Shown here: piece after piece, positions 1 through 64,000 of the stretch | Numbering within the stretch: the first letter of the stretch is position 1 | Layout: each line of letters starts with the position of its first letter | Source of the DNA: Candidatus Chlorohelix allophototropha | GTDB taxonomy: Bacteria; Chloroflexota; Chloroflexia; Chloroheliales; Chloroheliaceae | Direction of reading: 5' to 3' | Length of the DNA stretch: 64,000 nucleotides | Assembly (NCBI RefSeq): GCF_030389965.1 | Contig: NZ_CP128399.1 | Location: 1,178,001-1,242,000 of the forward strand | Position numbers and translations under genes: made by a program | Notes under the pieces: model-generated | Seen by the model: the letters and a program-made list of their open reading frames with translations, nothing else | The model's database searches: none | Told to the model about the DNA's origin: nothing

Positions 1-1514
1 TTCAGCTTATTAGCCAGCGCCAGCAACACACGCGGTTGAGCATCACTGGCTTGCTTGGTGAAATCCACCTGATCGCTATAATCTTTCAAAATAAGGCGAT
101 AGCGATCTAGCGCGTTCTGAAAATCGTTATTCTTCTCAAGTTGCTGCGCCCAGTTAAAATAAGAACGGGCTAAATTCGTGCGGAACTGGGCAGTTAAAGG
201 TGGGTTCGGATAATATTGCAACGAACGCTGATAAGTTTTAATAGCGGTTTCAAACTGCTGCTGGTTAAACTGGTCATCGCCGTATTGTAAGTGCAGATTG
301 GACAGGCGCAACTTTAAATCGCTGGTTACATCTACCTTATTGACCACATAGGTCAACGCCTTTTCATAGTTATCAATGGCTTTTGGGTAATCTTTGGCGG
401 CTTCCGCACTGCTACCTTGTGCCATCAGCGCCTCTCCAAGCAACCCCTGTAATTGACTACGGCTATCATAACGCCCGTAAGCAGTAAAAGCAGGAGTAAG
501 TGTGGCAATTAAGTCGCTATAATTATTTTCTGCTAACAGTTTCTTGCCATTAGCGGTGTAACAATCCACAATGGCGAGATTATAAGCACCTACATCGTTG
601 CCATACGCAAAGTTCAAATCCAACTTTTTCAGAGCTTGTTCATAATCACCCTGCGTCAGCAACATTTTACCCCACGCCAAATACGCTTTGGAAATATAGG
701 GTTTCAGGTCGGCTTGCACGCCGCCATACAGGTCAATGGCGCTCTGGTAAGTGGCTACCGCCTTATCGAATTCACCGTTATCAAATTGTCGGTCACCTAC
801 TTGGAAAATAATACCCTGTGCCTGATAGCGTGCCTTATCAATGGCTTCCGAATTTGAGCCGTCCTTAACCGTGTCATCGTATTTTATCAACGCTTGATCG
901 GGGTTTTGCTCAAAATCCTCAAGGTATAAGCCCCACTCCAGATAAGCTTGCCCGATGCTCTTACGCGCTAAATCGCCCTGTCGGATTCCCTTATACTCAG
1001 GTGCAGAACCGGCACGATAAGCGACAATGGCTTTTTCAAACTGTTTGTCCTTTAGTAGCCCATTGCCCCACAACAAATACGAATCGGCTATGTTAAGGCT
1101 TCGATTGTTTTCTATGCCTTTGCGATATTCGACTATTGCCTGCTCGAAATTACCTTCTTTCTTAAATGCGTCAGCTTGTAAGGTATGTACCGGAGTTTCA
1201 CTCAATATACCTGCTGCCCCAATCGCCACGAAAAAAACCGCCAAGATTAAATAGGCAAGCCCATTAAAGCCCAGAAAAGTGCGTTTGCGAACCAGCGTAA
1301 TTAAAAAGCCAAGCACACACGCTCCGGCAATAACAGCCGAAACCCAGCCGGCTTGCCCCAAGCCCGAAGCAGCATCCTGTCCGGTTAGAAAAACCACCGT
1401 AAGCGACACCAGCGCGATAGTAACCAGCGTCATAGGTACCCAGATAGGCATCTTGGGCGGTTTCTTAGCTTTGGGAATAATAATTATTTCTGGAGCAGTT
1501 GCAGGTTGCGTCAT
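1..1514 (-). CDS. TPR-repeat membrane protein, C-terminus cut by window start
   Basis: Reading the minus strand from the ATG at 1514 gives an open frame that runs off the window start, at least 504 residues. After a short polar, Ile- and Lys-containing N-terminus there are two hydrophobic stretches, around residues 25-50 and 65-95, that look like membrane helices. The rest is a series of roughly 34-45 residue helical repeats with TPR signatures, such as YLLWGNGLLKDKQFEKAIVA and KAYLAWGKMLLTQGDYEQAL. TPR arrays are protein-binding scaffolds, and this one would be anchored by its N-terminus. It is the first gene downstream of the nuo-GT2-crotonase operon on the same strand, with a terminator-like hairpin between, so it is probably transcribed separately. 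No specific partner can be named. Confidence 0.85.
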   Translation of the reverse strand, partial: MTQPATAPEIIIIPKAKKPPKMPIWVPMTLVTIALVSLTVVFLTGQDAASGLGQAGWVSAVIAGACVLGFLITLVRKRTFLGFNGLAYLILAVFFVAIGAAGILSETPVHTLQADAFKKEGNFEQAIVEYRKGIENNRSLNIADSYLLWGNGLLKDKQFEKAIVAYRAGSAPEYKGIRQGDLARKSIGQAYLEWGLYLEDFEQNPDQALIKYDDTVKDGSNSEAIDKARYQAQGIIFQVGDRQFDNGEFDKAVATYQSAIDLYGGVQADLKPYISKAYLAWGKMLLTQGDYEQALKKLDLNFAYGNDVGAYNLAIVDCYTANGKKLLAENNYSDLIATLTPAFTAYGRYDSRSQLQGLLGEALMAQGSSAEAAKDYPKAIDNYEKALTYVVNKVDVTSDLKLRLSNLHLQYGDDQFNQQQFETAIKTYQRSLQYYPNPPLTAQFRTNLARSYFNWAQQLEKNNDFQNALDRYRLILKDYSDQVDFTKQASDAQPRVLLALANKL

Positions 1515-1550
1515 ATTTCCTTAGTCAAATTAACAAAATTGTATGATTAT

Positions 1551-1584
1551 AAAACAAAAACATCGGGCAGATTATTCTCCCCGA
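1551..1584 (-). terminator. Rho-independent terminator after the crotonase gene
   Basis: On the minus strand a short GC-rich stem (TCGGG/CCCGA, 1563-1567 with 1580-1584) is followed by TTTTTGTTTT. It lies just after the stop of the crotonase-family gene and before the TPR gene, so it probably ends the nuo transcript. Confidence 0.6.
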
Positions 1585-1613
1585 CATTTATTTTACCACA
1601 AACGCTCTAGCCT

Positions 1614-2366
1614 TTATTTTTTCAGTGTGTGTTTAACATATTCCTGGATAGACTCAAGTGATTTTTGGCTTGCCCAGCAATCAATCACCGCTTTATCAAA
1701 TTCTACGCCTTCTTCGCGTAATCGTTTAAGTACCGGAGCGCGCATTTGCTGCTTGGTCAGTGCAAAAGCCTCCGCCGGAAGCGCCGCCATCTTCTCTGCC
1801 ACACCGATAGCATATTCCAGCAATCTCTCCGGTTCTACCAGCCTATTCACCAGACCAAGCGAGTAGGCGCTCTCCACCGGAAAGGTTGCGCCACCGTATA
1901 GCAATTCTTCAAAATGCTGCGGGTCACACACAAAGCGCATAATTTCAAACGCAATCATCGGGAAAGGCACGCCCACCAACAGTTCCGGCACACCAATGCG
2001 CTCCTCGTCCAACGCCATTACCTTGTAATCCGCTAAACATGCCAGCACACAACCACCCGCTACGGCATGCCCGTTTATCGACGACACCACCGGTTTTGGA
2101 TAGAAAAAAAGGGTTTCATATAACTGACTTAAAACCGGCAGAAATTCTCGGATGTAAGGAGCGCCACCGGATATTACGCGCTTTAAATCCACCCCTGCCG
2201 AGAAAATCTTCCCCTGCCCGGTTAGTACCAATGCCCGTGCATCGGATTCGCGCAACTCTTCCAGACAGCGCAAGAACTCCTGACAAAATTCCAAATCCTG
2301 AACATTCGCCTTGCCATACTTGATATGTACTACATCCACTACTCCGTGGCTTACAATCTCGATCAT
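1614..2366 (-). CDS. Enoyl-CoA hydratase/isomerase (crotonase) family protein
   Basis: A 250-residue crotonase-fold protein. The two oxyanion-hole segments are visible: KIFSAGVDLKRV near residues 53-64 and NGHAVAGGC near 98-106. The family acts on acyl-CoA thioesters, for example hydrating or isomerising a double bond. In the classical hydratase two Glu residues serve the water. Here the Glu of the VPELLVG segment is present but the position of the first Glu (GGCVLAC instead of GGCELAM) is Val, so isomerase or another crotonase activity is as likely as hydratase. The start was moved to the ATG at 2366 because AGGAGG lies 8 nt upstream of it; longer in-frame starts (2372, 2411) are less well placed. 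It is the last gene of the run that begins with nuoG. Confidence 0.85.
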   Translation of the reverse strand: MIEIVSHGVVDVVHIKYGKANVQDLEFCQEFLRCLEELRESDARALVLTGQGKIFSAGVDLKRVISGGAPYIREFLPVLSQLYETLFFYPKPVVSSINGHAVAGGCVLACLADYKVMALDEERIGVPELLVGVPFPMIAFEIMRFVCDPQHFEELLYGGATFPVESAYSLGLVNRLVEPERLLEYAIGVAEKMAALPAEAFALTKQQMRAPVLKRLREEGVEFDKAVIDCWASQKSLESIQEYVKHTLKK

Positions 2367-2421
2367 CTCCATGCCCTCCTGGCATATATCCGGGTAGAAC
2401 GGGCTACCCAACCCAAAACTC

Positions 2422-3345
2422 TTACCGAAACTGAAGCCCCGCCACCCGCTTATAACCGCTTAGCCGGGACGAAAATTCTTCACTTTTCATTTTACCTGAA
2501 ATCCTCGCCCATATTGCTTTGAGAGTCAACCAGAATAACCCTAGCAAGGTCAGAAACTTTGCGGCGAGGCGAAAAGGTAAAGGGTGATGCTTCTGGTAAA
2601 ACAAAGCGCGACTTTTATGAAGTTGGAAAAACATCTCATCGCGAAACTGGCGGCTGCTTGCCCCGGCATGATGTATTATTTGAGCGGATGGTACGCAAAA
2701 TATCTCCCAGCCTGCTTGCCTGACCCGGTAACACAGGTCAATTTCCTCCATATACATCCAGAACTGCTCATCCATAAAACCGTTCTGTTCGATTACGGTG
2801 CGATTGAAGAGCATGCAAGCCCCTAGTGGGAAATCTACCTTGAAGGGTGCCCCCTCGAACATCCAACGCGGGTACCGCCCGTTCAAACCGCTTTCAGTGA
2901 AACGCCAGTTGAGGGGAATAAAATCAAAGAAGATTTGCCATAAACTTGGAAATTTGAAAACACTGTGCTGGAATGAACCATCAGCATATAATAGCGAAGG
3001 CGCTACCACTCCGGTATTTGGCGTGCGCTTGCTGAAGTCCAGCATTTTCCAAATGGAATCGCCGATAACCTCCGTATCGGGATTGAGTAGCAGAATATAG
3101 TCCCCTTGCGCCTGTGCATAGCCCTGATTATTGGCAGCGGCAAAGCCCCGGTTAGCGCTGTTCGCCACCAACTTAACCTGCGGGAATTCCTCCCTCACCA
3201 TTAAGGGGGTAGCATCTCGGCTGGCATTATCAACCACAATAATTTCAAAGGTATAATGCGGATGCGGATTAGAAAAAACCGAGGCAAGACATTTGCGGGT
3301 CAGATTTACGGTATTGTAACTAACCACAATTATTGAGAGATCCAT
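2422..3345 (-). CDS. Family 2 glycosyltransferase, rhamnosyltransferase-like
   Basis: A 307-residue GT-A fold glycosyltransferase. The N-terminal LSIIVVSYNT nucleotide-binding strand, the VVDNASRD segment, NRGFAAANNQG and the metal-binding NPDTEV motif (about residues 92-97) follow the WbbL-like GT2 pattern. A cytoplasmic enzyme that transfers a sugar from a nucleotide-sugar donor to a lipid- or polysaccharide-linked acceptor. A hydrophobic stretch near residues 265-285 may peripherally anchor it. It starts 10 nt after the nuoN stop, so it is almost certainly cotranscribed with the respiratory genes, which is unusual company. The acceptor and sugar cannot be told from sequence. Confidence 0.9.
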   Translation of the reverse strand: MDLSIIVVSYNTVNLTRKCLASVFSNPHPHYTFEIIVVDNASRDATPLMVREEFPQVKLVANSANRGFAAANNQGYAQAQGDYILLLNPDTEVIGDSIWKMLDFSKRTPNTGVVAPSLLYADGSFQHSVFKFPSLWQIFFDFIPLNWRFTESGLNGRYPRWMFEGAPFKVDFPLGACMLFNRTVIEQNGFMDEQFWMYMEEIDLCYRVRQAGWEIFCVPSAQIIHHAGASSRQFRDEMFFQLHKSRALFYQKHHPLPFRLAAKFLTLLGLFWLTLKAIWARISGKMKSEEFSSRLSGYKRVAGLQFR

Positions 3346-3355
3346 GCTGCTTCGT

Positions 3356-4879
3356 TTATCTCAGAAAAGCTACGGCTTGCTTCGCCCATTCAAAAGCCGG
3401 TCCGGCTAGAATGCCCAGCGTAAGTGTGCCAATAGATGTTACCATTAATACAAAGACCAATGCCCAACCGGGTCGTCCTTCTACTACCTTGCGGGTACTG
3501 TCACCAGCCATATACATTTGTACCACAATCCGAAAATAGTAGAAAACGGCAATTACACTGGTTGCTACCCCTACCAACGCCAGCGCCAGATACCAACCAC
3601 CCGCTTGAACCGCCGAACCGAATACCAGCGCCTTACCGAAGAAACCCGCAGTCGGTGGAATCCCACCCAGCGAAAGAAGGCATACGGTCATTACGGCAGC
3701 AAGACCGGGGTGATTTCGTGCTAGTCCGGTAAAGTAGCTGATATCCTGTCCTTCTCCACGAGGACCTTCCAACGCCAATATCACTGTAAATGCGCCCAAT
3801 GTCATAAGCGTATAGGAAAATAGATAAAACAGAACGCCCTCTCGCCCTAACGAATTGTCAGAAGCAATACCCACCAGCAAGTAACCCGCTTGTGCAATTG
3901 CTGAATAAGCCAGCAAACGTTTTACGCTTTGCTGTGAAAGCGCCATCATGTTGCCAACAATCATTGTCACGATTGCCAGTACGAAGATAATCGGCTGCCA
4001 TTGCAACTTAATGGGTTCCAGCATTCCGGTATAGACTCGCAAGAAAGCGGCAATAATCGCGGCTTTAGTGCCTACCGCCATTAATGCGGTCACGGGTGTA
4101 GGAGAACCCTCATATACATCGGGTGTCCACATATGGAAGGGCACGGCGGAAACCTTGAAGGCAAAGCCCACCGACAGCATTCCCAAGCCCACCAAGGCTA
4201 ATATGCCATAATCGCCACTGACTCCATTTTTGGTGAAGTACGCAGCGATGCCATTAAATTGAGTAGTACCGGAAACTCCGAATAATAGCGCCATACCGTA
4301 TAGCATAAAGGCAGTGGCAAAACTACTCAGCAAAAAATATTTAAACCCCGCTTCGTGACCACGCAAGCTACGTGGCAAGAAACCCGCCAGCACATATAAC
4401 GGCAGCGAGAACAGTTCCAGCGCTACGAAAAATACCATCAGGTTAAGGGAAACTGCCAGCAACCACATCCCGGTTATGGCTGCCAGCATCAGCGCGTAAT
4501 ACTCGCTGCGTGCCTCAACCCCGATGCGGGAAAAGTAATCGGGCGATGCTAGAATCACCAAAGCACCCGCGCCGAATATAAGGGCAGCCATATAGCGGCT
4601 CAAATCATCCGCCGCTACCATACCCTGAAACGCCGATGCTTTGTTATCCATCAAGGTGAACGCACTGGCAACGGCAGCCACTAAAGTGATAAAGCTGAGT
4701 ATTGCCAACGCATTTTTCTGCGATTTTGGCAATATCAAGTCAGCTAGCAATATCAGCAAGATACCGCCCGACACAATCCATGCGGGCCAAAGAGCACCCC
4801 ACTCGATTTGACCCAGTTTATCCAGTTCGGCTTTATCTATTTTTACCTGATACAGCGCGTTAATTGCAGACAATCCCAT
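3356..4879 (-). CDS. nuoN: NADH:quinone oxidoreductase subunit N
   Basis: A 507-residue polytopic membrane protein of the proton-translocating Mrp-antiporter-like family, with about 14 hydrophobic helices. Typical NuoN segments are visible: the KVSAVPFHMWTPDVYEGSPT motif around residues 242-261, where the Lys lies in the proton channel, and the SVKRLLAYSAIAQAGY segment. Subunit N is one of three antiporter-like pumps in the membrane arm of complex I. It is the last nuo gene of this operon, 25 nt after nuoM. Length is usual for the family. Confidence 0.96.
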   Translation of the reverse strand: MGLSAINALYQVKIDKAELDKLGQIEWGALWPAWIVSGGILLILLADLILPKSQKNALAILSFITLVAAVASAFTLMDNKASAFQGMVAADDLSRYMAALIFGAGALVILASPDYFSRIGVEARSEYYALMLAAITGMWLLAVSLNLMVFFVALELFSLPLYVLAGFLPRSLRGHEAGFKYFLLSSFATAFMLYGMALLFGVSGTTQFNGIAAYFTKNGVSGDYGILALVGLGMLSVGFAFKVSAVPFHMWTPDVYEGSPTPVTALMAVGTKAAIIAAFLRVYTGMLEPIKLQWQPIIFVLAIVTMIVGNMMALSQQSVKRLLAYSAIAQAGYLLVGIASDNSLGREGVLFYLFSYTLMTLGAFTVILALEGPRGEGQDISYFTGLARNHPGLAAVMTVCLLSLGGIPPTAGFFGKALVFGSAVQAGGWYLALALVGVATSVIAVFYYFRIVVQMYMAGDSTRKVVEGRPGWALVFVLMVTSIGTLTLGILAGPAFEWAKQAVAFLR

Positions 4880-4904
4880 AATATAATTTTCTGAAATAAT
4901 AAGC

Positions 4905-6398
4905 TTATTTAAGCAGCGTGCTTACGCTACCGTCGAAAATACTTGTCACCAGCGCCGGTGCAAGCCCAAGCAGCACTATTAAAGCCACAAGCGGCACAAA
5001 CACTAGGTACTCAACCGGGCGCATATCTAGCGCTTTTGCCAACGCCGGAACTTCATTTTCAGCGCGAGGTCCGTGCCAGATTAACTGGAACATCCTGATG
5101 CTATACCACGCCGCCAACACAACGCCCACCGCGCCGATTACCGCATACCATGCCGAAGCTTGCCATGCCCCCCCCAATATCAGGAATTCACCCGCAAACT
5201 GATTCAAGCCGGGTAAACCCAGCGAAGCAAGGCTCAAAATCAGAAAGAGCGCTGCCAGTCGGGGCATACGACTTTGCAAGCCTGCCATCCCCGCCAATTC
5301 GGTAGTTCCGGTGCGATTGGAAAGAGCGGTTGCCGCTAAAAACAGCGCGGGAGTGGTGATGCCATGATTAATCATTTGCAACACCGCGCCGTTCACCCCC
5401 TGATTGTTCAGAGCGAATAATCCTAGCACTATGAAACCAGTATGGCTGAGACTACTGTAAGCCAGCAAACGCTTCAGGTCGGTTTGTCCTAGCGCCGCCA
5501 ACGCCCCATAGATAATACTTGCAAGGGCGAGAATACAGATTAAAGGCGCAAAAGTCTGCGAAGCTGTCGGAAACAGAAATATACCAAAACGCAAGAAACC
5601 GTATGTTCCGGTTTTGCTCATCACCCCTGCCAGCACAATGGTTACCGGAGTGGGCGATTCAGCGTAAGCATCCGGTTGCCACGCTTGCAACGGAAACAGC
5701 GGGACTTTTACGGCGAAAGCAGCCGCGAAAGCCAGAAACAGCCATTCCTGCGTGCTGCGATCCAACCCGCCAATGCGCTCCTTTAATACCAGTAAATCAA
5801 GAGAAGGTTGCCCACCCGCCGGAACGGTCAGGAAAGCCAACGCTAGCATCGCTACCAACATCAGCAAGCTACCCACCAGCGTATATATTACGAAGCGTAT
5901 CGCGCTTTTCACCCGCTCACGAGTGATGCCCCAACGCCCAATCAGAAAATACGCTGGTATCAGCATTACTTCCCAGAAAACGTAGAAATTGAGCAGGTTG
6001 GTAGCAGCAAAAACGCCGAGAATCCCGGTTTCAAGGGTCAGCAGCCAAGCTCGGAAATAGTTGTGACGACCTTGTATTTCACGCGCGCTGAAAGCCGCTA
6101 CCAGACTCACAAAAGCGGTTAAAGCTATCAGCCACGCGCTGATTGAGTCCACCGCAACCTGATAGTTCATGCCTAACGGTTTGAGCCATTCCAGCTTTTC
6201 GCTAAAGGCAAAACCGGAGGTCGATCCGTCCGCAAAGTTCAGTAGCAGCCCTACCGCTATCGCAAACACTACCAGCGACCACACTACGCTCAACCAATAG
6301 GAGGCTTTTTGAGGCAGCCGCAACGCCAGCAACAGCAAGGCACCTACAAATGGTAGGAATATTATTAGACTGAGTAACGGAATTTCAATCATGCTCAT
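4905..6398 (-). CDS. nuoM: NADH:quinone oxidoreductase subunit M
   Basis: A 497-residue polytopic antiporter-like subunit of complex I. Diagnostic segments include FYVFWEVMLIPAYFLIGRWG near residues 137-156, with the conserved Glu, VKVPLFPLQAWQPDAYAESP near 230-249 with the channel Lys, and LKRLLAYSSLSHTGFI. It pumps protons across the cytoplasmic membrane, driven by quinone reduction. The gene lies 8 nt after nuoL. The start at 6398 is supported by GGTGA 8 nt upstream; a second in-frame ATG two codons later is possible. Confidence 0.96.
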   Translation of the reverse strand: MSMIEIPLLSLIIFLPFVGALLLLALRLPQKASYWLSVVWSLVVFAIAVGLLLNFADGSTSGFAFSEKLEWLKPLGMNYQVAVDSISAWLIALTAFVSLVAAFSAREIQGRHNYFRAWLLTLETGILGVFAATNLLNFYVFWEVMLIPAYFLIGRWGITRERVKSAIRFVIYTLVGSLLMLVAMLALAFLTVPAGGQPSLDLLVLKERIGGLDRSTQEWLFLAFAAAFAVKVPLFPLQAWQPDAYAESPTPVTIVLAGVMSKTGTYGFLRFGIFLFPTASQTFAPLICILALASIIYGALAALGQTDLKRLLAYSSLSHTGFIVLGLFALNNQGVNGAVLQMINHGITTPALFLAATALSNRTGTTELAGMAGLQSRMPRLAALFLILSLASLGLPGLNQFAGEFLILGGAWQASAWYAVIGAVGVVLAAWYSIRMFQLIWHGPRAENEVPALAKALDMRPVEYLVFVPLVALIVLLGLAPALVTSIFDGSVSTLLK

Positions 6399-6406
6399 TA
6401 GTTATT

Positions 6407-8347
6407 TCACCGCTGTATTGCCGCTACCAGCACATATGCCAGCAACGCCACCGCGCCTACCAAAATTCCCAGCGCGTAATTTCTTACATAGCCTGTTTCA
6501 GTTTTTCGGATTAGCTTACTACCCGCCCAAAGGCTGCCACCGATGCCCCAGTCCAACGCTTCCGCTACATCCTTATCCGCCTGTTTGGTGAGTAACTTGC
6601 TCACCCACACCACCGGAGTAGCTACCACCGCATAATAAAGTTTGTCGAGATACCAGCCGTTTTGCAGAAATGCGGCAAAACCTCTTACTTCATTAGAAGG
6701 TGCAACCCGTTCCGCTCTCCCGAAAATTCCGTAGGCTATAAACCAGCCGATTATCGCTGCTCCCACCGCGCCGATCACATTTGTCCATTCGATTGTCTCG
6801 TAAGGGATGGAGAGCCAACGCGAGGGAGTGGTTGCACCAAAATCGTGAGCCTTTTCAAACCACTTTTCCAGCAAGTTGTATGCGCCCGGCACATACACAA
6901 AACCGCCCACCACCGATAATGCGCCAAGTACCACTAAGGGCAGTTTCATGGTTAGCGGTGATTTGTGCGGATGATAGTTCTTTGCCTTCGGTCCGCTGAA
7001 CACCAGAAAGTACAGCCGGAACATGTAAGCAGCAGTCATTATTGCCACTAGCAACGCCACCCAACCCAGTATAATATGTCCGGTTTCGTTTAAGCCAAAG
7101 CCCACCTGCGCTTCTTTCCCGCCAAACAAAGGATAAGCGGCGAAAATTGCCTCTTTGCTGAAGAAACCGCTAAACACCGGAATACCGCTGATAGACAACG
7201 CGCCGATTAAGAATGTCCAACGCGCCAGCGGCAATTGCTTGCCAAGCCCGCCCATTTTGCGTATATCCTGCTCGCCCCCGATGGCGTGAATGACCGCACC
7301 CGCCGAGAGAAACAGCAGCGCCTTGAAAAAAGCATGGGTGAGGAGATGGAACATCGCCGCTTCGTACGCGCCCGCGCCCGCCGCCATAAACATATAACCT
7401 AGCTGACTCATAGTTGAATATGCCAGCACTCGCTTAATGTCAGTCTGGGTGATAGCGCAAGTGGCAGCATACACGGCTGATGCCGCCCCGATTACGGGTA
7501 TAGCTATCAACGCTACCTCAGAGTAGGCAAAGATGGGATGCGCCCGCGTTATCAGATAAACCCCGGCTGTAACCATAGTTGCGGCGTGTATAAGAGCCGA
7601 AACAGGGGTTGGACCTTCCATCGCATCGGGAAGCCATGTATGCAAAGGCAATTGTGCCGATTTCGCCACTGCCGCAATCAGCAACAGGATTGACGCAATA
7701 TCGCGCCAACCTCCATCGGCGGCAAATTCCGCCCCCCGGAAAGCGTTGTAATAAGTAGCCGCTCCGGTATTAAGGATTATTACGAAGATGCCCAGCAGCA
7801 AACCCACATCGCCGATAGTATTCATCACCAACGCTTTGCGCGCTGCTTTAACCGCACTCGGCTTGTCCTTGTAGAAACCGATGAGCAGAAACGAGCTTAA
7901 ACCTACCCCTGCCCAACCTACCAGCAGGAAAATAAAGTTGTTGCTTGTTACCAGCAACAGCATCGAGAATACGAATAGGTTCATGTAGGCGAAAAAACGG
8001 CGATAATCCGCTTCCGGCTCGCCGTGTTCTCCGGTCATATAACCGATCGAATAGAGGTGGATGAGGAAGCCGACTCCGGTCACGATGAGACACATAAAGA
8101 CCGAGAGCGGGTCTGCCAGCAAGCCAAAACTGAATTTCCAGTTTCCTGCTTGCGTCCATGTATATGAAAATACATCTTTAGGGTCATATACGGCGGGTAT
8201 AGATGCCAGCGCCGCGAGAAAGGCAAAGCCCACCGCCGCACATGCCAGATATGCCGCCCCTTTTTCACTTAAAGAATTTCCCAGCAGGGCAATCGCCAGA
8301 AAGCCCAAGAGGGGAAACAGTACTACCAACCCGATAGCTTCAGCCAC
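6407..8347 (-). CDS. nuoL: NADH:quinone oxidoreductase subunit L
   Basis: A 646-residue membrane subunit, the largest of the three antiporter-like pumps and the one with the long lateral helix of complex I. Seen are LLVGWAGVGLSSFLLIGFYK (about residues 141-160), the KSAQLPLHTWLPDAMEGPTP channel segment, and TQTDIKRVLAYSTMSQLGYM. The C-terminal third carries a long segment and a last membrane helix, as expected for the lateral helix and its anchor. It sits between nuoK (26 nt) and nuoM (8 nt) in the usual nuo order. Confidence 0.96.
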   Translation of the reverse strand: MAEAIGLVVLFPLLGFLAIALLGNSLSEKGAAYLACAAVGFAFLAALASIPAVYDPKDVFSYTWTQAGNWKFSFGLLADPLSVFMCLIVTGVGFLIHLYSIGYMTGEHGEPEADYRRFFAYMNLFVFSMLLLVTSNNFIFLLVGWAGVGLSSFLLIGFYKDKPSAVKAARKALVMNTIGDVGLLLGIFVIILNTGAATYYNAFRGAEFAADGGWRDIASILLLIAAVAKSAQLPLHTWLPDAMEGPTPVSALIHAATMVTAGVYLITRAHPIFAYSEVALIAIPVIGAASAVYAATCAITQTDIKRVLAYSTMSQLGYMFMAAGAGAYEAAMFHLLTHAFFKALLFLSAGAVIHAIGGEQDIRKMGGLGKQLPLARWTFLIGALSISGIPVFSGFFSKEAIFAAYPLFGGKEAQVGFGLNETGHIILGWVALLVAIMTAAYMFRLYFLVFSGPKAKNYHPHKSPLTMKLPLVVLGALSVVGGFVYVPGAYNLLEKWFEKAHDFGATTPSRWLSIPYETIEWTNVIGAVGAAIIGWFIAYGIFGRAERVAPSNEVRGFAAFLQNGWYLDKLYYAVVATPVVWVSKLLTKQADKDVAEALDWGIGGSLWAGSKLIRKTETGYVRNYALGILVGAVALLAYVLVAAIQR

Positions 8348-8373
8348 AAAATCCTCCCAGAAGCGCCGCTTAT

Positions 8374-8676
8374 TTACCCATCCATCGAGTGGACATCATC
8401 CACGTCAATCCGGTTGCGCTTGCGGAACAAACCCACAATAATTCCCAAACCGATTACTGCTTCTGCCGCCGCCACCGTCAGCACCATCAGCACAAAAATA
8501 TGTCCTTCTTCGGTGCCGAGGCTGGCAGAAAAACTGATAAGCGCGAGATTTACCGCGTTCAGCATCAGTTCGATAGACATAAACTGTACGAGGGGGTTAC
8601 GGCGCAGCAACACGCCCATAGCCCCCACCGCAAAAATTACCGCACTAATCAGCAGCCCGAATGTTACATCACTCAT
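8374..8676 (-). CDS. nuoK: NADH:quinone oxidoreductase subunit K
   Basis: A 100-residue protein with three hydrophobic helices, the normal size of NuoK. The two functionally important membrane glutamates of the family are visible in SIELMLNAVNLAL (near residue 36) and AAAEAVIGL (near residue 71). It links the quinone-site part of the membrane arm to the antiporter-like subunits. It lies 6 nt after nuoJ. Confidence 0.96.
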   Translation of the reverse strand: MSDVTFGLLISAVIFAVGAMGVLLRRNPLVQFMSIELMLNAVNLALISFSASLGTEEGHIFVLMVLTVAAAEAVIGLGIIVGLFRKRNRIDVDDVHSMDG

Positions 8677-8682
8677 CAGGAT

Positions 8683-9192
8683 TTACTTTCTTTTCCCAAG
8701 CACCACCGCGCCGATTAACGCGACCAACAACACCAACGAGGTCAGTTCAAAAGGCAACAGAAAGCGGGTGAACAAGTCTATACCGAAGGCTTCCACCGAG
8801 CCAAACGAGCCGTTTGTGCCGTCAGTTGACACAAAAACAGGCTGTGTCTTATTGAAAGCCGCCAGAAACGCTCCCACCAGCATTGCCCCTAGAAACAGCC
8901 CAAAGCTGATAGTGGCAGCACGTTGCATACGCCGCTTGTCTCTAAAAATATATTCACCTTCCGGGTTGAGCAGTGTTACCACGAAAAGGAATAATACCAG
9001 AATCGCGCCCGCATATATAATCAGTTGAGCCGCAAACATAAACTGGGCATGCAGTAGCAAGAAAAGAGTTGCCAGACTCAACAGGTTTAACAGCAACATC
9101 ATCGCGCTGTAAATCGCGTTCGGCATGAGTACTACCCCCAACGCGGAACCAACTGCTATAACACCCATCAATAACAGAATGACCTGTTCCAT
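8683..9192 (-). CDS. nuoJ: NADH:quinone oxidoreductase subunit J
   Basis: A 169-residue membrane protein with about five hydrophobic helices. The YAGAILVLFLFVVTLLN segment near residues 60-76 is the hallmark of the NuoJ/ND6 family and contains the pi-bulge helix of complex I. It starts 6 nt after the nuoI stop and ends 6 nt before nuoK, so it is tightly coupled in the operon. The C-terminus ends in a short basic tail. Confidence 0.95.
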   Translation of the reverse strand: MEQVILLLMGVIAVGSALGVVLMPNAIYSAMMLLLNLLSLATLFLLLHAQFMFAAQLIIYAGAILVLFLFVVTLLNPEGEYIFRDKRRMQRAATISFGLFLGAMLVGAFLAAFNKTQPVFVSTDGTNGSFGSVEAFGIDLFTRFLLPFELTSLVLLVALIGAVVLGKRK

Positions 9193-9198
9193 TCTAAG

Positions 9199-9885
9199 TT
9201 ATTCTTCCTCCCTTTGTCCCGGCAAGCTCTTTGGCACAGCCTGACCCGGTGGAATGAGTGGGGCTTCCTTGCGTAGCGGCTTGGGAGTATCTACCTGACC
9301 GGACGCTTCCGGCACAAGGTTTCCCTTGCCAACCGCTGCCGCCGTGGTGCGCCAGCCATCGAATAGTCCTTCAAAATCAGGGATTAATGCCTTGGCTTCG
9401 GGTGGTGGAGTAGGTTCCCACGCCAACGCCGCGCCTCTAGTGGCTGTCCCTTTAGGCTCTATAAGATCTTCCTTGTTATAAAGCATCTTTTCGCGAGTGT
9501 AGCTGACCAGTAAATTATTGCTTTCAAGAGTTATAGCGCCGGTTGGGCAAGCAGCCTGACAATAACCGCAGAAAATGCAGCGCAGCATATCTATCTGGAA
9601 AATTCGCGCATGCCTTTCGCCAAACGAAACCGGTTGGGTAGGATCATTTTCTTCCGGTTCGATATAAATCGCATCTGCCGGGCAAGTTCCGCTGCAAAGC
9701 ATACAGGCAATACACCGTTCCAAACCGTTTTCATAGCGGTGCAACACATGTCTGCCGCGCTCGCGGGGCGGTAACTTGCGCATATGTTCCGGATACTGCA
9801 CCGTAAGCGGCTTGTGAAAGATATTCTTGAGGGTAATACCCATACCTTTAAAGGTATTAACCGTAACTTTAAACGGATTCGCCAT
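9199..9885 (-). CDS. nuoI: NADH:quinone oxidoreductase subunit I, 8Fe ferredoxin type
   Basis: A 228-residue peripheral subunit with two 4Fe-4S binding motifs, CIACMLCSGTCP and CIFCGYCQAACP (about residues 58-69 and 102-113). These bind clusters N6a and N6b that pass electrons from NuoG towards the quinone-proximal cluster. It has a C-terminal extension of roughly 70 residues, rich in Pro and charged residues, that is not part of the core fold. It lies between nuoH and nuoJ as in standard operons; the gap to nuoH is 52 nt. Confidence 0.96.
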   Translation of the reverse strand: MANPFKVTVNTFKGMGITLKNIFHKPLTVQYPEHMRKLPPRERGRHVLHRYENGLERCIACMLCSGTCPADAIYIEPEENDPTQPVSFGERHARIFQIDMLRCIFCGYCQAACPTGAITLESNNLLVSYTREKMLYNKEDLIEPKGTATRGAALAWEPTPPPEAKALIPDFEGLFDGWRTTAAAVGKGNLVPEASGQVDTPKPLRKEAPLIPPGQAVPKSLPGQREEE

Positions 9886-9937
9886 TACAACACCTTTTAT
9901 TTGAGAGTTTCAGGTTATAGCCCAAAACTTATATAGC

Positions 9938-10936
9938 TTAAGAAACCAGTGCCACTACTATGCTGGTAATTACAAGGTTCAAAACCCCCAAGGGCAAGAG
10001 CCATTTCCAGCCTAGTTGCATCAAGCGATCATATTTCAAACGCGGTAAGGTAGCGCGCAACCATATAAATCCAAAGAGAAATACCAGCACTTTTAGCACA
10101 AACCATAGTGGACCCAACTCGACAGGCAAGAACCATAGCGGGGGTTGCCAACCACCTAGAAACATTGTGGTGGCGATGCTGCTAACCGTGACCATATTGA
10201 TATATTCTGCCGCAAAATACATCGCAAAGCGCATACCACCGTATTCGGTGTGATAACCTGCAACCAGTTCTTGTTCCGCTTCCGGTAGGTCAAAGGGAGC
10301 GCGGTTTACTTCTGCCACTGCCCCGATACAGTATATGATGAAACCGGGTATTTGCAGGAATACAAACCAGACCGTTTTTTGTGATTCTACAATGTCATTC
10401 ATGCGGAGCGAGGAAGCAAGGATTATAACTCCTAGCAAACTCAAGCCCAAGCTCAATTCATAGCTGATTATCTGCGCAGACGAGCGGATAGCGCCCATCA
10501 GCGAATATTTATTGCCGCTACTCCAACCGCCCAGCGTAATTCCGTACACCGCCAGCGAAGAAATCGAGAGGATAAACAGGATACCAATGTTAATATCGGC
10601 TACCCAGAATTTTGCCCCGAATATTTCTAGCGATGCGGGACCAAGCGGTATCACAGCATAAGCGGTAATTGCCACTATCAGCGACAACATAGGCGCAATA
10701 TCATAGAGCGGGCGTTGCGCTTTTTTTGGAACGATGTGTTCTTTAAATGCCAGCTTCACCCCGTCTGCAATCGGCTGTAGCGTACCAAATGGACCTACCC
10801 GGTTTGGTCCGTAGCGGTTCTGCATGCGTGCTATTGCCTTGCGCTCAAACAAGGTCATATAAGCAAACGCACCCAACAACACGGCTGTAAGAATAAAGGC
10901 TTTTATCACAAATTGCAGAAAATCAGTCCAACTCAT
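9938..10936 (-). CDS. nuoH: NADH:quinone oxidoreductase subunit H
   Basis: A 332-residue membrane protein with about eight helices. The RYGPNRVGPFGTLQPIADGV segment (near residues 41-60) and the acidic loop NRAPFDLPEAEQELVAGYHT (near 209-228) are the NuoH/ND1 signatures and line the quinone chamber. It starts 13 nt after nuoG and is part of the same transcript. Confidence 0.97.
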   Translation of the reverse strand: MSWTDFLQFVIKAFILTAVLLGAFAYMTLFERKAIARMQNRYGPNRVGPFGTLQPIADGVKLAFKEHIVPKKAQRPLYDIAPMLSLIVAITAYAVIPLGPASLEIFGAKFWVADINIGILFILSISSLAVYGITLGGWSSGNKYSLMGAIRSSAQIISYELSLGLSLLGVIILASSLRMNDIVESQKTVWFVFLQIPGFIIYCIGAVAEVNRAPFDLPEAEQELVAGYHTEYGGMRFAMYFAAEYINMVTVSSIATTMFLGGWQPPLWFLPVELGPLWFVLKVLVFLFGFIWLRATLPRLKYDRLMQLGWKWLLPLGVLNLVITSIVVALVS

Positions 10937-10949
10937 TCAGGTCTCCCTG

Positions 10950-12968
10950 CTACAAGGATTTGGAAGCGAGTTCAGCCCGCCCGCTAATTATGCCCTGCTC
11001 GCCAAGCGCCTCATAAGTTAAGCCGGCAAAGGCAGGGATTGTCTTTGTAATCTCGCTAAAAATATCCGCAATACTCAACGCAGGGAGTGCTTTACCCAAA
11101 CGTGATGACATTTCGTATATTATCGCTATATTGGGCGCAGTACCAGTGATGGGCGGGATGGCAGGCTCTATTTTCTGCACACGCCCTTCCAAATTGGTAA
11201 AAGTGCCTTCGATTTCAGCAAAACTGGCAACCGGTAAAACCACATGCGCCAATTGTGCCGTCTCACTCATAAACATTTCCTGCACTACCAATAGTTCAAG
11301 ACCTGTCAGGCTTTCTGCCTTGCCACCGTATAGCGCTATATCAGTAAGGGGGTTTGTACCCATCACCATCGCGGCTTTCAAATTGCCTTCGCCCCTTAGA
11401 AACCCGCTATAGCTCAGGCTGCTTTTGGCAACAGCGGAGATATTGCGCGCGCCCACACTGTTGTTATCCTGAGAAAGCGCCCCCAAACCAACTCCGGGTT
11501 TGCCAAAACTTCCGGTTGCTTGTGCTAGTTGTACCAGCATCTCAAACAGCTTTTCGTTACCGGGAGCAAGGGTGTCGGCTTCATCAAACCAGATTGCCAC
11601 CTCACCTGCCGCCTTGAGAGTGGACATTATATCCGAATTCGGCTTGCGTAATAATTGCTCCACCGTCTGCGCCAGTTTCCCAGTTTCGACTGTCTCAATT
11701 TTAGTGGCATAGCGGCTTAACGCGCCGGGGTTTCCACCCAGAAATAGCAACTTAGTGCCGTTTCGATGGGCTTTTTTCAGGCGCAGTTCGAGAATCGGCT
11801 GTCGCGCGCTGATGTCCGCCCCTACCACCAGAATTGCGGCAGCTTTTTCCATTCCGGCAATGGTTGCGGTCAAGTATTGGGGAAGGTCGGCAGTTGCATA
11901 TTTCCCGAAATTTCCACCCCGATAAACCAGCTTATCCGTCCCGATAGTTTCAAGGGCGAAACGCTGTAAGGTGAAAATCTCCTCATTGGTAGCATGAGAA
12001 CCGGGTAGCACCGCAACTGATTGTGCCCCATTTGCTTTGATAATCTCGCCCAACCGTTTGGCAAGGTAATCAAACGCCTGTTGCCATGTAACTGCTTCCA
12101 GTTTACCGTTGGCGTTTCGCACATGAGGAGATTTGAGTCGCTCACGGTTGTGGATAAAACCGTAGCCATAGCGCCCGCGATCACACAACCAGCCATCATC
12201 AACTGCTTCATTGTCACGACTCATGAAGCGCACCACCTCGCGACTGAGGCGAGTATCAATGGTGATATTGCAACCGACCGAGCAATGAGCACAAACGCTG
12301 GCAGAGTGACGCAATTCCCACGGGCGGGCTTTAAAGCGATAGGTACGCGCGGTAAGCGCCCCCACCGGGCACATCTCAACGGTGTTGCCCGAAAATTGTG
12401 AATCGTAGGCTTTGCCGGGAACGGTAGAAATTTCGGCTTTCGCCCCGCGTTCCGCAATAATCAAGCCTTCATCCTGAACAATTAGTTGCGAAAAACGAGC
12501 GCAACGTTGGCACATGATACAGCGTTCGCGATCCAGCACAATGGTAGGTCCAAGTTCAACCGCCTTATCAAGGTGGCGTTTGTGCTCGTGGAAGCGCCCG
12601 GTTCCCTGCCCAAATTCAACCGCGTAATTCTGTAAATCGCATTCCCCGCCCTTGTCGCAAATTGGGCAGTCCAACGGGTGGTTGATCAGTAAAAATTCCA
12701 TCACACCGGAACGGGCATCGCTGGCAAGTTTACTTTCAGTGTGAACCACCATTCCCTCCGACACCTGCGTAGTACAAGCAGCCATCGGTTTGGGCATCTT
12801 CTCAACTTCCACCATACAAATTCGGCATGCGCCCAAAGGAGGCATTTTCGGATGGTAGCAATATATAGGGACAAAGATTCCAGCATCTTTAGCAGCTTGC
12901 CAAATAGTTGCGCCTTTGGCAGCAGACACCGTTTTGCCGTCAATAGTGAGCGTTATTTGCTCAGACAT
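10950..12968 (-). CDS. nuoG: NADH:quinone oxidoreductase subunit G, with N7 cluster ligands
   Basis: A 672-residue iron-sulfur subunit of the peripheral arm. In order: a plant-type 2Fe-2S domain (CYHPKMPPLGACRIC then CTTQ), the His-Cys3 motif HPLDCPICDKGGEC, a 4Fe-4S motif CIMCQRC with a distant CPVG, then CAHCSVGC with a further Cys about 28 residues on. The last set matches the ligands of the extra cluster N7, found only in some bacteria. A molybdopterin-oxidoreductase-like domain follows, as in all NuoG, without evidence of cofactor. It is the first gene of the operon; AGGT lies 8 nt before the ATG. The genes for subunits A-F are not adjacent. Confidence 0.96.
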   Translation of the reverse strand: MSEQITLTIDGKTVSAAKGATIWQAAKDAGIFVPIYCYHPKMPPLGACRICMVEVEKMPKPMAACTTQVSEGMVVHTESKLASDARSGVMEFLLINHPLDCPICDKGGECDLQNYAVEFGQGTGRFHEHKRHLDKAVELGPTIVLDRERCIMCQRCARFSQLIVQDEGLIIAERGAKAEISTVPGKAYDSQFSGNTVEMCPVGALTARTYRFKARPWELRHSASVCAHCSVGCNITIDTRLSREVVRFMSRDNEAVDDGWLCDRGRYGYGFIHNRERLKSPHVRNANGKLEAVTWQQAFDYLAKRLGEIIKANGAQSVAVLPGSHATNEEIFTLQRFALETIGTDKLVYRGGNFGKYATADLPQYLTATIAGMEKAAAILVVGADISARQPILELRLKKAHRNGTKLLFLGGNPGALSRYATKIETVETGKLAQTVEQLLRKPNSDIMSTLKAAGEVAIWFDEADTLAPGNEKLFEMLVQLAQATGSFGKPGVGLGALSQDNNSVGARNISAVAKSSLSYSGFLRGEGNLKAAMVMGTNPLTDIALYGGKAESLTGLELLVVQEMFMSETAQLAHVVLPVASFAEIEGTFTNLEGRVQKIEPAIPPITGTAPNIAIIYEMSSRLGKALPALSIADIFSEITKTIPAFAGLTYEALGEQGIISGRAELASKSL

Positions 12969-13339
12969 TTCAAATACCTATCTATAAAATTTTCAGCCCA
13001 ATATAATTTAATACAGTGGCATATTATCTTACGGGCAGCCACTATATGCAATTTGTTATTTGATTATTGTGCAAAAGCGCCACCTGCAAACCTGAATAGG
13101 TTAATACTCCTAGAGTATAGGCGTCTGCGCTGAAGCCAATAATAAATTTAGTGTAAATTTTTGGAATATCTCCAGTGAACTGCTTTTGTATTCGCACTAT
13201 TATATACACAAGTTACAAAATTCGCAATATTGCAGCTTGTATTTCAGTTGATAACCCCATCTGTTAAGGATTTTATATTTACTTTTAGGGTTATAATAGA
13301 TAATAGCGAGACTAAGAAATTTTTGTGGAGCAAAATGAA
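12969..13339. other. Divergent intergenic region upstream of nuoG
   Basis: About 370 bases without a gene, AT-rich, between nuoG (minus) and a plus-strand membrane protein gene. It holds the nuo promoter candidate at 13199-13227, so the nuo leader would be about 220 nt. For the plus-strand gene only a TATAAT at 13292-13297 was seen, without a convincing -35 box. Confidence 0.6.
13199..13227 (-). promoter_or_regulatory. Sigma70-like promoter for the nuo operon
   Basis: On the minus strand TTGCGA (13227-13222) is followed after 17 bases by a perfect TATAAT (13204-13199). Spacing is ideal and four of six -35 bases match. Transcription would start near 13192, about 220 nt before the nuoG ATG. 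Confidence 0.55.
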
Positions 13340-13864
13340 ATGGTGAGCAATACTAAAACTGGGGATAATCCCTTAAAATTCCGTGAGGTGCAACGCTTCA
13401 TGCAATGGTGGATTTGGTTATTATTATGCTCAATTGCTGCAATGATGTGGATAATGGCATTTGTACAACTGGTATTGGGCATCAAATTGGGCAACAAACC
13501 TGCACCCGATTTCATACTGGTAGCTTTATGGCTTGTATTTGGAATTGCTTTCCCCTACTTCTTCCTGTCAAACCGTCTGATAGTAGAAGTGCGTGGGGAT
13601 GGTATCTATTATCGCTTTACCTCTTTGCAATTTAGGTTTCGGCAAGTCCAATTTGACGAACTGGCAGCGGCACAGTTGCGCCAGTATCATCCGCTACGCG
13701 AGTATGGTGGTTGGGGAATACGTCTTGGCAAGGGCAGCATTGCCTATAACGTCACTGGCAATCGGGGAGTAATGTTGGAACTGTTGAACGGTAAAAAGAT
13801 TCTGCTCGGTTCGCAACAACCCGAAGAACTTTTACAGGCAATCGAACAGGGGCGAAAGGGTTAA
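13340..13864 (+). CDS. Membrane protein with PH-like cytoplasmic domain (DUF6141-like)
   Basis: A 174-residue protein with two N-terminal membrane helices (about residues 20-45 and 60-80) followed by a compact beta-rich domain. The REYGGWGIRLGKGSIAYNVT stretch and GNRGVMLELLNGKKILLGSQ resemble bacterial PH-like membrane proteins of the DUF6141 type, recalled from memory. Function unknown; such domains are often lipid- or protein-binding. An in-frame GTG at 13325 would add five residues, but GTGGAG at 13325-13330 is better read as the ribosome binding site for the ATG at 13340. Confidence 0.8.
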   Translation: MVSNTKTGDNPLKFREVQRFMQWWIWLLLCSIAAMMWIMAFVQLVLGIKLGNKPAPDFILVALWLVFGIAFPYFFLSNRLIVEVRGDGIYYRFTSLQFRFRQVQFDELAAAQLRQYHPLREYGGWGIRLGKGSIAYNVTGNRGVMLELLNGKKILLGSQQPEELLQAIEQGRKG

Positions 13865-13873
13865 AACAAAAAA

Positions 13874-13906
13874 GAGCGTGGGTCGAACTTTTTGTCCACC
13901 ACGCTC
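13874..13906. terminator. Hairpin terminator between convergent genes
   Basis: Stem GAGCGTGG (13874-13881) with CCACGCTC (13899-13906). On the minus strand it is followed by TTTTTTGTTTT and so terminates the small minus-strand gene well. On the plus strand the T-rich tract begins several bases after the stem, so it may act in both directions. Confidence 0.75.
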
Positions 13907-13914
13907 AGATCTAA

Positions 13915-14115
13915 CTATTTTTTATGACCAATCATCTTGACCTCACCGGAAGTATAATATACGCCGGATTGGTCTTCTGGATAATAGGGCGGGCTTGGTA
14001 TCTCTATGCGTTCCGTATATTTCTTACGTCGAAAAAAAGCAATAATATAAGGTAAATTAACCAACGCCAATATCAGCAAGCCTACAAGAATAATTGTTAG
14101 TTTTTTCTGCCTCAT
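13915..14115 (-). CDS. Small single-pass membrane protein, unknown function
   Basis: A 66-residue protein: a basic MRQKK start, one hydrophobic helix (about residues 7-26), a basic FRRKK stop-transfer stretch, then a Pro/Tyr-rich tail. The start at 14115 is chosen because GAGG lies about 7-8 nt upstream; the longer in-frame ATG at 14163 has no clear ribosome binding site. It ends just before a strong hairpin terminator. No family recognised. Confidence 0.6.
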   Translation of the reverse strand: MRQKKLTIILVGLLILALVNLPYIIAFFRRKKYTERIEIPSPPYYPEDQSGVYYTSGEVKMIGHKK

Positions 14116-14374
14116 ATACGATCCTCGTAACATTAGAAAAGTAAATTTTATCACTCTTTTCATTCTTACTATACTAACCTATTGCCATAATGACAAGGTA
14201 CAAAAGGCTTATTTGAGTTTCCTCTTGTTATACATTTCGGTCAGGAAAACAATAAACGCCAATTTTTAAGCATTTCTTACAACTTACTTTACTAATATCT
14301 AACATTTGTAAAGATTTTCTTCATTACAATTAGCAGAAGAATTAAAAGCAGTATTGTATGAAATGAGGTAACTC

Positions 14375-15571
14375 TTGCAACCGAAACTTAAAGAACGAGA
14401 ACCGCAGCGAACTAAACCTGCGCCTGCTCCGATAACCCCCCCGGTTATCTCAGCCAGCGCCGCCGTTCTGCCTCTCCGCCTATTCCTATCGATATCCTTT
14501 CTCTACGCCGGTATAGATAAATTATTCGATCTAGATTTCTTAAACCCTAACGCTTCGGGATATATTGGCAACCAGCTTACCGGGTTCGCTCAGAATTCGC
14601 CCATCGGTGGGTTCTTGACCTCAGTAGCAGTACCCAACGCCACCTTGTTCGGCGTTATGATGCTGGCAGGTGAGCTTGCTATCGGTCTTGGTACGTTAGT
14701 GGGTTTGTTCAGTCGCACAGCCGCCTTCTTCGGCATGGTTATTAGCCTGACTTTGTGGGTAAGTACTACCTGGAATGTAACTCCCTTTTTCCTTGCCTCG
14801 GACTTACCCTATGCGATGGGCTGGCTGGTCTTGGCATTAGCAGGGGCACATCCCGTATGGAGTCTTGATGGACAAATACAGCTATGGCTTAATGAGCGCA
14901 AACGTCAGGAGATACTGAAACAGGGTAAGCGCGCAGTAGTACATCCACCCAACCCTGAACTGGTCAGAACGCAGGCGCGGCGGCACTTTCTAGCAGTTGC
15001 GGGTGGGACTCTTGTCGCCGGAAGCTTAACCGGAGTAGCTTGGTTTAATTCAGTTTCAAATCGCAATGCCAACTCGACAACACAGAGCGTTCCGATTGAG
15101 ACTAGCCCGATTATTACTTCCACGCCTGTCACCAATCCATTTGCCAATAATCCACAACCTGTAACCACCACCGCTCAAGGGCAATTCACCGCAACCACTT
15201 CTACACCCGCAAACGCGACAAAGACAACCGCTGTAGCTAATACCAGCGCGCCGATAAACGGTAAAGTGTTAGGGGCTATAGCCAGTTTGCCTGTGGGAGG
15301 TTCTTTGAAATTCATAACGCCCGATACCGGTGACCGAGCTATCGTTATTCATAATAGCAATGGCTCGGTAAAAGCTTTTTCCAGTATTTGTACTCATGAG
15401 GGTTGTGAGGTCACTTACTACCCAAACCAACAGTATTTGGAGTGTCCTTGCCATGGGGCGCGCTTTGACCCCAATACCGGGGCTGTTTTGCGCCGACCTG
15501 CTAACCGACCGCTCAAAGCCTATAATGTTTCGGTAGATAATAGCGGCAATATAATTTATCAGCTTAAATAG
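14375..15571 (+). CDS. DoxX-family membrane domain fused to a Rieske 2Fe-2S protein
   Basis: A 398-residue fusion. Residues about 30-170 form a DoxX-like bundle of four membrane helices. A basic linker then leads to ARRHFLAVAGGTLVAGS (about 201-217), a twin-arginine-like motif followed by a hydrophobic helix. A Thr/Ala/Pro-rich linker follows, then a Rieske domain with CTHEGC (339-344) and CPCHG (357-361), giving both Cys and both His ligands plus the disulfide pair. Rieske domains pass single electrons. The layout suggests a membrane redox protein with the Rieske head outside the membrane, possibly working with quinone or a thiosulfate/quinone-type oxidoreductase. It starts with TTG, with GAGGT 5 nt upstream. 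No bc-type cytochrome genes are adjacent. Confidence 0.88.
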   Translation: MQPKLKEREPQRTKPAPAPITPPVISASAAVLPLRLFLSISFLYAGIDKLFDLDFLNPNASGYIGNQLTGFAQNSPIGGFLTSVAVPNATLFGVMMLAGELAIGLGTLVGLFSRTAAFFGMVISLTLWVSTTWNVTPFFLASDLPYAMGWLVLALAGAHPVWSLDGQIQLWLNERKRQEILKQGKRAVVHPPNPELVRTQARRHFLAVAGGTLVAGSLTGVAWFNSVSNRNANSTTQSVPIETSPIITSTPVTNPFANNPQPVTTTAQGQFTATTSTPANATKTTAVANTSAPINGKVLGAIASLPVGGSLKFITPDTGDRAIVIHNSNGSVKAFSSICTHEGCEVTYYPNQQYLECPCHGARFDPNTGAVLRRPANRPLKAYNVSVDNSGNIIYQLK

Positions 15572-15600
15572 TGCTTAGAGCTTTCGCCTATAATTTTGAG

Positions 15601-15622
15601 CAAGGGGTTTTCAAGCCCCTTG
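15601..15622. repeat. Hairpin of the AAGGGG...CCCCTT palindrome family
   Basis: CAAGGGG (15601-15607) and CCCCTTG (15616-15622) form a perfect 7-bp stem between the converging Rieske and penicillin-binding protein genes. A short TTTC follows on the plus strand, so it may act as a weak terminator. A near-identical palindrome occurs at 19504. Confidence 0.6.
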
Positions 15623-15650
15623 TTTCAGTCAAAGCGTAAGTTCTGATTAC

Positions 15651-17828
15651 CTAAAACGTCAGGGTGTCAATTAGCTGACGCGCTAAGGGGGCAGCTTTTT
15701 CATTGCCAAAACCTGCCTCTTCCAATGCAATCACCACCGCATATTTAGGTTTATCGGCGGGCGCATAACAACAGAACCAAGCGTGGGGTGTCTCCTTACC
15801 GCTTTCTGCCGTACCGGTTTTGCCTGCCACCCTAATACGCGAACCGGCAAAAGCTTGCGCCCCGGTACCGGATATTGTCACATCCGCCAAGGCGCGGCGA
15901 ATTATATCGAGGTTAGCAGACGAAATGGGCAATTTCTGCTTAACTTTAGCGGCGTAGGTTTGGGGATTCGCGCCTTTCTCGCTACGCGCTACCAAACGAG
16001 GCACCGGGATTTGCCCACCGTTACCGATAGCGGCATACAAAGCTGCCATATGAAGCGGTGTAACCAGCAAATAGCCCTGCCCAATGCCCAAATTTACCGC
16101 ATCGCCCCGCACCCAAGCTTGTTGGAGGTTGTCCTTTTTCCATTGTGGGTCTGGAACCTGTCCGGGCGCATCGGTCAAGCCTACCAACCCGGTGGAAGAA
16201 CCTAACCCAAAACCTTTGGTTACTGCTGGTAATAACAGTGGGTCGGTTTCATCCAGCTTTTTGCCAAGCTCGTAAAATACTACATCACACGATTGTACCA
16301 ACCCTTGATAAAGGGTAATGTTGCCATGCCCGGTTTTAAGATAACAATCTTTGGCAAATTGCTCTCCCAACCCCGTCCAATGTCCGGTGCAGGTAAAACG
16401 GTCATCGGGCTTCATCCCAAGTCTTTCCAACGCCGCCGCCATCGTAATAACCTTGAAGGTTGAACCGGGAGGAAGCAAGCCTGTAACCGGACGATTTTGG
16501 AAAGGATGGCGCGGGTCATCATTCAGCGCTTTAAACTGGCTACCGCTCAACCCTAGAATAAACCCATTCGGATCATAGCGGGGGTTGCAAGCAAGCGCCA
16601 ACGTAGAGCCGTCGTTTACATCCAGCACCACTATGCTACCCATCTTGTCGCCCAAAATCCGCTCGGCGTTCTTTTGAATAGTCAGGTCAAGATTTAGCAC
16701 CAAATTAGAACCGTCAACCGATGCTTTCTCCGCCAGTTTCTCGGAAATACCACCGTCCGGTGTGATAATGGTCAGCTTGCCGCCCTTATCGCCTGCAAGC
16801 AACTCTTCAGCCCACGCCTCAACTCCCGCCCGTCCGATCTGGTCATCTTCGCGATAACCTTTAGCTGCCAGCGTTTTCAACTCCTCCGCGTTAACCGCCG
16901 AAAGATAGCCCAACGTTTGGGCAGCGGTAGTAGCAGCCGGATATACCCGATCTTCTGTCTCAGCTATGCCCACCCCCTTGATAGCCTGCAAAGTATTCAG
17001 GGTAGCTTGCGGCGTACTGCCCGGCAACCGTTTTATATCCATTCGCCAATCCGGTTGCCCGTTCTTGTACAAATCCTTTATGACGTTCTTATCCATCGTA
17101 AGACTCTGGCTCAAAGTATCCAGCAATTGTTGCTCATTATCGATTTTACCGGGAACAACAAAAACCGTGTAATAGACTCCGGCTTTTGCCAGCGGTTGCA
17201 GCGAACGATCAGAAATTGTCCCGCGTGTAGGATTCAAAGGTATCATGCGTACCAGATTTCCGGTTGCCAACCCTGAAAAAATATTGGTGGGTTGCCAGTC
17301 TATTCGCCAACGGTTATTATCCTGCACCAATCGCAAGGTATTTTGCTGAGTGAAATCCCCTGCTCGGATAGTTTTAAAGTTTGCCGTGAAATTAAACCCA
17401 TAAGGGTCATTCGGAGTGGCGGGAGGCTTTGCGCTACCCAACTTTGTCTGTAAATTGGAAAGAGTTGCCTCTGCTGCAATATTGGTATAGCGGGCAACAA
17501 ATTTATCACGCTCAATAAAGCCACGCGCTGAAACCGAAAGTAGCGCGTACATATCCTCGTAGCGCTGTTCTTCCCAAGCTTTGAGAAAATTCCCCGCTAT
17601 ATCTTCGGGTTTTTCAGGAGCAGTAGGAGTAGAGGTAGGCATGGGAACTGTACCGGAACGGACAGCCGGAATTGTATCGGAGCGACCCGCCGAAGTAGTG
17701 GTAGGATTTGCAGTGTTAGCAGTCGGTTCATCACTGCATGCCTCCAAAAATCCTCCAACAGTGATAACCATTGCTGCCATTTGTAGAAATCGTCTCCGCC
17801 CTATCTTCATGCTGTCTCCCTGATTCAT
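15651..17828 (-). CDS. Class B penicillin-binding protein with NTF2-like (MecA-N) domain
   Basis: A 725-residue D,D-transpeptidase that cross-links peptidoglycan outside the membrane. The N-terminus has RRRFLQ followed by a hydrophobic segment ending in LEAC, a Tat- and lipobox-like signal. Residues about 75-190 form an NTF2-like MecA-N domain, next the PBP dimerisation domain, then the transpeptidase. Its motifs are visible: STFK (SxxK), SCD (the form found in MrdA-type PBP2), and KTGTAES. This is the domain plan of MecA/PBP3-type proteins. The ATG at 17828 has GGAGG 6 nt upstream; a second ATG six codons later is also possible. It is read separately from the upstream surface gene, which has its own terminator. 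Confidence 0.92.
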   Translation of the reverse strand: MNQGDSMKIGRRRFLQMAAMVITVGGFLEACSDEPTANTANPTTTSAGRSDTIPAVRSGTVPMPTSTPTAPEKPEDIAGNFLKAWEEQRYEDMYALLSVSARGFIERDKFVARYTNIAAEATLSNLQTKLGSAKPPATPNDPYGFNFTANFKTIRAGDFTQQNTLRLVQDNNRWRIDWQPTNIFSGLATGNLVRMIPLNPTRGTISDRSLQPLAKAGVYYTVFVVPGKIDNEQQLLDTLSQSLTMDKNVIKDLYKNGQPDWRMDIKRLPGSTPQATLNTLQAIKGVGIAETEDRVYPAATTAAQTLGYLSAVNAEELKTLAAKGYREDDQIGRAGVEAWAEELLAGDKGGKLTIITPDGGISEKLAEKASVDGSNLVLNLDLTIQKNAERILGDKMGSIVVLDVNDGSTLALACNPRYDPNGFILGLSGSQFKALNDDPRHPFQNRPVTGLLPPGSTFKVITMAAALERLGMKPDDRFTCTGHWTGLGEQFAKDCYLKTGHGNITLYQGLVQSCDVVFYELGKKLDETDPLLLPAVTKGFGLGSSTGLVGLTDAPGQVPDPQWKKDNLQQAWVRGDAVNLGIGQGYLLVTPLHMAALYAAIGNGGQIPVPRLVARSEKGANPQTYAAKVKQKLPISSANLDIIRRALADVTISGTGAQAFAGSRIRVAGKTGTAESGKETPHAWFCCYAPADKPKYAVVIALEEAGFGNEKAAPLARQLIDTLTF

Positions 17829-17936
17829 AAATAACCTCCAGTTCTTAGAGCGATAACATAACCCCTGTTACTACTCTATGTCAATCCCGGCTACGGCGAT
17901 TAGGCGGGATATGTACCCTTAAGTGCGGACGGGGAA

Positions 17937-17964
17937 ATAAAAAAAGGTCGGTTTTACACCGACC
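17937..17964 (-). terminator. Rho-independent terminator after the coiled-coil surface protein gene
   Basis: GGTCGG (17946-17951) pairs with CCGACC (17959-17964); on the minus strand it is followed by TTTTTTTATTT. Clear terminator 17 nt after the stop at 17982. Confidence 0.85.
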
Positions 17965-17981
17965 CACGCGCCTACCAAAAT

Positions 17982-19406
17982 CTAGGAGTAATAGCCGTAG
18001 CAATCCACAATAATATTGCAATCGCGTTGTGTGGCTACATTCAGTTGCCCGGTACTGGTATTAATTTTATTGAGAAAGAAAGAGGTGACCACATTATTTG
18101 GCGAACTACCGATAGTTACCACCCCACGAGTCGCATCTGCCTTCGGGTAAGACGCACCAGTGGGCCACAGCGTAACATAACCAAATAAGGCTCCTGCATA
18201 AAAATAATATATCGAAATTACCCCGAATATAGCGGTGGCGCTGGTTGGAACCCCTGTAGCTGGACCGTTTACTCCTACGGTGCGAGTTTCAAAGGTCTTA
18301 GTATAAGGTACTATACTTGAATCAGTAGGCACAACCGTGTTGAAACCGGGTACCTGCCCGGCAGTAGACATACCAACCCCAGCCGCCGAGTCAAATACGC
18401 GCACCGGTGCTGGAAGTAAGGTGAGTTGCGGTCCCAGCGACTGCGTTACTTGAGACATCAAAGCCCAGCCCCCACTAGTACGTATATAGAAAACCCCGGT
18501 ATGGTCAACAAACATTTCTCCCGGAATTCCAGACCAAGATGGCACACCTGTTACAGTAGGATGTGGCTGTACATATAGCTGAGAACTGGTTGAAGAAAAA
18601 GTTCTAAATTGACCACCATAAGTGGCAGAGCTAATCCCTAAAACTCCCGGTCCACCTTCGGATGCGCCGAACACACCTGCCGCACCGGTGCTGCCACTGA
18701 AACCCGCCACCCCGTGCGAACTTGCGCTGGCACTACCCGAAGAACCTGTCACAGCCCCGGTATTTGAAAGCAAATTGTTATTAATGGTAGGAGTGCTACC
18801 GATTAGCCCCTGCACTGCCGCTTTGGAAGTACCTTGAGTTGTACCGCTAATTGCCACGTCATTGGTGGATGCACCGTTAAGCGCCACACCACTCGCAACC
18901 GTAACCTTAACGCCATCTAAAAGGGTGCCAGTGGTGGTTGCATTAGTAATATCCAGTACAGGCACAGCCGTACCCGGTGTACTACTGGCGTTAACCACAG
19001 TCCAATAAGTTGGAGCATTCGACTTGTTAGGGGTAGCGAAAGTGCCATCACCTGAAGTGGCATCTGATTGAAAATTCAAAGCCCCATACGCATACGCGGG
19101 ACTAGCCGTCTGTGAAAGGGTAGCCGCGCTGGCTACAGCAACGCCTGCCGCCGCTGCCCCCAAACGTCTGAGCATTTTGCGGCGACTGGTACGCGCTTCT
19201 ACTACCGCCACTTCTTGCTCGCTGTGCTTCTCTTGTAGGGCGTTCTCCAGCTTATTGATTTTAGCTTCAAGCTCATTTTTCTGAGCCGTAAACTCAGCGC
19301 GCTGTTTATCCATCGCAAGCTGCAAATTCTGTACCAGACTTAGCACCTGCTCCAGATTGGGCTTGGAAGAATCCAACGGTGAGTCGTTATTCGACATTTC
19401 AGACAA
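17982..19406 (-). CDS. Tat-type surface protein with N-terminal coiled coil and Gly/Ser repeats
   Basis: 474 residues. The first 70 are hydrophilic and heptad-like (LEQVLSLVQNLQLAMDKQR and onward), a likely coiled coil. Only then comes SRRKMLRRLG and a hydrophobic stretch ending in TASPAYA, a twin-arginine-like signal with an unusually long leader. The middle is rich in Gly, Ser, Ala and Thr with loose GVxGxS repeats (GVAGFSGS, GVFGAS, GVLGIS). The C-terminal 140 residues (starting LPAPVRVFDSAAGVG) resemble a beta domain common on actinobacterial and chloroflexal surface proteins. Probably a structural or adhesive exoprotein. Start has GAGGAG 9 nt upstream. Confidence 0.7.
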   Translation of the reverse strand: MSEMSNNDSPLDSSKPNLEQVLSLVQNLQLAMDKQRAEFTAQKNELEAKINKLENALQEKHSEQEVAVVEARTSRRKMLRRLGAAAAGVAVASAATLSQTASPAYAYGALNFQSDATSGDGTFATPNKSNAPTYWTVVNASSTPGTAVPVLDITNATTTGTLLDGVKVTVASGVALNGASTNDVAISGTTQGTSKAAVQGLIGSTPTINNNLLSNTGAVTGSSGSASASSHGVAGFSGSTGAAGVFGASEGGPGVLGISSATYGGQFRTFSSTSSQLYVQPHPTVTGVPSWSGIPGEMFVDHTGVFYIRTSGGWALMSQVTQSLGPQLTLLPAPVRVFDSAAGVGMSTAGQVPGFNTVVPTDSSIVPYTKTFETRTVGVNGPATGVPTSATAIFGVISIYYFYAGALFGYVTLWPTGASYPKADATRGVVTIGSSPNNVVTSFFLNKINTSTGQLNVATQRDCNIIVDCYGYYS

Positions 19407-19503
19407 CTCCTCTTATCTGTTAAAGTTTTGGTCTAATTTCGGGTTAAAGCTCAATCAAGCAATTTTTTCGAGGGAAACAGTAAAAACTAATCTAGCTTAG
19501 AGA

Positions 19504-19523
19504 CAAGGGGCTTAAGCCCCTTG
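19504..19523. repeat. Perfect 20-bp palindrome, same family as 15601
   Basis: CAAGGGGCTTAAGCCCCTTG is self-complementary over its whole length. It sits 13 nt after the stop of the giant repeat protein gene and about 100 nt before the next minus-strand gene. No T-tract follows on the minus strand, so it may be a processing or weak termination hairpin rather than a classical terminator. Confidence 0.65.
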
Positions 19524-19536
19524 CCTGAAATCACCT

Positions 19537-22500
19537 TTAAAATCCGGGCGGGATATAGCCGAAGCTAACGTTACCGCCCACCCAACCGTTATAGTACCAA
19601 TAAAAGATGCGTTCTGCTGAAATCGAGATATCCGAGTCCACTTGCACCGCCACAATACTCTTACCCGCGCCAATGCCCGCTTGTGTGCCTGCGGTAGAAG
19701 CGGCATTTACCGCAACACGCTGGTTTGCGCCCACTGTTAGTGTTTTAACGGTGGTTGACCCGCTTGAATCATAGTAGGTCAATGTTACGTTCGCTGCCTG
19801 CGACGAATTAGTGTTTGCAATTATATAGCTCAGGCTCGACACCTTACTACCGGGATTCTGAAGAGTATCACCCCCTGCAAACAACCAACGTGTAGCAGTT
19901 AGGCTGTTACCCGGTTCTGCAATAATACCGTCCCAGCCTTGCAATGGCAATAACATATAGGTTGCATAACGCCCTACCACAATTTTGGAACTGGCTCGTA
20001 TCTGCACGCTAAAGCCATAAAGCCTGCCCGGCTGGTTTAGATTAGGATTCTTCATCTGAAAAGCCAAATGCGCCCCTGCCGGGATTGATGTTGTTGTTAC
20101 CACAGGTGATAATGTGCTTTCAAGCTGGTAGGTGAGCGTGATTACAACCGGAGAGATGTTATTGTTAAGGAAAGAGTAGGTTTCATAATCCACCGCCCCA
20201 TTCATACCATCGGCAAAGTTCCAGTTGGTTTGCGGCGTATTCAAGCCAAACATGCCGCCAACCCCTTTGCGAGCGCCATTATTGGTGATAGTGGAAGAAT
20301 ACAATTCTTGTTCCACCACCAAGGGTAATTGCTTAGCAGCGCCACAGCCAATAGAATTGTCTGCCACTATAACAACCCCAAAAAGCGAAGTAACAGCCGC
20401 AGATGTTCCGTAAGTTAGATCCTGTATGGAGAAGCGCAAGCGCGAATTTGGCGGTATCGTTTTCGCTGATATAGAACGACCCAAACCGCCACTACCATCA
20501 TTGTAATATCTTATGCTAAAACAACCCGTTATTACATTCGGATTAAAAATCGTAAAATACTGATCGCTTGTCTTATTCGCCTCCGGGAAATACCAAGTGT
20601 TACTCGGTGCAGTTGCGCCCGCTATGGTATAGCCGCCGTTAGCCGAAGAGCCGGTTAACAAGCTTCGGTTGGTATATATCGAACGCTCTACCGCTACTGG
20701 TGGACTACCGGAAGTAACCGTAACCACTGTAGAATGCTCGGTTCCGGCTACAATTCCGTTGACGCTAATATCGCTGCGGCTATGCGGTTGGACGGTAAAT
20801 GGTTGCGAACTTAACAAACCGTTCGTACCATAAATCGAAATCAATCCGGTAGCAACCGCCGCCGGGTTGCCATCATTGCCCGAAGTGTTCAAAATGTGCA
20901 ACACTTCATCGGTTTTATTGACAGCTGAGTTCTGGGTATTACCGACAGCAAAATACCATGCCTTGCCGTCTGCCGCAGTACGTGCCACAATCTCACTAGG
21001 ATACGAAATTTCGCTCGTAGGGGTAACCGGAGTGCTGTATAATTTTAAATAATAGGTTGTATTTGGCTGTAAAAAGTTAGAGCCAGTACCAGTAATAGTT
21101 ACACTGTGATCCAGAACACCCGATGGACCAACGAAAACTAGCCCAGTACTCCCCGGTACAGCAGTCCATGTCACACGGCTGCTGGTATCAGGACAAGTGG
21201 TATGAAAATTGATATTTACAGTGTTAGTAGTAGGTGTTCCAAGCGTATAGCCATCAATGGTACAGGGTATTGTTGTGAAAATATGATCAATACCAGTGAT
21301 AGTGCTCGGAACGGTGGGCACAACCGCTGGTGGTAGCGGTACCGGATCAGCATTTGAAAAACTGTTTACTAAATGATAATAGCCGATTTGGGTTGGCTGA
21401 AGGTTAGAAGCAACTGAATAATAGTCGAACTCGATTTTATATTGGGCAGCCGGCACGTTCAGGGTATAGGATTTTGTAATAGTAGAACTAGCTATAGGTA
21501 CTATAACTTTACCCACATATTCAGAAGTATCGAATTGCCATGCTTTTACTACGATTTGACCACCTGCCGGAATAGTCGTGGGGAAGGTAATAATTCCGGT
21601 GATAGTAAGCGGCGACGACATTTTTACCGTCAAATCAGTATATTTCCCGGTGGTAATCGGTTGGCTACTAGCATCCGTAATTGTGATCTTATTTGAGTAA
21701 AATATCGTCTGTTTGTTTGGATAACTAAAACCTAAATAGTAACTTCCGGCTGGAAGCGGCTTGTGTGTTACATAGCCGTCACTATTTGATAGATTATCTC
21801 CGCCTAAGTCTATAGGCGTGCTAGGGAGAGTATTGGTAGAGTAAAGATTCAGCGTCACGCCCGGAAGCGGCGCATTATTATTATCATCTGCATTTAACAC
21901 CCGCACCCTGAATGCACCGCCCGAAGAGAAAGAAGCGTTGATGTTGTTATAGCTCAGGTCAGGACTAACCGAAAGCAAATCTGCGCCACCAATATCACGA
22001 TTATATTTAAGGCTATACCATTGCGGTAAATAAGTTTTTGTAATTGTCGGTGTAACAGTAAATTTCAATTTGTAATTTCCGCCCACCAGTTTCGCAACAT
22101 AAGTATAACTATCATCAATGTTGTGGATCAAGCTGGTAAGTTGTAGAGTAATTTCCGTTAGGTTGCTGTTGATATCATAAGCTTGTATTGTAATATTTGG
22201 AGAAGATACCGTGCCGAAATCATAGTGGGGTATATCGCTATCGCTTAATACACCCGTGATAAATGCGGCGCGCTCAACTATTATAGTTTGCGTAACAATA
22301 CCTGAACTCAATGTCACATTGGGAATAAATTTAGGAGCGCCATTACCCGGTGGTAATACTAGCAGACCATAAGTACCCGCTGGCAACGAGCGGAAGCTGG
22401 CAATACCATCATTAATACCGGTCAGGGTTGAAGCAATAATCGGGTAGGGCTGGGCTTGGCTGGTATCCAGCACCCGCACCTCCACCGTACCATAAGGTTT

Positions 22501-24564
22501 ATTAGTTCCTCCTATATCGGGAGTTTGCACAAGCACATCCAGCCCTACTCCCAACGGCAATTGGACATTAACCGAGTTTACCGATGCGCCCAAAATAGTA
22601 ATTGGCGTAGCTTGTGAGGCATTAGCCACCCAGTTCCCGTTACCACTCTGCCCAAAATAACCGCTAATATAGCCCGGTTGACCTGCAGCAGGTAGTGGGG
22701 CAGTAAACTGGATCCTATAAGAGCCATTTGGTAACGGGTTGGTAAAATAGCTATAGGGGCTATTTACAAAAATATCCTGAATAGGAATCGTCCCACTATA
22801 AACTGTTACTTTTACCAGACCATTGAAACTACCCGAACTAGGCGTAATTGTACCCTGAATAATATTTCCGCGCGGTATTGTGACCGAAGCAACCACATCA
22901 TGACCGGTAGGCGGCTCAAAAGTTAATGCAGGAATCGCCGCTGCCAGAGTCGGGTCGGCAACCGCTGTACCGCCGGGAGTGGCATACCATCCCTGAATAA
23001 AGGGGGTGGGATTATCAGTCGAGCGGAATCTAACCTTATAAGCTGCGCTGGTATTATAGATGTTATTTTCCAGAATGCCGGATATAGTATAAATGCCCGA
23101 ACTACCAGCTATATTGACAACAGTTGAGGTTAATACCTGCGCTTGAGTTATCGGAACACTGCCGTCAACCACTTCTACTGTAATGTTTGAGGGACCGCCG
23201 CCCCCCAGCGTTATAGTACCGGTAATATTACCTCCGACTATAAATTTCCCGTTTTTGCCTGCTAGGGTTTCATTAACCACGGTTGAGGTAATTGCAGCGG
23301 CAGCAGTTATGGTACGGGCGTAATTTGGCGCAGTATCGAGATACCATGTACCCACATAAGGCGCACCGGTAGGCGGATAGAATTTCAGCTTATAACCGAC
23401 AAACGGCGCGAGTTTCTGAATATCATAAGTGCCAAGCCCATCAGTACTAATATCAGCAGACGACGCGAGTTTTCCATTAGCCCATGCTTCCACCTTGCCG
23501 CCGGTGGCAGCGGTTGTACCATCGGGTTGATAGACCGTTCCTTGTATGTGGTTATTGGCAATCATCTGCCCTAGAATAATAGTACCGGAACTTTGCGCGC
23601 CCGGTGGATAATAAGTCTCGCTATAATCGGTAGTACTGGTTAATATAATGCTAACCAAGTTTGATAGTTGTAAAGGGGTAAAATTAATGGGGTTAGCTTC
23701 AGAGTCCACTTCATAACCCGGTGGATTATAGGTGCCATACCAATTGCTGGTATAACTTGTCTTGGAAAACTTTAGAAATAAAGTGGTACCATCTGTTATC
23801 GAGCCAATACTATTGCGGTCAATAATAAAGTTGCCGCGTGTATTTGTCGAAACCGTTCTCACTAATCCCGAAGCAATATCCGGCACGGTGGTTTCGGTTA
23901 CCAAGCCCTTCACCAGAGTGACTTGAGCAGCACTAATAGGAACTCCATTAGTTATCACGCTGGAGCTGTTACGCACCATCACCCGCCCCGCTACCGAACC
24001 TTTAGTATAAAGGAACTGCCCCGCTCCGCCTTGCGAACCCAACGGAAGCCCGGTATCCAAATCAAGCATTTGGCATGAGGCTGAATCGACAAAAGAGAGT
24101 GTATCCGCCCCTTCAAAGGTGGGAGAATCCGGATAATATACAATGCCTCTACCCGTAGAGGCTCCGTTAAACCTCAATTTATAATTCAGCGTGGCTGCAA
24201 TACCGGAGCCAAAATAAAAGATTGTATCGCCATTGCCAAGAGTTTGGGTAGTAGTGGTAGCGATAAGGTTACCGGAAGTATTTAATAAATCCACCTGAAT
24301 ATTTGGGATACCACCAGTACCTACATTCGCGTTACCAAAGATACCACCCGTTGAGTAATTATTCGGGTCAAAATTACAGAAACCGGAAGGGGAATTCAGG
24401 ATAGGACCTGAACCTGTACCGGGGGGAGTAGTAATACCGGTAGTGGCTAAATTCGCTTGCCAACCCGCGCCCCAGACTTGCGCAGGTGAGAACCACTCCG
24501 ATAGCAACGGCAACAAAAGCATCATCCCGGCAAGGATAACGCGGCACATCGCTCGCGGTGTCAT
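19537..24564 (-). CDS. Giant secreted protein with carboxypeptidase-regulatory-like and DUF5719-like repeats
   Basis: 1675 residues. A Sec signal peptide (basic start, hydrophobic core, cleavage near residue 32) is followed by about 1000 residues of beta-sandwich repeats resembling carboxypeptidase regulatory-like domains, each built around phrases such as GxVxxPDGTxAxGGKVEAW and YKLKFYPPTGAPY. A fibronectin-III-like segment lies near 1095-1215. The C-terminal 460 residues hold four related modules that begin WYFAVGN, WYFPEAN, WNFADGM and WLFAGGD, matching the DUF5719-type pattern known to me from Chloroflexi exoproteins. No C-terminal membrane anchor or sorting motif was seen. Very rich in Thr, Ser, Gly and Asn. 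Likely a cell-surface or matrix adhesin. AAAGGGA lies 10 nt before the ATG. It is read in the same direction as the TadE/TadG genes upstream. Confidence 0.75.
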   Translation of the reverse strand: MTPRAMCRVILAGMMLLLPLLSEWFSPAQVWGAGWQANLATTGITTPPGTGSGPILNSPSGFCNFDPNNYSTGGIFGNANVGTGGIPNIQVDLLNTSGNLIATTTTQTLGNGDTIFYFGSGIAATLNYKLRFNGASTGRGIVYYPDSPTFEGADTLSFVDSASCQMLDLDTGLPLGSQGGAGQFLYTKGSVAGRVMVRNSSSVITNGVPISAAQVTLVKGLVTETTVPDIASGLVRTVSTNTRGNFIIDRNSIGSITDGTTLFLKFSKTSYTSNWYGTYNPPGYEVDSEANPINFTPLQLSNLVSIILTSTTDYSETYYPPGAQSSGTIILGQMIANNHIQGTVYQPDGTTAATGGKVEAWANGKLASSADISTDGLGTYDIQKLAPFVGYKLKFYPPTGAPYVGTWYLDTAPNYARTITAAAAITSTVVNETLAGKNGKFIVGGNITGTITLGGGGPSNITVEVVDGSVPITQAQVLTSTVVNIAGSSGIYTISGILENNIYNTSAAYKVRFRSTDNPTPFIQGWYATPGGTAVADPTLAAAIPALTFEPPTGHDVVASVTIPRGNIIQGTITPSSGSFNGLVKVTVYSGTIPIQDIFVNSPYSYFTNPLPNGSYRIQFTAPLPAAGQPGYISGYFGQSGNGNWVANASQATPITILGASVNSVNVQLPLGVGLDVLVQTPDIGGTNKPYGTVEVRVLDTSQAQPYPIIASTLTGINDGIASFRSLPAGTYGLLVLPPGNGAPKFIPNVTLSSGIVTQTIIVERAAFITGVLSDSDIPHYDFGTVSSPNITIQAYDINSNLTEITLQLTSLIHNIDDSYTYVAKLVGGNYKLKFTVTPTITKTYLPQWYSLKYNRDIGGADLLSVSPDLSYNNINASFSSGGAFRVRVLNADDNNNAPLPGVTLNLYSTNTLPSTPIDLGGDNLSNSDGYVTHKPLPAGSYYLGFSYPNKQTIFYSNKITITDASSQPITTGKYTDLTVKMSSPLTITGIITFPTTIPAGGQIVVKAWQFDTSEYVGKVIVPIASSTITKSYTLNVPAAQYKIEFDYYSVASNLQPTQIGYYHLVNSFSNADPVPLPPAVVPTVPSTITGIDHIFTTIPCTIDGYTLGTPTTNTVNINFHTTCPDTSSRVTWTAVPGSTGLVFVGPSGVLDHSVTITGTGSNFLQPNTTYYLKLYSTPVTPTSEISYPSEIVARTAADGKAWYFAVGNTQNSAVNKTDEVLHILNTSGNDGNPAAVATGLISIYGTNGLLSSQPFTVQPHSRSDISVNGIVAGTEHSTVVTVTSGSPPVAVERSIYTNRSLLTGSSANGGYTIAGATAPSNTWYFPEANKTSDQYFTIFNPNVITGCFSIRYYNDGSGGLGRSISAKTIPPNSRLRFSIQDLTYGTSAAVTSLFGVVIVADNSIGCGAAKQLPLVVEQELYSSTITNNGARKGVGGMFGLNTPQTNWNFADGMNGAVDYETYSFLNNNISPVVITLTYQLESTLSPVVTTTSIPAGAHLAFQMKNPNLNQPGRLYGFSVQIRASSKIVVGRYATYMLLPLQGWDGIIAEPGNSLTATRWLFAGGDTLQNPGSKVSSLSYIIANTNSSQAANVTLTYYDSSGSTTVKTLTVGANQRVAVNAASTAGTQAGIGAGKSIVAVQVDSDISISAERIFYWYYNGWVGGNVSFGYIPPGF

Positions 24565-24876
24565 TCTATTCTGTTCCCTTTCTGTCTTTGCGGCTTGGCG
24601 CTACTCTTAATGAAATAAAGAATAATTATTACAGGATAATAGATATCGCTGCCGCAAAGTATTTTAGACCCTGTTCACCGAACTACGCTCCCCTATCTAG
24701 CTAAAGAAAGGGGCAAATTTAGAACTTACTTGAACCGATTAGTTACCCGGTCAGGATGTTTTCCTGACCTTGGAGCATACAATAACTTGTATAAATGCAA
24801 ATATATAAAGCTATTAAAAACGGGGAGGAAATCGCTCCTGAATTTCTCAAAAGCAGACTCCCACCCTGAGCTTATT
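24565..24876. other. Intergenic region with hairpin at 24749-24769
   Basis: About 310 bases between the TadG-like gene and the giant secreted protein gene. It contains a perfect 8-bp stem, GGTCAGGA (24749-24756) with TCCTGACC (24762-24769), about 110 nt after the TadG-like stop. No T-tract follows, so its role is open. The rest is AT-rich and may hold the promoter of the giant gene, but no box pair was convincing. Confidence 0.5.
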
Positions 24877-27858
24877 TTATTGGATCAAGCGAACCGGTTG
24901 GTTCCTGATGTTTAATTGCCAAGTTGTAGTATCCTGTGCCGTCAAACCAGCGCTACCATTTAGCAAGTAGTTAACTTGGAAATAATTACACAAGAAATCA
25001 GGTACATATTGTAAATTACAGGTGGCTTGCCATGTATCATATTGTGAAGCCGACGGTACTCTAAAAATTAAGAACAGCCATTGATCGTTAAAGAAAGCCC
25101 CACCCGTCTTAATCGCGGTACTTGTAGCCGAAAGCGAGCCATAAGCACAACCAATCGAAGGTACACCGACATATTCCATAGGACAAGCCACTGCACGTGC
25201 CGACAAAGCCGTACCAATCGGAACAGTGCCATCCGCCTTCAAATTCTGCCCGTAGCCTGAGGGGGTAAGAATTTGAACGTTCAGGTTTTCGATACCAACG
25301 TCACCGGCATCAAATAATTCTAGCGTAGCCAACGAATCAGCGTTCTCCACAGGAATATATGCCAAGTCAAAAATAACGTTCAAGGCACCGGCTTGGGTAT
25401 TAATCGCGTTAACATAGATGTTCATTGAAGAAATACCGTACACCTGTGGCACCGGCGGTATCTGTTTTGTTACGTTATTGCCGGAAACATCGGTAAACAC
25501 CGCCTGAATTGGCTTGGGATTATCATATTCAGCTTTGATTGAGTAACGGTTCGTACCGCCGCCGCCAAAAACCTGTGTCTGCAACAGATAAACCCCATTG
25601 CGTACATTGGGCGGATCGCTAACAGTCGCCGCCAACCGTTGCCCATCAACATACTTGATGCGTTGGAGTTGTCCGCTACCCGGTAAATAACCGTAGTCAC
25701 TGATATACAAATACGGATTATTATTCACACCCTCTGCCAATTGGCGCAAAATGTCTTTTCTGCCCGGCTGTGAATAGTCACCGTTAGGTCCGGGATTCAA
25801 CGTATTGCTGGAGTCAAAATCCCACGAACAACGCCAGCCATGATAACTCTGATAACCGCCATTATAAGTTTGATTTCGAGTGTCATAGACCGGTACAAAA
25901 GTGCCACGGGTTGTCCATAACGGGTCATAACCACGCATATTGTAAGGAATCCGGTCACCGATATAAGGTGGATCTATCCAACCGTTCAATGCAACGGAAT
26001 TGGCATAATCGGTACTATTATTGTAAAGCATCGAGTCACCCACCGCGCGGCAACTCTGGCTTGGGTCAACGTTCAGGTTTTCATTTGCATTACCGACCCC
26101 ATTCACCCCTGAAGCATTCAATGGGCTTATCCGGTTAGTATAACTTAAGGGGAAAGACGCATTTGGATAAGCATTCCAGTATATATCATTAACTGTACCC
26201 CCACCTTCACCGCTTGGACAAGCAAAAACTAAGGTTGAGTCAGGGCTTTGCGGGTTAGCGTTATTGGGGTAATTAACATCGGCAAAGTAACAATGTGCGT
26301 TAGTAAGCGGAGGATTGGAAGAAGGAGTGTTAATAGCTCCACTATTACTCCAAACCTCATTCTGAGGAGTCAATTCCGTAGCATCGAAAGCTGCTACCAA
26401 ACTGCCCCTACTTTGCCAAGTAGTAGGCGTACCATCCGACAAAGGCGGATAATAGAGCGAGAAACGAGTGCGCATCCCATTCTGGCAATAGCGGTTTGGC
26501 GTGGTAACTGTGCCACCCTCTACCAGTTTGCCGTTTTCATAACGTGATTGAGAGCCAACCGCCGGTAAATTGGTGGTTACACAGTTTAGAGAAGCTTCGT
26601 CAGTTCGGCTAGAACTTGAAGTAGGCAATTTCCTAGCAGTATCACTATTAGTTCCAGAAATACTACCATAGGGTTTGACACCGTAACTGTTTGGCGCACT
26701 TGTACCCCAATAGTTATCGCCGGAGCCGAACACTTCCTGACCGCCAACATCTGCTTCAGCCGCATCATAAATCGAAACGCGGAAACTGGTATAACCGTTT
26801 GCATCATATGGGTTTCCGGTATAAGGTTTCAAAGCCTGTGTACTTAGCTGCACCGCCACCGAATAGCCAAACCCTCTCGCTCCATTCCCGTCTGGATGGA
26901 GGTCTTGATTTGCTACATTCGGTACTGCAGTTAAATCGCAGCCGCTACCAAGTGTAAACCACCACGACTGCGTTAACACCCATGAAGAATAATCATTTTG
27001 GCGTACACATGAAGCGCCGGCGTTATAACCAGTACCGGCGTTTACGGTTACGCTATTGGTATATGGATTATTACCTGAGTTGCTTACTGCGGTAGCGCCA
27101 TCACTCACAGGTGAATAAGCATCCCCGCTGGAATGGTTAGTCTCTGGTCCTTGCGTATTTAGCCAGAAACCGCCTATACATGGATCAGGGCGGCTAGGTT
27201 GGTCGCAGCGATTCTTGACATAGCGATTCCAAAGGGTGCGATAATAGTCCTTGTAGTCAATACCCTGAAGGTCGCCACCGCCATAAGTAGCTTGATCGCG
27301 GATAATCCAGTCATATTTCAAGGAACTACTGCCAAAATAATTGAAGCTACCTCCTAAACGCGCCGGAGTAGCATACTGAGCAGTCGATGTCCGCTCTATA
27401 TAATAATCCCCAAACCCAATCACAGACATAAAATAATGTGGAACCTTTATACCAAGTGTAACCTGATATGAATATATTGTGGGCATAGTGCCGGAATAAT
27501 ATACATACTGGTAAGGAGTTCCGGTTTGTGTTTGTGTTTTGGTATAACTGGCTTGCTGGTTACCAGATTCAAAGAAAGCGTTATAGCCTTGTGCCTGCAC
27601 ACTCAAGCGACCGCGAGCATCGGCAACTAAAGGCTGACTAGGAACCCAAACCACCCCGGCGAGGGCGGCTGAGTCAGCCGCGCGTTGGAGTTTCTGTGCT
27701 TCCCAGTATGACATTCCGCCGTCTACTGAAAGACCAACTATTGCCACCATTGCTACTGCGGCAGCCGCGATAAGAACCATTGCTTGACCTTCTTCGCGTC
27801 GCCGTATAGCTCTATTCAGTCTTTTCCATAGTAAAGGAGTTATAAAAATTGTATTCAT
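24877..27858 (-). CDS. TadG-like protein with very large extracellular part
   Basis: 993 residues. The N-terminus has RREEGQ followed by a hydrophobic helix and VDGGMSYWEAQKLQRAADSAALAG, the signature of the putative Flp pilus-assembly TadG-like N-terminal domain (PF13400 type). The remaining about 900 residues are extracellular, rich in Tyr, Asn, Gly, Ser and with several Cys, and lack a recognised von Willebrand domain. TadG-type proteins are minor or accessory parts of Tad (Flp) pili or act in surface attachment. It follows two TadE-like genes with a 46-nt gap, so the three form an operon. No Tad ATPase, secretin or prepilin peptidase is in the window. Confidence 0.8.
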   Translation of the reverse strand: MNTIFITPLLWKRLNRAIRRREEGQAMVLIAAAAVAMVAIVGLSVDGGMSYWEAQKLQRAADSAALAGVVWVPSQPLVADARGRLSVQAQGYNAFFESGNQQASYTKTQTQTGTPYQYVYYSGTMPTIYSYQVTLGIKVPHYFMSVIGFGDYYIERTSTAQYATPARLGGSFNYFGSSSLKYDWIIRDQATYGGGDLQGIDYKDYYRTLWNRYVKNRCDQPSRPDPCIGGFWLNTQGPETNHSSGDAYSPVSDGATAVSNSGNNPYTNSVTVNAGTGYNAGASCVRQNDYSSWVLTQSWWFTLGSGCDLTAVPNVANQDLHPDGNGARGFGYSVAVQLSTQALKPYTGNPYDANGYTSFRVSIYDAAEADVGGQEVFGSGDNYWGTSAPNSYGVKPYGSISGTNSDTARKLPTSSSSRTDEASLNCVTTNLPAVGSQSRYENGKLVEGGTVTTPNRYCQNGMRTRFSLYYPPLSDGTPTTWQSRGSLVAAFDATELTPQNEVWSNSGAINTPSSNPPLTNAHCYFADVNYPNNANPQSPDSTLVFACPSGEGGGTVNDIYWNAYPNASFPLSYTNRISPLNASGVNGVGNANENLNVDPSQSCRAVGDSMLYNNSTDYANSVALNGWIDPPYIGDRIPYNMRGYDPLWTTRGTFVPVYDTRNQTYNGGYQSYHGWRCSWDFDSSNTLNPGPNGDYSQPGRKDILRQLAEGVNNNPYLYISDYGYLPGSGQLQRIKYVDGQRLAATVSDPPNVRNGVYLLQTQVFGGGGTNRYSIKAEYDNPKPIQAVFTDVSGNNVTKQIPPVPQVYGISSMNIYVNAINTQAGALNVIFDLAYIPVENADSLATLELFDAGDVGIENLNVQILTPSGYGQNLKADGTVPIGTALSARAVACPMEYVGVPSIGCAYGSLSATSTAIKTGGAFFNDQWLFLIFRVPSASQYDTWQATCNLQYVPDFLCNYFQVNYLLNGSAGLTAQDTTTWQLNIRNQPVRLIQ

Positions 27859-27904
27859 AAAAACTCGACCCTCTCTCAGCCCTTAGCCTTGAAAATAGTC
27901 CGGA

Positions 27905-28783
27905 TCAGACGCAGATTCCTGGCGATACTTGAGTTCCTTGAAAGAACAATGGCTCGATTTTTCCCGGTACTCGCCTAGTCAGATTAATTGATGAGTTACT
28001 GCCTGTCCAGGGTACCAAAGGTGTAATCCATTTATGTTTATAGGATATTTCTACATAGAAACGGTCAGTTGGTTCGCATACATTCCGACCGTTAACCCAG
28101 CCCTTTCCGGAATCATAACCTTTTGAAGGCCAGCCACGATAATTATAAGGCAGTTGCGAAAGACTTACTCCTGCTGGCACATAGGAATCATCACTAACAT
28201 AAGGAGCAAACGTACTCTGCGTAGTTGTATAAACATAATGCGCATAGAAAGGACGCATACCTAAACGGTTTCCATCAGAACCATACGTGGTGTAAACATC
28301 TACCGGTAGTGAAGAACCTTTACTAATATAGGTTGTACCAGTTAGAGAAACACTAAGAGAACCGTCAATACTTGTGCGTTGTAGATGTATATAGTTAATA
28401 TTCTCTGGGGTAAGCGGGGCAGGGTTATCAGAAGCGCTGATAAAAGCTAACGCCGCTATATCATATGGAATTGGCTTTCCTGACGATGAAGAAGCTAGAT
28501 TGTAATTGTCGCTTGAATCACAGCCATTTGAACAAATCCCTAAAATACGAGTTACCTCACGGGTTGTAAAATCGAGCTTGGCAACATCATTGTATAACAA
28601 ACCGAATTCGAAGATACCGACCATAGTTATAAGCATTGGAATTGTAACCAACACAAACTCCAGTAAAGCCTGTGCAGAGGTCGGTCTGAAAGCTATACTA
28701 GCACCATGCCCGGAAGAACCGCGTATAAAACGAGCGGTTCTGTGTAATAATTCCTTTATTTTTCCACTATATTTATAATTCAT
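27905..28783 (-). CDS. TadE-like pseudopilin protein
   Basis: 292 residues. A basic, Ser/Gly-containing leader of about 36 residues precedes SAQALLEFVLVTIPMLITMV and EFGLLYNDVAKLDFTTREVTR, the TadE-like signature (PF07811 type): a Glu at the fifth position of the hydrophobic helix as in type IV pilin-like proteins. The C-terminal 220 residues are predicted to be extracellular and contain three widely spaced Cys. TadE-family proteins are processed pseudopilins of Tad secretion systems. AAGG lies about 10 nt before the start. It is the second of two TadE-like genes in tandem. Confidence 0.82.
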   Translation of the reverse strand: MNYKYSGKIKELLHRTARFIRGSSGHGASIAFRPTSAQALLEFVLVTIPMLITMVGIFEFGLLYNDVAKLDFTTREVTRILGICSNGCDSSDNYNLASSSSGKPIPYDIAALAFISASDNPAPLTPENINYIHLQRTSIDGSLSVSLTGTTYISKGSSLPVDVYTTYGSDGNRLGMRPFYAHYVYTTTQSTFAPYVSDDSYVPAGVSLSQLPYNYRGWPSKGYDSGKGWVNGRNVCEPTDRFYVEISYKHKWITPLVPWTGSNSSINLTRRVPGKIEPLFFQGTQVSPGICV

Positions 28784-28828
28784 AATCTGGCAACCTTTGC
28801 ATTTGCACTATCCCTTGCACCCGAAAGC

Positions 28829-29746
28829 CTAACATATAGCCGGGTTTGGCTCTAGTATCTTTATCGCCCGATCAGACAAAGTGGTTGCTGGGAGAAACCC
28901 TAAAACTCCGGTTGTATTATTCCAGTTATAGCTGTAGTCAATCCTTACTGCCAGCCAATGTGCGGACACCTGCGGATTATTATAATAATTGGGATTATTC
29001 AAGGATTGCGATATATCACTGGTAATCCCCTGTGTAATATCTCGACATCGCCGAAAAGTGGGATACCACGGATCCATGTTATCCTTGGCAGTAGCAGTTG
29101 TAACAGTATATGCAGTTGCCTCTATTTTGCGAGGCGGCAATTTTGTAGTATCGGTGGAAGTAGGAATCCAATTATAACCACATGGATTTGAGCCGGCGGT
29201 AGGCATACCGGCAGCTGTAAGGGCAGTGGTACAAGCTGTACTTGTCAGCACTTGAGTAGTGTATTGGGTTGAATTGGCATTTTTTGCAAAAACACGTTGG
29301 AAAGGTACTCCGCTAGTACGTCCACCTTGTGCTACCGTAGTAACAACAGGCCAAACTTTGGCGGTGCCGTCATTAGTACCTGTGCCGGTTCGTCCGGCGG
29401 TAGAATCTGCCCGATAGGTTGTAAGTAATTTAATATTGCCTATTTGATCGCTGAGGTTAGTATTTACCAAGCTTACAATCAGATAATCACCATCTTGCAT
29501 AGTTGGTTTATAGTTCGTATCATACGGATCGGCGTTACCGGCAGCGCTCGCATTACGAACAGACTCACGCACAGTAGATACTACACTGGTGTGAGTGCGT
29601 AGTAGAAAGCCAACTTCTACCATTACTACAATTAACATCAGGAGAAATGGGAGTGCGATTGCAAATTCCAGCAACGATTGCCCGGATTCAGAACGGCGCA
29701 GACCCTTATCTAACGCTGGCTTGCGCAAGTTTTTGAGGTGAAACAT
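28829..29746 (-). CDS. TadE-like pseudopilin protein, first gene of the surface operon
   Basis: 305 residues with a basic leader (LKNLRKPALDKGLRR) and then SGQSLLEFAIALPFLLMLIV, the TadE-like helix with its Glu. The following VRESVRNASA resembles the region after the helix in TadE proteins. The rest is extracellular and Thr-rich. The start at 29746 is preferred because GGGGAG lies about 10 nt upstream; the longer in-frame ATG at 29779 has no ribosome binding site. With the next two genes (gaps of 45 and 46 nt) it forms a TadE-TadE-TadG unit. It may be a surface appendage or secretion accessory set. Confidence 0.82.
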   Translation of the reverse strand: MFHLKNLRKPALDKGLRRSESGQSLLEFAIALPFLLMLIVVMVEVGFLLRTHTSVVSTVRESVRNASAAGNADPYDTNYKPTMQDGDYLIVSLVNTNLSDQIGNIKLLTTYRADSTAGRTGTGTNDGTAKVWPVVTTVAQGGRTSGVPFQRVFAKNANSTQYTTQVLTSTACTTALTAAGMPTAGSNPCGYNWIPTSTDTTKLPPRKIEATAYTVTTATAKDNMDPWYPTFRRCRDITQGITSDISQSLNNPNYYNNPQVSAHWLAVRIDYSYNWNNTTGVLGFLPATTLSDRAIKILEPNPAIC

Positions 29747-29879
29747 TAGTTTACTGCTCCCCAATAGTACAAATGACATAGCCCAACTATAAAGATAATC
29801 ATGAATCTATATAGTATTATATGTTTAAATAGTAGTTAAGTATGCGCTTTGAAACAATAGCAAGATGGTACTGTATCTG

Positions 29880-29900
29880 GGTATAAGCAATACTTATACC
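29880..29900. repeat. Palindrome GGTATAAG-N5-CTTATACC
   Basis: A perfect 8-bp inverted repeat with a 5-base centre, followed by TTTTG on the plus strand. It lies about 130 bases upstream of the TadE operon start. It could be an operator or a small terminator; there is no plus-strand gene before it, which favours an operator or a leader hairpin. Confidence 0.5.
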
Positions 29901-30049
29901 TTTTGTGACAATAACGCTTTCACATTTATTTATTTCTATGAATAATTCTACGACTATAGCTAAAAAATAGGAACTACTTTTTTCGCAAAATTAAGTAATT
30001 GTAATTTTGAAAGGGCTTTTTCTATTTCGATTCGGATTATATCATGATA

Positions 30050-30090
30050 ACTTCACATAATTATATGATATAAAACACTGTATGTGAAGT
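30050..30090. repeat. Inverted repeat ACTTCACATA-N21-TATGTGAAGT
   Basis: Two perfect 10-base arms (30050-30059 and 30081-30090) separated by 21 AT-rich bases. The second arm is directly followed by AGAGG and a possible TTG start at 30103. It may be a binding site for a dimeric regulator or a 5' leader stem. Confidence 0.5.
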
Positions 30091-30102
30091 AAGAGGTAAT
30101 AA

Positions 30103-30216
30103 TTGGCAACAGAAATTATTAGCGGTGAGGAGAATATTTTATGGGGTCTTGAACAGAGATGTTGTGATGACTTTATCGCTTTGCCGCGCGATTTTCGTCT
30201 CCTACCATTTACGTAA
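30103..30216 (+). CDS. Possible 37-residue small protein
   Basis: A short plus-strand frame beginning TTG, with AGAGG 6 nt upstream, encodes a 37-residue acidic peptide with two adjacent Cys (QRCCDDF) and no hydrophobic helix. It sits directly after an inverted repeat. It could be a real small protein, the remnant of a longer gene, or chance. No family recognised. Confidence 0.25.
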   Translation: MATEIISGEENILWGLEQRCCDDFIALPRDFRLLPFT

Positions 30217-30246
30217 TCTAAAGCAGCGAATCCATGTTTAGATTTC

Positions 30247-30684
30247 TCATTCGAGATTGTATTTTACAAAAGCGGCTGCCATCGTAGATTTTAGCAAGTT
30301 CATAAAATAAGTGGCTTTAGCAACTAATGTTTCTCGTACTTCTGCGCTTGTAATCCCCTTTTTGCTCTCGATAAAAATAGTATCTAGCAAGAGATCGACA
30401 GTAAGAGTCATATATTCGATGGTTAAGCCATGCTGCAACGCCTCGAACATCAGGAGTTTCTGCTCGTCTAAATCAAAAGGTTTTGAGTCTAAGCGGTTAA
30501 TCATGGATTTAAGGCTTTGCGCAGCCAATTTGTGGCATTCCTCGAAAGGAAGAGTTTCCAAACTCTCCAATCGCCTGGCGGCTAGCATATCAGCAAAGCT
30601 CGAAATAAGTTCATAATGATTTGTTTTAAGCCAATTTACGCCCTGCTTAGCTAAATCAGCTTTTGTGCTGAAGGATAATGTCAT
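30247..30684 (-). CDS. Small all-helical protein, possibly RsbRD N-terminal-like
   Basis: 145 residues, predicted almost wholly helical, without membrane segments or known catalytic motifs. The spacing of hydrophobic positions and segments such as WLKTNHYELISSFADMLAAR and GLTIEYMTLTVDLLLDTIF recall the globin-like sensor domain found at the N-terminus of RsbR co-antagonists, but here there is no STAS domain. The likeness is weak and from memory. It is a single gene, divergent from mfd, with about 150 bases between them. Start at 30684 has no strong ribosome binding site. Confidence 0.6.
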   Translation of the reverse strand: MTLSFSTKADLAKQGVNWLKTNHYELISSFADMLAARRLESLETLPFEECHKLAAQSLKSMINRLDSKPFDLDEQKLLMFEALQHGLTIEYMTLTVDLLLDTIFIESKKGITSAEVRETLVAKATYFMNLLKSTMAAAFVKYNLE

Positions 30685-30777
30685 AATTCTGTACCGTTTG
30701 AATATCTATACTAACCCTAAGCCCACTTTATTAACTATAGCAGGTTTATATAACATATAAGATTACGAGAGCACCCA

Positions 30778-30786
30778 TGCTATAAT
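30778..30786 (+). promoter_or_regulatory. Extended -10 promoter for mfd
   Basis: TGCTATAAT, an extended -10 element with a perfect TATAAT (30781-30786), about 48 bases before the mfd start. No good -35 box at the normal spacing, which is typical for extended -10 promoters. Confidence 0.5.
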
Positions 30787-30833
30787 CTTTAACCGAGAAT
30801 AGCTTTGGAATCGTGATTTTTGAAAGGCGCAAA

Positions 30834-33800
30834 GTGTCACTAAATCTGGCGGGTCTTTTACCCTTAATTACCGATACAGCCTCGTTCAAGCGTCTCGTTG
30901 CCGAATTGTCCGCTGGAAACGCGCGGGTAAAAGTGGGCGGGCTTAGTATGGCAGCCCGCCCCTTTTTCTATGCCGCTCTGCAAGTGTATCTCAAACGCCC
31001 ATTACTGGTCATCGCGGCACGCCCGGCGCAAGCGCGTGTGCTGGCAGAACAGATTTCGATTTACAGCCAAACTCCTAAAAGCGTTTTAAATTGGCACACG
31101 CCCGATACTATGCCCTACGAACGCATCGGGCTTGACCCCGACATCAGCGCAGGCAGGCTCGCTACCCTTTCCGCGCTGCATTACTCAAACATGCAAGAAC
31201 TGGCGCAACTTGTGGTGGTGAGCAGCGCCAAAGCCCTGATGCTACCTACGATTTCGCCTGCCGATTTCCAAAGCGCCAGCTTTACTCTCAAAAAAGGGCA
31301 ACGTATAGAGCTTAATCAGCTATTGCGGCAACTGGTACGCATAGGCTATAACGCCGAGTCGCTGGTAGAACGCCCCGGACAATTCTCGAAACGAGGCGGC
31401 ATCCTCGATCTTTTTCCCAGCACAGCCACCGACCCAGTGCGGCTTGAGCTTTTCGGTGACGAGATTGAAAGTATACGCTTGTTTGATACTGCCAGCCAGC
31501 GTAGCCGTGAACAAATAGAGCAGTTTGGTATAAACCCACCCGGTGAAGTACCACTGTGGCGTTCAGCTTCGGTTCTTGAGCAGCTTGCGAATATTGAGAT
31601 TGGGGAGTTACGCAGCGAAGTAAAAGAGGAATGGCAGCGCATCCTTAGCCGTCTCGAAGAGGGCGACTATTTCGAAGGTGTCGAGCAGTTTATGCCCTAT
31701 TTCGGCGAGAACGGGCAAATCAGCAACCTCACGCATCACTTACCGAACGGCACATTGGTAATAATGGACGGCGAAGCTCAATTTGAGTTTGCGGTGGAAG
31801 AACTTGTGGGACAGGCTGAATCTTTACGCGCCGAATTCGAGCGACAGGGTGAAATGCCCATCGGGTTATTGCGTCCCTACTTTAATCGCGCCGAATTGGA
31901 AAGTTGCGTGACCGCTTTCACCCAACTAAGCGTAGAGCGTGCCGATGAAGCGGATGATCGCCTTTTTGAAACAGCGCGTCCTATCTATACTCCTACGCCT
32001 GCCACCTTTTCAACCAATCTGGATAATTTCCGCAATCCACCCGAATATGCCGGACAAACCGAGCGTTTGGTGGAAGATACCGCTGAATATCTCAAAACCG
32101 GGCAGCGCGTGATTATTGTTAGTCAGCAAGCCGAACGCCTACTCGAACAATTCGAAGATCATGACCTGTTTCCGGTGCTACAAAAGAAAGGTAGCGCAAA
32201 CACCCTCACCGCTATGCCTTCACCCGGCTCTTTTAATTTGTTGGCGGGCGGGTTGCTATCAGGTTGGCGCGCCCCCGAACTAGGCGCGGTGGTACTAACC
32301 GATCGTGAGATATACGGCTGGAGCAAGCAAGTTCGGCGCGGCACCGAAAGAGCCGAAGGCACACGGCGCACGCAGAGTCAGCGCGAAGCATTCCTGCGCG
32401 AACTCAAGCCCGGCGATTACGTGGTGCATGTTGAGCATGGCATCGCTCGCTACGAAGGGCTGGTAACTTTCAAGCCGGAAGGGGGACAACCCGGCGCGGT
32501 GGAACGCGAGTTCTTGTTCCTAAAATATGCCGAAAACGATAAACTCTACGTACCTATCGAGCAAGTTGACCGGGTTTTGCCCTTTAGCTCGCCCGGACTG
32601 GCACATCCCACCTTACACCGTTTGGGCAGCGGTGAGTGGACTCGCACCAAACGCAAGGTGCGTAGCGCGGTAGAGGACATCGCCAAAGAATTGCTGGAAC
32701 TCTACAGCCAACGCGCCATTCGCCAGCGCACCCCCTATTCCATTGATAACTCGTGGCAGCGCGAGATGGAGGATGCCTTCCCCTACACCGAAACGCCCGA
32801 TCAGTTACGTGCCATTAACGATATGAAATCGGACATGGAATCCGAGCATCCGATGGATCGCCTCATCTGCGGGGATGTGGGCTATGGCAAAACGGAAGTA
32901 GCTTTGCGGGGCGCGTTCAAGGCGGTGGTGGACGGCAAACAGGTGGCGGTACTAGTGCCTACCACTATTCTGGCGCAACAGCACTACCAAACTTTCAAGC
33001 AACGCCTTGCCGGATTCCCCACCAACATCGAGGTGCTCTCACGCTTCCGCAGCAAAAAAGAGCAAGATATGGTGGTGGAAAGGTTGCGACGCGGCGAAGT
33101 GGACATCGTAATCGGCACACATCGCCTATTGCAAAAAGACATCGCCATTAAAAATCTTGGCTTGCTGGTGATAGACGAAGAACAGCGTTTTGGGGTCAAG
33201 CATAAGGAAAGGCTCAAACAACTCAAGCACGAGGTGGATGTGTTGACCCTCTCCGCCACGCCGATTCCGCGCACCCTTTACATGTCCCTCACGGGCGTTC
33301 GCGATATGAGCGTAATCGAAACGCCCCCCGAAGCGCGACTGCCCGTAAAAACCTATGTCACCGCTTATAACGATTCGATAGTGCGCGAAGTGATTTTGCG
33401 CGAACTCGAACGCGGGGGACAGGTCTTTTTTGTGCATAATCGGGTGCAATCCATCGCGCAAGTAGCACACCATCTCAAGGAACTTGTGCCTCACGCCCGC
33501 ATTATCGTTGGTCACGGGCAAATGGAAGAGCATGAACTAGAGCGGATGATGCTAGATTTTACCAGCGGCGAAGCGGATGTGCTGGTGTGTACCACCATTA
33601 TCGAGTCGGGGTTGGATATTCCGAACGCCAACACCCTTATAATTGATAATGCCATCATGTACGGTCTTGCCCAACTTTACCAGCTTAGAGGACGAGTGGG
33701 ACGCGGCGCGAACCGGGGTTATGCCTACTTTCTCTACAAACCCGGCACTGTTATGACCGAAGAGGCACAGAAGCGTCTCGATACCATGCTGGAAACGCAA

Positions 33801-34490
33801 GAGTTAGGGGCAGGCTTTAAAATCGCTATGCGCGACCTTGAAATACGAGGCGCAGGCAACCTGCTCGGTGCAGAACAGAGCGGGCATATCAGTGCGGTAG
33901 GCTTCGAGCTTTACGTGCGATTGCTGGAAGAAGCAATCGAGGAGGCGAAAGGTTCAGAAGTGCGCCCGATCGAGGCGCTGGTGGATGCGCCCACCGTTTC
34001 GCTGGCGCTGCCACTCCCTGCTTTCCTTCCCGAAGAGTATGTGCAAGACCAAGCCATACGCCTCGATATGTATCGTAAATTGGCGGCACCGCTCAAATCC
34101 TCAACCCAAATTCGCGAGCTTATGCGCGAAATGGAGGAGCGTTTCGGCGCATTGCCCGAACCCGCCCGAAACCTCATCTACCTACTCGACATCAAAGTGT
34201 TGGCAATTAGGGCTGGCATCGAAAGTATCATCGAGCAAGAAGGCGAAATCTTCTTGCGCTGGTCTGCCCCAACTCTTGAAACAGAAATGCGTCGTAAGGT
34301 GTCAAAACAAGCACAGGCAAATACGAAGCCTCATCCCACCGGGCGCGCTAATGTTGACCCGCGCCGCCTGATGAAAGAATTTGGGGAGGCATTGCGGATT
34401 AGCCCGAATCAGATACGGTTGAATACCCGTATTCTTAAAAATAATTGGCAAACTCGTTTGAAAGAACTTTTGGAAGAATTAACCGGCTAA
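30834..34490 (+). CDS. mfd: Transcription-repair coupling factor Mfd
   Basis: About 1218 residues, slightly longer than common Mfd. It removes RNA polymerase stalled at DNA damage and recruits UvrA. In order: UvrB-like N-terminal module, RNA polymerase interaction (CarD-like) domain starting near LKPGDYVVHVEHG (about residue 525), RecG-like helicase with Walker A GDVGYGKTE (about 680), DEEQRFG box, SATPIPRTLYMS, motif VI QLRGRVGRG, and the C-terminal TRCF domain (EYVQDQAIRLDMYRKL). The GTG at 30834 is chosen because GAAAGG lies 6 nt upstream; an in-frame GTG at 30813 would add seven residues. Two small genes follow in the same direction. Confidence 0.97.
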   Translation: MSLNLAGLLPLITDTASFKRLVAELSAGNARVKVGGLSMAARPFFYAALQVYLKRPLLVIAARPAQARVLAEQISIYSQTPKSVLNWHTPDTMPYERIGLDPDISAGRLATLSALHYSNMQELAQLVVVSSAKALMLPTISPADFQSASFTLKKGQRIELNQLLRQLVRIGYNAESLVERPGQFSKRGGILDLFPSTATDPVRLELFGDEIESIRLFDTASQRSREQIEQFGINPPGEVPLWRSASVLEQLANIEIGELRSEVKEEWQRILSRLEEGDYFEGVEQFMPYFGENGQISNLTHHLPNGTLVIMDGEAQFEFAVEELVGQAESLRAEFERQGEMPIGLLRPYFNRAELESCVTAFTQLSVERADEADDRLFETARPIYTPTPATFSTNLDNFRNPPEYAGQTERLVEDTAEYLKTGQRVIIVSQQAERLLEQFEDHDLFPVLQKKGSANTLTAMPSPGSFNLLAGGLLSGWRAPELGAVVLTDREIYGWSKQVRRGTERAEGTRRTQSQREAFLRELKPGDYVVHVEHGIARYEGLVTFKPEGGQPGAVEREFLFLKYAENDKLYVPIEQVDRVLPFSSPGLAHPTLHRLGSGEWTRTKRKVRSAVEDIAKELLELYSQRAIRQRTPYSIDNSWQREMEDAFPYTETPDQLRAINDMKSDMESEHPMDRLICGDVGYGKTEVALRGAFKAVVDGKQVAVLVPTTILAQQHYQTFKQRLAGFPTNIEVLSRFRSKKEQDMVVERLRRGEVDIVIGTHRLLQKDIAIKNLGLLVIDEEQRFGVKHKERLKQLKHEVDVLTLSATPIPRTLYMSLTGVRDMSVIETPPEARLPVKTYVTAYNDSIVREVILRELERGGQVFFVHNRVQSIAQVAHHLKELVPHARIIVGHGQMEEHELERMMLDFTSGEADVLVCTTIIESGLDIPNANTLIIDNAIMYGLAQLYQLRGRVGRGANRGYAYFLYKPGTVMTEEAQKRLDTMLETQELGAGFKIAMRDLEIRGAGNLLGAEQSGHISAVGFELYVRLLEEAIEEAKGSEVRPIEALVDAPTVSLALPLPAFLPEEYVQDQAIRLDMYRKLAAPLKSSTQIRELMREMEERFGALPEPARNLIYLLDIKVLAIRAGIESIIEQEGEIFLRWSAPTLETEMRRKVSKQAQANTKPHPTGRANVDPRRLMKEFGEALRISPNQIRLNTRILKNNWQTRLKELLEELTG

Positions 34491-34536
34491 AAAAACCGAT
34501 GGATCAAAGTAGTAAAGAATGTGAAGGGAGCATCCT

Positions 34537-34734
34537 ATGAGTGAAGAACAGCCGAAAGACTATACTGCACTGGTTGAAAAAATTAATCGGGAGTTGCGCG
34601 AGCTTGAAACCACTTTGAACGACCAGCAGCACGCGCTATTGACGCGCTTGTTTGCCGAACGTGGCGTATTAACAGCGATGCGTACCTATCCCAATACCTC
34701 TGCCGCCAATAACGACAGACCGAGTCAAGCATAA
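34537..34734 (+). CDS. Small helical protein downstream of mfd
   Basis: 65 residues, charged, with a heptad-like helix (LVEKINRELRELETTLNDQQ) over most of its length and a polar, disordered tail. GAAGGGAG lies about 6 nt before the ATG. It is probably cotranscribed with mfd (46-nt gap) and with the next gene (15-nt gap). No family recognised. Confidence 0.65.
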   Translation: MSEEQPKDYTALVEKINRELRELETTLNDQQHALLTRLFAERGVLTAMRTYPNTSAANNDRPSQA

Positions 34735-34749
34735 AGGAAGGCACAAAAA

Positions 34750-35532
34750 ATGGCTCAGGCATGTTTTTTTGGTACAAACGGGCTTCCCGTGCCCGAACTA
34801 TCCGGCGTTGCCGCTCAGTGGTTTCAGTCGCAGGGTTTTAGCACTTACGTTTATACTGACCCAATCGGGCGTATTTTTGTAGACGCGCACAAGGAAAGTC
34901 TTGGACGTAGCATTTTCGGGCTTTCGTTAGCGCTTACGGTTGCCTTTAGTCAGCCGCAAGAAGGGCAAATGCTGGTGGAGTTCGGCGGAGGAATCTGGGG
35001 TGATAAACTTGTTAGCGGTGCGGTAGGGCTTTTATTCTTCCAACCGCTGTTGGTTACATCCATTGTAGGAGCTTGGCAGCAAAGCAGATTGGATGACGAT
35101 GCAAGTTCTTTCCTGAACACTTATATTTACCAACGAACCGGACGGTTTCCTACCTATGCACCTGCCATACCGCTTTGGCAAAATCAGGGCATAGCAACCC
35201 CACCGCCACCACCCAACAATTATTACCAGACCGGCTATGCCCCACAAGGGTTGCCTTTGGCGCAATGGCCCGAACCGGGCTTCATTCCACCTCGCGCAAG
35301 TTGGTTTGACCCAGAATCGGCGCATCAGGTTTTCTTTGCCACCTACTCACGCATGCCCACTTGGCAAGCCGCTATTGCAGACGGTGTGATTCAACCCGAA
35401 GAAATAAAGGCGCAAGAGAAATTGATTGCAGAATTGCACGGTCAGGCAGAAGTCAATCTCAGCAGCCCGCAGCGCATGATGCTCAACGAGATTATGGCGG
35501 ATATGGACGCGCTGGAAAGCAAAATGCAATAA
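34750..35532 (+). CDS. Protein of unknown function with proline-rich middle
   Basis: 260 residues. The N-terminal half has mixed character with a hydrophobic stretch near residues 90-115 that could be membrane-associated. Residues about 150-180 are rich in Pro, Tyr and Gln (PPPPPNNYYQTGY) and probably disordered. The C-terminal 70 residues are helical and charged and resemble the helical style of the preceding small protein. GGAAGG lies about 10 nt upstream of the start. It ends just before a strong terminator that closes the mfd transcript. No family recognised. Confidence 0.65.
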   Translation: MAQACFFGTNGLPVPELSGVAAQWFQSQGFSTYVYTDPIGRIFVDAHKESLGRSIFGLSLALTVAFSQPQEGQMLVEFGGGIWGDKLVSGAVGLLFFQPLLVTSIVGAWQQSRLDDDASSFLNTYIYQRTGRFPTYAPAIPLWQNQGIATPPPPPNNYYQTGYAPQGLPLAQWPEPGFIPPRASWFDPESAHQVFFATYSRMPTWQAAIADGVIQPEEIKAQEKLIAELHGQAEVNLSSPQRMMLNEIMADMDALESKMQ

Positions 35533-35547
35533 GCGTACTGGAATCTG

Positions 35548-35575
35548 GCGTGGGCGTAAGAAACCCACGCTTTTT
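35548..35575 (+). terminator. Rho-independent terminator of the mfd transcript
   Basis: GCGTGGG (35548-35554) pairs with CCCACGC (35564-35570), followed by TTTTTG. It ends the plus-strand mfd unit just before the convergent coaBC gene. Confidence 0.9.
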
Positions 35576-35578
35576 GAT

Positions 35579-36799
35579 TTATGCTGTCTTCTTTGCCAGC
35601 AGTTCCACCACCTTATCGAGAATTAACTCTGCCACTGCCCGTTTGGGCTTGCGCTCAAACTCGGTAATTATCCCGCCGCGTTCAATCAACGTCACCTGAT
35701 TATCGCTGTGCCCGATGCTACTCACCGCTTCATTCGCCACAATCATATCCAGATTCTTATTATTCAACTTCTTCTCAGCATTGGCATGCAAATCATCCGT
35801 TTCGGCGGCAAAGCCCACCCGCAACAGTTTCTCCAGACCGGGCGCGTCTTTCAAGCCACCCAGAATATCAGGATTTAGGGTTAGCTCAATCGTGGGTGCA
35901 GTTTTATCCTTCTTTATTTTGTGGTCGCTAGAAGTCACCGGGCGAAAATCTGCTACCGCCGCTGCCATCACCAACACATCAGCAGGCAATTCGTCCTCAA
36001 AAAGAGCGCGTTGCACCGCTGCTTCCATCTCACGGGCGGTTTTTACGCTAACGAACTTGCAACCCACCGGGGGTTTCAGATTCACTGGCCCGCTTATGAG
36101 CGTGACATCTGCGCCCCGTTCCAACGCTGCCTGCGCCAGCGCGTAACCCATTTGCCCGCTGCTGCGATTGCCCAGATAACGCACCGGGTCTAACGGTTCT
36201 TGCGTCCCGCCTGCCGTAATAATAAGGCGCTTGCCTATCAAATCGCCGGAGTTTTTCCCCAACGCCAGCCTGATATAGCCCAAAATCTCCTCCGGCTCTG
36301 GCATCCGCCCAACCCCACTTGCCCCACTCGCCAGCATCCCTACCCCCGGTTCAAGGATAAACGCGCCGCGTTCCCTAAGAGTGGCAAGATTCTGCTGAGT
36401 GGCAGGGTGCTGATACATATTGCTCTCCATCGCCGGGACAATTATCAGCGGGGCAGTGCAGCCTAGTATGGAAGTAGTCAGAATATCGTTCGCCAGCCCT
36501 TGCGCTAACCGCGCAATTATATCGGCAGTAGCGGGCGCAATAACCGCCAGTTCCGCCCGGTGAGCCAACGTCACATGCCCCTTTTCCTCCTCCGTCCATT
36601 CCTGCCACAAATCGGTATAAACCTTGCGATGGGTCAACGCTTGGAAGGTAAGCGGAGTAACAAAACGGGTGGCGGCTTCGGTCATTACCACATCCACCTT
36701 TGCCCCCTCTTTAGTGAGGTCGCGGGCGAGTTGCGCCACCTTATAAGCCGCGATTCCGCCGGAAACGCCCAGCAAAATGTTTCTGTCTTTCAGGGTCAT
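35579..36799 (-). CDS. coaBC: Bifunctional phosphopantothenoylcysteine decarboxylase/synthetase
   Basis: 406 residues, normal length for CoaBC, which makes 4'-phosphopantetheine for coenzyme A. The N-terminal flavoprotein decarboxylase domain shows SGGIAAYK, the catalytic His75 (GHVTLAH), and APATAD. The synthetase domain shows ITAGGTQEPLDPVRYLGNRS and the KIKK motif. Two residues that are functional in E. coli Dfp differ: the PxMN motif reads PAME (Glu125) and the Cys158 position in the flexible flap is Ser (LASGASGVGRM). Numbering happens to coincide with the E. coli enzyme. The rest of the fold looks intact, so it is probably functional but with altered decarboxylase chemistry. Single gene, convergent with the mfd unit. 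Confidence 0.93.
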   Translation of the reverse strand: MTLKDRNILLGVSGGIAAYKVAQLARDLTKEGAKVDVVMTEAATRFVTPLTFQALTHRKVYTDLWQEWTEEEKGHVTLAHRAELAVIAPATADIIARLAQGLANDILTTSILGCTAPLIIVPAMESNMYQHPATQQNLATLRERGAFILEPGVGMLASGASGVGRMPEPEEILGYIRLALGKNSGDLIGKRLIITAGGTQEPLDPVRYLGNRSSGQMGYALAQAALERGADVTLISGPVNLKPPVGCKFVSVKTAREMEAAVQRALFEDELPADVLVMAAAVADFRPVTSSDHKIKKDKTAPTIELTLNPDILGGLKDAPGLEKLLRVGFAAETDDLHANAEKKLNNKNLDMIVANEAVSSIGHSDNQVTLIERGGIITEFERKPKRAVAELILDKVVELLAKKTA

Positions 36800-36880
36800 A
36801 GCAATTAACCTGTTCTAATGAGATTTTTAGGATTTGCGATTTCAGTCTGCTCATATTCTATACGCAAACGCGCCGATTAG

Positions 36881-36925
36881 ACAACAAAAAGAACAGGTGG
36901 GGTTGGTAAAATACACCCACCTGTT
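36881..36925 (-). terminator. Rho-independent terminator of the oxidoreductase operon
   Basis: AACAGGTGGG (36892-36901) pairs perfectly with CCCACCTGTT (36916-36925); on the minus strand it is followed by CTTTTTGTTGT. It lies 19 nt after the gamma subunit stop. Confidence 0.88.
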
Positions 36926-36944
36926 CTTTCACGTAAGAAAAAGG

Positions 36945-37496
36945 TTATTTCAAACTTAGCGGAAGGCTGTATTCCGCGCCACGCCGAAGCGCGAGTCGGT
37001 TAGAAACCAACGCATCTTGGTGGCGCAGACTCAGGTGTTCTTCCAACACCTTATCCAGCGTTTCAAATTTAACCACGCCAGTAGCTGCCACCAACGCCCC
37101 CAGCAAAACAAGGTTGGCAATTTGGTCAAAGCCTAGCTCTGCGGCAATAGCTTTAGCCGGAATCGCCACCTCATGAATATCATCGCGATTAGAGCGTTCA
37201 GAAATCATGCCCTCATCCAACACAAGCAAACCGCCCGGTCTAACCAGTGGCATGTAACGCTGGAACGAAGGCGGGTTCATTAGTAATACCGCAGAAGGAT
37301 GGCGTACCAACGGCGAGCCTATCTCCTCATCGGATATACAAACGGTGCAATGCGCCGTTCCGCCGCGCATTTCCGGTCCGTAGGATGGAATCCAAGTTAC
37401 GTGGCGCTCTTCCGCCAGCGCGGCATATGCCAGCAACTGCCCGGCAAACAGAACGCCTTGCCCCCCGAAACCTGAAAGTATAATCTCTTCATGCAT
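36945..37496 (-). CDS. 2-oxoacid:ferredoxin oxidoreductase, gamma subunit
   Basis: 183 residues of the pyruvate/ketoisovalerate oxidoreductase catalytic (gamma) domain family. The start [20 protein letters not shown] and the segment [20 protein letters not shown] are typical. The subunit helps bind coenzyme A and completes the four-subunit enzyme that converts a 2-oxoacid plus CoA to acyl-CoA, CO2 and reduced ferredoxin. It is the last gene of the operon, 12 nt after the beta subunit. Confidence 0.93.
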
Positions 37497-37508
37497 GGCA
37501 AAGCCTCC

Positions 37509-38279
37509 TTACTCCAGCGCCTTTAACTCGTCAGCTACCTTGAAATCGCCGAGCGGGAAATAGGGTATCATTTTTTCTTTGATAAACTTAAGAGCATCGG
37601 GCGGTTCAATACCCCAGTTCACCGGGCATGACGAAAGAATTTCTACCAACGCCAGCCCTTTACCCATCAACTGCGCCTTGAAAGCGGTCTTAATCGCCTT
37701 TTTGGTCTTGTTGATGTTGCCAGGGTCATGCACCGAACGGCGCACCACATAACTAACGCCCTCCAGATTTGCCAGCAATTCCGAAACCCGCAAAGGATAG
37801 CCCATCGTTGCCACATTCCTACCCAAAGTAGAGGAGGTAGTACGCATACCCGGCAGAGTAGTAGGAGCCATTTGCCCGCCCGTCATGCCATACACCGCGT
37901 TGTTGACGAATATAACGGTGATATTCTCGCCCCGTGCCGCCGCATGAATAATTTCAGCTATGCCGATAGAAGCAAGATCGCCATCGCCTTGATAGGTAAA
38001 AACTACACTATCGGGATGCACTCTTTTAATGCCCGTTGCCATTGCCGGAGCGCGCCCATGCGGAGCTTGCGCGAAATCGGTATTGAAATAGTTGTAGGCG
38101 AAAACCGAGCAACCTACCGAAGCTACCCCGATAGTTTTGTCCCTTATTTCCAGTTCATCCAGCACTTCCGCCACCAAACGATGAATCACCCCATGGGTGC
38201 AACCGGGGCAATAATGGGTCAGGGCTGGTGTCAGTGCGTCCGGTCTTTGGTACACAACCTGTAAAGTATCGGTTGACAT
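37509..38279 (-). CDS. 2-oxoacid:ferredoxin oxidoreductase, beta (TPP-binding) subunit
   Basis: 256 residues. The thiamine diphosphate motif is seen as [18 protein letters not shown] (about residues 98-115) with [11 protein letters not shown] after it. Cys residues in HYCPGCTHG and later GVASVGCS and CPVNWG are the expected ligands for the 4Fe-4S cluster of this subunit. It carries out decarboxylation of the 2-oxoacid on TPP. Flanked by alpha (19-nt gap) and gamma. Substrate (2-oxoglutarate, branched-chain 2-oxoacid or other) cannot be fixed from sequence. Confidence 0.94.
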
Positions 38280-38298
38280 TTTCCATCATCCTTTCCCA

Positions 38299-39405
38299 CT
38301 ATGCCATTAATGCCAGTTCTGGCATTTCAGGTTGAGCCGTAACCCGGTAAGCCGATGTTGTTTCATAGGTTATTATCTCGGTCAGAATTTCATCGGGCAG
38401 CGGCACAGTCCCGCCCATCCTACCGTAGAATTTAACCATCGCCTGCGAGCCTACCGCCAAGCGCACATCCTCAACCATCTGCCCGGCGTTACACTCCACC
38501 ACCAGTATTTCTTTGACATGCTGCGACAGTTCTTCCAAACGTGTATAAGGAAAAGGCGAAAGGGAAATCGGGCGGAAGAAGCCCGCCATTATCCCACGTT
38601 CGCGCGCTTCCTTAACTGCCGACCACGCGCCACGCGCTGCCGAACCAAACGCTACCACCAATAACTCAGCATGTTCAGTCCAACGTTCCTCATAGCACAC
38701 TTCATTTTCCCGAATCAGGGCTTCCTTCTCCCGCAAACGCAGGTTTTCAGCTTCCAGTTCTTCGGTTTGCAGATAAAGAGAAGTAATCCATCGGCGCGCG
38801 CGCCCTTTAGCTCCGGTTAGTTCCCAACCTTTGTCCTTCTTCTCCAGCGTTTTCATCGGAGGCATCTCGGCGGGTTCCATTATCTGCCCGATATTGCCAT
38901 CCCCCGCAATTATCACGATAGTGCGATATTTTTCGGCAATTTCAAAAGCTCTATAAGTTATGTCAACTGCTTCTTGCACTGAGTTGGGCGCGTACACAAT
39001 CGGGCGATAATCGCCATGCCCGCCCCCTTTGGTAAGCTGAAAATAATCGGCTTGCGATGCGCCCAAATTGCCAAGACCGGGACCACCTCGCATCATATCG
39101 ACAATCACGCAGGGTACATTTGAGGCTGCTATATAGGATAAGCCTTCCTGCATCAAAGACATGCCGGGGCTAGAAGACGAAGTCATGGTATAGGCACCTG
39201 CCACTGCCGCCCCATACACCATATTAATGGCTGCCAGTTCGCTTTCCGCCTGAATAAAGACCCGTCCCAGTTCGGGCATACGGCGCGATAAATATTCCAG
39301 TAATTCGGTTTGGGGAGTGATTGGATAGCCAAAATAAGCTTCCATACCGGCGCGCACTGCCGCTTCCGCGATTGCCTCATTCCCCTTCCAGAGTTCTTTA
39401 ACCAT
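38299..39405 (-). CDS. 2-oxoacid:ferredoxin oxidoreductase, alpha subunit (VorB/KorA-like)
   Basis: 368 residues with the pyrimidine-binding domain of TPP enzymes ([20 protein letters not shown], then [18 protein letters not shown]-like segment) and domain II. The segment [20 protein letters not shown] followed by KGGGHGDY is typical of the VorB/KorA group, acting on 2-oxoisovalerate or 2-oxoglutarate. A Glu/Arg-rich helical insertion lies near residues 210-245. It follows the ferredoxin gene by 13 nt. Together the four genes form a complete enzyme that can run in either direction, oxidative or for reductive carboxylation. Confidence 0.93.
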
Positions 39406-39418
39406 AGCATCCTCCTCA

Positions 39419-39667
39419 TCAGGAAACTAAAGCCGCGGCGCTCTGTTTTCGGGCGCTTTCGCGATAAACGGTTATTGCAGTATCAGGGCATATAGTGGAA
39501 CAAAGCAGACATCCGGTGCAAAGATTCTGTGGGTCTACCAGATGAGCGGGGTGATAACCACGCGGAGTAATGCAATCCGCTATATGGATTATCTCTTTGG
39601 GACAGACGGTAGTGCAAAGCGAACAGCCTTTACACCTGTTTTCGTCAATGACGATTGTCCCGCGCAT
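39419..39667 (-). CDS. 2x4Fe-4S ferredoxin-type delta subunit of the 2-oxoacid oxidoreductase
   Basis: 82 residues with two complete ferredoxin motifs, [12 protein letters not shown] and [12 protein letters not shown]. It passes electrons between the TPP-subunit cluster and external ferredoxin. It is the first gene of the operon; AGGAGGTG lies 5 nt upstream of the ATG, an almost perfect ribosome binding site, which suggests high expression. Confidence 0.95.
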
Positions 39668-39861
39668 TCCGACACCTCCTTGTGTAAGAACGAAATGATT
39701 TTGTACGGAACGTTGTATAGGCGATAAATAAAGTAAATATTGTCCGTACTTAAGGTAGTTACAATTCCAGCATACTCGATTAAGGTTTAAATAATCATAA
39801 AATTTGGTAAATATGGGGTAAATTACCGAGTAGACAGCTTAAAATTTTGTGGGGTTAGCGG

Positions 39862-39908
39862 TTTAAATAAAGGAGAGCGATTGACCTTTTATGGTTAACC
39901 GCTCCCTT
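39862..39908 (-). terminator. Terminator-like hairpin after the phosphofructokinase gene
   Basis: On the minus strand AAGGGAGCGGTT (39908-39897) pairs with AATCGCTCTCCTT (39882-39870) with one bulge and one wobble, followed by TTATTTAAA. It lies 17 nt after the stop. Confidence 0.6.
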
Positions 39909-39925
39909 AATATAGAGGCTAGTTT

Positions 39926-42151
39926 TTACTTCGGATTATCCCGCGCCAGCAAACGAGCCACCGTTCTCAAATTCAGCCACCATTGGTCTTTAGGTCTGCG
40001 ACTGACCGGATCAACCATACGCGGCATTTCCTCAATATCAAGTATCTCTACTTTACCGCCCTTAATACCGATGAAAGACCCATCAACTTTGCCGGTTTCG
40101 AGTTGCTCGATCAGATGTTTCACACAACGCGCCGCCAGCCTTGTAGCCTGAATCCGGTCAAAGGGGCTAGGGTTGCCGCCCTCTTGCAAATGTCCCAGAA
40201 TCGCTTGCCGTACATCAAAAATCCCGCGCCCTTCTTCTTCGAACAGCGAACATAAGAAACTGGTAGTGTACAAAGAGTTGGCGTTTTCGTTGCGGATCAT
40301 TAGACTCAAGCGTTTCCCATGCTTGAAACCTTCGGTCATATCTTGCAAGTCATTTTGCAAATCTTGCAGTCGAATCCCCTCTTCATGAAGATAAACCCGT
40401 TCTGCTCCGGTTGCAAGCCCACTCATCAAAGCGAGATAGCCGCAATAACGACCCATCACTTCTACCACGAAGCAACGGCGCGCTGCTACCGCCGACTGCT
40501 TTATCTTATCCACTACCTCGACAATATTATTCAGAGCAGTATCCGCACCGATGCTGAGTTCAGAACCGGGTAGATTATTGTCGATGCTGGCTGGCAGACA
40601 AATCATCGGGATGTTGAATGCCGGAAAATTAGACTGCTCGGTGTGTAATTTGTATATGGTTTCGTAACACTCCCAGCCGCCAACTACCAATAAAGCATTG
40701 ATATTGTACGTCTCAAGGTTGCGGGCAATGGAATAAATAGCCTGACCGCTTGGAATCAAGCGGCTGGTGCCCAGTTCCGCCCCACCCGTCGAAGTCCAAC
40801 CATCAACATCGCCCCATTCCAGTTCTCGAATATCGCCATTGATCAAGCCTTCAAAGCCGTTGTGGATACCCAGTACCGAATGTCCGCGATCTAGTACCAA
40901 CCTTACTGCCGCCCGCACCGCAGTGTTCATACCCGGAGCAGGCGCACCCGCATTCAAAATGCCAAATCGAAAAACCTTTTCCGGGTGAGTCACAGATGGC
41001 AAAGCCTGTGCCAGCGCCTGGAAAGTATTGTACATCTCGCGGAAGCTGCCGCCGCGCAGTTCCATTGCTTTGGCATATTCTTTTTCAGCGATATGTTTTG
41101 TAAGAGCGCGGGTTTGCTCGACATCCTGCATCAAGGGAGTATGTGTGATCCGATTATAGCGAATACCGATAAGTTGTGGCTCGCTCTCAGGCGTACTGTT
41201 GAGCAATTCCTCAACTGCCATATAGCCTACCAACGTACTCATCCAGCGATCGAAAGCACTCGGAGAACCACCGCGCTGCACATGCCCAAGAATAGTAACG
41301 CGGGTATCTTCACCCAAACGCTCTTGCAACACTTTGCGAATATAATCGCTAGAAATCGAGCAGCCATTCTTATCACGAGCGCCCTCTGCCACCACCACGA
41401 TACTCTCGCGCCTTCCCGCTTTTCTTCCGGCGCGAATCAGATCGCACATATACTGTTCCCAGTCATCAACATCCGGGGGGTTTTCCGGTATCAAAACCCA
41501 GTCTGCGCCCCCGGCAACTGCACTCATCAGGGCGAGATAACCACAGTTACGACCCATCACCTCCACTACAAAAGTACGCTGATGACTTGCAGCGGTGCTG
41601 GTCAATGCGTCTAGTGCCTCGGTGATACGATGCAGCGCTGTATCTGCGCCAATAGTCATATCGGTTCCATACATATCGTTATCAATAGAACCGACCAAAC
41701 CTACAATTCCAAGAAAAGGATGTTTGTCTGCTTCCTCTTTGGTGATTCTTCCAGCGCCAACCAACTCCGCTACCAGCGAAGACCATTCCTGGCGGAAAAT
41801 GTTAGCTCCGGTGAGGCTACCATCGCCTCCGATAATAACCAACCTGTCGATGCCCCGTTCAACCAAATGAAAAGCCGCTTCTAGGCGACCTTCTCTAGTG
41901 CGAAACTCGGCACAGCGAGCAGTTCCGATTACGGTCCCGCCGCGCTGCAGGATACCGCCAACATCGTTCCAAGTCATCTCACGGATAAGATCGCCACCTT
42001 GCACCATACCCTTATAGCCTTCGTAAATGGCATAAACTGTAGCGTTCCTGATAATGGCTGAGCGCACAATTGCCCTCAGTGCAGCGTTCATACCCTGCGC
42101 ATCCCCGCCACTTGTCAGTACTCCAATTGCAATTTCCTGTGCAGTGGTCAT
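39926..42151 (-). CDS. pfkA: Eukaryotic-type tandem ATP-dependent 6-phosphofructokinase
   Basis: 741 residues made of two fused phosphofructokinase halves; ordinary bacterial ATP enzymes have about 320. The N half keeps the active site: SGGDAQGMN (14-22), GGDGS (108-112, the ATP-type form), GSIDND with catalytic Asp157, VEVMGR (196-201) and GHVQRGG (289-295). The C half has lost it: NAGAPAPGMN (400-409), GGWEC (491-495) and ASIDNN (521-526), while sugar-binding segments such as GHLQEGG (653-659) remain. These are the same substitutions seen in the regulatory C half of animal and fungal enzymes, and many other stretches read like human PFKM (GGTVIGTARC, NIVGLVGSIDND-like). It would phosphorylate fructose 6-phosphate in glycolysis, with the C half as a possible effector site. 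AAAGG lies 9 nt before the ATG. Confidence 0.95.
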   Translation of the reverse strand: MTTAQEIAIGVLTSGGDAQGMNAALRAIVRSAIIRNATVYAIYEGYKGMVQGGDLIREMTWNDVGGILQRGGTVIGTARCAEFRTREGRLEAAFHLVERGIDRLVIIGGDGSLTGANIFRQEWSSLVAELVGAGRITKEEADKHPFLGIVGLVGSIDNDMYGTDMTIGADTALHRITEALDALTSTAASHQRTFVVEVMGRNCGYLALMSAVAGGADWVLIPENPPDVDDWEQYMCDLIRAGRKAGRRESIVVVAEGARDKNGCSISSDYIRKVLQERLGEDTRVTILGHVQRGGSPSAFDRWMSTLVGYMAVEELLNSTPESEPQLIGIRYNRITHTPLMQDVEQTRALTKHIAEKEYAKAMELRGGSFREMYNTFQALAQALPSVTHPEKVFRFGILNAGAPAPGMNTAVRAAVRLVLDRGHSVLGIHNGFEGLINGDIRELEWGDVDGWTSTGGAELGTSRLIPSGQAIYSIARNLETYNINALLVVGGWECYETIYKLHTEQSNFPAFNIPMICLPASIDNNLPGSELSIGADTALNNIVEVVDKIKQSAVAARRCFVVEVMGRYCGYLALMSGLATGAERVYLHEEGIRLQDLQNDLQDMTEGFKHGKRLSLMIRNENANSLYTTSFLCSLFEEEGRGIFDVRQAILGHLQEGGNPSPFDRIQATRLAARCVKHLIEQLETGKVDGSFIGIKGGKVEILDIEEMPRMVDPVSRRPKDQWWLNLRTVARLLARDNPK

Positions 42152-42222
42152 GAAAAAAAACCTTTCCAGCGCGTGCGTCGCGTTTTAAAACCATGCAGAT
42201 GCTAAAATCATCTGACTTTTAA

Positions 42223-42231
42223 TATTATAGC
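42223..42231 (-). promoter_or_regulatory. Extended -10 promoter for the phosphofructokinase gene
   Basis: TGCTATAAT on the minus strand, about 72 bases upstream of the start codon. The same nonamer precedes mfd. The -35 region (TTCGGA at 17 bases) is weak, as expected for extended -10 promoters. Confidence 0.5.
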
Positions 42232-42511
42232 ACTTGCCAAGTTGTTCCGAAGCAATCGCAATGCCCTCCTCAAGCAAAGTTCTAATCATATGAGATTAAA
42301 ATTTTCTTAGACAACTATAGGTATATCTTTAAACTAATTTGCGTTTGGTAGTTCAGGTTACAGCGATTAGCCTATTTTAGTGGTACTTTCTATGTAGTAG
42401 TCTGAATCGGGAACTACTTTTTCCCCACGTTGAACTATTCCGATTTAGTCCATAGGGTTTAAACAGCCCGTTGTTCTATCAGACAAATTTTAAAAATAGG
42501 AGGAGTGAGAT
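42232..42511. other. Divergent intergenic region
   Basis: Between the phosphofructokinase promoter (minus) and the solute-binding protein gene (plus). AT-rich; no convincing box pair for the plus-strand gene and no other structure was seen. Confidence 0.4.
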
Positions 42512-44305
42512 TTGAGAAACAGACGTTATTCTCGGCTGTCAGTAGTAGCAGTATTTTTGATGGTTGTTACTGCAATCCTCGGAGCTTGCGGTGACAATAC
42601 TGCAACCCCCGTGGCTACTACCGCTAGCGCCACTACTGCTGCCGCTACCACCGCTGCCGGTACTACTAAAGCAGCTACTACTGCCGCAGCCGGTGCTACC
42701 ACTGCTGCCGCTACTACCGCCGCTGCTGGTGCTACTACCGCTGCCGCTACTACCGCCGCTGCCACCGCCGCAGTTGCAAGCAGTGGACATCCCGGTATTT
42801 ATCGCGAAGTTTGGTTTGGTCCCGATCCGACAACCCTTGACCCGCAAGCCGTCCAACCCGCCGGCTACACTACCCGCTACATGTATGGTAACTTATACAT
42901 TGGTTTGTCTGATTACGATGAGAAAGCCAACATAATACCGGGTATCGCCAAGGAATGGAAAGTCAGCGCGGATAACAAAGTATGGACTTTCACCCTAAAC
43001 CCTGCTGCCAAGTTTTCAAGCGGAAGACAGGTAACCGCCGCAGACGTAGCTTATACTTACGAACGCGCCGCTGACAGCAAGCTGAAAAGTACGTCGGCTT
43101 ACAGCACCGTGAGTGATATTGTAGGCGCAGCTGAAAAATTTGCTGGTACCGCCGACAAAATCAGTGGTATTAAAGTAATTGATGACACTACTATCGAACT
43201 CACCCTGAAAAGTTCCGTTCCCTTCTTGCCCAGCAAGTTGGCTAGTAGTGCCGCTTTCATTCTGAACAAAGATATTGTTGAGAGTGACCCGAAATGGTGG
43301 GAAACCAAAAGCGCCGGTGCAGGTCCATTCCAATTGGCAGAGTGGCAGCATGGGCAGCAAATTGCGTTGACCCCTAACCCCAACTGGTTTGGTAGCAAAG
43401 TCAAACTGACCCGCATCGAATATCTGTTGGTAGGTGATGCAACCAATCGCCTCAGTGTATTCGAGAGCGGCAAAACTGATGCCCACTGGTCACTTCTTAC
43501 CGATGAAATTAATCGGTTGAAAAAAGACACCGGCGAAATGGGCAAGATGTTCAAACAGTGGGACATCGGGATGGGCTACATACTGTATGTGGGTATGAAC
43601 GCCAACGGTTACGAACCGTTCAAGAATGCTAAAGTTCGCCAAGCTGTTACTATGGCACTCGATTCACAAGCTATCAATGATACTCCGTTGAACGGCGCAG
43701 GTTTCACCGCCACCGGTCTTATCCCCAGTGGTCTGCCCGGCTATGTACCCGGACAGATGAAACTCAAGTATGACCCTACCGCAGCTAAGAAATTGCTGGC
43801 GGATGCTGGTTATGCCGATGCTTCAAAAATGCCTGAACTAGTATTGTCGCAGGTTGGTTCCGGTCCCGATATCGCCGGTACTACCCAGTTCATTCAGGAA
43901 GCCCTGAAAACCAACCTCGGTATGAACGTCAGAATTAATGTGACCGACCAGCAAAGCTTCATTGCCCAATTGCAACAGGGCAAGGTAGCAGCTTGGGCAT
44001 CTCTGATGATTGCCTCTCTCCCTGACCAGTATTCGGTGCTGTCCCAGTTCTCCAGCAAAAACCCGCAGAATGTGTTCGGCTACAACAATCCTGAATATGA
44101 TGCCCTTCTTCAGCAAGCGCTTACTATCTCGGATGACAAAGCCCGCAACGCGGTTTACAATCAACTGGAAACCAAATTGATGGACGATGCTGCAATTATG
44201 CCGGTAATGTGGGCGAAGTTCTACACTTTGCAACGCCCTTACGTTTCCGGTTTGCGCGTCAACGTATTAGGCATCATGCCCTACACGAACCTTGAAGTGA
44301 AGTAA
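42512..44305 (+). CDS. Family 5 extracellular solute-binding lipoprotein (peptide/nickel type)
   Basis: 597 residues. A signal peptide ends in the lipobox LGAC, so the mature protein is lipid-anchored through Cys near residue 26. A Thr/Ala-rich linker of about 60 residues follows. The rest is a family 5 solute-binding protein with the typical FSSGRQVTAADVAYTYERA-like segment and GAGPFQLAEW. These proteins deliver oligopeptides or similar ligands to an ABC importer, but no permease or ATPase gene is adjacent, so it is an orphan here. It starts with TTG; AGGAGGAG lies about 7 nt upstream. It ends before a strong terminator. Confidence 0.9.
   Translation: MRNRRYSRLSVVAVFLMVVTAILGACGDNTATPVATTASATTAAATTAAGTTKAATTAAAGATTAAATTAAAGATTAAATTAAATAAVASSGHPGIYREVWFGPDPTTLDPQAVQPAGYTTRYMYGNLYIGLSDYDEKANIIPGIAKEWKVSADNKVWTFTLNPAAKFSSGRQVTAADVAYTYERAADSKLKSTSAYSTVSDIVGAAEKFAGTADKISGIKVIDDTTIELTLKSSVPFLPSKLASSAAFILNKDIVESDPKWWETKSAGAGPFQLAEWQHGQQIALTPNPNWFGSKVKLTRIEYLLVGDATNRLSVFESGKTDAHWSLLTDEINRLKKDTGEMGKMFKQWDIGMGYILYVGMNANGYEPFKNAKVRQAVTMALDSQAINDTPLNGAGFTATGLIPSGLPGYVPGQMKLKYDPTAAKKLLADAGYADASKMPELVLSQVGSGPDIAGTTQFIQEALKTNLGMNVRINVTDQQSFIAQLQQGKVAAWASLMIASLPDQYSVLSQFSSKNPQNVFGYNNPEYDALLQQALTISDDKARNAVYNQLETKLMDDAAIMPVMWAKFYTLQRPYVSGLRVNVLGIMPYTNLEVK
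42613..42771 (+). repeat. Imperfect tandem repeat encoding the Thr/Ala linker
   Basis: Repeated GCTACTACCGCY-type units coding TTAAATTAAAGA-like blocks inside the solute-binding protein gene. Near-identical 27-base blocks occur in tandem, so the linker can probably change length by slippage. Confidence 0.65.
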
Positions 44306-44352
44306 CAAAAACTAGACAGGGGCACAGACAACCGCGTCCCTTTCTAACAAAT

Positions 44353-44394
44353 AACAGGATTGTTACCCTCTGCGGGCAATAGTCCTGTTTTTGT
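44353..44394 (+). terminator. Rho-independent terminator after the solute-binding protein gene
   Basis: AACAGGA (44353-44359) pairs with TCCTGTT (44383-44389), with further pairing inside (CCC with GGG), followed by TTTTGTTTG. Confidence 0.85.
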
Positions 44395-44430
44395 TTGTGC
44401 ATTCTACTATCATAAATTTTGCTGTGAAAT

Positions 44431-44455
44431 AAAAAAAGCGGGACTCGCGCCCCAC
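44431..44455 (-). terminator. Rho-independent terminator after the acetyltransferase gene
   Basis: On the minus strand GTGGGG (44455-44450) pairs with TCCCGC (44443-44438) with two wobbles, followed by TTTTTTTATTT. Confidence 0.7.
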
Positions 44456-44476
44456 CCCTAAATTTCGATACTCGGG

Positions 44477-45082
44477 CTATTTCACAGGTAATTTGATTTG
44501 CGCCGGAACGCCCACAGCGGTTGCACCCGCCGGAACATCTTTAACTACTACTGCGTTTGCACCGATTTGAGCGTTATTTCCAATGCTTATTCCACCCAGT
44601 ACCCGCGCACCCGCCCCGATAAAAACATTATCGCCAATCAAGGGAAATTCGAAGGTGTTGCGCATGCCGATGGTTATGCTGTTGATTAGGGTTACATTTG
44701 AGCCAAGTTGACGCGCCATTATTACAATCCCTACCGGATGTGGTACATAAAGACCGGGACCTATCTCTACAGAGGACGGTACATCGAAACCATGCAGGTT
44801 TATATTCATCATGCTGATGATACCCGGCACAACTGGAACACGCCGTTTTTTAAGAGCATAGCCAACACGATGTAAAAGAGTGGCGCGCAAACCCGCATAG
44901 TTCCAGATCAATTTAGCAATATCAAGCGAGGTGATTCGTTCTTCAGCATACTTCTGGCGCAACCAAAGTTTAGCCCAGGCCCGGATGTCGCCCATTGCAA
45001 AATCGCGGAAGGATAACCGACTATAATCGTTGGGTTTCTGCTCAAATTCCAACATTTCAACTTCGGGTAACTTGGTTGACAT
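44477..45082 (-). CDS. Serine acetyltransferase-like hexapeptide-repeat enzyme
   Basis: 201 residues. The C-terminal half is a left-handed beta-helix with hexapeptide repeats (IGPGLYVPHPVGIVI, IGDNVFIGAGARVLGGISIG, IGANAVVVKDVPAGATAVGV), as in serine O-acetyltransferases and colanic-acid-type acetyltransferases. The N-terminal 90 residues are helical. It overlaps the preceding glycosyltransferase gene by 26 nt, so the two are translationally coupled and the substrate is more likely a sugar of the polysaccharide than serine. His residue in VPHPVG is the probable catalytic base, from family knowledge. Confidence 0.85.
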   Translation of the reverse strand: MSTKLPEVEMLEFEQKPNDYSRLSFRDFAMGDIRAWAKLWLRQKYAEERITSLDIAKLIWNYAGLRATLLHRVGYALKKRRVPVVPGIISMMNINLHGFDVPSSVEIGPGLYVPHPVGIVIMARQLGSNVTLINSITIGMRNTFEFPLIGDNVFIGAGARVLGGISIGNNAQIGANAVVVKDVPAGATAVGVPAQIKLPVK

Positions 45083-46334
45083 CCTGAACCTCTATTTTAG
45101 CTCGTTCGGTTCTGACCCATTCACTAGGCAGGCGACGGGTAACCAGTATAACATATACCCACAATTTCCAAGCAATATAGAAAGGAGCGCGAGCCAGCGC
45201 AAGATAAGCGCGAGCAGGCACTCTGGCAACCAACAGACCACCTAGCACGAATATTATTATGCCAACCAAGCTCAAGCCAAATAATGAAAGTGTCCAACCA
45301 AGCCAAGCCCCACCTACAAGTAACCAAGCTAGCATGTTCAGAAGACTACTAAATATTAGTAAAGCTACGAGTAAGCCCAACGGAGGGATTATCAAATCCA
45401 TTGCGCGGTCAAAAGCGGCAACGTTACGTTTTAACAGGGCGGTTTTTAGCAATCCGGGAATATCCTTGCGCGCTTGCGCCCCGCGTCCGCCTTCCCACCG
45501 CAAACGCTGGCTCAATGCCTGTTTGCTGCTGGCGGCTGCCTGACCGTATAGCTTCGCTTCCGGTACATATTCAACTTTCATGTCTGCTTGAACTAAACGG
45601 CTGGTATATTCTATATCTTCAACCAGTGAGTAGGCATTCCAAGGCAATTTTTCCAACACTTTGCGCGATATAAGCATGCCGTTTCCTTTAAGCCCATCGC
45701 TCAATTTCAGAACGGCACGTCCGAGCGGACGCACATGGTTGAACAAAGCGAAAGCGACATAGGTTAGGCTACTGCGCCAAGTTTCATGAGGATCTAACAC
45801 ATCATAGCGTCCCTGCATCACCGAAACACCTCTGCTATAAGCGGCGGCGGCTTCGATCATAAACTCAGCATGCGGCACGGTATCAGCATCAAATATTACT
45901 ACTGCTTCATAAGCGGGGAAATCCTGCGGCAATTTCTCAAAAGCCCAGCGTAAGGCATGTCCCTTGCCACGATTCTCGGTGTCAAACCGTTCATACACCT
46001 CAACGCCAACTTCACGGGCTAACTCGGCGGTATTGTCGGTGCAATTATCGGCAATAACCACAATGCGCGGTTTTACTTTACCGGCGCGGTCGAGGCTGAG
46101 CATATTAAAGTGTTGTAAGGTAGCCGGAAGAGTAAGCGCTTCATCGTGAGCAGGAATCATAATAACAAGATTGGGGTACTTACCATTACGTTCCAGTTCA
46201 AGAAGGCTGCGCTTTTGGGAGTTGGGTTTGCGGTAAAACGCGCCAGCAATTACCAGCATTATCAGATATACCACCAGCGGGAGCAACAGCCCCAACAGAA
46301 CGGTCATTATCAACCCAAACACGATTTCGAGCAT
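45057..46334 (-). CDS. Membrane-bound family 2 glycosyltransferase
   Basis: 425 residues with one N-terminal helix and at least three C-terminal membrane helices. The catalytic domain shows the processive-type motif set: DNCTDN (about 91-96), FDADT (DxD), ED in VEDIEY, and QRLRW matching Q(Q/R)xRW. Such enzymes (BcsA/HAS-like layout without PilZ domain) can polymerise or add single sugars at the membrane. It is coupled to an acetyltransferase, which suggests an acetylated sugar product. A terminator separates it from the gene upstream on the same strand. Confidence 0.9.
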   Translation of the reverse strand: MLEIVFGLIMTVLLGLLLPLVVYLIMLVIAGAFYRKPNSQKRSLLELERNGKYPNLVIMIPAHDEALTLPATLQHFNMLSLDRAGKVKPRIVVIADNCTDNTAELAREVGVEVYERFDTENRGKGHALRWAFEKLPQDFPAYEAVVIFDADTVPHAEFMIEAAAAYSRGVSVMQGRYDVLDPHETWRSSLTYVAFALFNHVRPLGRAVLKLSDGLKGNGMLISRKVLEKLPWNAYSLVEDIEYTSRLVQADMKVEYVPEAKLYGQAAASSKQALSQRLRWEGGRGAQARKDIPGLLKTALLKRNVAAFDRAMDLIIPPLGLLVALLIFSSLLNMLAWLLVGGAWLGWTLSLFGLSLVGIIIFVLGGLLVARVPARAYLALARAPFYIAWKLWVYVILVTRRLPSEWVRTERAKIEVQDVNQVTRS

Positions 46335-46397
46335 TCACGGCTCCTTCAATCTGGAAATATATTAGTTCGCAGCGTACTGTGTTTTCAACATAATACA

Positions 46398-46430
46398 AGG
46401 CAAACTCAGCTATCATAACCGAGCTTGCCT
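46398..46430 (-). terminator. Terminator-like hairpin after the WecG/TagA-type gene
   Basis: On the minus strand AGGCAAGCTC (46430-46421) pairs with GAGTTTGCCT (46407-46398) over 10 pairs with one G-T wobble, followed by TTGTATT. Confidence 0.6.
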
Positions 46431-46444
46431 GCCACTAACAAAGT

Positions 46445-47245
46445 CTAATTAGCCAACCAAGTAAAGGGTGTTTTTAATGCCACCGCTCCGATAAATTTGG
46501 GAACAAATATCGCACGCTTCCAACGATTTTTCTGAGTGAAAATCCGGTAAGCCCATTCCATACCCATTCGCTTGACTGCTTCCGGGGGAGTAGATACAAT
46601 TCCGGCAATGTAATCGAATGTGCCGCCTATGCCAATACCGACGGCTGCGCCAGTTGCTTTCAGGTTGCGTTCAATCCAGTAATCTTGCTTGACCATACCA
46701 TAGGCAACCAGCACCACATCAGCGCCACTCTCTCGAATTTTTTCAACGCTTTCAGCATCGCCTTCAGGACCGGAGAACCCGCTAAAAGTTCCGACTATTT
46801 CTACGCCCGGATACATTTTGTGCATTTGACAAGCGGCTTGTTCAGCAATGCCGGGGGCAGCGCCCAGCAAAAATAAGCGCATGTGTCCTTTTCCAGTGTT
46901 GTGCAATTCGGCGGAATGTTGTGCCAAAGCGTGGGTCAAGGCAACTCCGGTAACGCGCCCTCGCAAGGGGTGGCGCATAATCTTACTAGCGTAAATCAAA
47001 CCGACACCATCTGGAGTAATAAGCCCGGCTTTGTTTATCAGACTAAGGAATTGTGGGTTGCGTCGCGCCAATGTTACGTATTCAGGATTTAAGGTTACAA
47101 CTTGCTGTGATACAAAATAAGGATTTGTTTGTTTATTTCTAACCCAGTCTGCAATGATACTAACGGCTTCGCCCATTACTATATCATCAACACTTGCGCC
47201 CAGAATTTCTACTCTTTGGGGTTTTACTAATGTTTCTACAGTCAT
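46445..47245 (-). CDS. WecG/TagA/CpsF-family glycosyltransferase
   Basis: 266 residues of the GT26 family. Visible are the N-terminal VEILGASVDDI, the TPDGVGLIYASKI segment (about residues 75-87) with the conserved Asp, and the GFSGPEGDAESV and DVVLVAYGMVKQDYWI segments. The family adds N-acetylmannosaminuronate, ManNAc or similar sugars to an undecaprenyl-linked acceptor, an early step in polysaccharide repeat assembly. It lies downstream of the wzx/wzy/wzz genes but is separated by a strong terminator, so it has its own promoter. Confidence 0.92.
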   Translation of the reverse strand: MTVETLVKPQRVEILGASVDDIVMGEAVSIIADWVRNKQTNPYFVSQQVVTLNPEYVTLARRNPQFLSLINKAGLITPDGVGLIYASKIMRHPLRGRVTGVALTHALAQHSAELHNTGKGHMRLFLLGAAPGIAEQAACQMHKMYPGVEIVGTFSGFSGPEGDAESVEKIRESGADVVLVAYGMVKQDYWIERNLKATGAAVGIGIGGTFDYIAGIVSTPPEAVKRMGMEWAYRIFTQKNRWKRAIFVPKFIGAVALKTPFTWLAN

Positions 47246-47423
47246 TGCTAACTGCTCCTATCAATAATTAAGTATGCTAGGTTATTTATATACTCCACAT
47301 ACTATTATTCTAGGATTATGTTCTGACAAGAGGTTTACTATATGCGGCTAGTTGATTAGAGTTTGTTCATATTAGCTTTAACGGTGGGAACAAGTCAATA
47401 GCTATTCGCATTTATTATGCCAG

Positions 47424-47462
47424 AAATAAAAATCTCTCTTACCCAAAACAGGATAAGAGAGA
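47424..47462 (-). terminator. Strong terminator of the wzz-wzy-wzx transcript
   Basis: TCTCTCTTA (47433-47441) pairs with TAAGAGAGA (47454-47462), with CC/GG pairing further inside; on the minus strand TTTTTATTT follows. It lies 17 nt after the flippase stop. Confidence 0.88.
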
Positions 47463-47479
47463 GCAACAAATTCACGAAC

Positions 47480-48943
47480 CTAGCCTTGAGCAGGCGACTC
47501 ACGTTTGAATAGCTGGCGGGGCATAGACAATGCCATACGCATATAGGAAAGCGGTATCAAACCAACAATTATTCCTACCAGCCCATATACTATAACGCCC
47601 ACCCCAATCGGTAGCAGGAAAAACAGTTCGCGCAAAGGCCAAATTACCAACACCATTACTCCAGTAGTGATTAGGGTTCTAAGCAATACCAGCAAAAACG
47701 ACCGATTGATTGTGCCTTTAGAAAGCAGCTTTAAGCCAATGCCGGTGGTTACTATCTCACTGATGAGCAAGGTAATACCAGCGCCTACTGCGCCATTATT
47801 CCAAAGGTTCTGAGTCAGGGTAATCAAGCCGAGGTTAAGCACAAAATTGACAATGGTGGAAACAACATTAACTTTAGCCCACACTCCTTGTCGATCCTGC
47901 GCAATCAGCGATTGCACTACCCCAATACCTAAATAGGTAGGAATGATACACCACCCTAAAATAATTAAAATCGGCACTGAAGGTTCAAAGGCGCTACTAT
48001 AAAGTAAATTAATTATGGGTAAAGCCAACACGGTAGTACCTGCCGCCATCGGAAAGCTTATGCCAATGAAAAAATTCAAGGTGTTACGGGTCATTTGTAT
48101 CTGATTGTCGCGGTCTTGTTGTGCCATACGGCAAAGCGCCGGGAGAATAGCGTTTCCTACGATTACGGGTACAAATAATAGCGTACCGAACAAGCGAGTA
48201 GGTACATTGTAGTAACCGACCACCGTCTCACTAGTCATTACCGATAACATAAGAGCATCTAAATACAAATATATTTGGAAGGTTATATCCATTACAAAGA
48301 AACCAATACCACCTTTTACAACCTCTTTGATGGTTTCTCGCCCCGGTTTCAAAGTTATATGGCTAACACGTGAAAACCACCAGTAATTGAGCAGAACTGA
48401 AGGGATTACGGTTATCAAACCTACCGCTGCAATAGCTACTACTCCGAAACCTAATATAGCAAATAAAATGCTCATGCCGGTGAAAAGCCCATTGGAGAAT
48501 ATCGAGTCGTAAAGACTATATTGCATTTTCTCCATACCCTGCAGTGCCGCTCGTATCGGTCCAGTTGATATAGTAAGTACACTGGATATGGCAATGAGGA
48601 GTAAAACTGTTTTAAGATCGCTGCTAGTTACAAATAAACTATAAACCAATACTACGCTTGACCAACAAAGCGCACCCAGTACCACGTTTATAACAATAGC
48701 CGTACCAACCAGCAGATGTGCTCTCTCAGGATTACGCGCTACTTCCTTTACCAGAAACATACGGTTGCCAAGGGTTGCAAGCACCATAATTATCTGTGAA
48801 ATAGACCAGCCAATTGCCAGCACCCCCACGCCCTCCGGTCCCAAAAAACGAGGCACGAAGATGGCGTAGGCAATGCTCATTGACCAGGTTACACCTTGAC
48901 CTGAGCTGAGTAGAAGTATATTTTTAAAGACCTTATTTTTCAT
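47480..48943 (-). CDS. Polysaccharide flippase, Wzx type (MOP superfamily)
   Basis: 487 residues with about 14 hydrophobic helices. The start (NILLLSSGQGVTWSMSIAYA) and the repeated bundle are typical of oligosaccharide flippases. It would move the lipid-linked repeat unit across the cytoplasmic membrane. It overlaps the polymerase gene by 4 nt (ATGA), so they are translationally coupled. Confidence 0.88.
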   Translation of the reverse strand: MKNKVFKNILLLSSGQGVTWSMSIAYAIFVPRFLGPEGVGVLAIGWSISQIIMVLATLGNRMFLVKEVARNPERAHLLVGTAIVINVVLGALCWSSVVLVYSLFVTSSDLKTVLLLIAISSVLTISTGPIRAALQGMEKMQYSLYDSIFSNGLFTGMSILFAILGFGVVAIAAVGLITVIPSVLLNYWWFSRVSHITLKPGRETIKEVVKGGIGFFVMDITFQIYLYLDALMLSVMTSETVVGYYNVPTRLFGTLLFVPVIVGNAILPALCRMAQQDRDNQIQMTRNTLNFFIGISFPMAAGTTVLALPIINLLYSSAFEPSVPILIILGWCIIPTYLGIGVVQSLIAQDRQGVWAKVNVVSTIVNFVLNLGLITLTQNLWNNGAVGAGITLLISEIVTTGIGLKLLSKGTINRSFLLVLLRTLITTGVMVLVIWPLRELFFLLPIGVGVIVYGLVGIIVGLIPLSYMRMALSMPRQLFKRESPAQG

Positions 48944-50373
48944 TTCAATAACATACCCTTTTTTTGTTTGGTGCGATTAAATAAGAATAGCTTACGACCA
49001 CCAAACTTATGCACCTCTGGCAAGACTTTTTGATAATGCAGGTTAATAATTGCCAAAAAGACACCCATCAGAGAAGTCAGTCGATACCCGCTGAGCGCGA
49101 CATCCACAAAGGCAAATACCAAAATCACCACAAGGCTCAGACCCGCAAAAAGGGTAAAACCCAGTTCTGGACCGGCACGGGAGTATTTAATAATCTGTGC
49201 CAATTGAAAGAAACCGATACACTGTAACAACCAGAATAGAGCAAAACCTACGATACCTACTTTTAACCAGATCCATAGAATATTTACATGGGGGGTATAT
49301 AGCTGGAATATAAAGCCATCGAGGCTGATAAGCTCTACGGGTGTATAAAAGGGTTGCCCGAAACCAACACCGAATATACGGTTTTGCATTATAGTGTAAT
49401 GCACATCATATTTTTCGACCAAGCGATACAGGTCGGAACTGGCATCGCGGGCGGAAGCCTGACCGGAGAGTTGCGAGCGAATTGCGCGCGCCGGCATACC
49501 TAGAGGGCTACTCTGATTAGTCCAGAAAACCGCCATGTAAGGAGCACCAATGAGAACCGTAATTACTAACGTTATCCAGAATGCCTTACGCTTGCGAATA
49601 AATAAAATAACCAGATAAACTCCGTAGGCTACTACCAGACTGACAAAAGCAGCGCGCCTACCTGAGATCATCATGCTAAAAATGGAAGGGAACAGTAATA
49701 GAAAGTTGAAGAATTTATGCCATTTCCAAGTACCAAAACTTATCTGGCTGAGTAAATACATCGTGAGCATTGCAAAGAAAAGCGCGGTGTCATGGTTAGA
49801 GCCATTAAGCGAGTCCACATTGGAAGTGTCAAACCCTACAATCGAGTAACGTACTATTGAGATTAGGATTAAGCCGAGTACCCCAACCATAAAAACCCAG
49901 CTTACATGCTTCAGGCGTTTGAAATCTTGCAAGAAGAAAGTTCCCAGAAAGTACATTAATATGGCATAGACTAAACCACGCACTTCAATGATGGCAGTAT
50001 TGAAATCGCCGCCGCGTCTCCAACCCCAAACGAAACCAAAAGCTATAGTTACGGCGAAACCTATCCAGAGCTTATTGGAAGCAGTTTTAATCCAGAATCT
50101 ATCCCCGTTAGCGCGCGCCTTACTCCAGCCTGAGATAATAGTGGCTAACATCAGAATTTCGAGGGGTGTAAATTTCAGAGGAAAGCCTCGAATTTTGATC
50201 ATCATCTGGAAAGTAATCATGGAAATCGGGTCGCCGGTAGTGAACATCTCACAGAAAGTGACGGCAAATATAATCAGGCAGAAACCGACAAACGGTCTGG
50301 CTAAAACTATGCTGATTACCGCAATGCAGGCGATCAAGGTTATTGGGAGTAGTAGCAAGGAATCAGTTGCCAT
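48940..50373 (-). CDS. O-antigen polymerase/ligase-like membrane protein (Wzy type)
   Basis: About 477 residues with 10-12 hydrophobic helices and a large periplasmic loop near residues 290-350. The SMMISGRRAAFVSLVVAYGV segment (about residues 230-249) and the loop with Arg residues fit the O-antigen ligase/Wzy family. It would polymerise repeat units outside the membrane. The start at 50373 is preferred: it lies one base after the stop of a 47-residue upstream frame and has AGGG 9 nt upstream. The longer in-frame ATG at 50394 has no ribosome binding site and overlaps that frame. Confidence 0.85.
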   Translation of the reverse strand: MATDSLLLLPITLIACIAVISIVLARPFVGFCLIIFAVTFCEMFTTGDPISMITFQMMIKIRGFPLKFTPLEILMLATIISGWSKARANGDRFWIKTASNKLWIGFAVTIAFGFVWGWRRGGDFNTAIIEVRGLVYAILMYFLGTFFLQDFKRLKHVSWVFMVGVLGLILISIVRYSIVGFDTSNVDSLNGSNHDTALFFAMLTMYLLSQISFGTWKWHKFFNFLLLFPSIFSMMISGRRAAFVSLVVAYGVYLVILFIRKRKAFWITLVITVLIGAPYMAVFWTNQSSPLGMPARAIRSQLSGQASARDASSDLYRLVEKYDVHYTIMQNRIFGVGFGQPFYTPVELISLDGFIFQLYTPHVNILWIWLKVGIVGFALFWLLQCIGFFQLAQIIKYSRAGPELGFTLFAGLSLVVILVFAFVDVALSGYRLTSLMGVFLAIINLHYQKVLPEVHKFGGRKLFLFNRTKQKKGMLLK

Positions 50374-50374
50374 C

Positions 50375-50518
50375 TTATAGCGCCCTACCCACATACATAT
50401 ATGCGACTATTCCAAGTATCACCATAACAGTCAAAATGGTGATTACACGCCGATCCAAACGCTCGTAGAAATAACCGACTACTAGCGAACCAAAAATAAG
50501 AAATAATACTACTTGCAA
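50375..50518 (-). CDS. 47-residue membrane microprotein in the polysaccharide operon
   Basis: Begins with TTG at 50518; AAGGGGTG lies 5 nt upstream, a strong ribosome binding site. The product has two hydrophobic stretches, LQVVLFLIFGSLVVGYFY and VITILTVMVILGIVAYMYV, separated by a charged ERLDRR turn, so it is a likely two-helix hairpin with both ends on one side. It ends TAA, one base before the ATG of the Wzy-like gene, which points to translational coupling. No family recognised. The frame, charge pattern and ribosome binding site support a real gene. Confidence 0.7.
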   Translation of the reverse strand: MQVVLFLIFGSLVVGYFYERLDRRVITILTVMVILGIVAYMYVGRAL

Positions 50519-50550
50519 AACGACACCCCTTGGAAATTTTAGAGTTGAGA

Positions 50551-50580
50551 GCTACGAGTTAAAGGTTGGCAACTCGTAGC
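50551..50580. repeat. Perfect 10-bp hairpin between cpsD-like gene and microprotein
   Basis: GCTACGAGTT (50551-50560) pairs with AACTCGTAGC (50571-50580). On the minus strand no T-tract follows immediately, so it may be a processing site or partial terminator that lowers expression of wzy and wzx relative to wzz and the ATPase. Confidence 0.6.
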
Positions 50581-50591
50581 CCAAAGCTGAG

Positions 50592-51401
50592 TTAAACACC
50601 CAGGAGATTTTTAAGCAAACGTGGCATATTCTGTTTGGTTTTGTTAAGAATTACGCCCGCTTGTTTTTCGGTGGGGATAGTAGCCAACGAACTTTGGATC
50701 AAACCTTTCGGAGTGCTACCAGCCAACGCCACCAACATTATACGATCAATGAAACCGGAAAGGCGGGCTGCCTGAGCAGTCTGTTCGATTGGTGGCATAT
50801 CCACAATAATAGCCGCATATTCCTGCCGTAAATAGCTGAAAAGTTTAGCTAAGCGTTCACTGCGCAAGGTTTTTAAATCTTGCCCCAAGCAATCCCCGGC
50901 AGGAATAATCCACAGGTCTGCCAACGCCGTTAAACGTGCCACAGATTCCAGAGCTATCTCGCCTCTCAGATATTCGCTCAACCCGACATTCTCAATACCA
51001 AGTTCCTCTGCCAAGTTAGGTCGCGAAAGATCACCCTCTACCAGTACCACCGGTTGCGGGATGCTTTGTGCGATAGCGGAGGCAATCCCCACCGAAGCAG
51101 TGGTGCGACCTTCTCCACGGACAGAGCTGGTGATTCCAACTACCAACGGGTCGCCTACTTCAGGAGTAGCTCTGAACTCCTGCTGGATACGATGATAGAA
51201 TTCTTCATTTAACTCTATCTCGCGCTTACCCTTGCCGAAAAGGCTAAACTTGCTGTTATCAGTTGCCTTTTCTGGTTTTTGAGAGCCGGATTTTGCTGTC
51301 AAATTGCTTTTAGTAGTTCCACTTTGTACAGGCTCAATAGAGAGTTGAACCCCTGTATTGGAAGCTTCACCTAATTTGGTTGGCTGGTTGTCGCCTGACA
51401 T
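50592..51401 (-). CDS. CpsD/CapB-like ATPase with altered Walker A, probable polysaccharide regulator
   Basis: 269 residues. After a polar tail of about 75 residues comes a bacterial tyrosine-kinase-like P-loop domain: GITSSVRGEGRTTASVGIA (Walker A), VVLVEGDLSRP (Walker A') and IIVDMPP (Walker B). The Walker A Lys, normally GEGKS/T, is Arg, and the first Asp of Walker A' is Glu. There is no C-terminal Tyr cluster. So it looks like the cytoplasmic partner of the Wzz-like protein but may lack normal kinase activity. It overlaps the Wzz stop by one base (TGATG). Confidence 0.85.
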   Translation of the reverse strand: MSGDNQPTKLGEASNTGVQLSIEPVQSGTTKSNLTAKSGSQKPEKATDNSKFSLFGKGKREIELNEEFYHRIQQEFRATPEVGDPLVVGITSSVRGEGRTTASVGIASAIAQSIPQPVVLVEGDLSRPNLAEELGIENVGLSEYLRGEIALESVARLTALADLWIIPAGDCLGQDLKTLRSERLAKLFSYLRQEYAAIIVDMPPIEQTAQAARLSGFIDRIMLVALAGSTPKGLIQSSLATIPTEKQAGVILNKTKQNMPRLLKNLLGV

Positions 51402-52501
51402 CAGTTTACCCCTCCCTTGTTGTCAAGGTTCCTATCTTCCTGCGCCCATTTCAACTGGGACAACATCCGTTGCTTAACGTCAGGAGATTGAATTATCTGT
51501 CCGCTTCGCAGTTTGCGAGGCTTAGGAGTTTTAATGCTGGGCAGTTCAAAGGTTTTAATGTTTTCGAACAACTTCGCAGCGTGTGCCCGCATCCGAACAG
51601 TATTGTCAGTCCAAGTCAGTGCTACAATCGCCAGAGCAGAGAGGACTACACCAACTAGGAAACCACCCAGACCAAAGATCAAAAAGGTTAGCTTGTTATT
51701 GGTATTAGCCTCATAGGTTTCAGGCTGATCAACCACCCGTAAGGAAATATCTTTGCCATCTAGAGCAGCGTTGTACATATCTTCAGTAGATGACAACCGA
51801 TTAACCAAGCTATTGTAATTGCTGTTAGCGGTATCGCGCTTCTGAAGTAGCACTTGGCACTGCAAATCTTCTTCTGACACTTGATTATTTTGTGTAGCTG
51901 AGGATGTAGTGCAAGGGTAGCGAGCAAGCATGTCCTTCAAGTTGCTTTCAGTGCTATCTAGGGTGCGTTGAGCGGCGTCAATTTGGCTTTTCAAGAGAGA
52001 AATGGTGCTCTGCCCGGTACGTTTGATTTCCTCCCGCTGCTCATACAAGAAACGCTCTACTATCGAGCGAGTAATATCGTAGCTGCGATCTGGTGAATTG
52101 TTAGAGTATTGGATAGAGAACGAATTATAACCGTTAAGCTTAATGTTATAATTGTCCATAATGTCTTTTATCAGGTCGCCTTCCTTAACAGCATCGCCAA
52201 GAAAGACTTGATATGGAGTACCCTTGATAACATCCCTGACGAACGTTCGTAACATCAGATACTCGGAAAGCACGCTAGATTTGCGGCTAGCCGGTGATGC
52301 ATAGTTACTGCCATCATTTGCAGAACGCTGTAACTGGGAGTCTAGAAATGAAGATTGTTCTACCCAGACTGTGGCGCTGGTAGTGTATTTGGGCTTGATG
52401 GTAAAACTAAAACCTACCAATAAACCAGCCATTAATAGCGAGATGTACAAATAGATAGGCCAGTGCCTGAAAAATGTGTTGATGTAACGTGGTAGAGACA
52501 T
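51401..52501 (-). CDS. Chain-length determinant (Wzz/CapA-like) protein
   Basis: 366 residues with a membrane helix near residues 15-34, a mostly helical extracellular part (about 40-270, with long helices near 170-200) and a second helix near 273-297, then a basic cytoplasmic tail. This is the Wzz/YveK layout. It sets polymer length together with the ATPase gene that overlaps its stop. Start has AAGGA and AAAGGA-type signals just upstream. It is the first gene of the wzz-cpsD-microprotein-wzy-wzx operon. Confidence 0.88.
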   Translation of the reverse strand: MSLPRYINTFFRHWPIYLYISLLMAGLLVGFSFTIKPKYTTSATVWVEQSSFLDSQLQRSANDGSNYASPASRKSSVLSEYLMLRTFVRDVIKGTPYQVFLGDAVKEGDLIKDIMDNYNIKLNGYNSFSIQYSNNSPDRSYDITRSIVERFLYEQREEIKRTGQSTISLLKSQIDAAQRTLDSTESNLKDMLARYPCTTSSATQNNQVSEEDLQCQVLLQKRDTANSNYNSLVNRLSSTEDMYNAALDGKDISLRVVDQPETYEANTNNKLTFLIFGLGGFLVGVVLSALAIVALTWTDNTVRMRAHAAKLFENIKTFELPSIKTPKPRKLRSGQIIQSPDVKQRMLSQLKWAQEDRNLDNKGGVN

Positions 52502-53038
52502 TCCTTTTCTTTCCTTCTTGTTACACTACGAGGATAGTCTTTTGTGCCGGTATTTTGCACATGACGCTGTGGCTGTTTACCTTCTATTAATGCTGTGCCA
52601 CTACCCTCTGATACTTATAAAACTCCTCGAAATTCTTTTTCGTGCCAGACCCCTCTGTCTGCGCTTTTCGTAACAACTTTCACATTACCTATAAAGATGA
52701 TACAACCAAGCCCTAAATATGATGTGACATTAACCAAAACCTTATATTACATCTTTATAATTGAGGCTTACTACTTTTTACGGGCTTCTGCTGCCTATTT
52801 ATAAGGGTTTTAGCCCTAATAAGGATTTCAGGTAAAGGGTATAAGCCCTTTAATCAAAATAGCGAGGTTCATTTTTTCTGAGTTTCAAGCAAAAAGCTTT
52901 GATTGAGCTACAAAACTAATACTCTTACATTAATTGTAATTTTAGCAGTTTATGCAATAGGCTCTAGCAAGAAAAAAGTACCACTTATTCGAATTTAAAC
53001 CTGTTGTTCCCGTTAACTAAATGTAATTTTGTCGTCAA
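52502..53038. other. Long intergenic region upstream of the wzz operon
   Basis: About 540 bases without a credible gene. It should contain the promoter of the wzz operon; no box pair was convincing. It holds two hairpins of the AAGGG...CCCTT type at 52802-52821 and 52833-52852. A 69-codon plus-strand frame at 52595-52804 has unusual composition and no ribosome binding site and is not called. Confidence 0.5.
52833..52852. repeat. Palindrome TAAAGGG-N6-CCCTTTA
   Basis: Perfect 7-bp arms with centre TATAAG. The centre and arms resemble the CAAGGGGCTTAAGCCCCTTG elements at 15601 and 19504. A weaker neighbour (AAGGG...CCCTAAT) lies at 52803-52820. Confidence 0.5.
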
Positions 53039-53770
53039 TTACAGGATGGGCAGGTTATTCAGATTAAAATTGCAAAAGTCGCACCGCCAGGTTGCTTTGT
53101 CTTGAGTCTGCGCACTAATTCGCATTGGCTTTCCGCAGTGACATACAAAACCCTCTAAACGAGCTGGATTGCCTACTACCAATCCGTATGCGGGGACATC
53201 TTCACTAACCACTGCCCCAGCGCCTACCATTGCAAAAATCCCGATGCGTACCCCCGGTAAAATGACCGCTCCGGCGCTAATAGTTGACCCATAACGCACT
53301 AGGATACAATCCATTTCATTTAATTCATCTGGCTTGGGCGCACCATTAAAGTAAATAGCGCGAGGATAACGATAGTTGGTAAAGGTAACATTTGAGCCTA
53401 TAAAAACCCCTGTCTCAATCATTACACCCTGACAAATACTTACCCCATTCTGGACATGGACATTGGAGCCAACGATCACATCGTGATCGATATAGCATTG
53501 CATATCAACAATGCTGTTTTCACCAATTGTAGTTCGTTCGCCGATTTGTGTACCAGCATGAATTTGAACTCTACTACCGATATAAGCAAGCGGTGATATA
53601 TGGGCACTAGGATGAATGAGACGCTCATCTTGCACCGTCGTATCGGAATTGCTAATCAGTTTTAGGTCTTCTCCCATAGCGTTTACTAAGGCTGCACTTA
53701 TTATTGTTGTTCTTGTCATTGACCCATCTTCAGTCTTGAGTGGGTGAATTGTACTCTCTGTCGCTCCCAT
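53039..53770 (-). CDS. Hexapeptide-repeat acyltransferase with C-terminal zinc-ribbon-like tail
   Basis: 243 residues. Residues about 50-205 form a left-handed beta-helix with many I-G-x-x-x-x repeats (IGSRVQIHAGTQIGERTTIG, VIVGSNVHVQNGVSI, GAVILPGVRIGIFAMVGAGA) and the SEDVPAYGLVVGNPA ending of WbpD/WlbB-type N-acetyltransferases. The last 35 residues contain CHCG and CDFC about 20 residues apart, a zinc-ribbon-like arrangement that I do not know as a usual part of this family. Likely acetylates a nucleotide-sugar amine in polysaccharide synthesis. Single gene, with GGTGA 6 nt before the ATG. Confidence 0.85.
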   Translation of the reverse strand: MGATESTIHPLKTEDGSMTRTTIISAALVNAMGEDLKLISNSDTTVQDERLIHPSAHISPLAYIGSRVQIHAGTQIGERTTIGENSIVDMQCYIDHDVIVGSNVHVQNGVSICQGVMIETGVFIGSNVTFTNYRYPRAIYFNGAPKPDELNEMDCILVRYGSTISAGAVILPGVRIGIFAMVGAGAVVSEDVPAYGLVVGNPARLEGFVCHCGKPMRISAQTQDKATWRCDFCNFNLNNLPIL

Positions 53771-54180
53771 TAAATCACCATTTGTATCAATGTAATTTGT
53801 AAGTCACTAGTGATAACCCTAAAATGTCACTAATTTGTTGAGCAGGACTATACATCCCCTTATAATATTTCAAGTTTAGAGCTAATAATTTACAAACACA
53901 TTACTCCGAAGTTACCTATCATTACATTTTCCTTAATTACTAAGCAACCGCTTGCATGGGCTTATTACAAGGTTGTAATCTCGCTGAAACTATCGGTTAC
54001 TCACATTTCATTGACTTTTTGAGCAGGGGTTTATAAGCTATAGGGGTGAACTATTTCAAACAAAGATTTTATTCTGAAATCACTTCTGAATCGAAAATCG
54101 TAAAAAAAATAAAAATCTTGGGCAGTTTGCTTGTTAAAAATTTAAAGTCGCCTTGTGCGTTAAATTCTGGGGAATGCTGA
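53771..54180. other. Divergent intergenic region with small palindrome
   Basis: About 410 AT-rich bases. TCACTAGTGA (53804-53813) is a perfect 10-base palindrome, and a similar half (TGTCACTAA) lies about 20 bases away, which could be an operator for the acyltransferase gene. Nothing else was recognised. Confidence 0.4.
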
Positions 54181-54828
54181 ATGGCAACACATTTTAGGAA
54201 TACAAGTGGGATCAAAAATGATAGAAAAGCGTACAATTTCTGGCAAGAGTTTGCACTCTTTCTCTGGAATAATGCGCTGCTTATCGGCTTATCCGCTTTC
54301 TTTTTTTACCGCACCTTTTTTGAAGGACGGCTGAACCGGGCATTGCTACTGTTTTTGGTGGCATTGATCGGATTTTTAATCTGCCGCCTTTTAACTTTTG
54401 GACGCGGCAAGATTAATCAACTGGCTTACCGAATAGTAATGCTAACCAGCGTCAGCTTATTTATGGTAGCACTTTTTATTCAAACGATGCGCTTCATTTT
54501 CGTTTTCAAGCCCGGACTGGCAGAACCTACCTTGTCAAAATTGCTGGTACGAGTTGGAATTGCCAGCCTAGTGTTGTACATTTTTGGTCTGATTATTGCC
54601 ACTGCCTATTATTTGCACGCGCACGACATGTTCAAGCGCATTTGGAATCCTTGGTTACCTAACTTGCTAGAAGCAGTATTTTCGCAAAGAAACTGGAAAC
54701 AGGTGCGGCGCAGTACCCTAATCCTTACCCGCTTGTTGGTATGGGGTGGAATTATAACAATAATTCTACTGGGAATTGGGTTTGCTGCTTGGATATTGCG
54801 TGACTACATTTATGTTCAAATCGGCTAA
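54181..54828 (+). CDS. Five-helix membrane protein of unknown function
   Basis: 215 residues with hydrophobic helices near residues 20-42, 53-72, 82-110, 120-145 and 178-210. Basic residues between helices are frequent. No catalytic motif and no known family recognised. It sits between polysaccharide genes on the plus strand and is closed by its own terminator, so it is a single-gene unit. A role in envelope polysaccharide export is only suggested by place. Confidence 0.7.
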   Translation: MATHFRNTSGIKNDRKAYNFWQEFALFLWNNALLIGLSAFFFYRTFFEGRLNRALLLFLVALIGFLICRLLTFGRGKINQLAYRIVMLTSVSLFMVALFIQTMRFIFVFKPGLAEPTLSKLLVRVGIASLVLYIFGLIIATAYYLHAHDMFKRIWNPWLPNLLEAVFSQRNWKQVRRSTLILTRLLVWGGIITIILLGIGFAAWILRDYIYVQIG

Positions 54829-54857
54829 AGCTTCCCAGCAAAAAATTAAATCGCTTC

Positions 54858-54889
54858 AAAAAGAGTAACCACATCAGTTGCTCTTTTTT
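54858..54889 (+). terminator. Rho-independent terminator
   Basis: AAAAAGAGTAAC (54858-54869) pairs with GTTGCTCTTTTT (54877-54888) with one mismatch; the T-run continues to 54889. Confidence 0.8.
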
Positions 54890-55109
54890 GATTAATTGGC
54901 TAACGTTTCTGTAATACAGATGGTTTTTGATTTAACCCACTTTTTAGCACATTAATTAAGAATAATGGTAGTGATAGAATTTAATATTTATGGTTAAGCG
55001 GACGTAAAGGGAAATATTGGCAAGTTCGGTTATACTAGAAGTTAGTCGCTACATTGGATTGGCGCAATGAACTTGCCATGGGGCAACCAATAAAAGGAGT
55101 TCTTAGTAA

Positions 55110-55703
55110 ATGCCGGTAGTCGATAAAACCCTTGAGACACTCAAGCAATTGAAAGGGCAAGCACGTCTTGCAAAATTGAGACGGTACTTTAGAATCGGGA
55201 CTAACGTGCTTAGAGCAAAGATATATCTAAGAAAAGCCAGTTTTCTGGGCAAGTATGTACAGGTGTTGGGTAACCCCAGAATCGGAGTATGGGGTGGCGA
55301 AATGATAATCCACAATAAGGTGGTTATCGACTCAATTGTAGCACGGGTAGAAATTGTAGCGAACAAGGGTGGCAGGCTCGAAATCGGGGAAGGCACTTAC
55401 ATAAATTACGGCACTTCAATTGCGTGCAGCAAATCAATTGTAATCGGAAAAAAATGCTTGATTGGTACATACTGTAATATCATTGATAATGATTATCATG
55501 GCATTTTAGATCGAGATAAGCCCGCCCCATCACAAGAAGTAGTGCTTGAAGATAACGTATGGATTGGCGGTAAAGTTATTATATTAAAGGGAGTAACTAT
55601 CGGGAAAGACTCGGTGGTTGCCGCAGGCAGTGTCGTAACCCGCAGCATCCCGCCACGATGTATAGCTGCGGGTGTTCCGGCTAAAATCATCAAAACATTC
55701 TAG
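55110..55703 (+). CDS. Hexapeptide-repeat acyltransferase (WbbJ/maltose-acetyltransferase-like)
   Basis: 197 residues. The C-terminal two thirds are a left-handed beta-helix (LEIGEGTYINYGTSIACSKS, IVIGKKCLIGTYC, VWIGGKVIILKGVTIGKDSV, then AAGVPAKIIKTF) of the acetyltransferase type acting on sugars. The DNDYHGI segment carries the likely catalytic His. AAAGGAG lies 10 nt before the ATG. It is first in an operon with a glycosyltransferase and a glycoside hydrolase; the gap to the next gene is about 12-30 nt. Confidence 0.88.
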   Translation: MPVVDKTLETLKQLKGQARLAKLRRYFRIGTNVLRAKIYLRKASFLGKYVQVLGNPRIGVWGGEMIIHNKVVIDSIVARVEIVANKGGRLEIGEGTYINYGTSIACSKSIVIGKKCLIGTYCNIIDNDYHGILDRDKPAPSQEVVLEDNVWIGGKVIILKGVTIGKDSVVAAGSVVTRSIPPRCIAAGVPAKIIKTF

Positions 55704-55715
55704 GTAAATTACTTT

Positions 55716-56783
55716 TTGAAAGTATCAATAATTATGGATAAATTTGAAAATAGAAATGGGCGCAACGACGGTAAATTTTCACTACCTACCGTAACTTTTA
55801 TAATGCCCAGCCACAACCGTAAAAACCAACTTGAACGAGCGCTCAAAGCATTGGCTGTCCAGAATTATCCTAGCGAATTGCTAGACATGGTTTTGGTGTT
55901 GGATGGCTGTTCGGATGGTTCGGCGCAAATGGTGGAAGCAATGAAGCCCGCCTTGCCATATCGTATAACCCTAATAGAACGAGCGCAGGGGGGACCTGCG
56001 GCGGCTCGCAATACGGCGGTACGCGCCGCTACCGGCGAAATTATTCTCTTCATAGATGATGATATTGTAGCTACACCTCAACTGGTAACCGAACATATAC
56101 GTTTGCATCTGGAAGATGACCAAGCAGTGGTACTTGCGCCAATGGCTACCCCGAACGACCATGTACGACCTATCTGGGTACAGTGGGAAGAATACGCGCT
56201 GGAACTTAAGTATCGAGACATGGAAAACGGTCGTTATGAACCAACGGCACGCCAGTTCTTTACCGGCAATTGTTCACTCAGACGGCGCTGGTTTCTTGCC
56301 ACCGGAGAGTTCGATGAGGAATTAAAGCGGGCAGAGGATGTTGAATTTGCATTTCGCCTTGAACAAAAGTGCAAAGTGCATTTTTATTTTAATCCGAGCG
56401 CAATAGGCTATCATTATGCCTACCGCACCTTTGAATCTTGGAAACGCGCCCAATATTTATACGGTCGCTATGATGTAATTATGGATCGGGAGAAGGGGCA
56501 TACTTGGATAAGTAAGGTTATTTTGGAAGAGTTTTTGCAAAGAGATATAATTGTCCGTATGCTTGTGCCGCTATTCGTTAATTATAATTGGGTAAAGGGT
56601 GTTATGGGATATGTGTTCTTATTTGGAGCACATGTTCTTAAATTTATGGGCTTCAAGCGACTGGCTTTTAAGAGCTTGAGTTGTTTTTCCAATATTCTAT
56701 ACTGGCAAGGATTAAACGAAGAAATGATTAACGGTAGGAATACTAAACCTACTGAGCCTGCTCTAATGGAGGTTAAATCATGA
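55716..56783 (+). CDS. Family 2 glycosyltransferase
   Basis: 355 residues. GT-A motifs are visible: TVTFIMPSHNRKNQLERALK (about 26-45), VLDGCSDGS, GGPAAARNTAVRAA, the metal-binding FIDDDI (DxD, about 111-116), and RAEDVEFAFRL. A hydrophobic C-terminal stretch may associate with the membrane. The start is uncertain: TTG at 55716 or ATG at 55734; neither has a strong ribosome binding site. It shares ATGA with the next gene and so is coupled to it. Confidence 0.9.
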   Translation: MKVSIIMDKFENRNGRNDGKFSLPTVTFIMPSHNRKNQLERALKALAVQNYPSELLDMVLVLDGCSDGSAQMVEAMKPALPYRITLIERAQGGPAAARNTAVRAATGEIILFIDDDIVATPQLVTEHIRLHLEDDQAVVLAPMATPNDHVRPIWVQWEEYALELKYRDMENGRYEPTARQFFTGNCSLRRRWFLATGEFDEELKRAEDVEFAFRLEQKCKVHFYFNPSAIGYHYAYRTFESWKRAQYLYGRYDVIMDREKGHTWISKVILEEFLQRDIIVRMLVPLFVNYNWVKGVMGYVFLFGAHVLKFMGFKRLAFKSLSCFSNILYWQGLNEEMINGRNTKPTEPALMEVKS

Positions 56784-58579
56784 AGCGAAAGACGCTTCGC
56801 AAAAACATTGCTCGTCCCAAATACCTGCTGCCCCTGGCAGTATGCTCCATAATTTTAAGTTCAATGCTCTTGGGCGCTTGTACTGATAATAGCGTACCTA
56901 GCTTACCACCGGGAACACGCGGTCCAATTATTTTTGAGTCCACTCCTACTGAGACAGCTAGTACTACAGCAGCAGCTACTACCACAGTCAATCGTGGAAT
57001 TACCATTGATATTGACCAGACCAAAGTCTTGCACCAAATCAGCCCTTACATCTACGGTATAGCCGGTACAGATCAATCTACCGAGTATCTGCAACAATTA
57101 CGCCCTACCCTTTTTCGTTGGGGTGGCAACCCTTCCACAAGATATAACTGGGTGCTAGGCAATGCCTGGAATACCGGGCGTGATGGCGGTTTCCACAATA
57201 CCAGTTATAATAATCCAGCCGACCCCAATACGGTACGCAATGTGCTGGAAGAATCATTGCAAGTTACGAAAGACCTGAACGCCCCAATGCTTGTCACCAT
57301 TCCCACCATAGGCTGGGTCGCCAAAAATAGTGATCCCCAATTCTTTTCTTGGCAAGTACCCGATCTTGGAGCAGTTCCTGATAAGCCCGGATCCCAAGCA
57401 ATCATCGGCTATGACCCGACTGCCAACCGTCAACGTACTAGTGTGATTTCTAAAGCTACCAAAGGCGCACCCTTTGTTTTTCAACCCAATCCAGATAGCC
57501 CCGTTATCTACCAAGACGAACTGATTGCAAGGTTGGTGAAAAAATTCGGACGTGCTGATCAAGGTGGCGTGAAATTTTACGCAATGGATAATGAGCCGGA
57601 ATTGTGGAGTACAACCCATACCGATGTACATCCCACCCGGGTGGGTTACGATGAAATTCTGAACCAGTTCCTAGAATATTCTAGCGCAGTAAAGGCGGTT
57701 GACCCAACCGCACAAATAGCCGGACCCACCACTAGCGGTTGGACATACTATTTCAATTCGGAGCTTGACCGGGGTAATGACAATTTCCGTACGGCTGCCG
57801 ACCGCAAGGCGCATAATGATATGGCATTCCTGCCTTGGTTCCTTTCTAAAGTACGTGAATATGATGAGAAAGTTGGTTATCGTACCCTCGATATACTTGA
57901 TATTCATTATTATCCGCAAGCTAGCGGAGTTTTTGCAGGCGATACCGGCACTAACGCAAACGACCTGCGCTTGAATGCGGTGCGCTCACTCTATGATCCC
58001 AATTATGTCGATGAGTCTTGGATTGCTCAAAGAATCCGCTTAATACCGCTTATGTACGAGTGGATAAACCAATATTATCCCGGTACCAAACTGGCAATCA
58101 ACGAGTGGAATTTTGGAGCAGATCACACTTTGAACGGAGGATTAGCTATAGCCAACGCACTTGGAATCTTCGGGCGATACAATCTGTATATGGCATCATA
58201 TTGGCAGTCTCCCGAGTCTAACGGAGCAGGTTTCCAAGCCTTCAAAATGTATACCAATTTTGACGGCAACGGTACGCGCTTCGGCGATCAGGCGCTGGAT
58301 GCCAAAAGCAGTAGCCCTTTGTATATCGCCAGCTATGCGGCGCTAAATAACACAACCGGACATATGCAGATTATGCTGATAAACAACAAACCCGGTCGTA
58401 ATGTTACAGTAACTGTACAACTGGCTAAAGCCATTGCAGAGCAGGATGCCGATGTTTACGAATTGAGCGCCAATACTAACGACCGTCTTGTTAAACAAAC
58501 CCCGCTTAAAATTACCGGAGATAACTTCCCGGTAAGCGTTCCCGGTTATTCTGCTATCCTGATTGACCTGAAACCCTAA
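56780..58579 (+). CDS. GH44-like glycoside hydrolase lipoprotein
   Basis: 599 residues. The signal peptide ends in LLGAC, a lipobox, followed by a short Thr/Ala linker. The body reads like family 44 glycoside hydrolases: LFRWGGNPSTRYNW (about 111-124), MDNEPELWSTTHTDVHP with the likely acid/base Glu, LDIHYYPQ, and INEWNFGADHTLNGG with the likely nucleophile Glu. GH44 enzymes cut beta-1,4-glucan or xyloglucan backbones. Inside a polysaccharide operon it may trim or release the polymer rather than feed on plant matter. GGAGG lies 7 nt before the ATG, and the gene overlaps the glycosyltransferase by 4 nt. Confidence 0.85.
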   Translation: MKRKTLRKNIARPKYLLPLAVCSIILSSMLLGACTDNSVPSLPPGTRGPIIFESTPTETASTTAAATTTVNRGITIDIDQTKVLHQISPYIYGIAGTDQSTEYLQQLRPTLFRWGGNPSTRYNWVLGNAWNTGRDGGFHNTSYNNPADPNTVRNVLEESLQVTKDLNAPMLVTIPTIGWVAKNSDPQFFSWQVPDLGAVPDKPGSQAIIGYDPTANRQRTSVISKATKGAPFVFQPNPDSPVIYQDELIARLVKKFGRADQGGVKFYAMDNEPELWSTTHTDVHPTRVGYDEILNQFLEYSSAVKAVDPTAQIAGPTTSGWTYYFNSELDRGNDNFRTAADRKAHNDMAFLPWFLSKVREYDEKVGYRTLDILDIHYYPQASGVFAGDTGTNANDLRLNAVRSLYDPNYVDESWIAQRIRLIPLMYEWINQYYPGTKLAINEWNFGADHTLNGGLAIANALGIFGRYNLYMASYWQSPESNGAGFQAFKMYTNFDGNGTRFGDQALDAKSSSPLYIASYAALNNTTGHMQIMLINNKPGRNVTVTVQLAKAIAEQDADVYELSANTNDRLVKQTPLKITGDNFPVSVPGYSAILIDLKP

Positions 58580-58595
58580 ACTTGACAGTTCTTTC

Positions 58596-58630
58596 ATCCT
58601 CTTGCTGTTTACGGGCAAGAGGATTTTTAT
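58596..58630 (+). terminator. Rho-independent terminator of the acyltransferase-GT2-GH44 operon
   Basis: ATCCTCTTGC (58596-58605) pairs perfectly with GCAAGAGGAT (58615-58624), followed by TTTTATTATT. Confidence 0.92.
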
Positions 58631-58667
58631 TATTGCCAGCTTTGCTGCAATCAAGTCAACATAACTA

Positions 58668-58696
58668 TTGATTTTACGCTAATATGCCGTTATAAT
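58668..58696 (+). promoter_or_regulatory. Sigma70-like promoter for the TPR/Thr-rich protein gene
   Basis: TTGATT (58668-58673), 17 bases, then TATAAT (58691-58696). Transcription would start near 58703, about 84 bases before the ATG. Confidence 0.65.
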
Positions 58697-58786
58697 ACGC
58701 TGGAGTAAACATAACTCTATATCCTAATGTCTATTAATGTGGGGAATAATCGGCAGATTAAGCGGGAGTAAAGGGGCGCAACAACT

Positions 58787-60559
58787 ATGAACCCTAGTGA
58801 TTTGTTGCAAGAAGGCATTACCGCGGTGCGCAGCGGCAACAAGAAGCAAGGTGCCGAAAAGTTAATGGAATTGGTTAAACAGGACTCACGCAATGCGGAA
58901 GCGTGGTTCTGGCTTGCCGCCGCCACTGATAATCAGGAAGAAGCTGCTCAGTGTTTACGACGGTCACTGCGGATAGACCCCGGTCACACCCGCGCCAAAC
59001 AAGCGTTGGAATCAATCGAGCAAGGAATGAGCGCGCCTACAAACACACCTTCTTCGGTGCCTCCGCTGAACTTTGACGCGACCGATTCTTCATCTCAAAG
59101 TATGCGCCCGCTCAACACCGGCGAATTGCTCAGTGGTTCTATGGGCTTCGATTCTCCTTATACTTCTTTTTCGCCCACGCCACCGCCACGCCAAGAACAA
59201 CCCACCCGTAGCATGCCTATCGTTTCAAATGATCCGGTATCACTCATCGGCGATTTAAATACGCCGCCGCCGCCGCTTACCGGCAACGAACCGACCCCGC
59301 CGCCGCCTTTTGGAATGCCGGCATGGGCTAATCAGGCACCTCCTGTTGCTACAAATCAACCTGCCGCAGCACCTACACGTCCCAATCTTCCCGACCCTTA
59401 TTCAGCTACGCAAGGTGCGCCCGGTATGCCACCGCCTTTTCAGATGCAGTCAGGAGGCACAGGGCTTTCTTTCGCCCAACTTGACCCGGCTGCCGCGCAA
59501 GCTCAACTGGAGGCTGCTGCCAAACCGCAGCCTGTGTCAGACCCTAACGCAGATTTGCGTGCCCGGTTACTTGGAAATATGTCCGGTGGTGTTGCGGCAC
59601 CTCCCCCTCCGGTTCAACAAGCCGGTCAGGGACGTAATACCTTTACCCCTGATCCAAACTTAAAGCAGGCAAACGTGCAAACAAAAAAGAAAAAAGGCGG
59701 GATTAAGCCTATTTACCTGTTGATTGCATTTTTGGTGATTTTTGCGACAGTTGCAGCCGCCGCTTTACTCTTGCGCAAAGGCGACACTCCAATACAAATT
59801 ACTGCCGATAACCAAACTGCTACTGCGGTAGCCGGAATTACCCAAACTCCCGCAGCAACAACTACGGCAGCGACTACAACCGCCACTGCCACCACCACTC
59901 CGCAGGTGGTAGCAACTACTACTGCCGCGGTGTTGCCCACTGCCACAACTACTACTACCGCCACTTCTACAAAGGCTGCGACTACAGCAACAGGAGCGAC
60001 CGCAACCGCAACTTCGCGAGTCGTTATAATTACTACGGTGGCTTCACAAACTACCACCAAAGCGTCAACTACCACTACCGCACCTGCTACCCCTACGGTT
60101 GCGGTACCGACTCCATCCGCCGCAATTACCTTTGGAGCGGAGGTTCCCGAATCGGTACAAATTTTTGTACGCGATACCAATAGTGTGGTTTCGGGGCTTG
60201 GCTTCGTGGATACCAATATTGAGCGGCTGATTTTCAATCCCTTTAGGGCTGGCAAGTTGAACACGAACAGCGCTTCAAACAATGAAGAGTTGAATTATTA
60301 CCTAGTAATTGCCGGGCAACTCTCACGCAAGCTCAAGGACTCTACCCCACCGGAGGGAGCACTTGATCTTGGCACAATCGCAGGCGATTACGCCAACCAT
60401 ATTACGGACATGCTGAATATGATTGACCGCTATAAGGTCACAGGGCAAGATTATTATATGCAGCAAGCATCAGCGCTATTGGATAAATCGCGCTCTGATC
60501 GCGCTCAATGGGCTAAGGTTCTGGCAGGTGGTTATCCCTACAAAGCGCTGCTTTCCTAG
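58787..60559 (+). CDS. TPR, Pro-rich and Thr-rich membrane protein
   Basis: 590 residues in clear modules: an N-terminal TPR pair (about 5-85, with AEAWFWLAAATDNQEEAAQC), a long Pro/Gln/Ala-rich disordered part (about 85-300), a basic KKKKGG and one membrane helix (about 307-328), a Thr/Ala-rich linker (about 345-440), and a C-terminal helical domain of about 140 residues. The helix puts the TPR part inside the cell and the linker and C-terminal domain outside. AAAGGGG lies 10 nt before the ATG. The C-terminal domain was not recognised. It may couple an inner scaffold to the cell surface. Confidence 0.75.
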   Translation: MNPSDLLQEGITAVRSGNKKQGAEKLMELVKQDSRNAEAWFWLAAATDNQEEAAQCLRRSLRIDPGHTRAKQALESIEQGMSAPTNTPSSVPPLNFDATDSSSQSMRPLNTGELLSGSMGFDSPYTSFSPTPPPRQEQPTRSMPIVSNDPVSLIGDLNTPPPPLTGNEPTPPPPFGMPAWANQAPPVATNQPAAAPTRPNLPDPYSATQGAPGMPPPFQMQSGGTGLSFAQLDPAAAQAQLEAAAKPQPVSDPNADLRARLLGNMSGGVAAPPPPVQQAGQGRNTFTPDPNLKQANVQTKKKKGGIKPIYLLIAFLVIFATVAAAALLLRKGDTPIQITADNQTATAVAGITQTPAATTTAATTTATATTTPQVVATTTAAVLPTATTTTTATSTKAATTATGATATATSRVVIITTVASQTTTKASTTTTAPATPTVAVPTPSAAITFGAEVPESVQIFVRDTNSVVSGLGFVDTNIERLIFNPFRAGKLNTNSASNNEELNYYLVIAGQLSRKLKDSTPPEGALDLGTIAGDYANHITDMLNMIDRYKVTGQDYYMQQASALLDKSRSDRAQWAKVLAGGYPYKALLS

Positions 60560-60577
60560 AATCCTGAAAACGCGATG

Positions 60578-60605
60578 GGGGCGAGTAAATATCGCCCCTT
60601 TTTAT
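60578..60605 (+). terminator. Rho-independent terminator
   Basis: GGGGCGA (60578-60584) pairs with TCGCCCC (60592-60598), followed by TTTTTATTTT. Confidence 0.9.
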
Positions 60606-60655
60606 TTTGCTTTTCTAAGCAAAGTCATATAAAACGGCGAGACCAGCGGGAAAGC

Positions 60656-61121
60656 TCAACCAAGAAGGTAAGGGCATTCTACCATTATTTCAGGTTTGCC
60701 CATTGGGTGCAACCCTAACTCAAGACAGATATAGCGCAAATGCGTCTGAGCGCGCACCGTGCCTTTCATCCCTCCGGCACCAACAATTCCTAGCGGCTTA
60801 CCGGACAGCAGGTTAACACGAAGCGGGCGGGAAGACTAATCCAACGCATTTTTTAACACGCCGGAAACCGAATAGTTATACTCCGGGGTGGCAATCAGCA
60901 GGGCATCAGCAGCACGGATGCGTTCCTTAAACTCGGTAACAGGCGAGGGTACGCCCGCAGTTTCAAGGTCGCTGTTTATAAAGCGGAATTGGGGCAAGGT
61001 CAAAAATCTCAATCTCTAAATCAGCTGGCTTTAATTCGCGGGCGAGATGCAGCAACGCCGTGTTGTACGAATTTTTGCGAAGGCTGCCTGAAAACGCCAG
61101 CACATGAATAGGCTCAGACAT
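60656..61121 (-). pseudogene. Decayed NADPH-dependent FMN reductase
   Basis: On the minus strand the start at 61121 reads MSEPIHVLAFSGSLRKNSYN, the N-terminus of the NADPH-dependent FMN reductase (flavodoxin-fold) family. After FDLAPIPLY the frame breaks: one extra A in the run complementary to 60975-60977 shifts it to an early stop. In the other frame the family sequence continues with TPEYNYSVSGVLKNALD, then an in-frame TAG (60838-60836) stands where the family has Trp (ALDW), then SSRPLRVNL and GKPLGIVGAGGMKG follow to a natural stop. So two separate lesions disable an otherwise full-length gene of about 155 codons. A sequencing error could explain one lesion but hardly both. Confidence 0.85.
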
Positions 61122-61473
61122 TTATATGGAATCCTTTCTCAAAAGGTTTTAATTAAGTAAGGTAAATTTTAATGGTGCTTACTTTTTGCAAGTAGTTCCA
61201 CAGTCTATAATAAGTGCAAACATGCGGCAAGCCAAGCAGATTACAATATTCAAGGTAATAGACCTGTGTAACTAACGGAATTCGAGCGGGGTCTAGAGGT
61301 ATTCCCTATATCTCTCTCGCTCTTCACCCCCTGAAGGGGTGAACAACAGGCAGAAGCAAAACAAAATAAGCGCAAGTTGCCGGATTGCTTGCCATTATAT
61401 TTTATGGGGATTACAATTTACAGGATATAATAAGCCTGACTGGAATTATTATTTAGGTTGAAGCTAAAATCAC
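61122..61473. other. Intergenic region with hairpin at 61323-61343
   Basis: About 350 bases between the reductase pseudogene and the NUDIX gene. TTCACCCC (61323-61330) pairs with GGGGTGAA (61336-61343) in an 8-bp stem without T-tract. The promoter at 61389-61417 lies downstream of it. Confidence 0.5.
61389..61417 (+). promoter_or_regulatory. Sigma70-like promoter for the NUDIX/CoA-transferase operon
   Basis: TTGCCA (61389-61394), 17 bases, then TACAAT (61412-61417); each box has five of six consensus bases. A TATAAT at 61426-61431 is an alternative -10 without a good -35. Confidence 0.55.
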
Positions 61474-61974
61474 ATGGCGAAAGTAGATGAAGAACGAATC
61501 CTAAATCAATGGGATGGTCCCGGAGAAGCGGAAGATGTCTCGGCGGGCGGCGTGGTATTCCGACGGTTAGAGCGGGATGGCGTTTCGCGCTGGCAAATCG
61601 CCATGATGCGCCGTACCGACAATGGGGGTTGGGACTTACCGAAGGGACATCTTGAAAACGGTGAAAACCACGAGCAGGCAGCGCTCCGAGAAGTAAATGA
61701 AGAGGTTGGGCTAGAAGCAGAAATAGTGCTGCAATTGGGAGAGAGCCGCTACATCGCCGATACACGGCGAGGACCGAAGCGCAAATTGGTAGTATGGTAT
61801 TTAATGCGCGCTACCCCCTACGGTCAAAACCCGCGCCCGCAACCGGGAGAAACAGTGGATACCAATTGGATTGACCTTGAAGGCGCAATCCCTTTGGCGG
61901 TGTATCCTACTGCCAGAGTGATATTGTTGCGGGCGCGGCGTTATCTTGAATCCCTAAAAGAGAAAGCCTTATGA
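61474..61974 (+). CDS. NUDIX hydrolase
   Basis: 166 residues. The complete Nudix box is present: GHLENGENHEQAALREVNEE followed by VGL (about residues 55-77), with the Glu residues that bind metal. The family hydrolyses nucleoside diphosphates linked to another group, such as (di)nucleoside polyphosphates or ADP-sugars. The core begins with SAGGVVFRRLE. The ribosome binding site before the ATG is weak. It overlaps the next gene by four bases (ATGA), so the products are made together. Confidence 0.93.
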   Translation: MAKVDEERILNQWDGPGEAEDVSAGGVVFRRLERDGVSRWQIAMMRRTDNGGWDLPKGHLENGENHEQAALREVNEEVGLEAEIVLQLGESRYIADTRRGPKRKLVVWYLMRATPYGQNPRPQPGETVDTNWIDLEGAIPLAVYPTARVILLRARRYLESLKEKAL

Positions 61975-62861
61975 CAGAGGAAATTCCCAAAGCTACCCGT
62001 GTTTCGAAAAAGCTTGAGTTGGCAGAAGTTGTCAGCCGCTACCTGCCAGACGAGGTGGAGAGCCTTGCAATTGGCGGTATGCACATGCACAACAACCCGA
62101 TGGCGCTGATACGAGAGGTGGTACGCCAGAAAAAGCGCATCAAGCGGCTCATTACCAGTCCTGCCGCTTGCATCAACGCCGATTTGCTCATCGGCGCAGG
62201 GCTGGTGGAAGAAATTGTTACCGCTTATGTGGGTTTTGAGCATTTGGGATTAGCGCCCGCTTTCCGGCGTTTTGCTCAGGAAGGCAAGCTCAAGGTTTAT
62301 GAAATTGACGAACTTACGCTGATTTTGGGGCTTAAAGCCGCTTCGAACGGGCAACCCTTTGCCGCACTGAGTCCTGCGCTTGCCTTTAGTGATGTGTCCA
62401 AATTCTCACCGGAATTTTACAAGCCCATTACCAACCCTTTCAACGGACAACCCGCTTTTGCCTGTCCGCCCATCAAGCCTCAGATAGCTTTTATTGCAGT
62501 GCAACAAGGCGATGAGTACGGCAACGGGATTTTCAAGGGCGCACCTTTTATAGATCGCGAAATGATGTTTGCCGCCGAGACGGTGCTTTTACAGATTGAG
62601 CAACTCACTCCTTCCGAGCAAGTTACCCGCAATCCGCTTCAGGTTACGGTTCCGGGCATGAAAGTTTCCGCAGTAGTAGCAGCGCGTTTTGGCTGTCACC
62701 CCACCAGTTGCCACCGTGTGTACCACTACGATGAGGAACATCTGAAGCTGTATTTGCAGATGGCAGCTACCGCTGAAGGTTTTGAAGAGTATCTCCAGAA
62801 ATACATTATTGGGTATAGCGAAGAAGAATATCTCAAGCGTACCCAATCACGCACCCTTTAG
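61971..62861 (+). CDS. CoA-transferase, alpha subunit (glutaconate-type family I)
   Basis: 296 residues of the family I CoA-transferase alpha fold. The Gly-rich start (SLAIGGMHMHNNPMALIREV, about residues 24-43) and GAGLVEEIVTAYVGFE are typical of the glutaconate CoA-transferase subunit A group. It pairs with the next gene to move CoA between two carboxylic acids. The acids cannot be told from sequence. Coupled upstream to the NUDIX gene. Confidence 0.88.
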   Translation: MTEEIPKATRVSKKLELAEVVSRYLPDEVESLAIGGMHMHNNPMALIREVVRQKKRIKRLITSPAACINADLLIGAGLVEEIVTAYVGFEHLGLAPAFRRFAQEGKLKVYEIDELTLILGLKAASNGQPFAALSPALAFSDVSKFSPEFYKPITNPFNGQPAFACPPIKPQIAFIAVQQGDEYGNGIFKGAPFIDREMMFAAETVLLQIEQLTPSEQVTRNPLQVTVPGMKVSAVVAARFGCHPTSCHRVYHYDEEHLKLYLQMAATAEGFEEYLQKYIIGYSEEEYLKRTQSRTL

Positions 62862-62876
62862 GAAGTAGGTGGTTTG

Positions 62877-63683
62877 ATGCAAATCAGGCTGGAAATGATA
62901 GACAGACCCCGCAAGGGTTATTCAATACTCGAACTGATGGCGTGTGTGATGTCCCGCACTTTAATAGATGGCACAACCGTAGGGACTGGCGCAGGAAGCG
63001 CAGTGGCAAGGGCAGCTTGCCGTTTGGCGCAATTGACCCACGCCCCAAATCTGAATTATCTGGCGGGAGGTAGCGGTGCGGTAAATCCTTTGCTCGACCC
63101 CTTGGTGGCTTCCTCTTGCGATTACACCAATTACATCTGCGAGTCGGTGGTGACAATGAGCGATGTAATCGGCTCAATACCAACCGGCACAACCGACCTG
63201 TTTTTTTGCGGAGGCTTGCAAGTTGACCGCTACGGGAATGTGAACCTGAGCGTAATCGGCGATTACAATAAACCACGCTTACGTGGACCCGGTTCGGCGG
63301 CTTTGCCGTTAATGACAGGGGCGCGCCACTTCATCATTTTTATGACCGACCATTCGCCCCGCTCTTTCGTGGAAAAGGTGGATTTCCGCACCGCCCCCGG
63401 TTTTCTGGAAGGCGGCGAATCGTGGCGAGCCGCTAAGGCGCAGGGCTTGATTAAGGGGGAAGGACCGTTACTAGTGCTTTCACCGTTGGCAGTGCTGGAT
63501 TTCGAGGAAGAAAGCAAGACGATGCGCTTACTCTCGGTGCATCCAGGCAAAACGGTTGAGGAAGTGATGGCGGCTACGGGCTTTAGCCTGATTGTGCCTG
63601 AAAATGTGCCTGAGACAAGCCCTCCATCGCCAGAAGAACTAAAGCATCTGCGCTCTTTTGATGCCGACGGTATTTTGATCTAA
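62877..63683 (+). CDS. CoA-transferase, beta subunit (glutaconate-type family I)
   Basis: 268 residues. Segments such as GTGAGSAVARAACRLAQLTH, LAGGSGAVNP and DLFFCGGLQVDRYGNVNLSV match the beta subunits of the glutaconate CoA-transferase group. The ATG at 62877 is preferred; a TTG directly before it would add one residue. AGGTGG lies just upstream. It starts 15 nt after the alpha subunit, so both are made from one transcript. Confidence 0.87.
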   Translation: MQIRLEMIDRPRKGYSILELMACVMSRTLIDGTTVGTGAGSAVARAACRLAQLTHAPNLNYLAGGSGAVNPLLDPLVASSCDYTNYICESVVTMSDVIGSIPTGTTDLFFCGGLQVDRYGNVNLSVIGDYNKPRLRGPGSAALPLMTGARHFIIFMTDHSPRSFVEKVDFRTAPGFLEGGESWRAAKAQGLIKGEGPLLVLSPLAVLDFEEESKTMRLLSVHPGKTVEEVMAATGFSLIVPENVPETSPPSPEELKHLRSFDADGILI

Positions 63684-63694
63684 TAGGCGGATTT

Positions 63695-64000
63695 ATGACA
63701 GATAAAACGCGAGGGGAACGCAACAGGACTCTTACACTCTGCCCGGAAGAACTGGAGCTTTTTACCTCGCGTTTGCTCAAGTCTTCTGCGCCCCTCTCGG
63801 TTTCAGAAATCCAGAATCGCACGCTTTGCGGTGATTTACCCGAAATTTTACCCCACCTACCTTCGTCTTTTGTTGACCTGCTTTTTCTCGACCCACCCTA
63901 CAACCTGACCAAAAATTTTAACGGGCGCATCTTCCGAGCACGCGATGGGGAAGAATACGAACTATGGCTGGCTAGCTTGCTGGAAAAACTGGCGCGTTTG
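63695..64000 (+). CDS. DNA methyltransferase (N6-adenine/N4-cytosine type), cut by window end
   Basis: The first 102 codons are present. The catalytic motif DPPYNLTKNF preceded by FVDLLFLD is seen near residues 65-80, typical of site-specific DNA methyltransferases of the HinfI/CcrM-like kind. An early Gly-rich SAM motif would lie later in this gene order (beta class) and is not in the window. GGCGG lies a few bases before the ATG; the gene follows the CoA-transferase by 11 nt. Whether a restriction enzyme follows cannot be seen. Confidence 0.85.
   Translation, partial: MTDKTRGERNRTLTLCPEELELFTSRLLKSSAPLSVSEIQNRTLCGDLPEILPHLPSSFVDLLFLDPPYNLTKNFNGRIFRARDGEEYELWLASLLEKLARL

Follow-up and report, generated by a model that had tools for sequence, protein, structure and literature searches.

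What does a protein do that joins a DoxX-type membrane module to a Rieske domain in one chain, and how would it be assembled? Such a gene was found in Candidatus Chlorohelix allophototropha, a phototrophic member of the Chloroflexota that has a type I reaction centre (PMC10972752). The genome of 6,086,194 bases is split into five contigs, among them contigs of 2,961,161, 2,453,413 and 375,274 bases; strain L227-S17 has been described as having two chromosomes, of 2.96 and 2.45 Mb, and a 375-kb chromid (PMC10972752). The window, which is the whole stretch of 64,000 nucleotides analysed here, contains a single open frame of 398 amino acids that carries both modules and starts with the TTG codon at 14375. 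The features of the gene, with the evidence for each, are as follows:

14365–14368, +, Shine-Dalgarno-like GAGG, 6 nt 5' of the TTG start (sequence reading)
14375–15571, +, DoxX–Rieske fusion, whole gene, stop codon included (open frame, Pfam, conserved fusions)
14444–14854, +, DoxX/DoxD module with four predicted membrane helices, residues 24–160 (Pfam, hydropathy, conservation in 46 sequences)
14855–14974, +, predicted cytoplasmic loop from helix 4 to the RR motif, residues 161–200 (hydropathy)
14975–14992, +, twin-arginine motif ARRHFL, residues 201–206 (RR conservation, TatC in the genome)
14990–15046, +, fifth membrane helix, putatively Tat-inserted, residues 206–224 (hydropathy, helix in a low-confidence model)
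15056–15259, +, linker rich in Thr, Pro, Ala and Asn, residues 228–295 (sequence)
15269–15562, +, Rieske [2Fe-2S] domain, residues 299–396 (Pfam, PDB match)
15389–15406, +, Rieske box 1 CTHEGC, residues 339–344 (ligands C339 and H341, disulfide C344)
15443–15466, +, Rieske box 2 CPCHGARF, residues 357–364 (ligands C357 and H360, disulfide C359)

Rfam had no match within the 64-kb window, and scans for promoters and terminators gave nothing above chance.

Domain structure and predicted membrane layout

Residues 31–136 were matched by Pfam DoxD (PF07681; 4.5e-15, 56.4 bits against a cut-off of 22.7) and by Pfam DoxX (PF04173; 2.3e-10, 41.4 bits against a cut-off of 23.6), and residues 317–383 were matched by Pfam Rieske (3.7e-14, 52.9 bits against a cut-off of 20.3). 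A PDB search with the protein returned soluble Rieske proteins, the best at 1.3e-13. With Pfam scores above the curated cut-offs and with the CTH and CPCH boxes, the protein is a member of both the DoxX clan and the Rieske proteins. A sequence-only reading of this DNA had proposed a DoxX-like N-terminus, an ARRHFL motif with a hydrophobic helix, and a Thr/Pro linker leading to a complete Rieske domain in the same chain. All of these parts were recovered, since the N-terminus proved to be DoxX by the Pfam matches, the hydrophobic segment directly follows the motif, and the linker runs to about residue 295 and is followed by two intact boxes (CTHEGC and CPCHG).

The best match within the DoxX clan was DoxD, at about 56 bits, and a DoxD-type membrane module is also present in the DoxDA thiosulfate:quinone oxidoreductase (TQO). 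This match favours a reading in which the protein oxidizes thiosulfate or sulfite in the manner of TQO, the DoxX module reducing quinone and the Rieske domain replacing DoxA. Rieske centres are not known to bind thiosulfate, which counts against this reading. Furthermore, the NCBIfam model of the large subunit scored 19.4 bits where its cut-off requires 300, there was no DoxA (PF07680) match in the genome, and thiosulfate is not mentioned in the paper on the organism (PMC10972752). We therefore consider a TQO-like function very unlikely. Membership in DoxDA itself was ruled out by the absent DoxA and the NCBIfam score far below the cut-off; the protein has a Rieske head instead.

Hydropathy picked out four segments within the DoxX module and a further one directly after ARRHFL, while residues 161–200 are charged and have no hydrophobic segment. 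Experimentally proven dual Sec–Tat proteins consist of an even number of helices, an RR motif, a single helix and a cofactor domain (PMC5449189). The four helices, RR motif, fifth helix and Rieske domain predicted here have the same layout, in agreement with the internal Tat-type segment proposed by the sequence-only reading. TatC is encoded in the genome. Because of the dual Sec–Tat layout and the presence of TatC, an exported head on a tether is likely, and the protein very probably depends on Tat. The mean hydropathy of the fifth helix was 1.54, compared with 1.32–1.91 for the other helices, and one Arg lies in the next 26 residues, a stretch in which this class is expected to carry positive charge; the low hydrophobicity of the last helix that is reported for proven dual-targeted proteins was not clearly seen.

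An AlphaFold2 model built from two sequences had low confidence (mean pLDDT 49.6) and placed helices at residues 27–51, 78–108, 114–132, 137–156 and 194–233. It is consistent with four plus one membrane helices and is no proof of topology. Its only confident region was the Rieske part, with pLDDT mostly 72–89, whereas pLDDT was below 40 across most of the linker, which is thus probably disordered. The length of the linker differs between orthologous fusions.

Conservation of the fusion and of its Rieske pocket

Orthologous full-length fusions in the same family and class were 40–53% identical to the protein. When 400 Chloroflexota genomes were searched with a profile, 78 gave matches. The verified set of 46 genes comprised 40 regions from 40 matching genomes, the gene of the window and a further five from near relatives; DoxX and Rieske lay in one frame in all 46, from many genera. 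The fusion is thus carried by at least 40 of the 400 sampled Chloroflexota genomes, although most sampled genomes of the window's own class had no match at the cut-off used. Among 72,556 plasmid records, none had a fusion that extended over 80% of the query. One genome has a second DoxX–Rieske copy that is interrupted by two stop codons and by a change of frame (L032, G004:C19:33706-34778), which may be a decayed gene or an assembly error.

The literature searched, as judged by titles and the openings of abstracts, described no single DoxX–Rieske protein; public databases may list the architecture. The fusion is therefore common in Chloroflexota and uncharacterised in the literature searched. 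The sequence-only reading had called the architecture unusual. It is not an oddity at this frequency.

The RR pair before the last helix was present in 45 of the 46 fusions, the exception being L077. Such conservation, together with the conserved orthologous fusions, argues against chance. A run-on or an assembly artefact joining two genes could be imagined from Rubrobacter, where DoxX and Rieske are separate adjacent genes. On the plasmid of Rubrobacter marinus (L109) this pair is located two genes from a multicopper oxidase; the two domains are the same as here but form two chains, and the Rieske chain carries a lipoprotein-like signal of its own at the N-terminus. Since the fusion is conserved, with 46 intact copies across many genera, an artefact is refuted and has almost no probability left.

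In the DoxX module, R35, K49, R114 and D143 were invariant and E100 was near-invariant in the alignment of the 46 sequences. There was no conserved Cys or His, and the protein of the window has no Cys and one His in this module; the module therefore probably carries no heme or thiol centre. In the Rieske domain, both disulfide cysteines were kept in 45 of the 46 fusions, and L088 had lost both together.

A362 and F364 of the protein occupy the positions of the bc1 Ser and Tyr, two hydrogen-bonding residues that typify high-potential members. At the Ser position, counted over L088 and the fusions whose boxes are intact, Ala was present in 42 cases, Gly in two and Ser in two; at the Tyr position, Phe was found in 35 of the 46 and Tyr in 11. 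Mutants of these Ser and Tyr residues lower the potential of Rieske centres by about 130 and 65 mV, respectively (PMC12954380). Because Ser is replaced by Ala or Gly in 44 of the 46 fusions and Tyr by Phe in 35, the potential of the Rieske centre should, judging from these residues, be lower than in bc1 complexes. Low-potential quinones accompany Rieske proteins below 200 mV (PMC12954380). However, Kustd1480 has Phe and yet +335 mV, and the pocket residues are not always predictive of the potential (PMC12954380).

The pocket residues also bear on whether the protein could be an alternative or spare Rieske subunit of a cytochrome b6f-like complex. Its disulfide-bearing head would suit such a role, and the organism has a b6f-like cluster (PMC10972752). 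However, separate bc/b6f-type Rieske genes exist in the same genome, L025 (6133-6696) adjoining cytochrome b and L026 (7937-8485) on the chromid, and both encode the Ser and the Tyr. In addition, the equivalog models scored 53.9 against 250, 46 against 275 and 34 against 97.4 bits, the Rieske domain groups apart from L025 and L026 in the Rieske tree, and the DoxX module is an addition that these subunits do not share. A b6f subunit is therefore highly improbable, and assignment to the bc1/b6f Rieske subunits was rejected on equivalog scores, gene context and the Ser/Tyr residues. The L025 gene is located on chromosome 2, and the L026 gene, on the 375-kb chromid, has no visible cytochrome b neighbour. 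With the cytochrome b–Rieske cluster elsewhere, the gene indeed lies outside any bc cluster, as had been proposed from the sequence.

Gene neighbourhood and the Rieske tail on other modules

The gene stands alone. On its 5' side there are an 82-aa frame on the opposite strand and a gene for a DUF6141 protein, with nuo genes further upstream, and on its 3' side there is a convergent penicillin-binding protein gene. The penicillin-binding transpeptidase with MecA_N at 15651–17828 (−) has an N-terminus, GRRRFLQMAAMVITVGGFLEAC, that resembles a Tat lipoprotein signal. A 474-aa protein with no Pfam match and a coiled-coil-like start is encoded at 17982–19406 (−), and its internal segment SRRKMLRRLGAAAAGVAVASAATL resembles a displaced Tat signal.

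No redox partner gene adjoins the gene, and none consistently adjoins its relatives. In L033 a gene for a molybdopterin protein neighbours the fusion. No export signal is visible in this protein; it is therefore probably cytoplasmic, where direct contact with the Rieske head would be impossible. A molybdoenzyme was rejected as partner for this reason and because the counterpart in the organism's own genome (L119) is on the other chromosome. In G003 the DoxX–Rieske gene comes after a ferric-reductase-like gene and ApbE. A DUF2231-type membrane protein, a candidate partner, is encoded directly 3' of the DoxX–Rieske gene in five loci (L068 7482-8024, L073 4453-5256, L081 2974-3558, L082 6418-7008 and L095 6748-7563; the Pfam check covered the L068 copy only), and a sixth locus, L078, apparently has the same arrangement downstream.

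In 10 of the 46 loci, two-component genes lay no more than two genes away from the fusion. They made up 19 of 171 neighbour genes and 15 of 273 genes further out, a twofold enrichment (Fisher p = 0.04, with non-independent loci). These neighbours favour a redox sensor or regulator, in which the head would sense how oxidized the quinone pool or the cell exterior is and the DoxX module would signal to a partner without bulk electron flow. Further support comes from large-genome (Ktedonobacteria-like) Chloroflexota, in which a protein-kinase domain, an RR-type segment, a helix and a related Rieske domain form one chain (L110 1935-4010, L111 1748-3751, L112 1253-2710, L113 1762-3360, L114 1376-2887, L116 1644-3365 and L117 2329-4581). 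The HRD and DFG aspartates were replaced in all six of these proteins with a parsed catalytic loop, which suggests pseudokinases; judging from these replacements, they are probably redox-reading pseudokinases. However, the two-component enrichment is weak, the gene of the window has no two-component neighbour, and the kinase–Rieske proteins have no DoxX module and do not occur among the Rieske matches of the window's own genome. We rate a sensor as unlikely, yet as a serious rival of the carrier proposed below.

Two further proteins of the same genome (L002 1492-2856 and L003 1495-2856) carry a ferric-reductase/MsrQ-like heme module in place of DoxX, followed by the same tail of RR motif, helix, linker and Rieske domain. 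Unlike the protein of the window, they have lost the disulfide cysteines. The RR pair was present in all seven ferric-reductase–Rieske proteins aligned. In the Rieske tree, which has few columns and many open forks, the ferric-reductase group was nested inside the DoxX–Rieske group of the same family, with support of 100/99 for the joint clade and 100/93 for the ferric-reductase group. Because the tail is also found on ferric-reductase-like and kinase-like modules, it can be regarded as a swappable head. A wider reading, which we put forward as doubtful, is that Chloroflexota use this tail as a general extracytoplasmic redox head that can be plugged onto DoxX (quinone), heme (ferric-reductase) and pseudokinase (signalling) modules, the DoxX form being a one-protein quinol-state sensor or a quinol oxidase head without cytochrome b. 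The modular tail suggests that Rieske centres function outside bc complexes in more cases than has been assumed.

A proposed quinone-linked carrier

The domains, the conserved RR pair, the cluster ligands, the disulfide pair and the Ala and Phe at the tuning positions can all be read from the sequences. We lean, with moderate confidence, towards a Sec/Tat-assembled, membrane-anchored and quinone-linked extracytoplasmic Rieske electron carrier. Besides these sequence features, the reading is favoured by TatC, by the exchange of the tail with the heme module, by the ferric-reductase-like and ApbE genes next to the fusion in G003 and by the multicopper oxidase near the Rubrobacter pair; the lack of a redox partner gene nearby, the hydropathy of the fifth helix, the L033 molybdopterin neighbour and the potential of Kustd1480 count against it. 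The four DoxX helices would be inserted by Sec with both termini of the module inside, and the Rieske head would fold and acquire its [2Fe-2S] cluster while still in the cytoplasm. Tat would then recognize ARRHFL, and with insertion of helix 5 the head would be placed outside on its flexible linker. The DoxX module may provide a site for (mena)quinone exchange close to the outer face; that it binds quinone is an economical guess, about as probable as the carrier itself. The tethered medium-potential head would pass single electrons between this site and a soluble or membrane partner. Such a protein would resemble, in its working, a bc-type Rieske head that functions without cytochrome b, or a DoxDA-type TQO in which Rieske replaces DoxA. 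We infer both the membrane topology and the direction of electron flow in the carrier; that it may take electrons from quinol, as the sequence-only reading suggested, is conjecture.

If this is correct, the protein would be a candidate for carrying electrons in a phototroph that has a type I reaction centre and whose electron routes are poorly known. It would also offer a simple test of quinone handling by DoxX, a very widespread membrane family, and the few proteins known to need both Sec and Tat for assembly would gain another family with a Rieske domain. DoxX is not mentioned in the paper on dual-targeted families (PMC5449189). The actinobacterial three-helix Rieske proteins QcrA and Sco2149, which are dual Sec–Tat proteins, likewise have an even number of helices, an RR motif, one helix and an outside Rieske domain. 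In contrast to them, the protein described here has four DoxX helices rather than two, no cytochrome b partner, Ala and Phe at the tuning positions, and a long disordered linker. The Sco3746-type five-helix MoCo proteins and the polytopic polyferredoxins also have four helices, an RR motif, a fifth helix and an extracytoplasmic cofactor domain (PMC5449189), but they differ in cofactor and helix family, and the protein described here has no heme ligands. The same genome encodes a polytopic protein (L118 1123-2751) that resembles the dual Sec–Tat Sco3746 family, since GRRRFILGL precedes a helix in it and its C-terminal domain is of the molybdopterin type.
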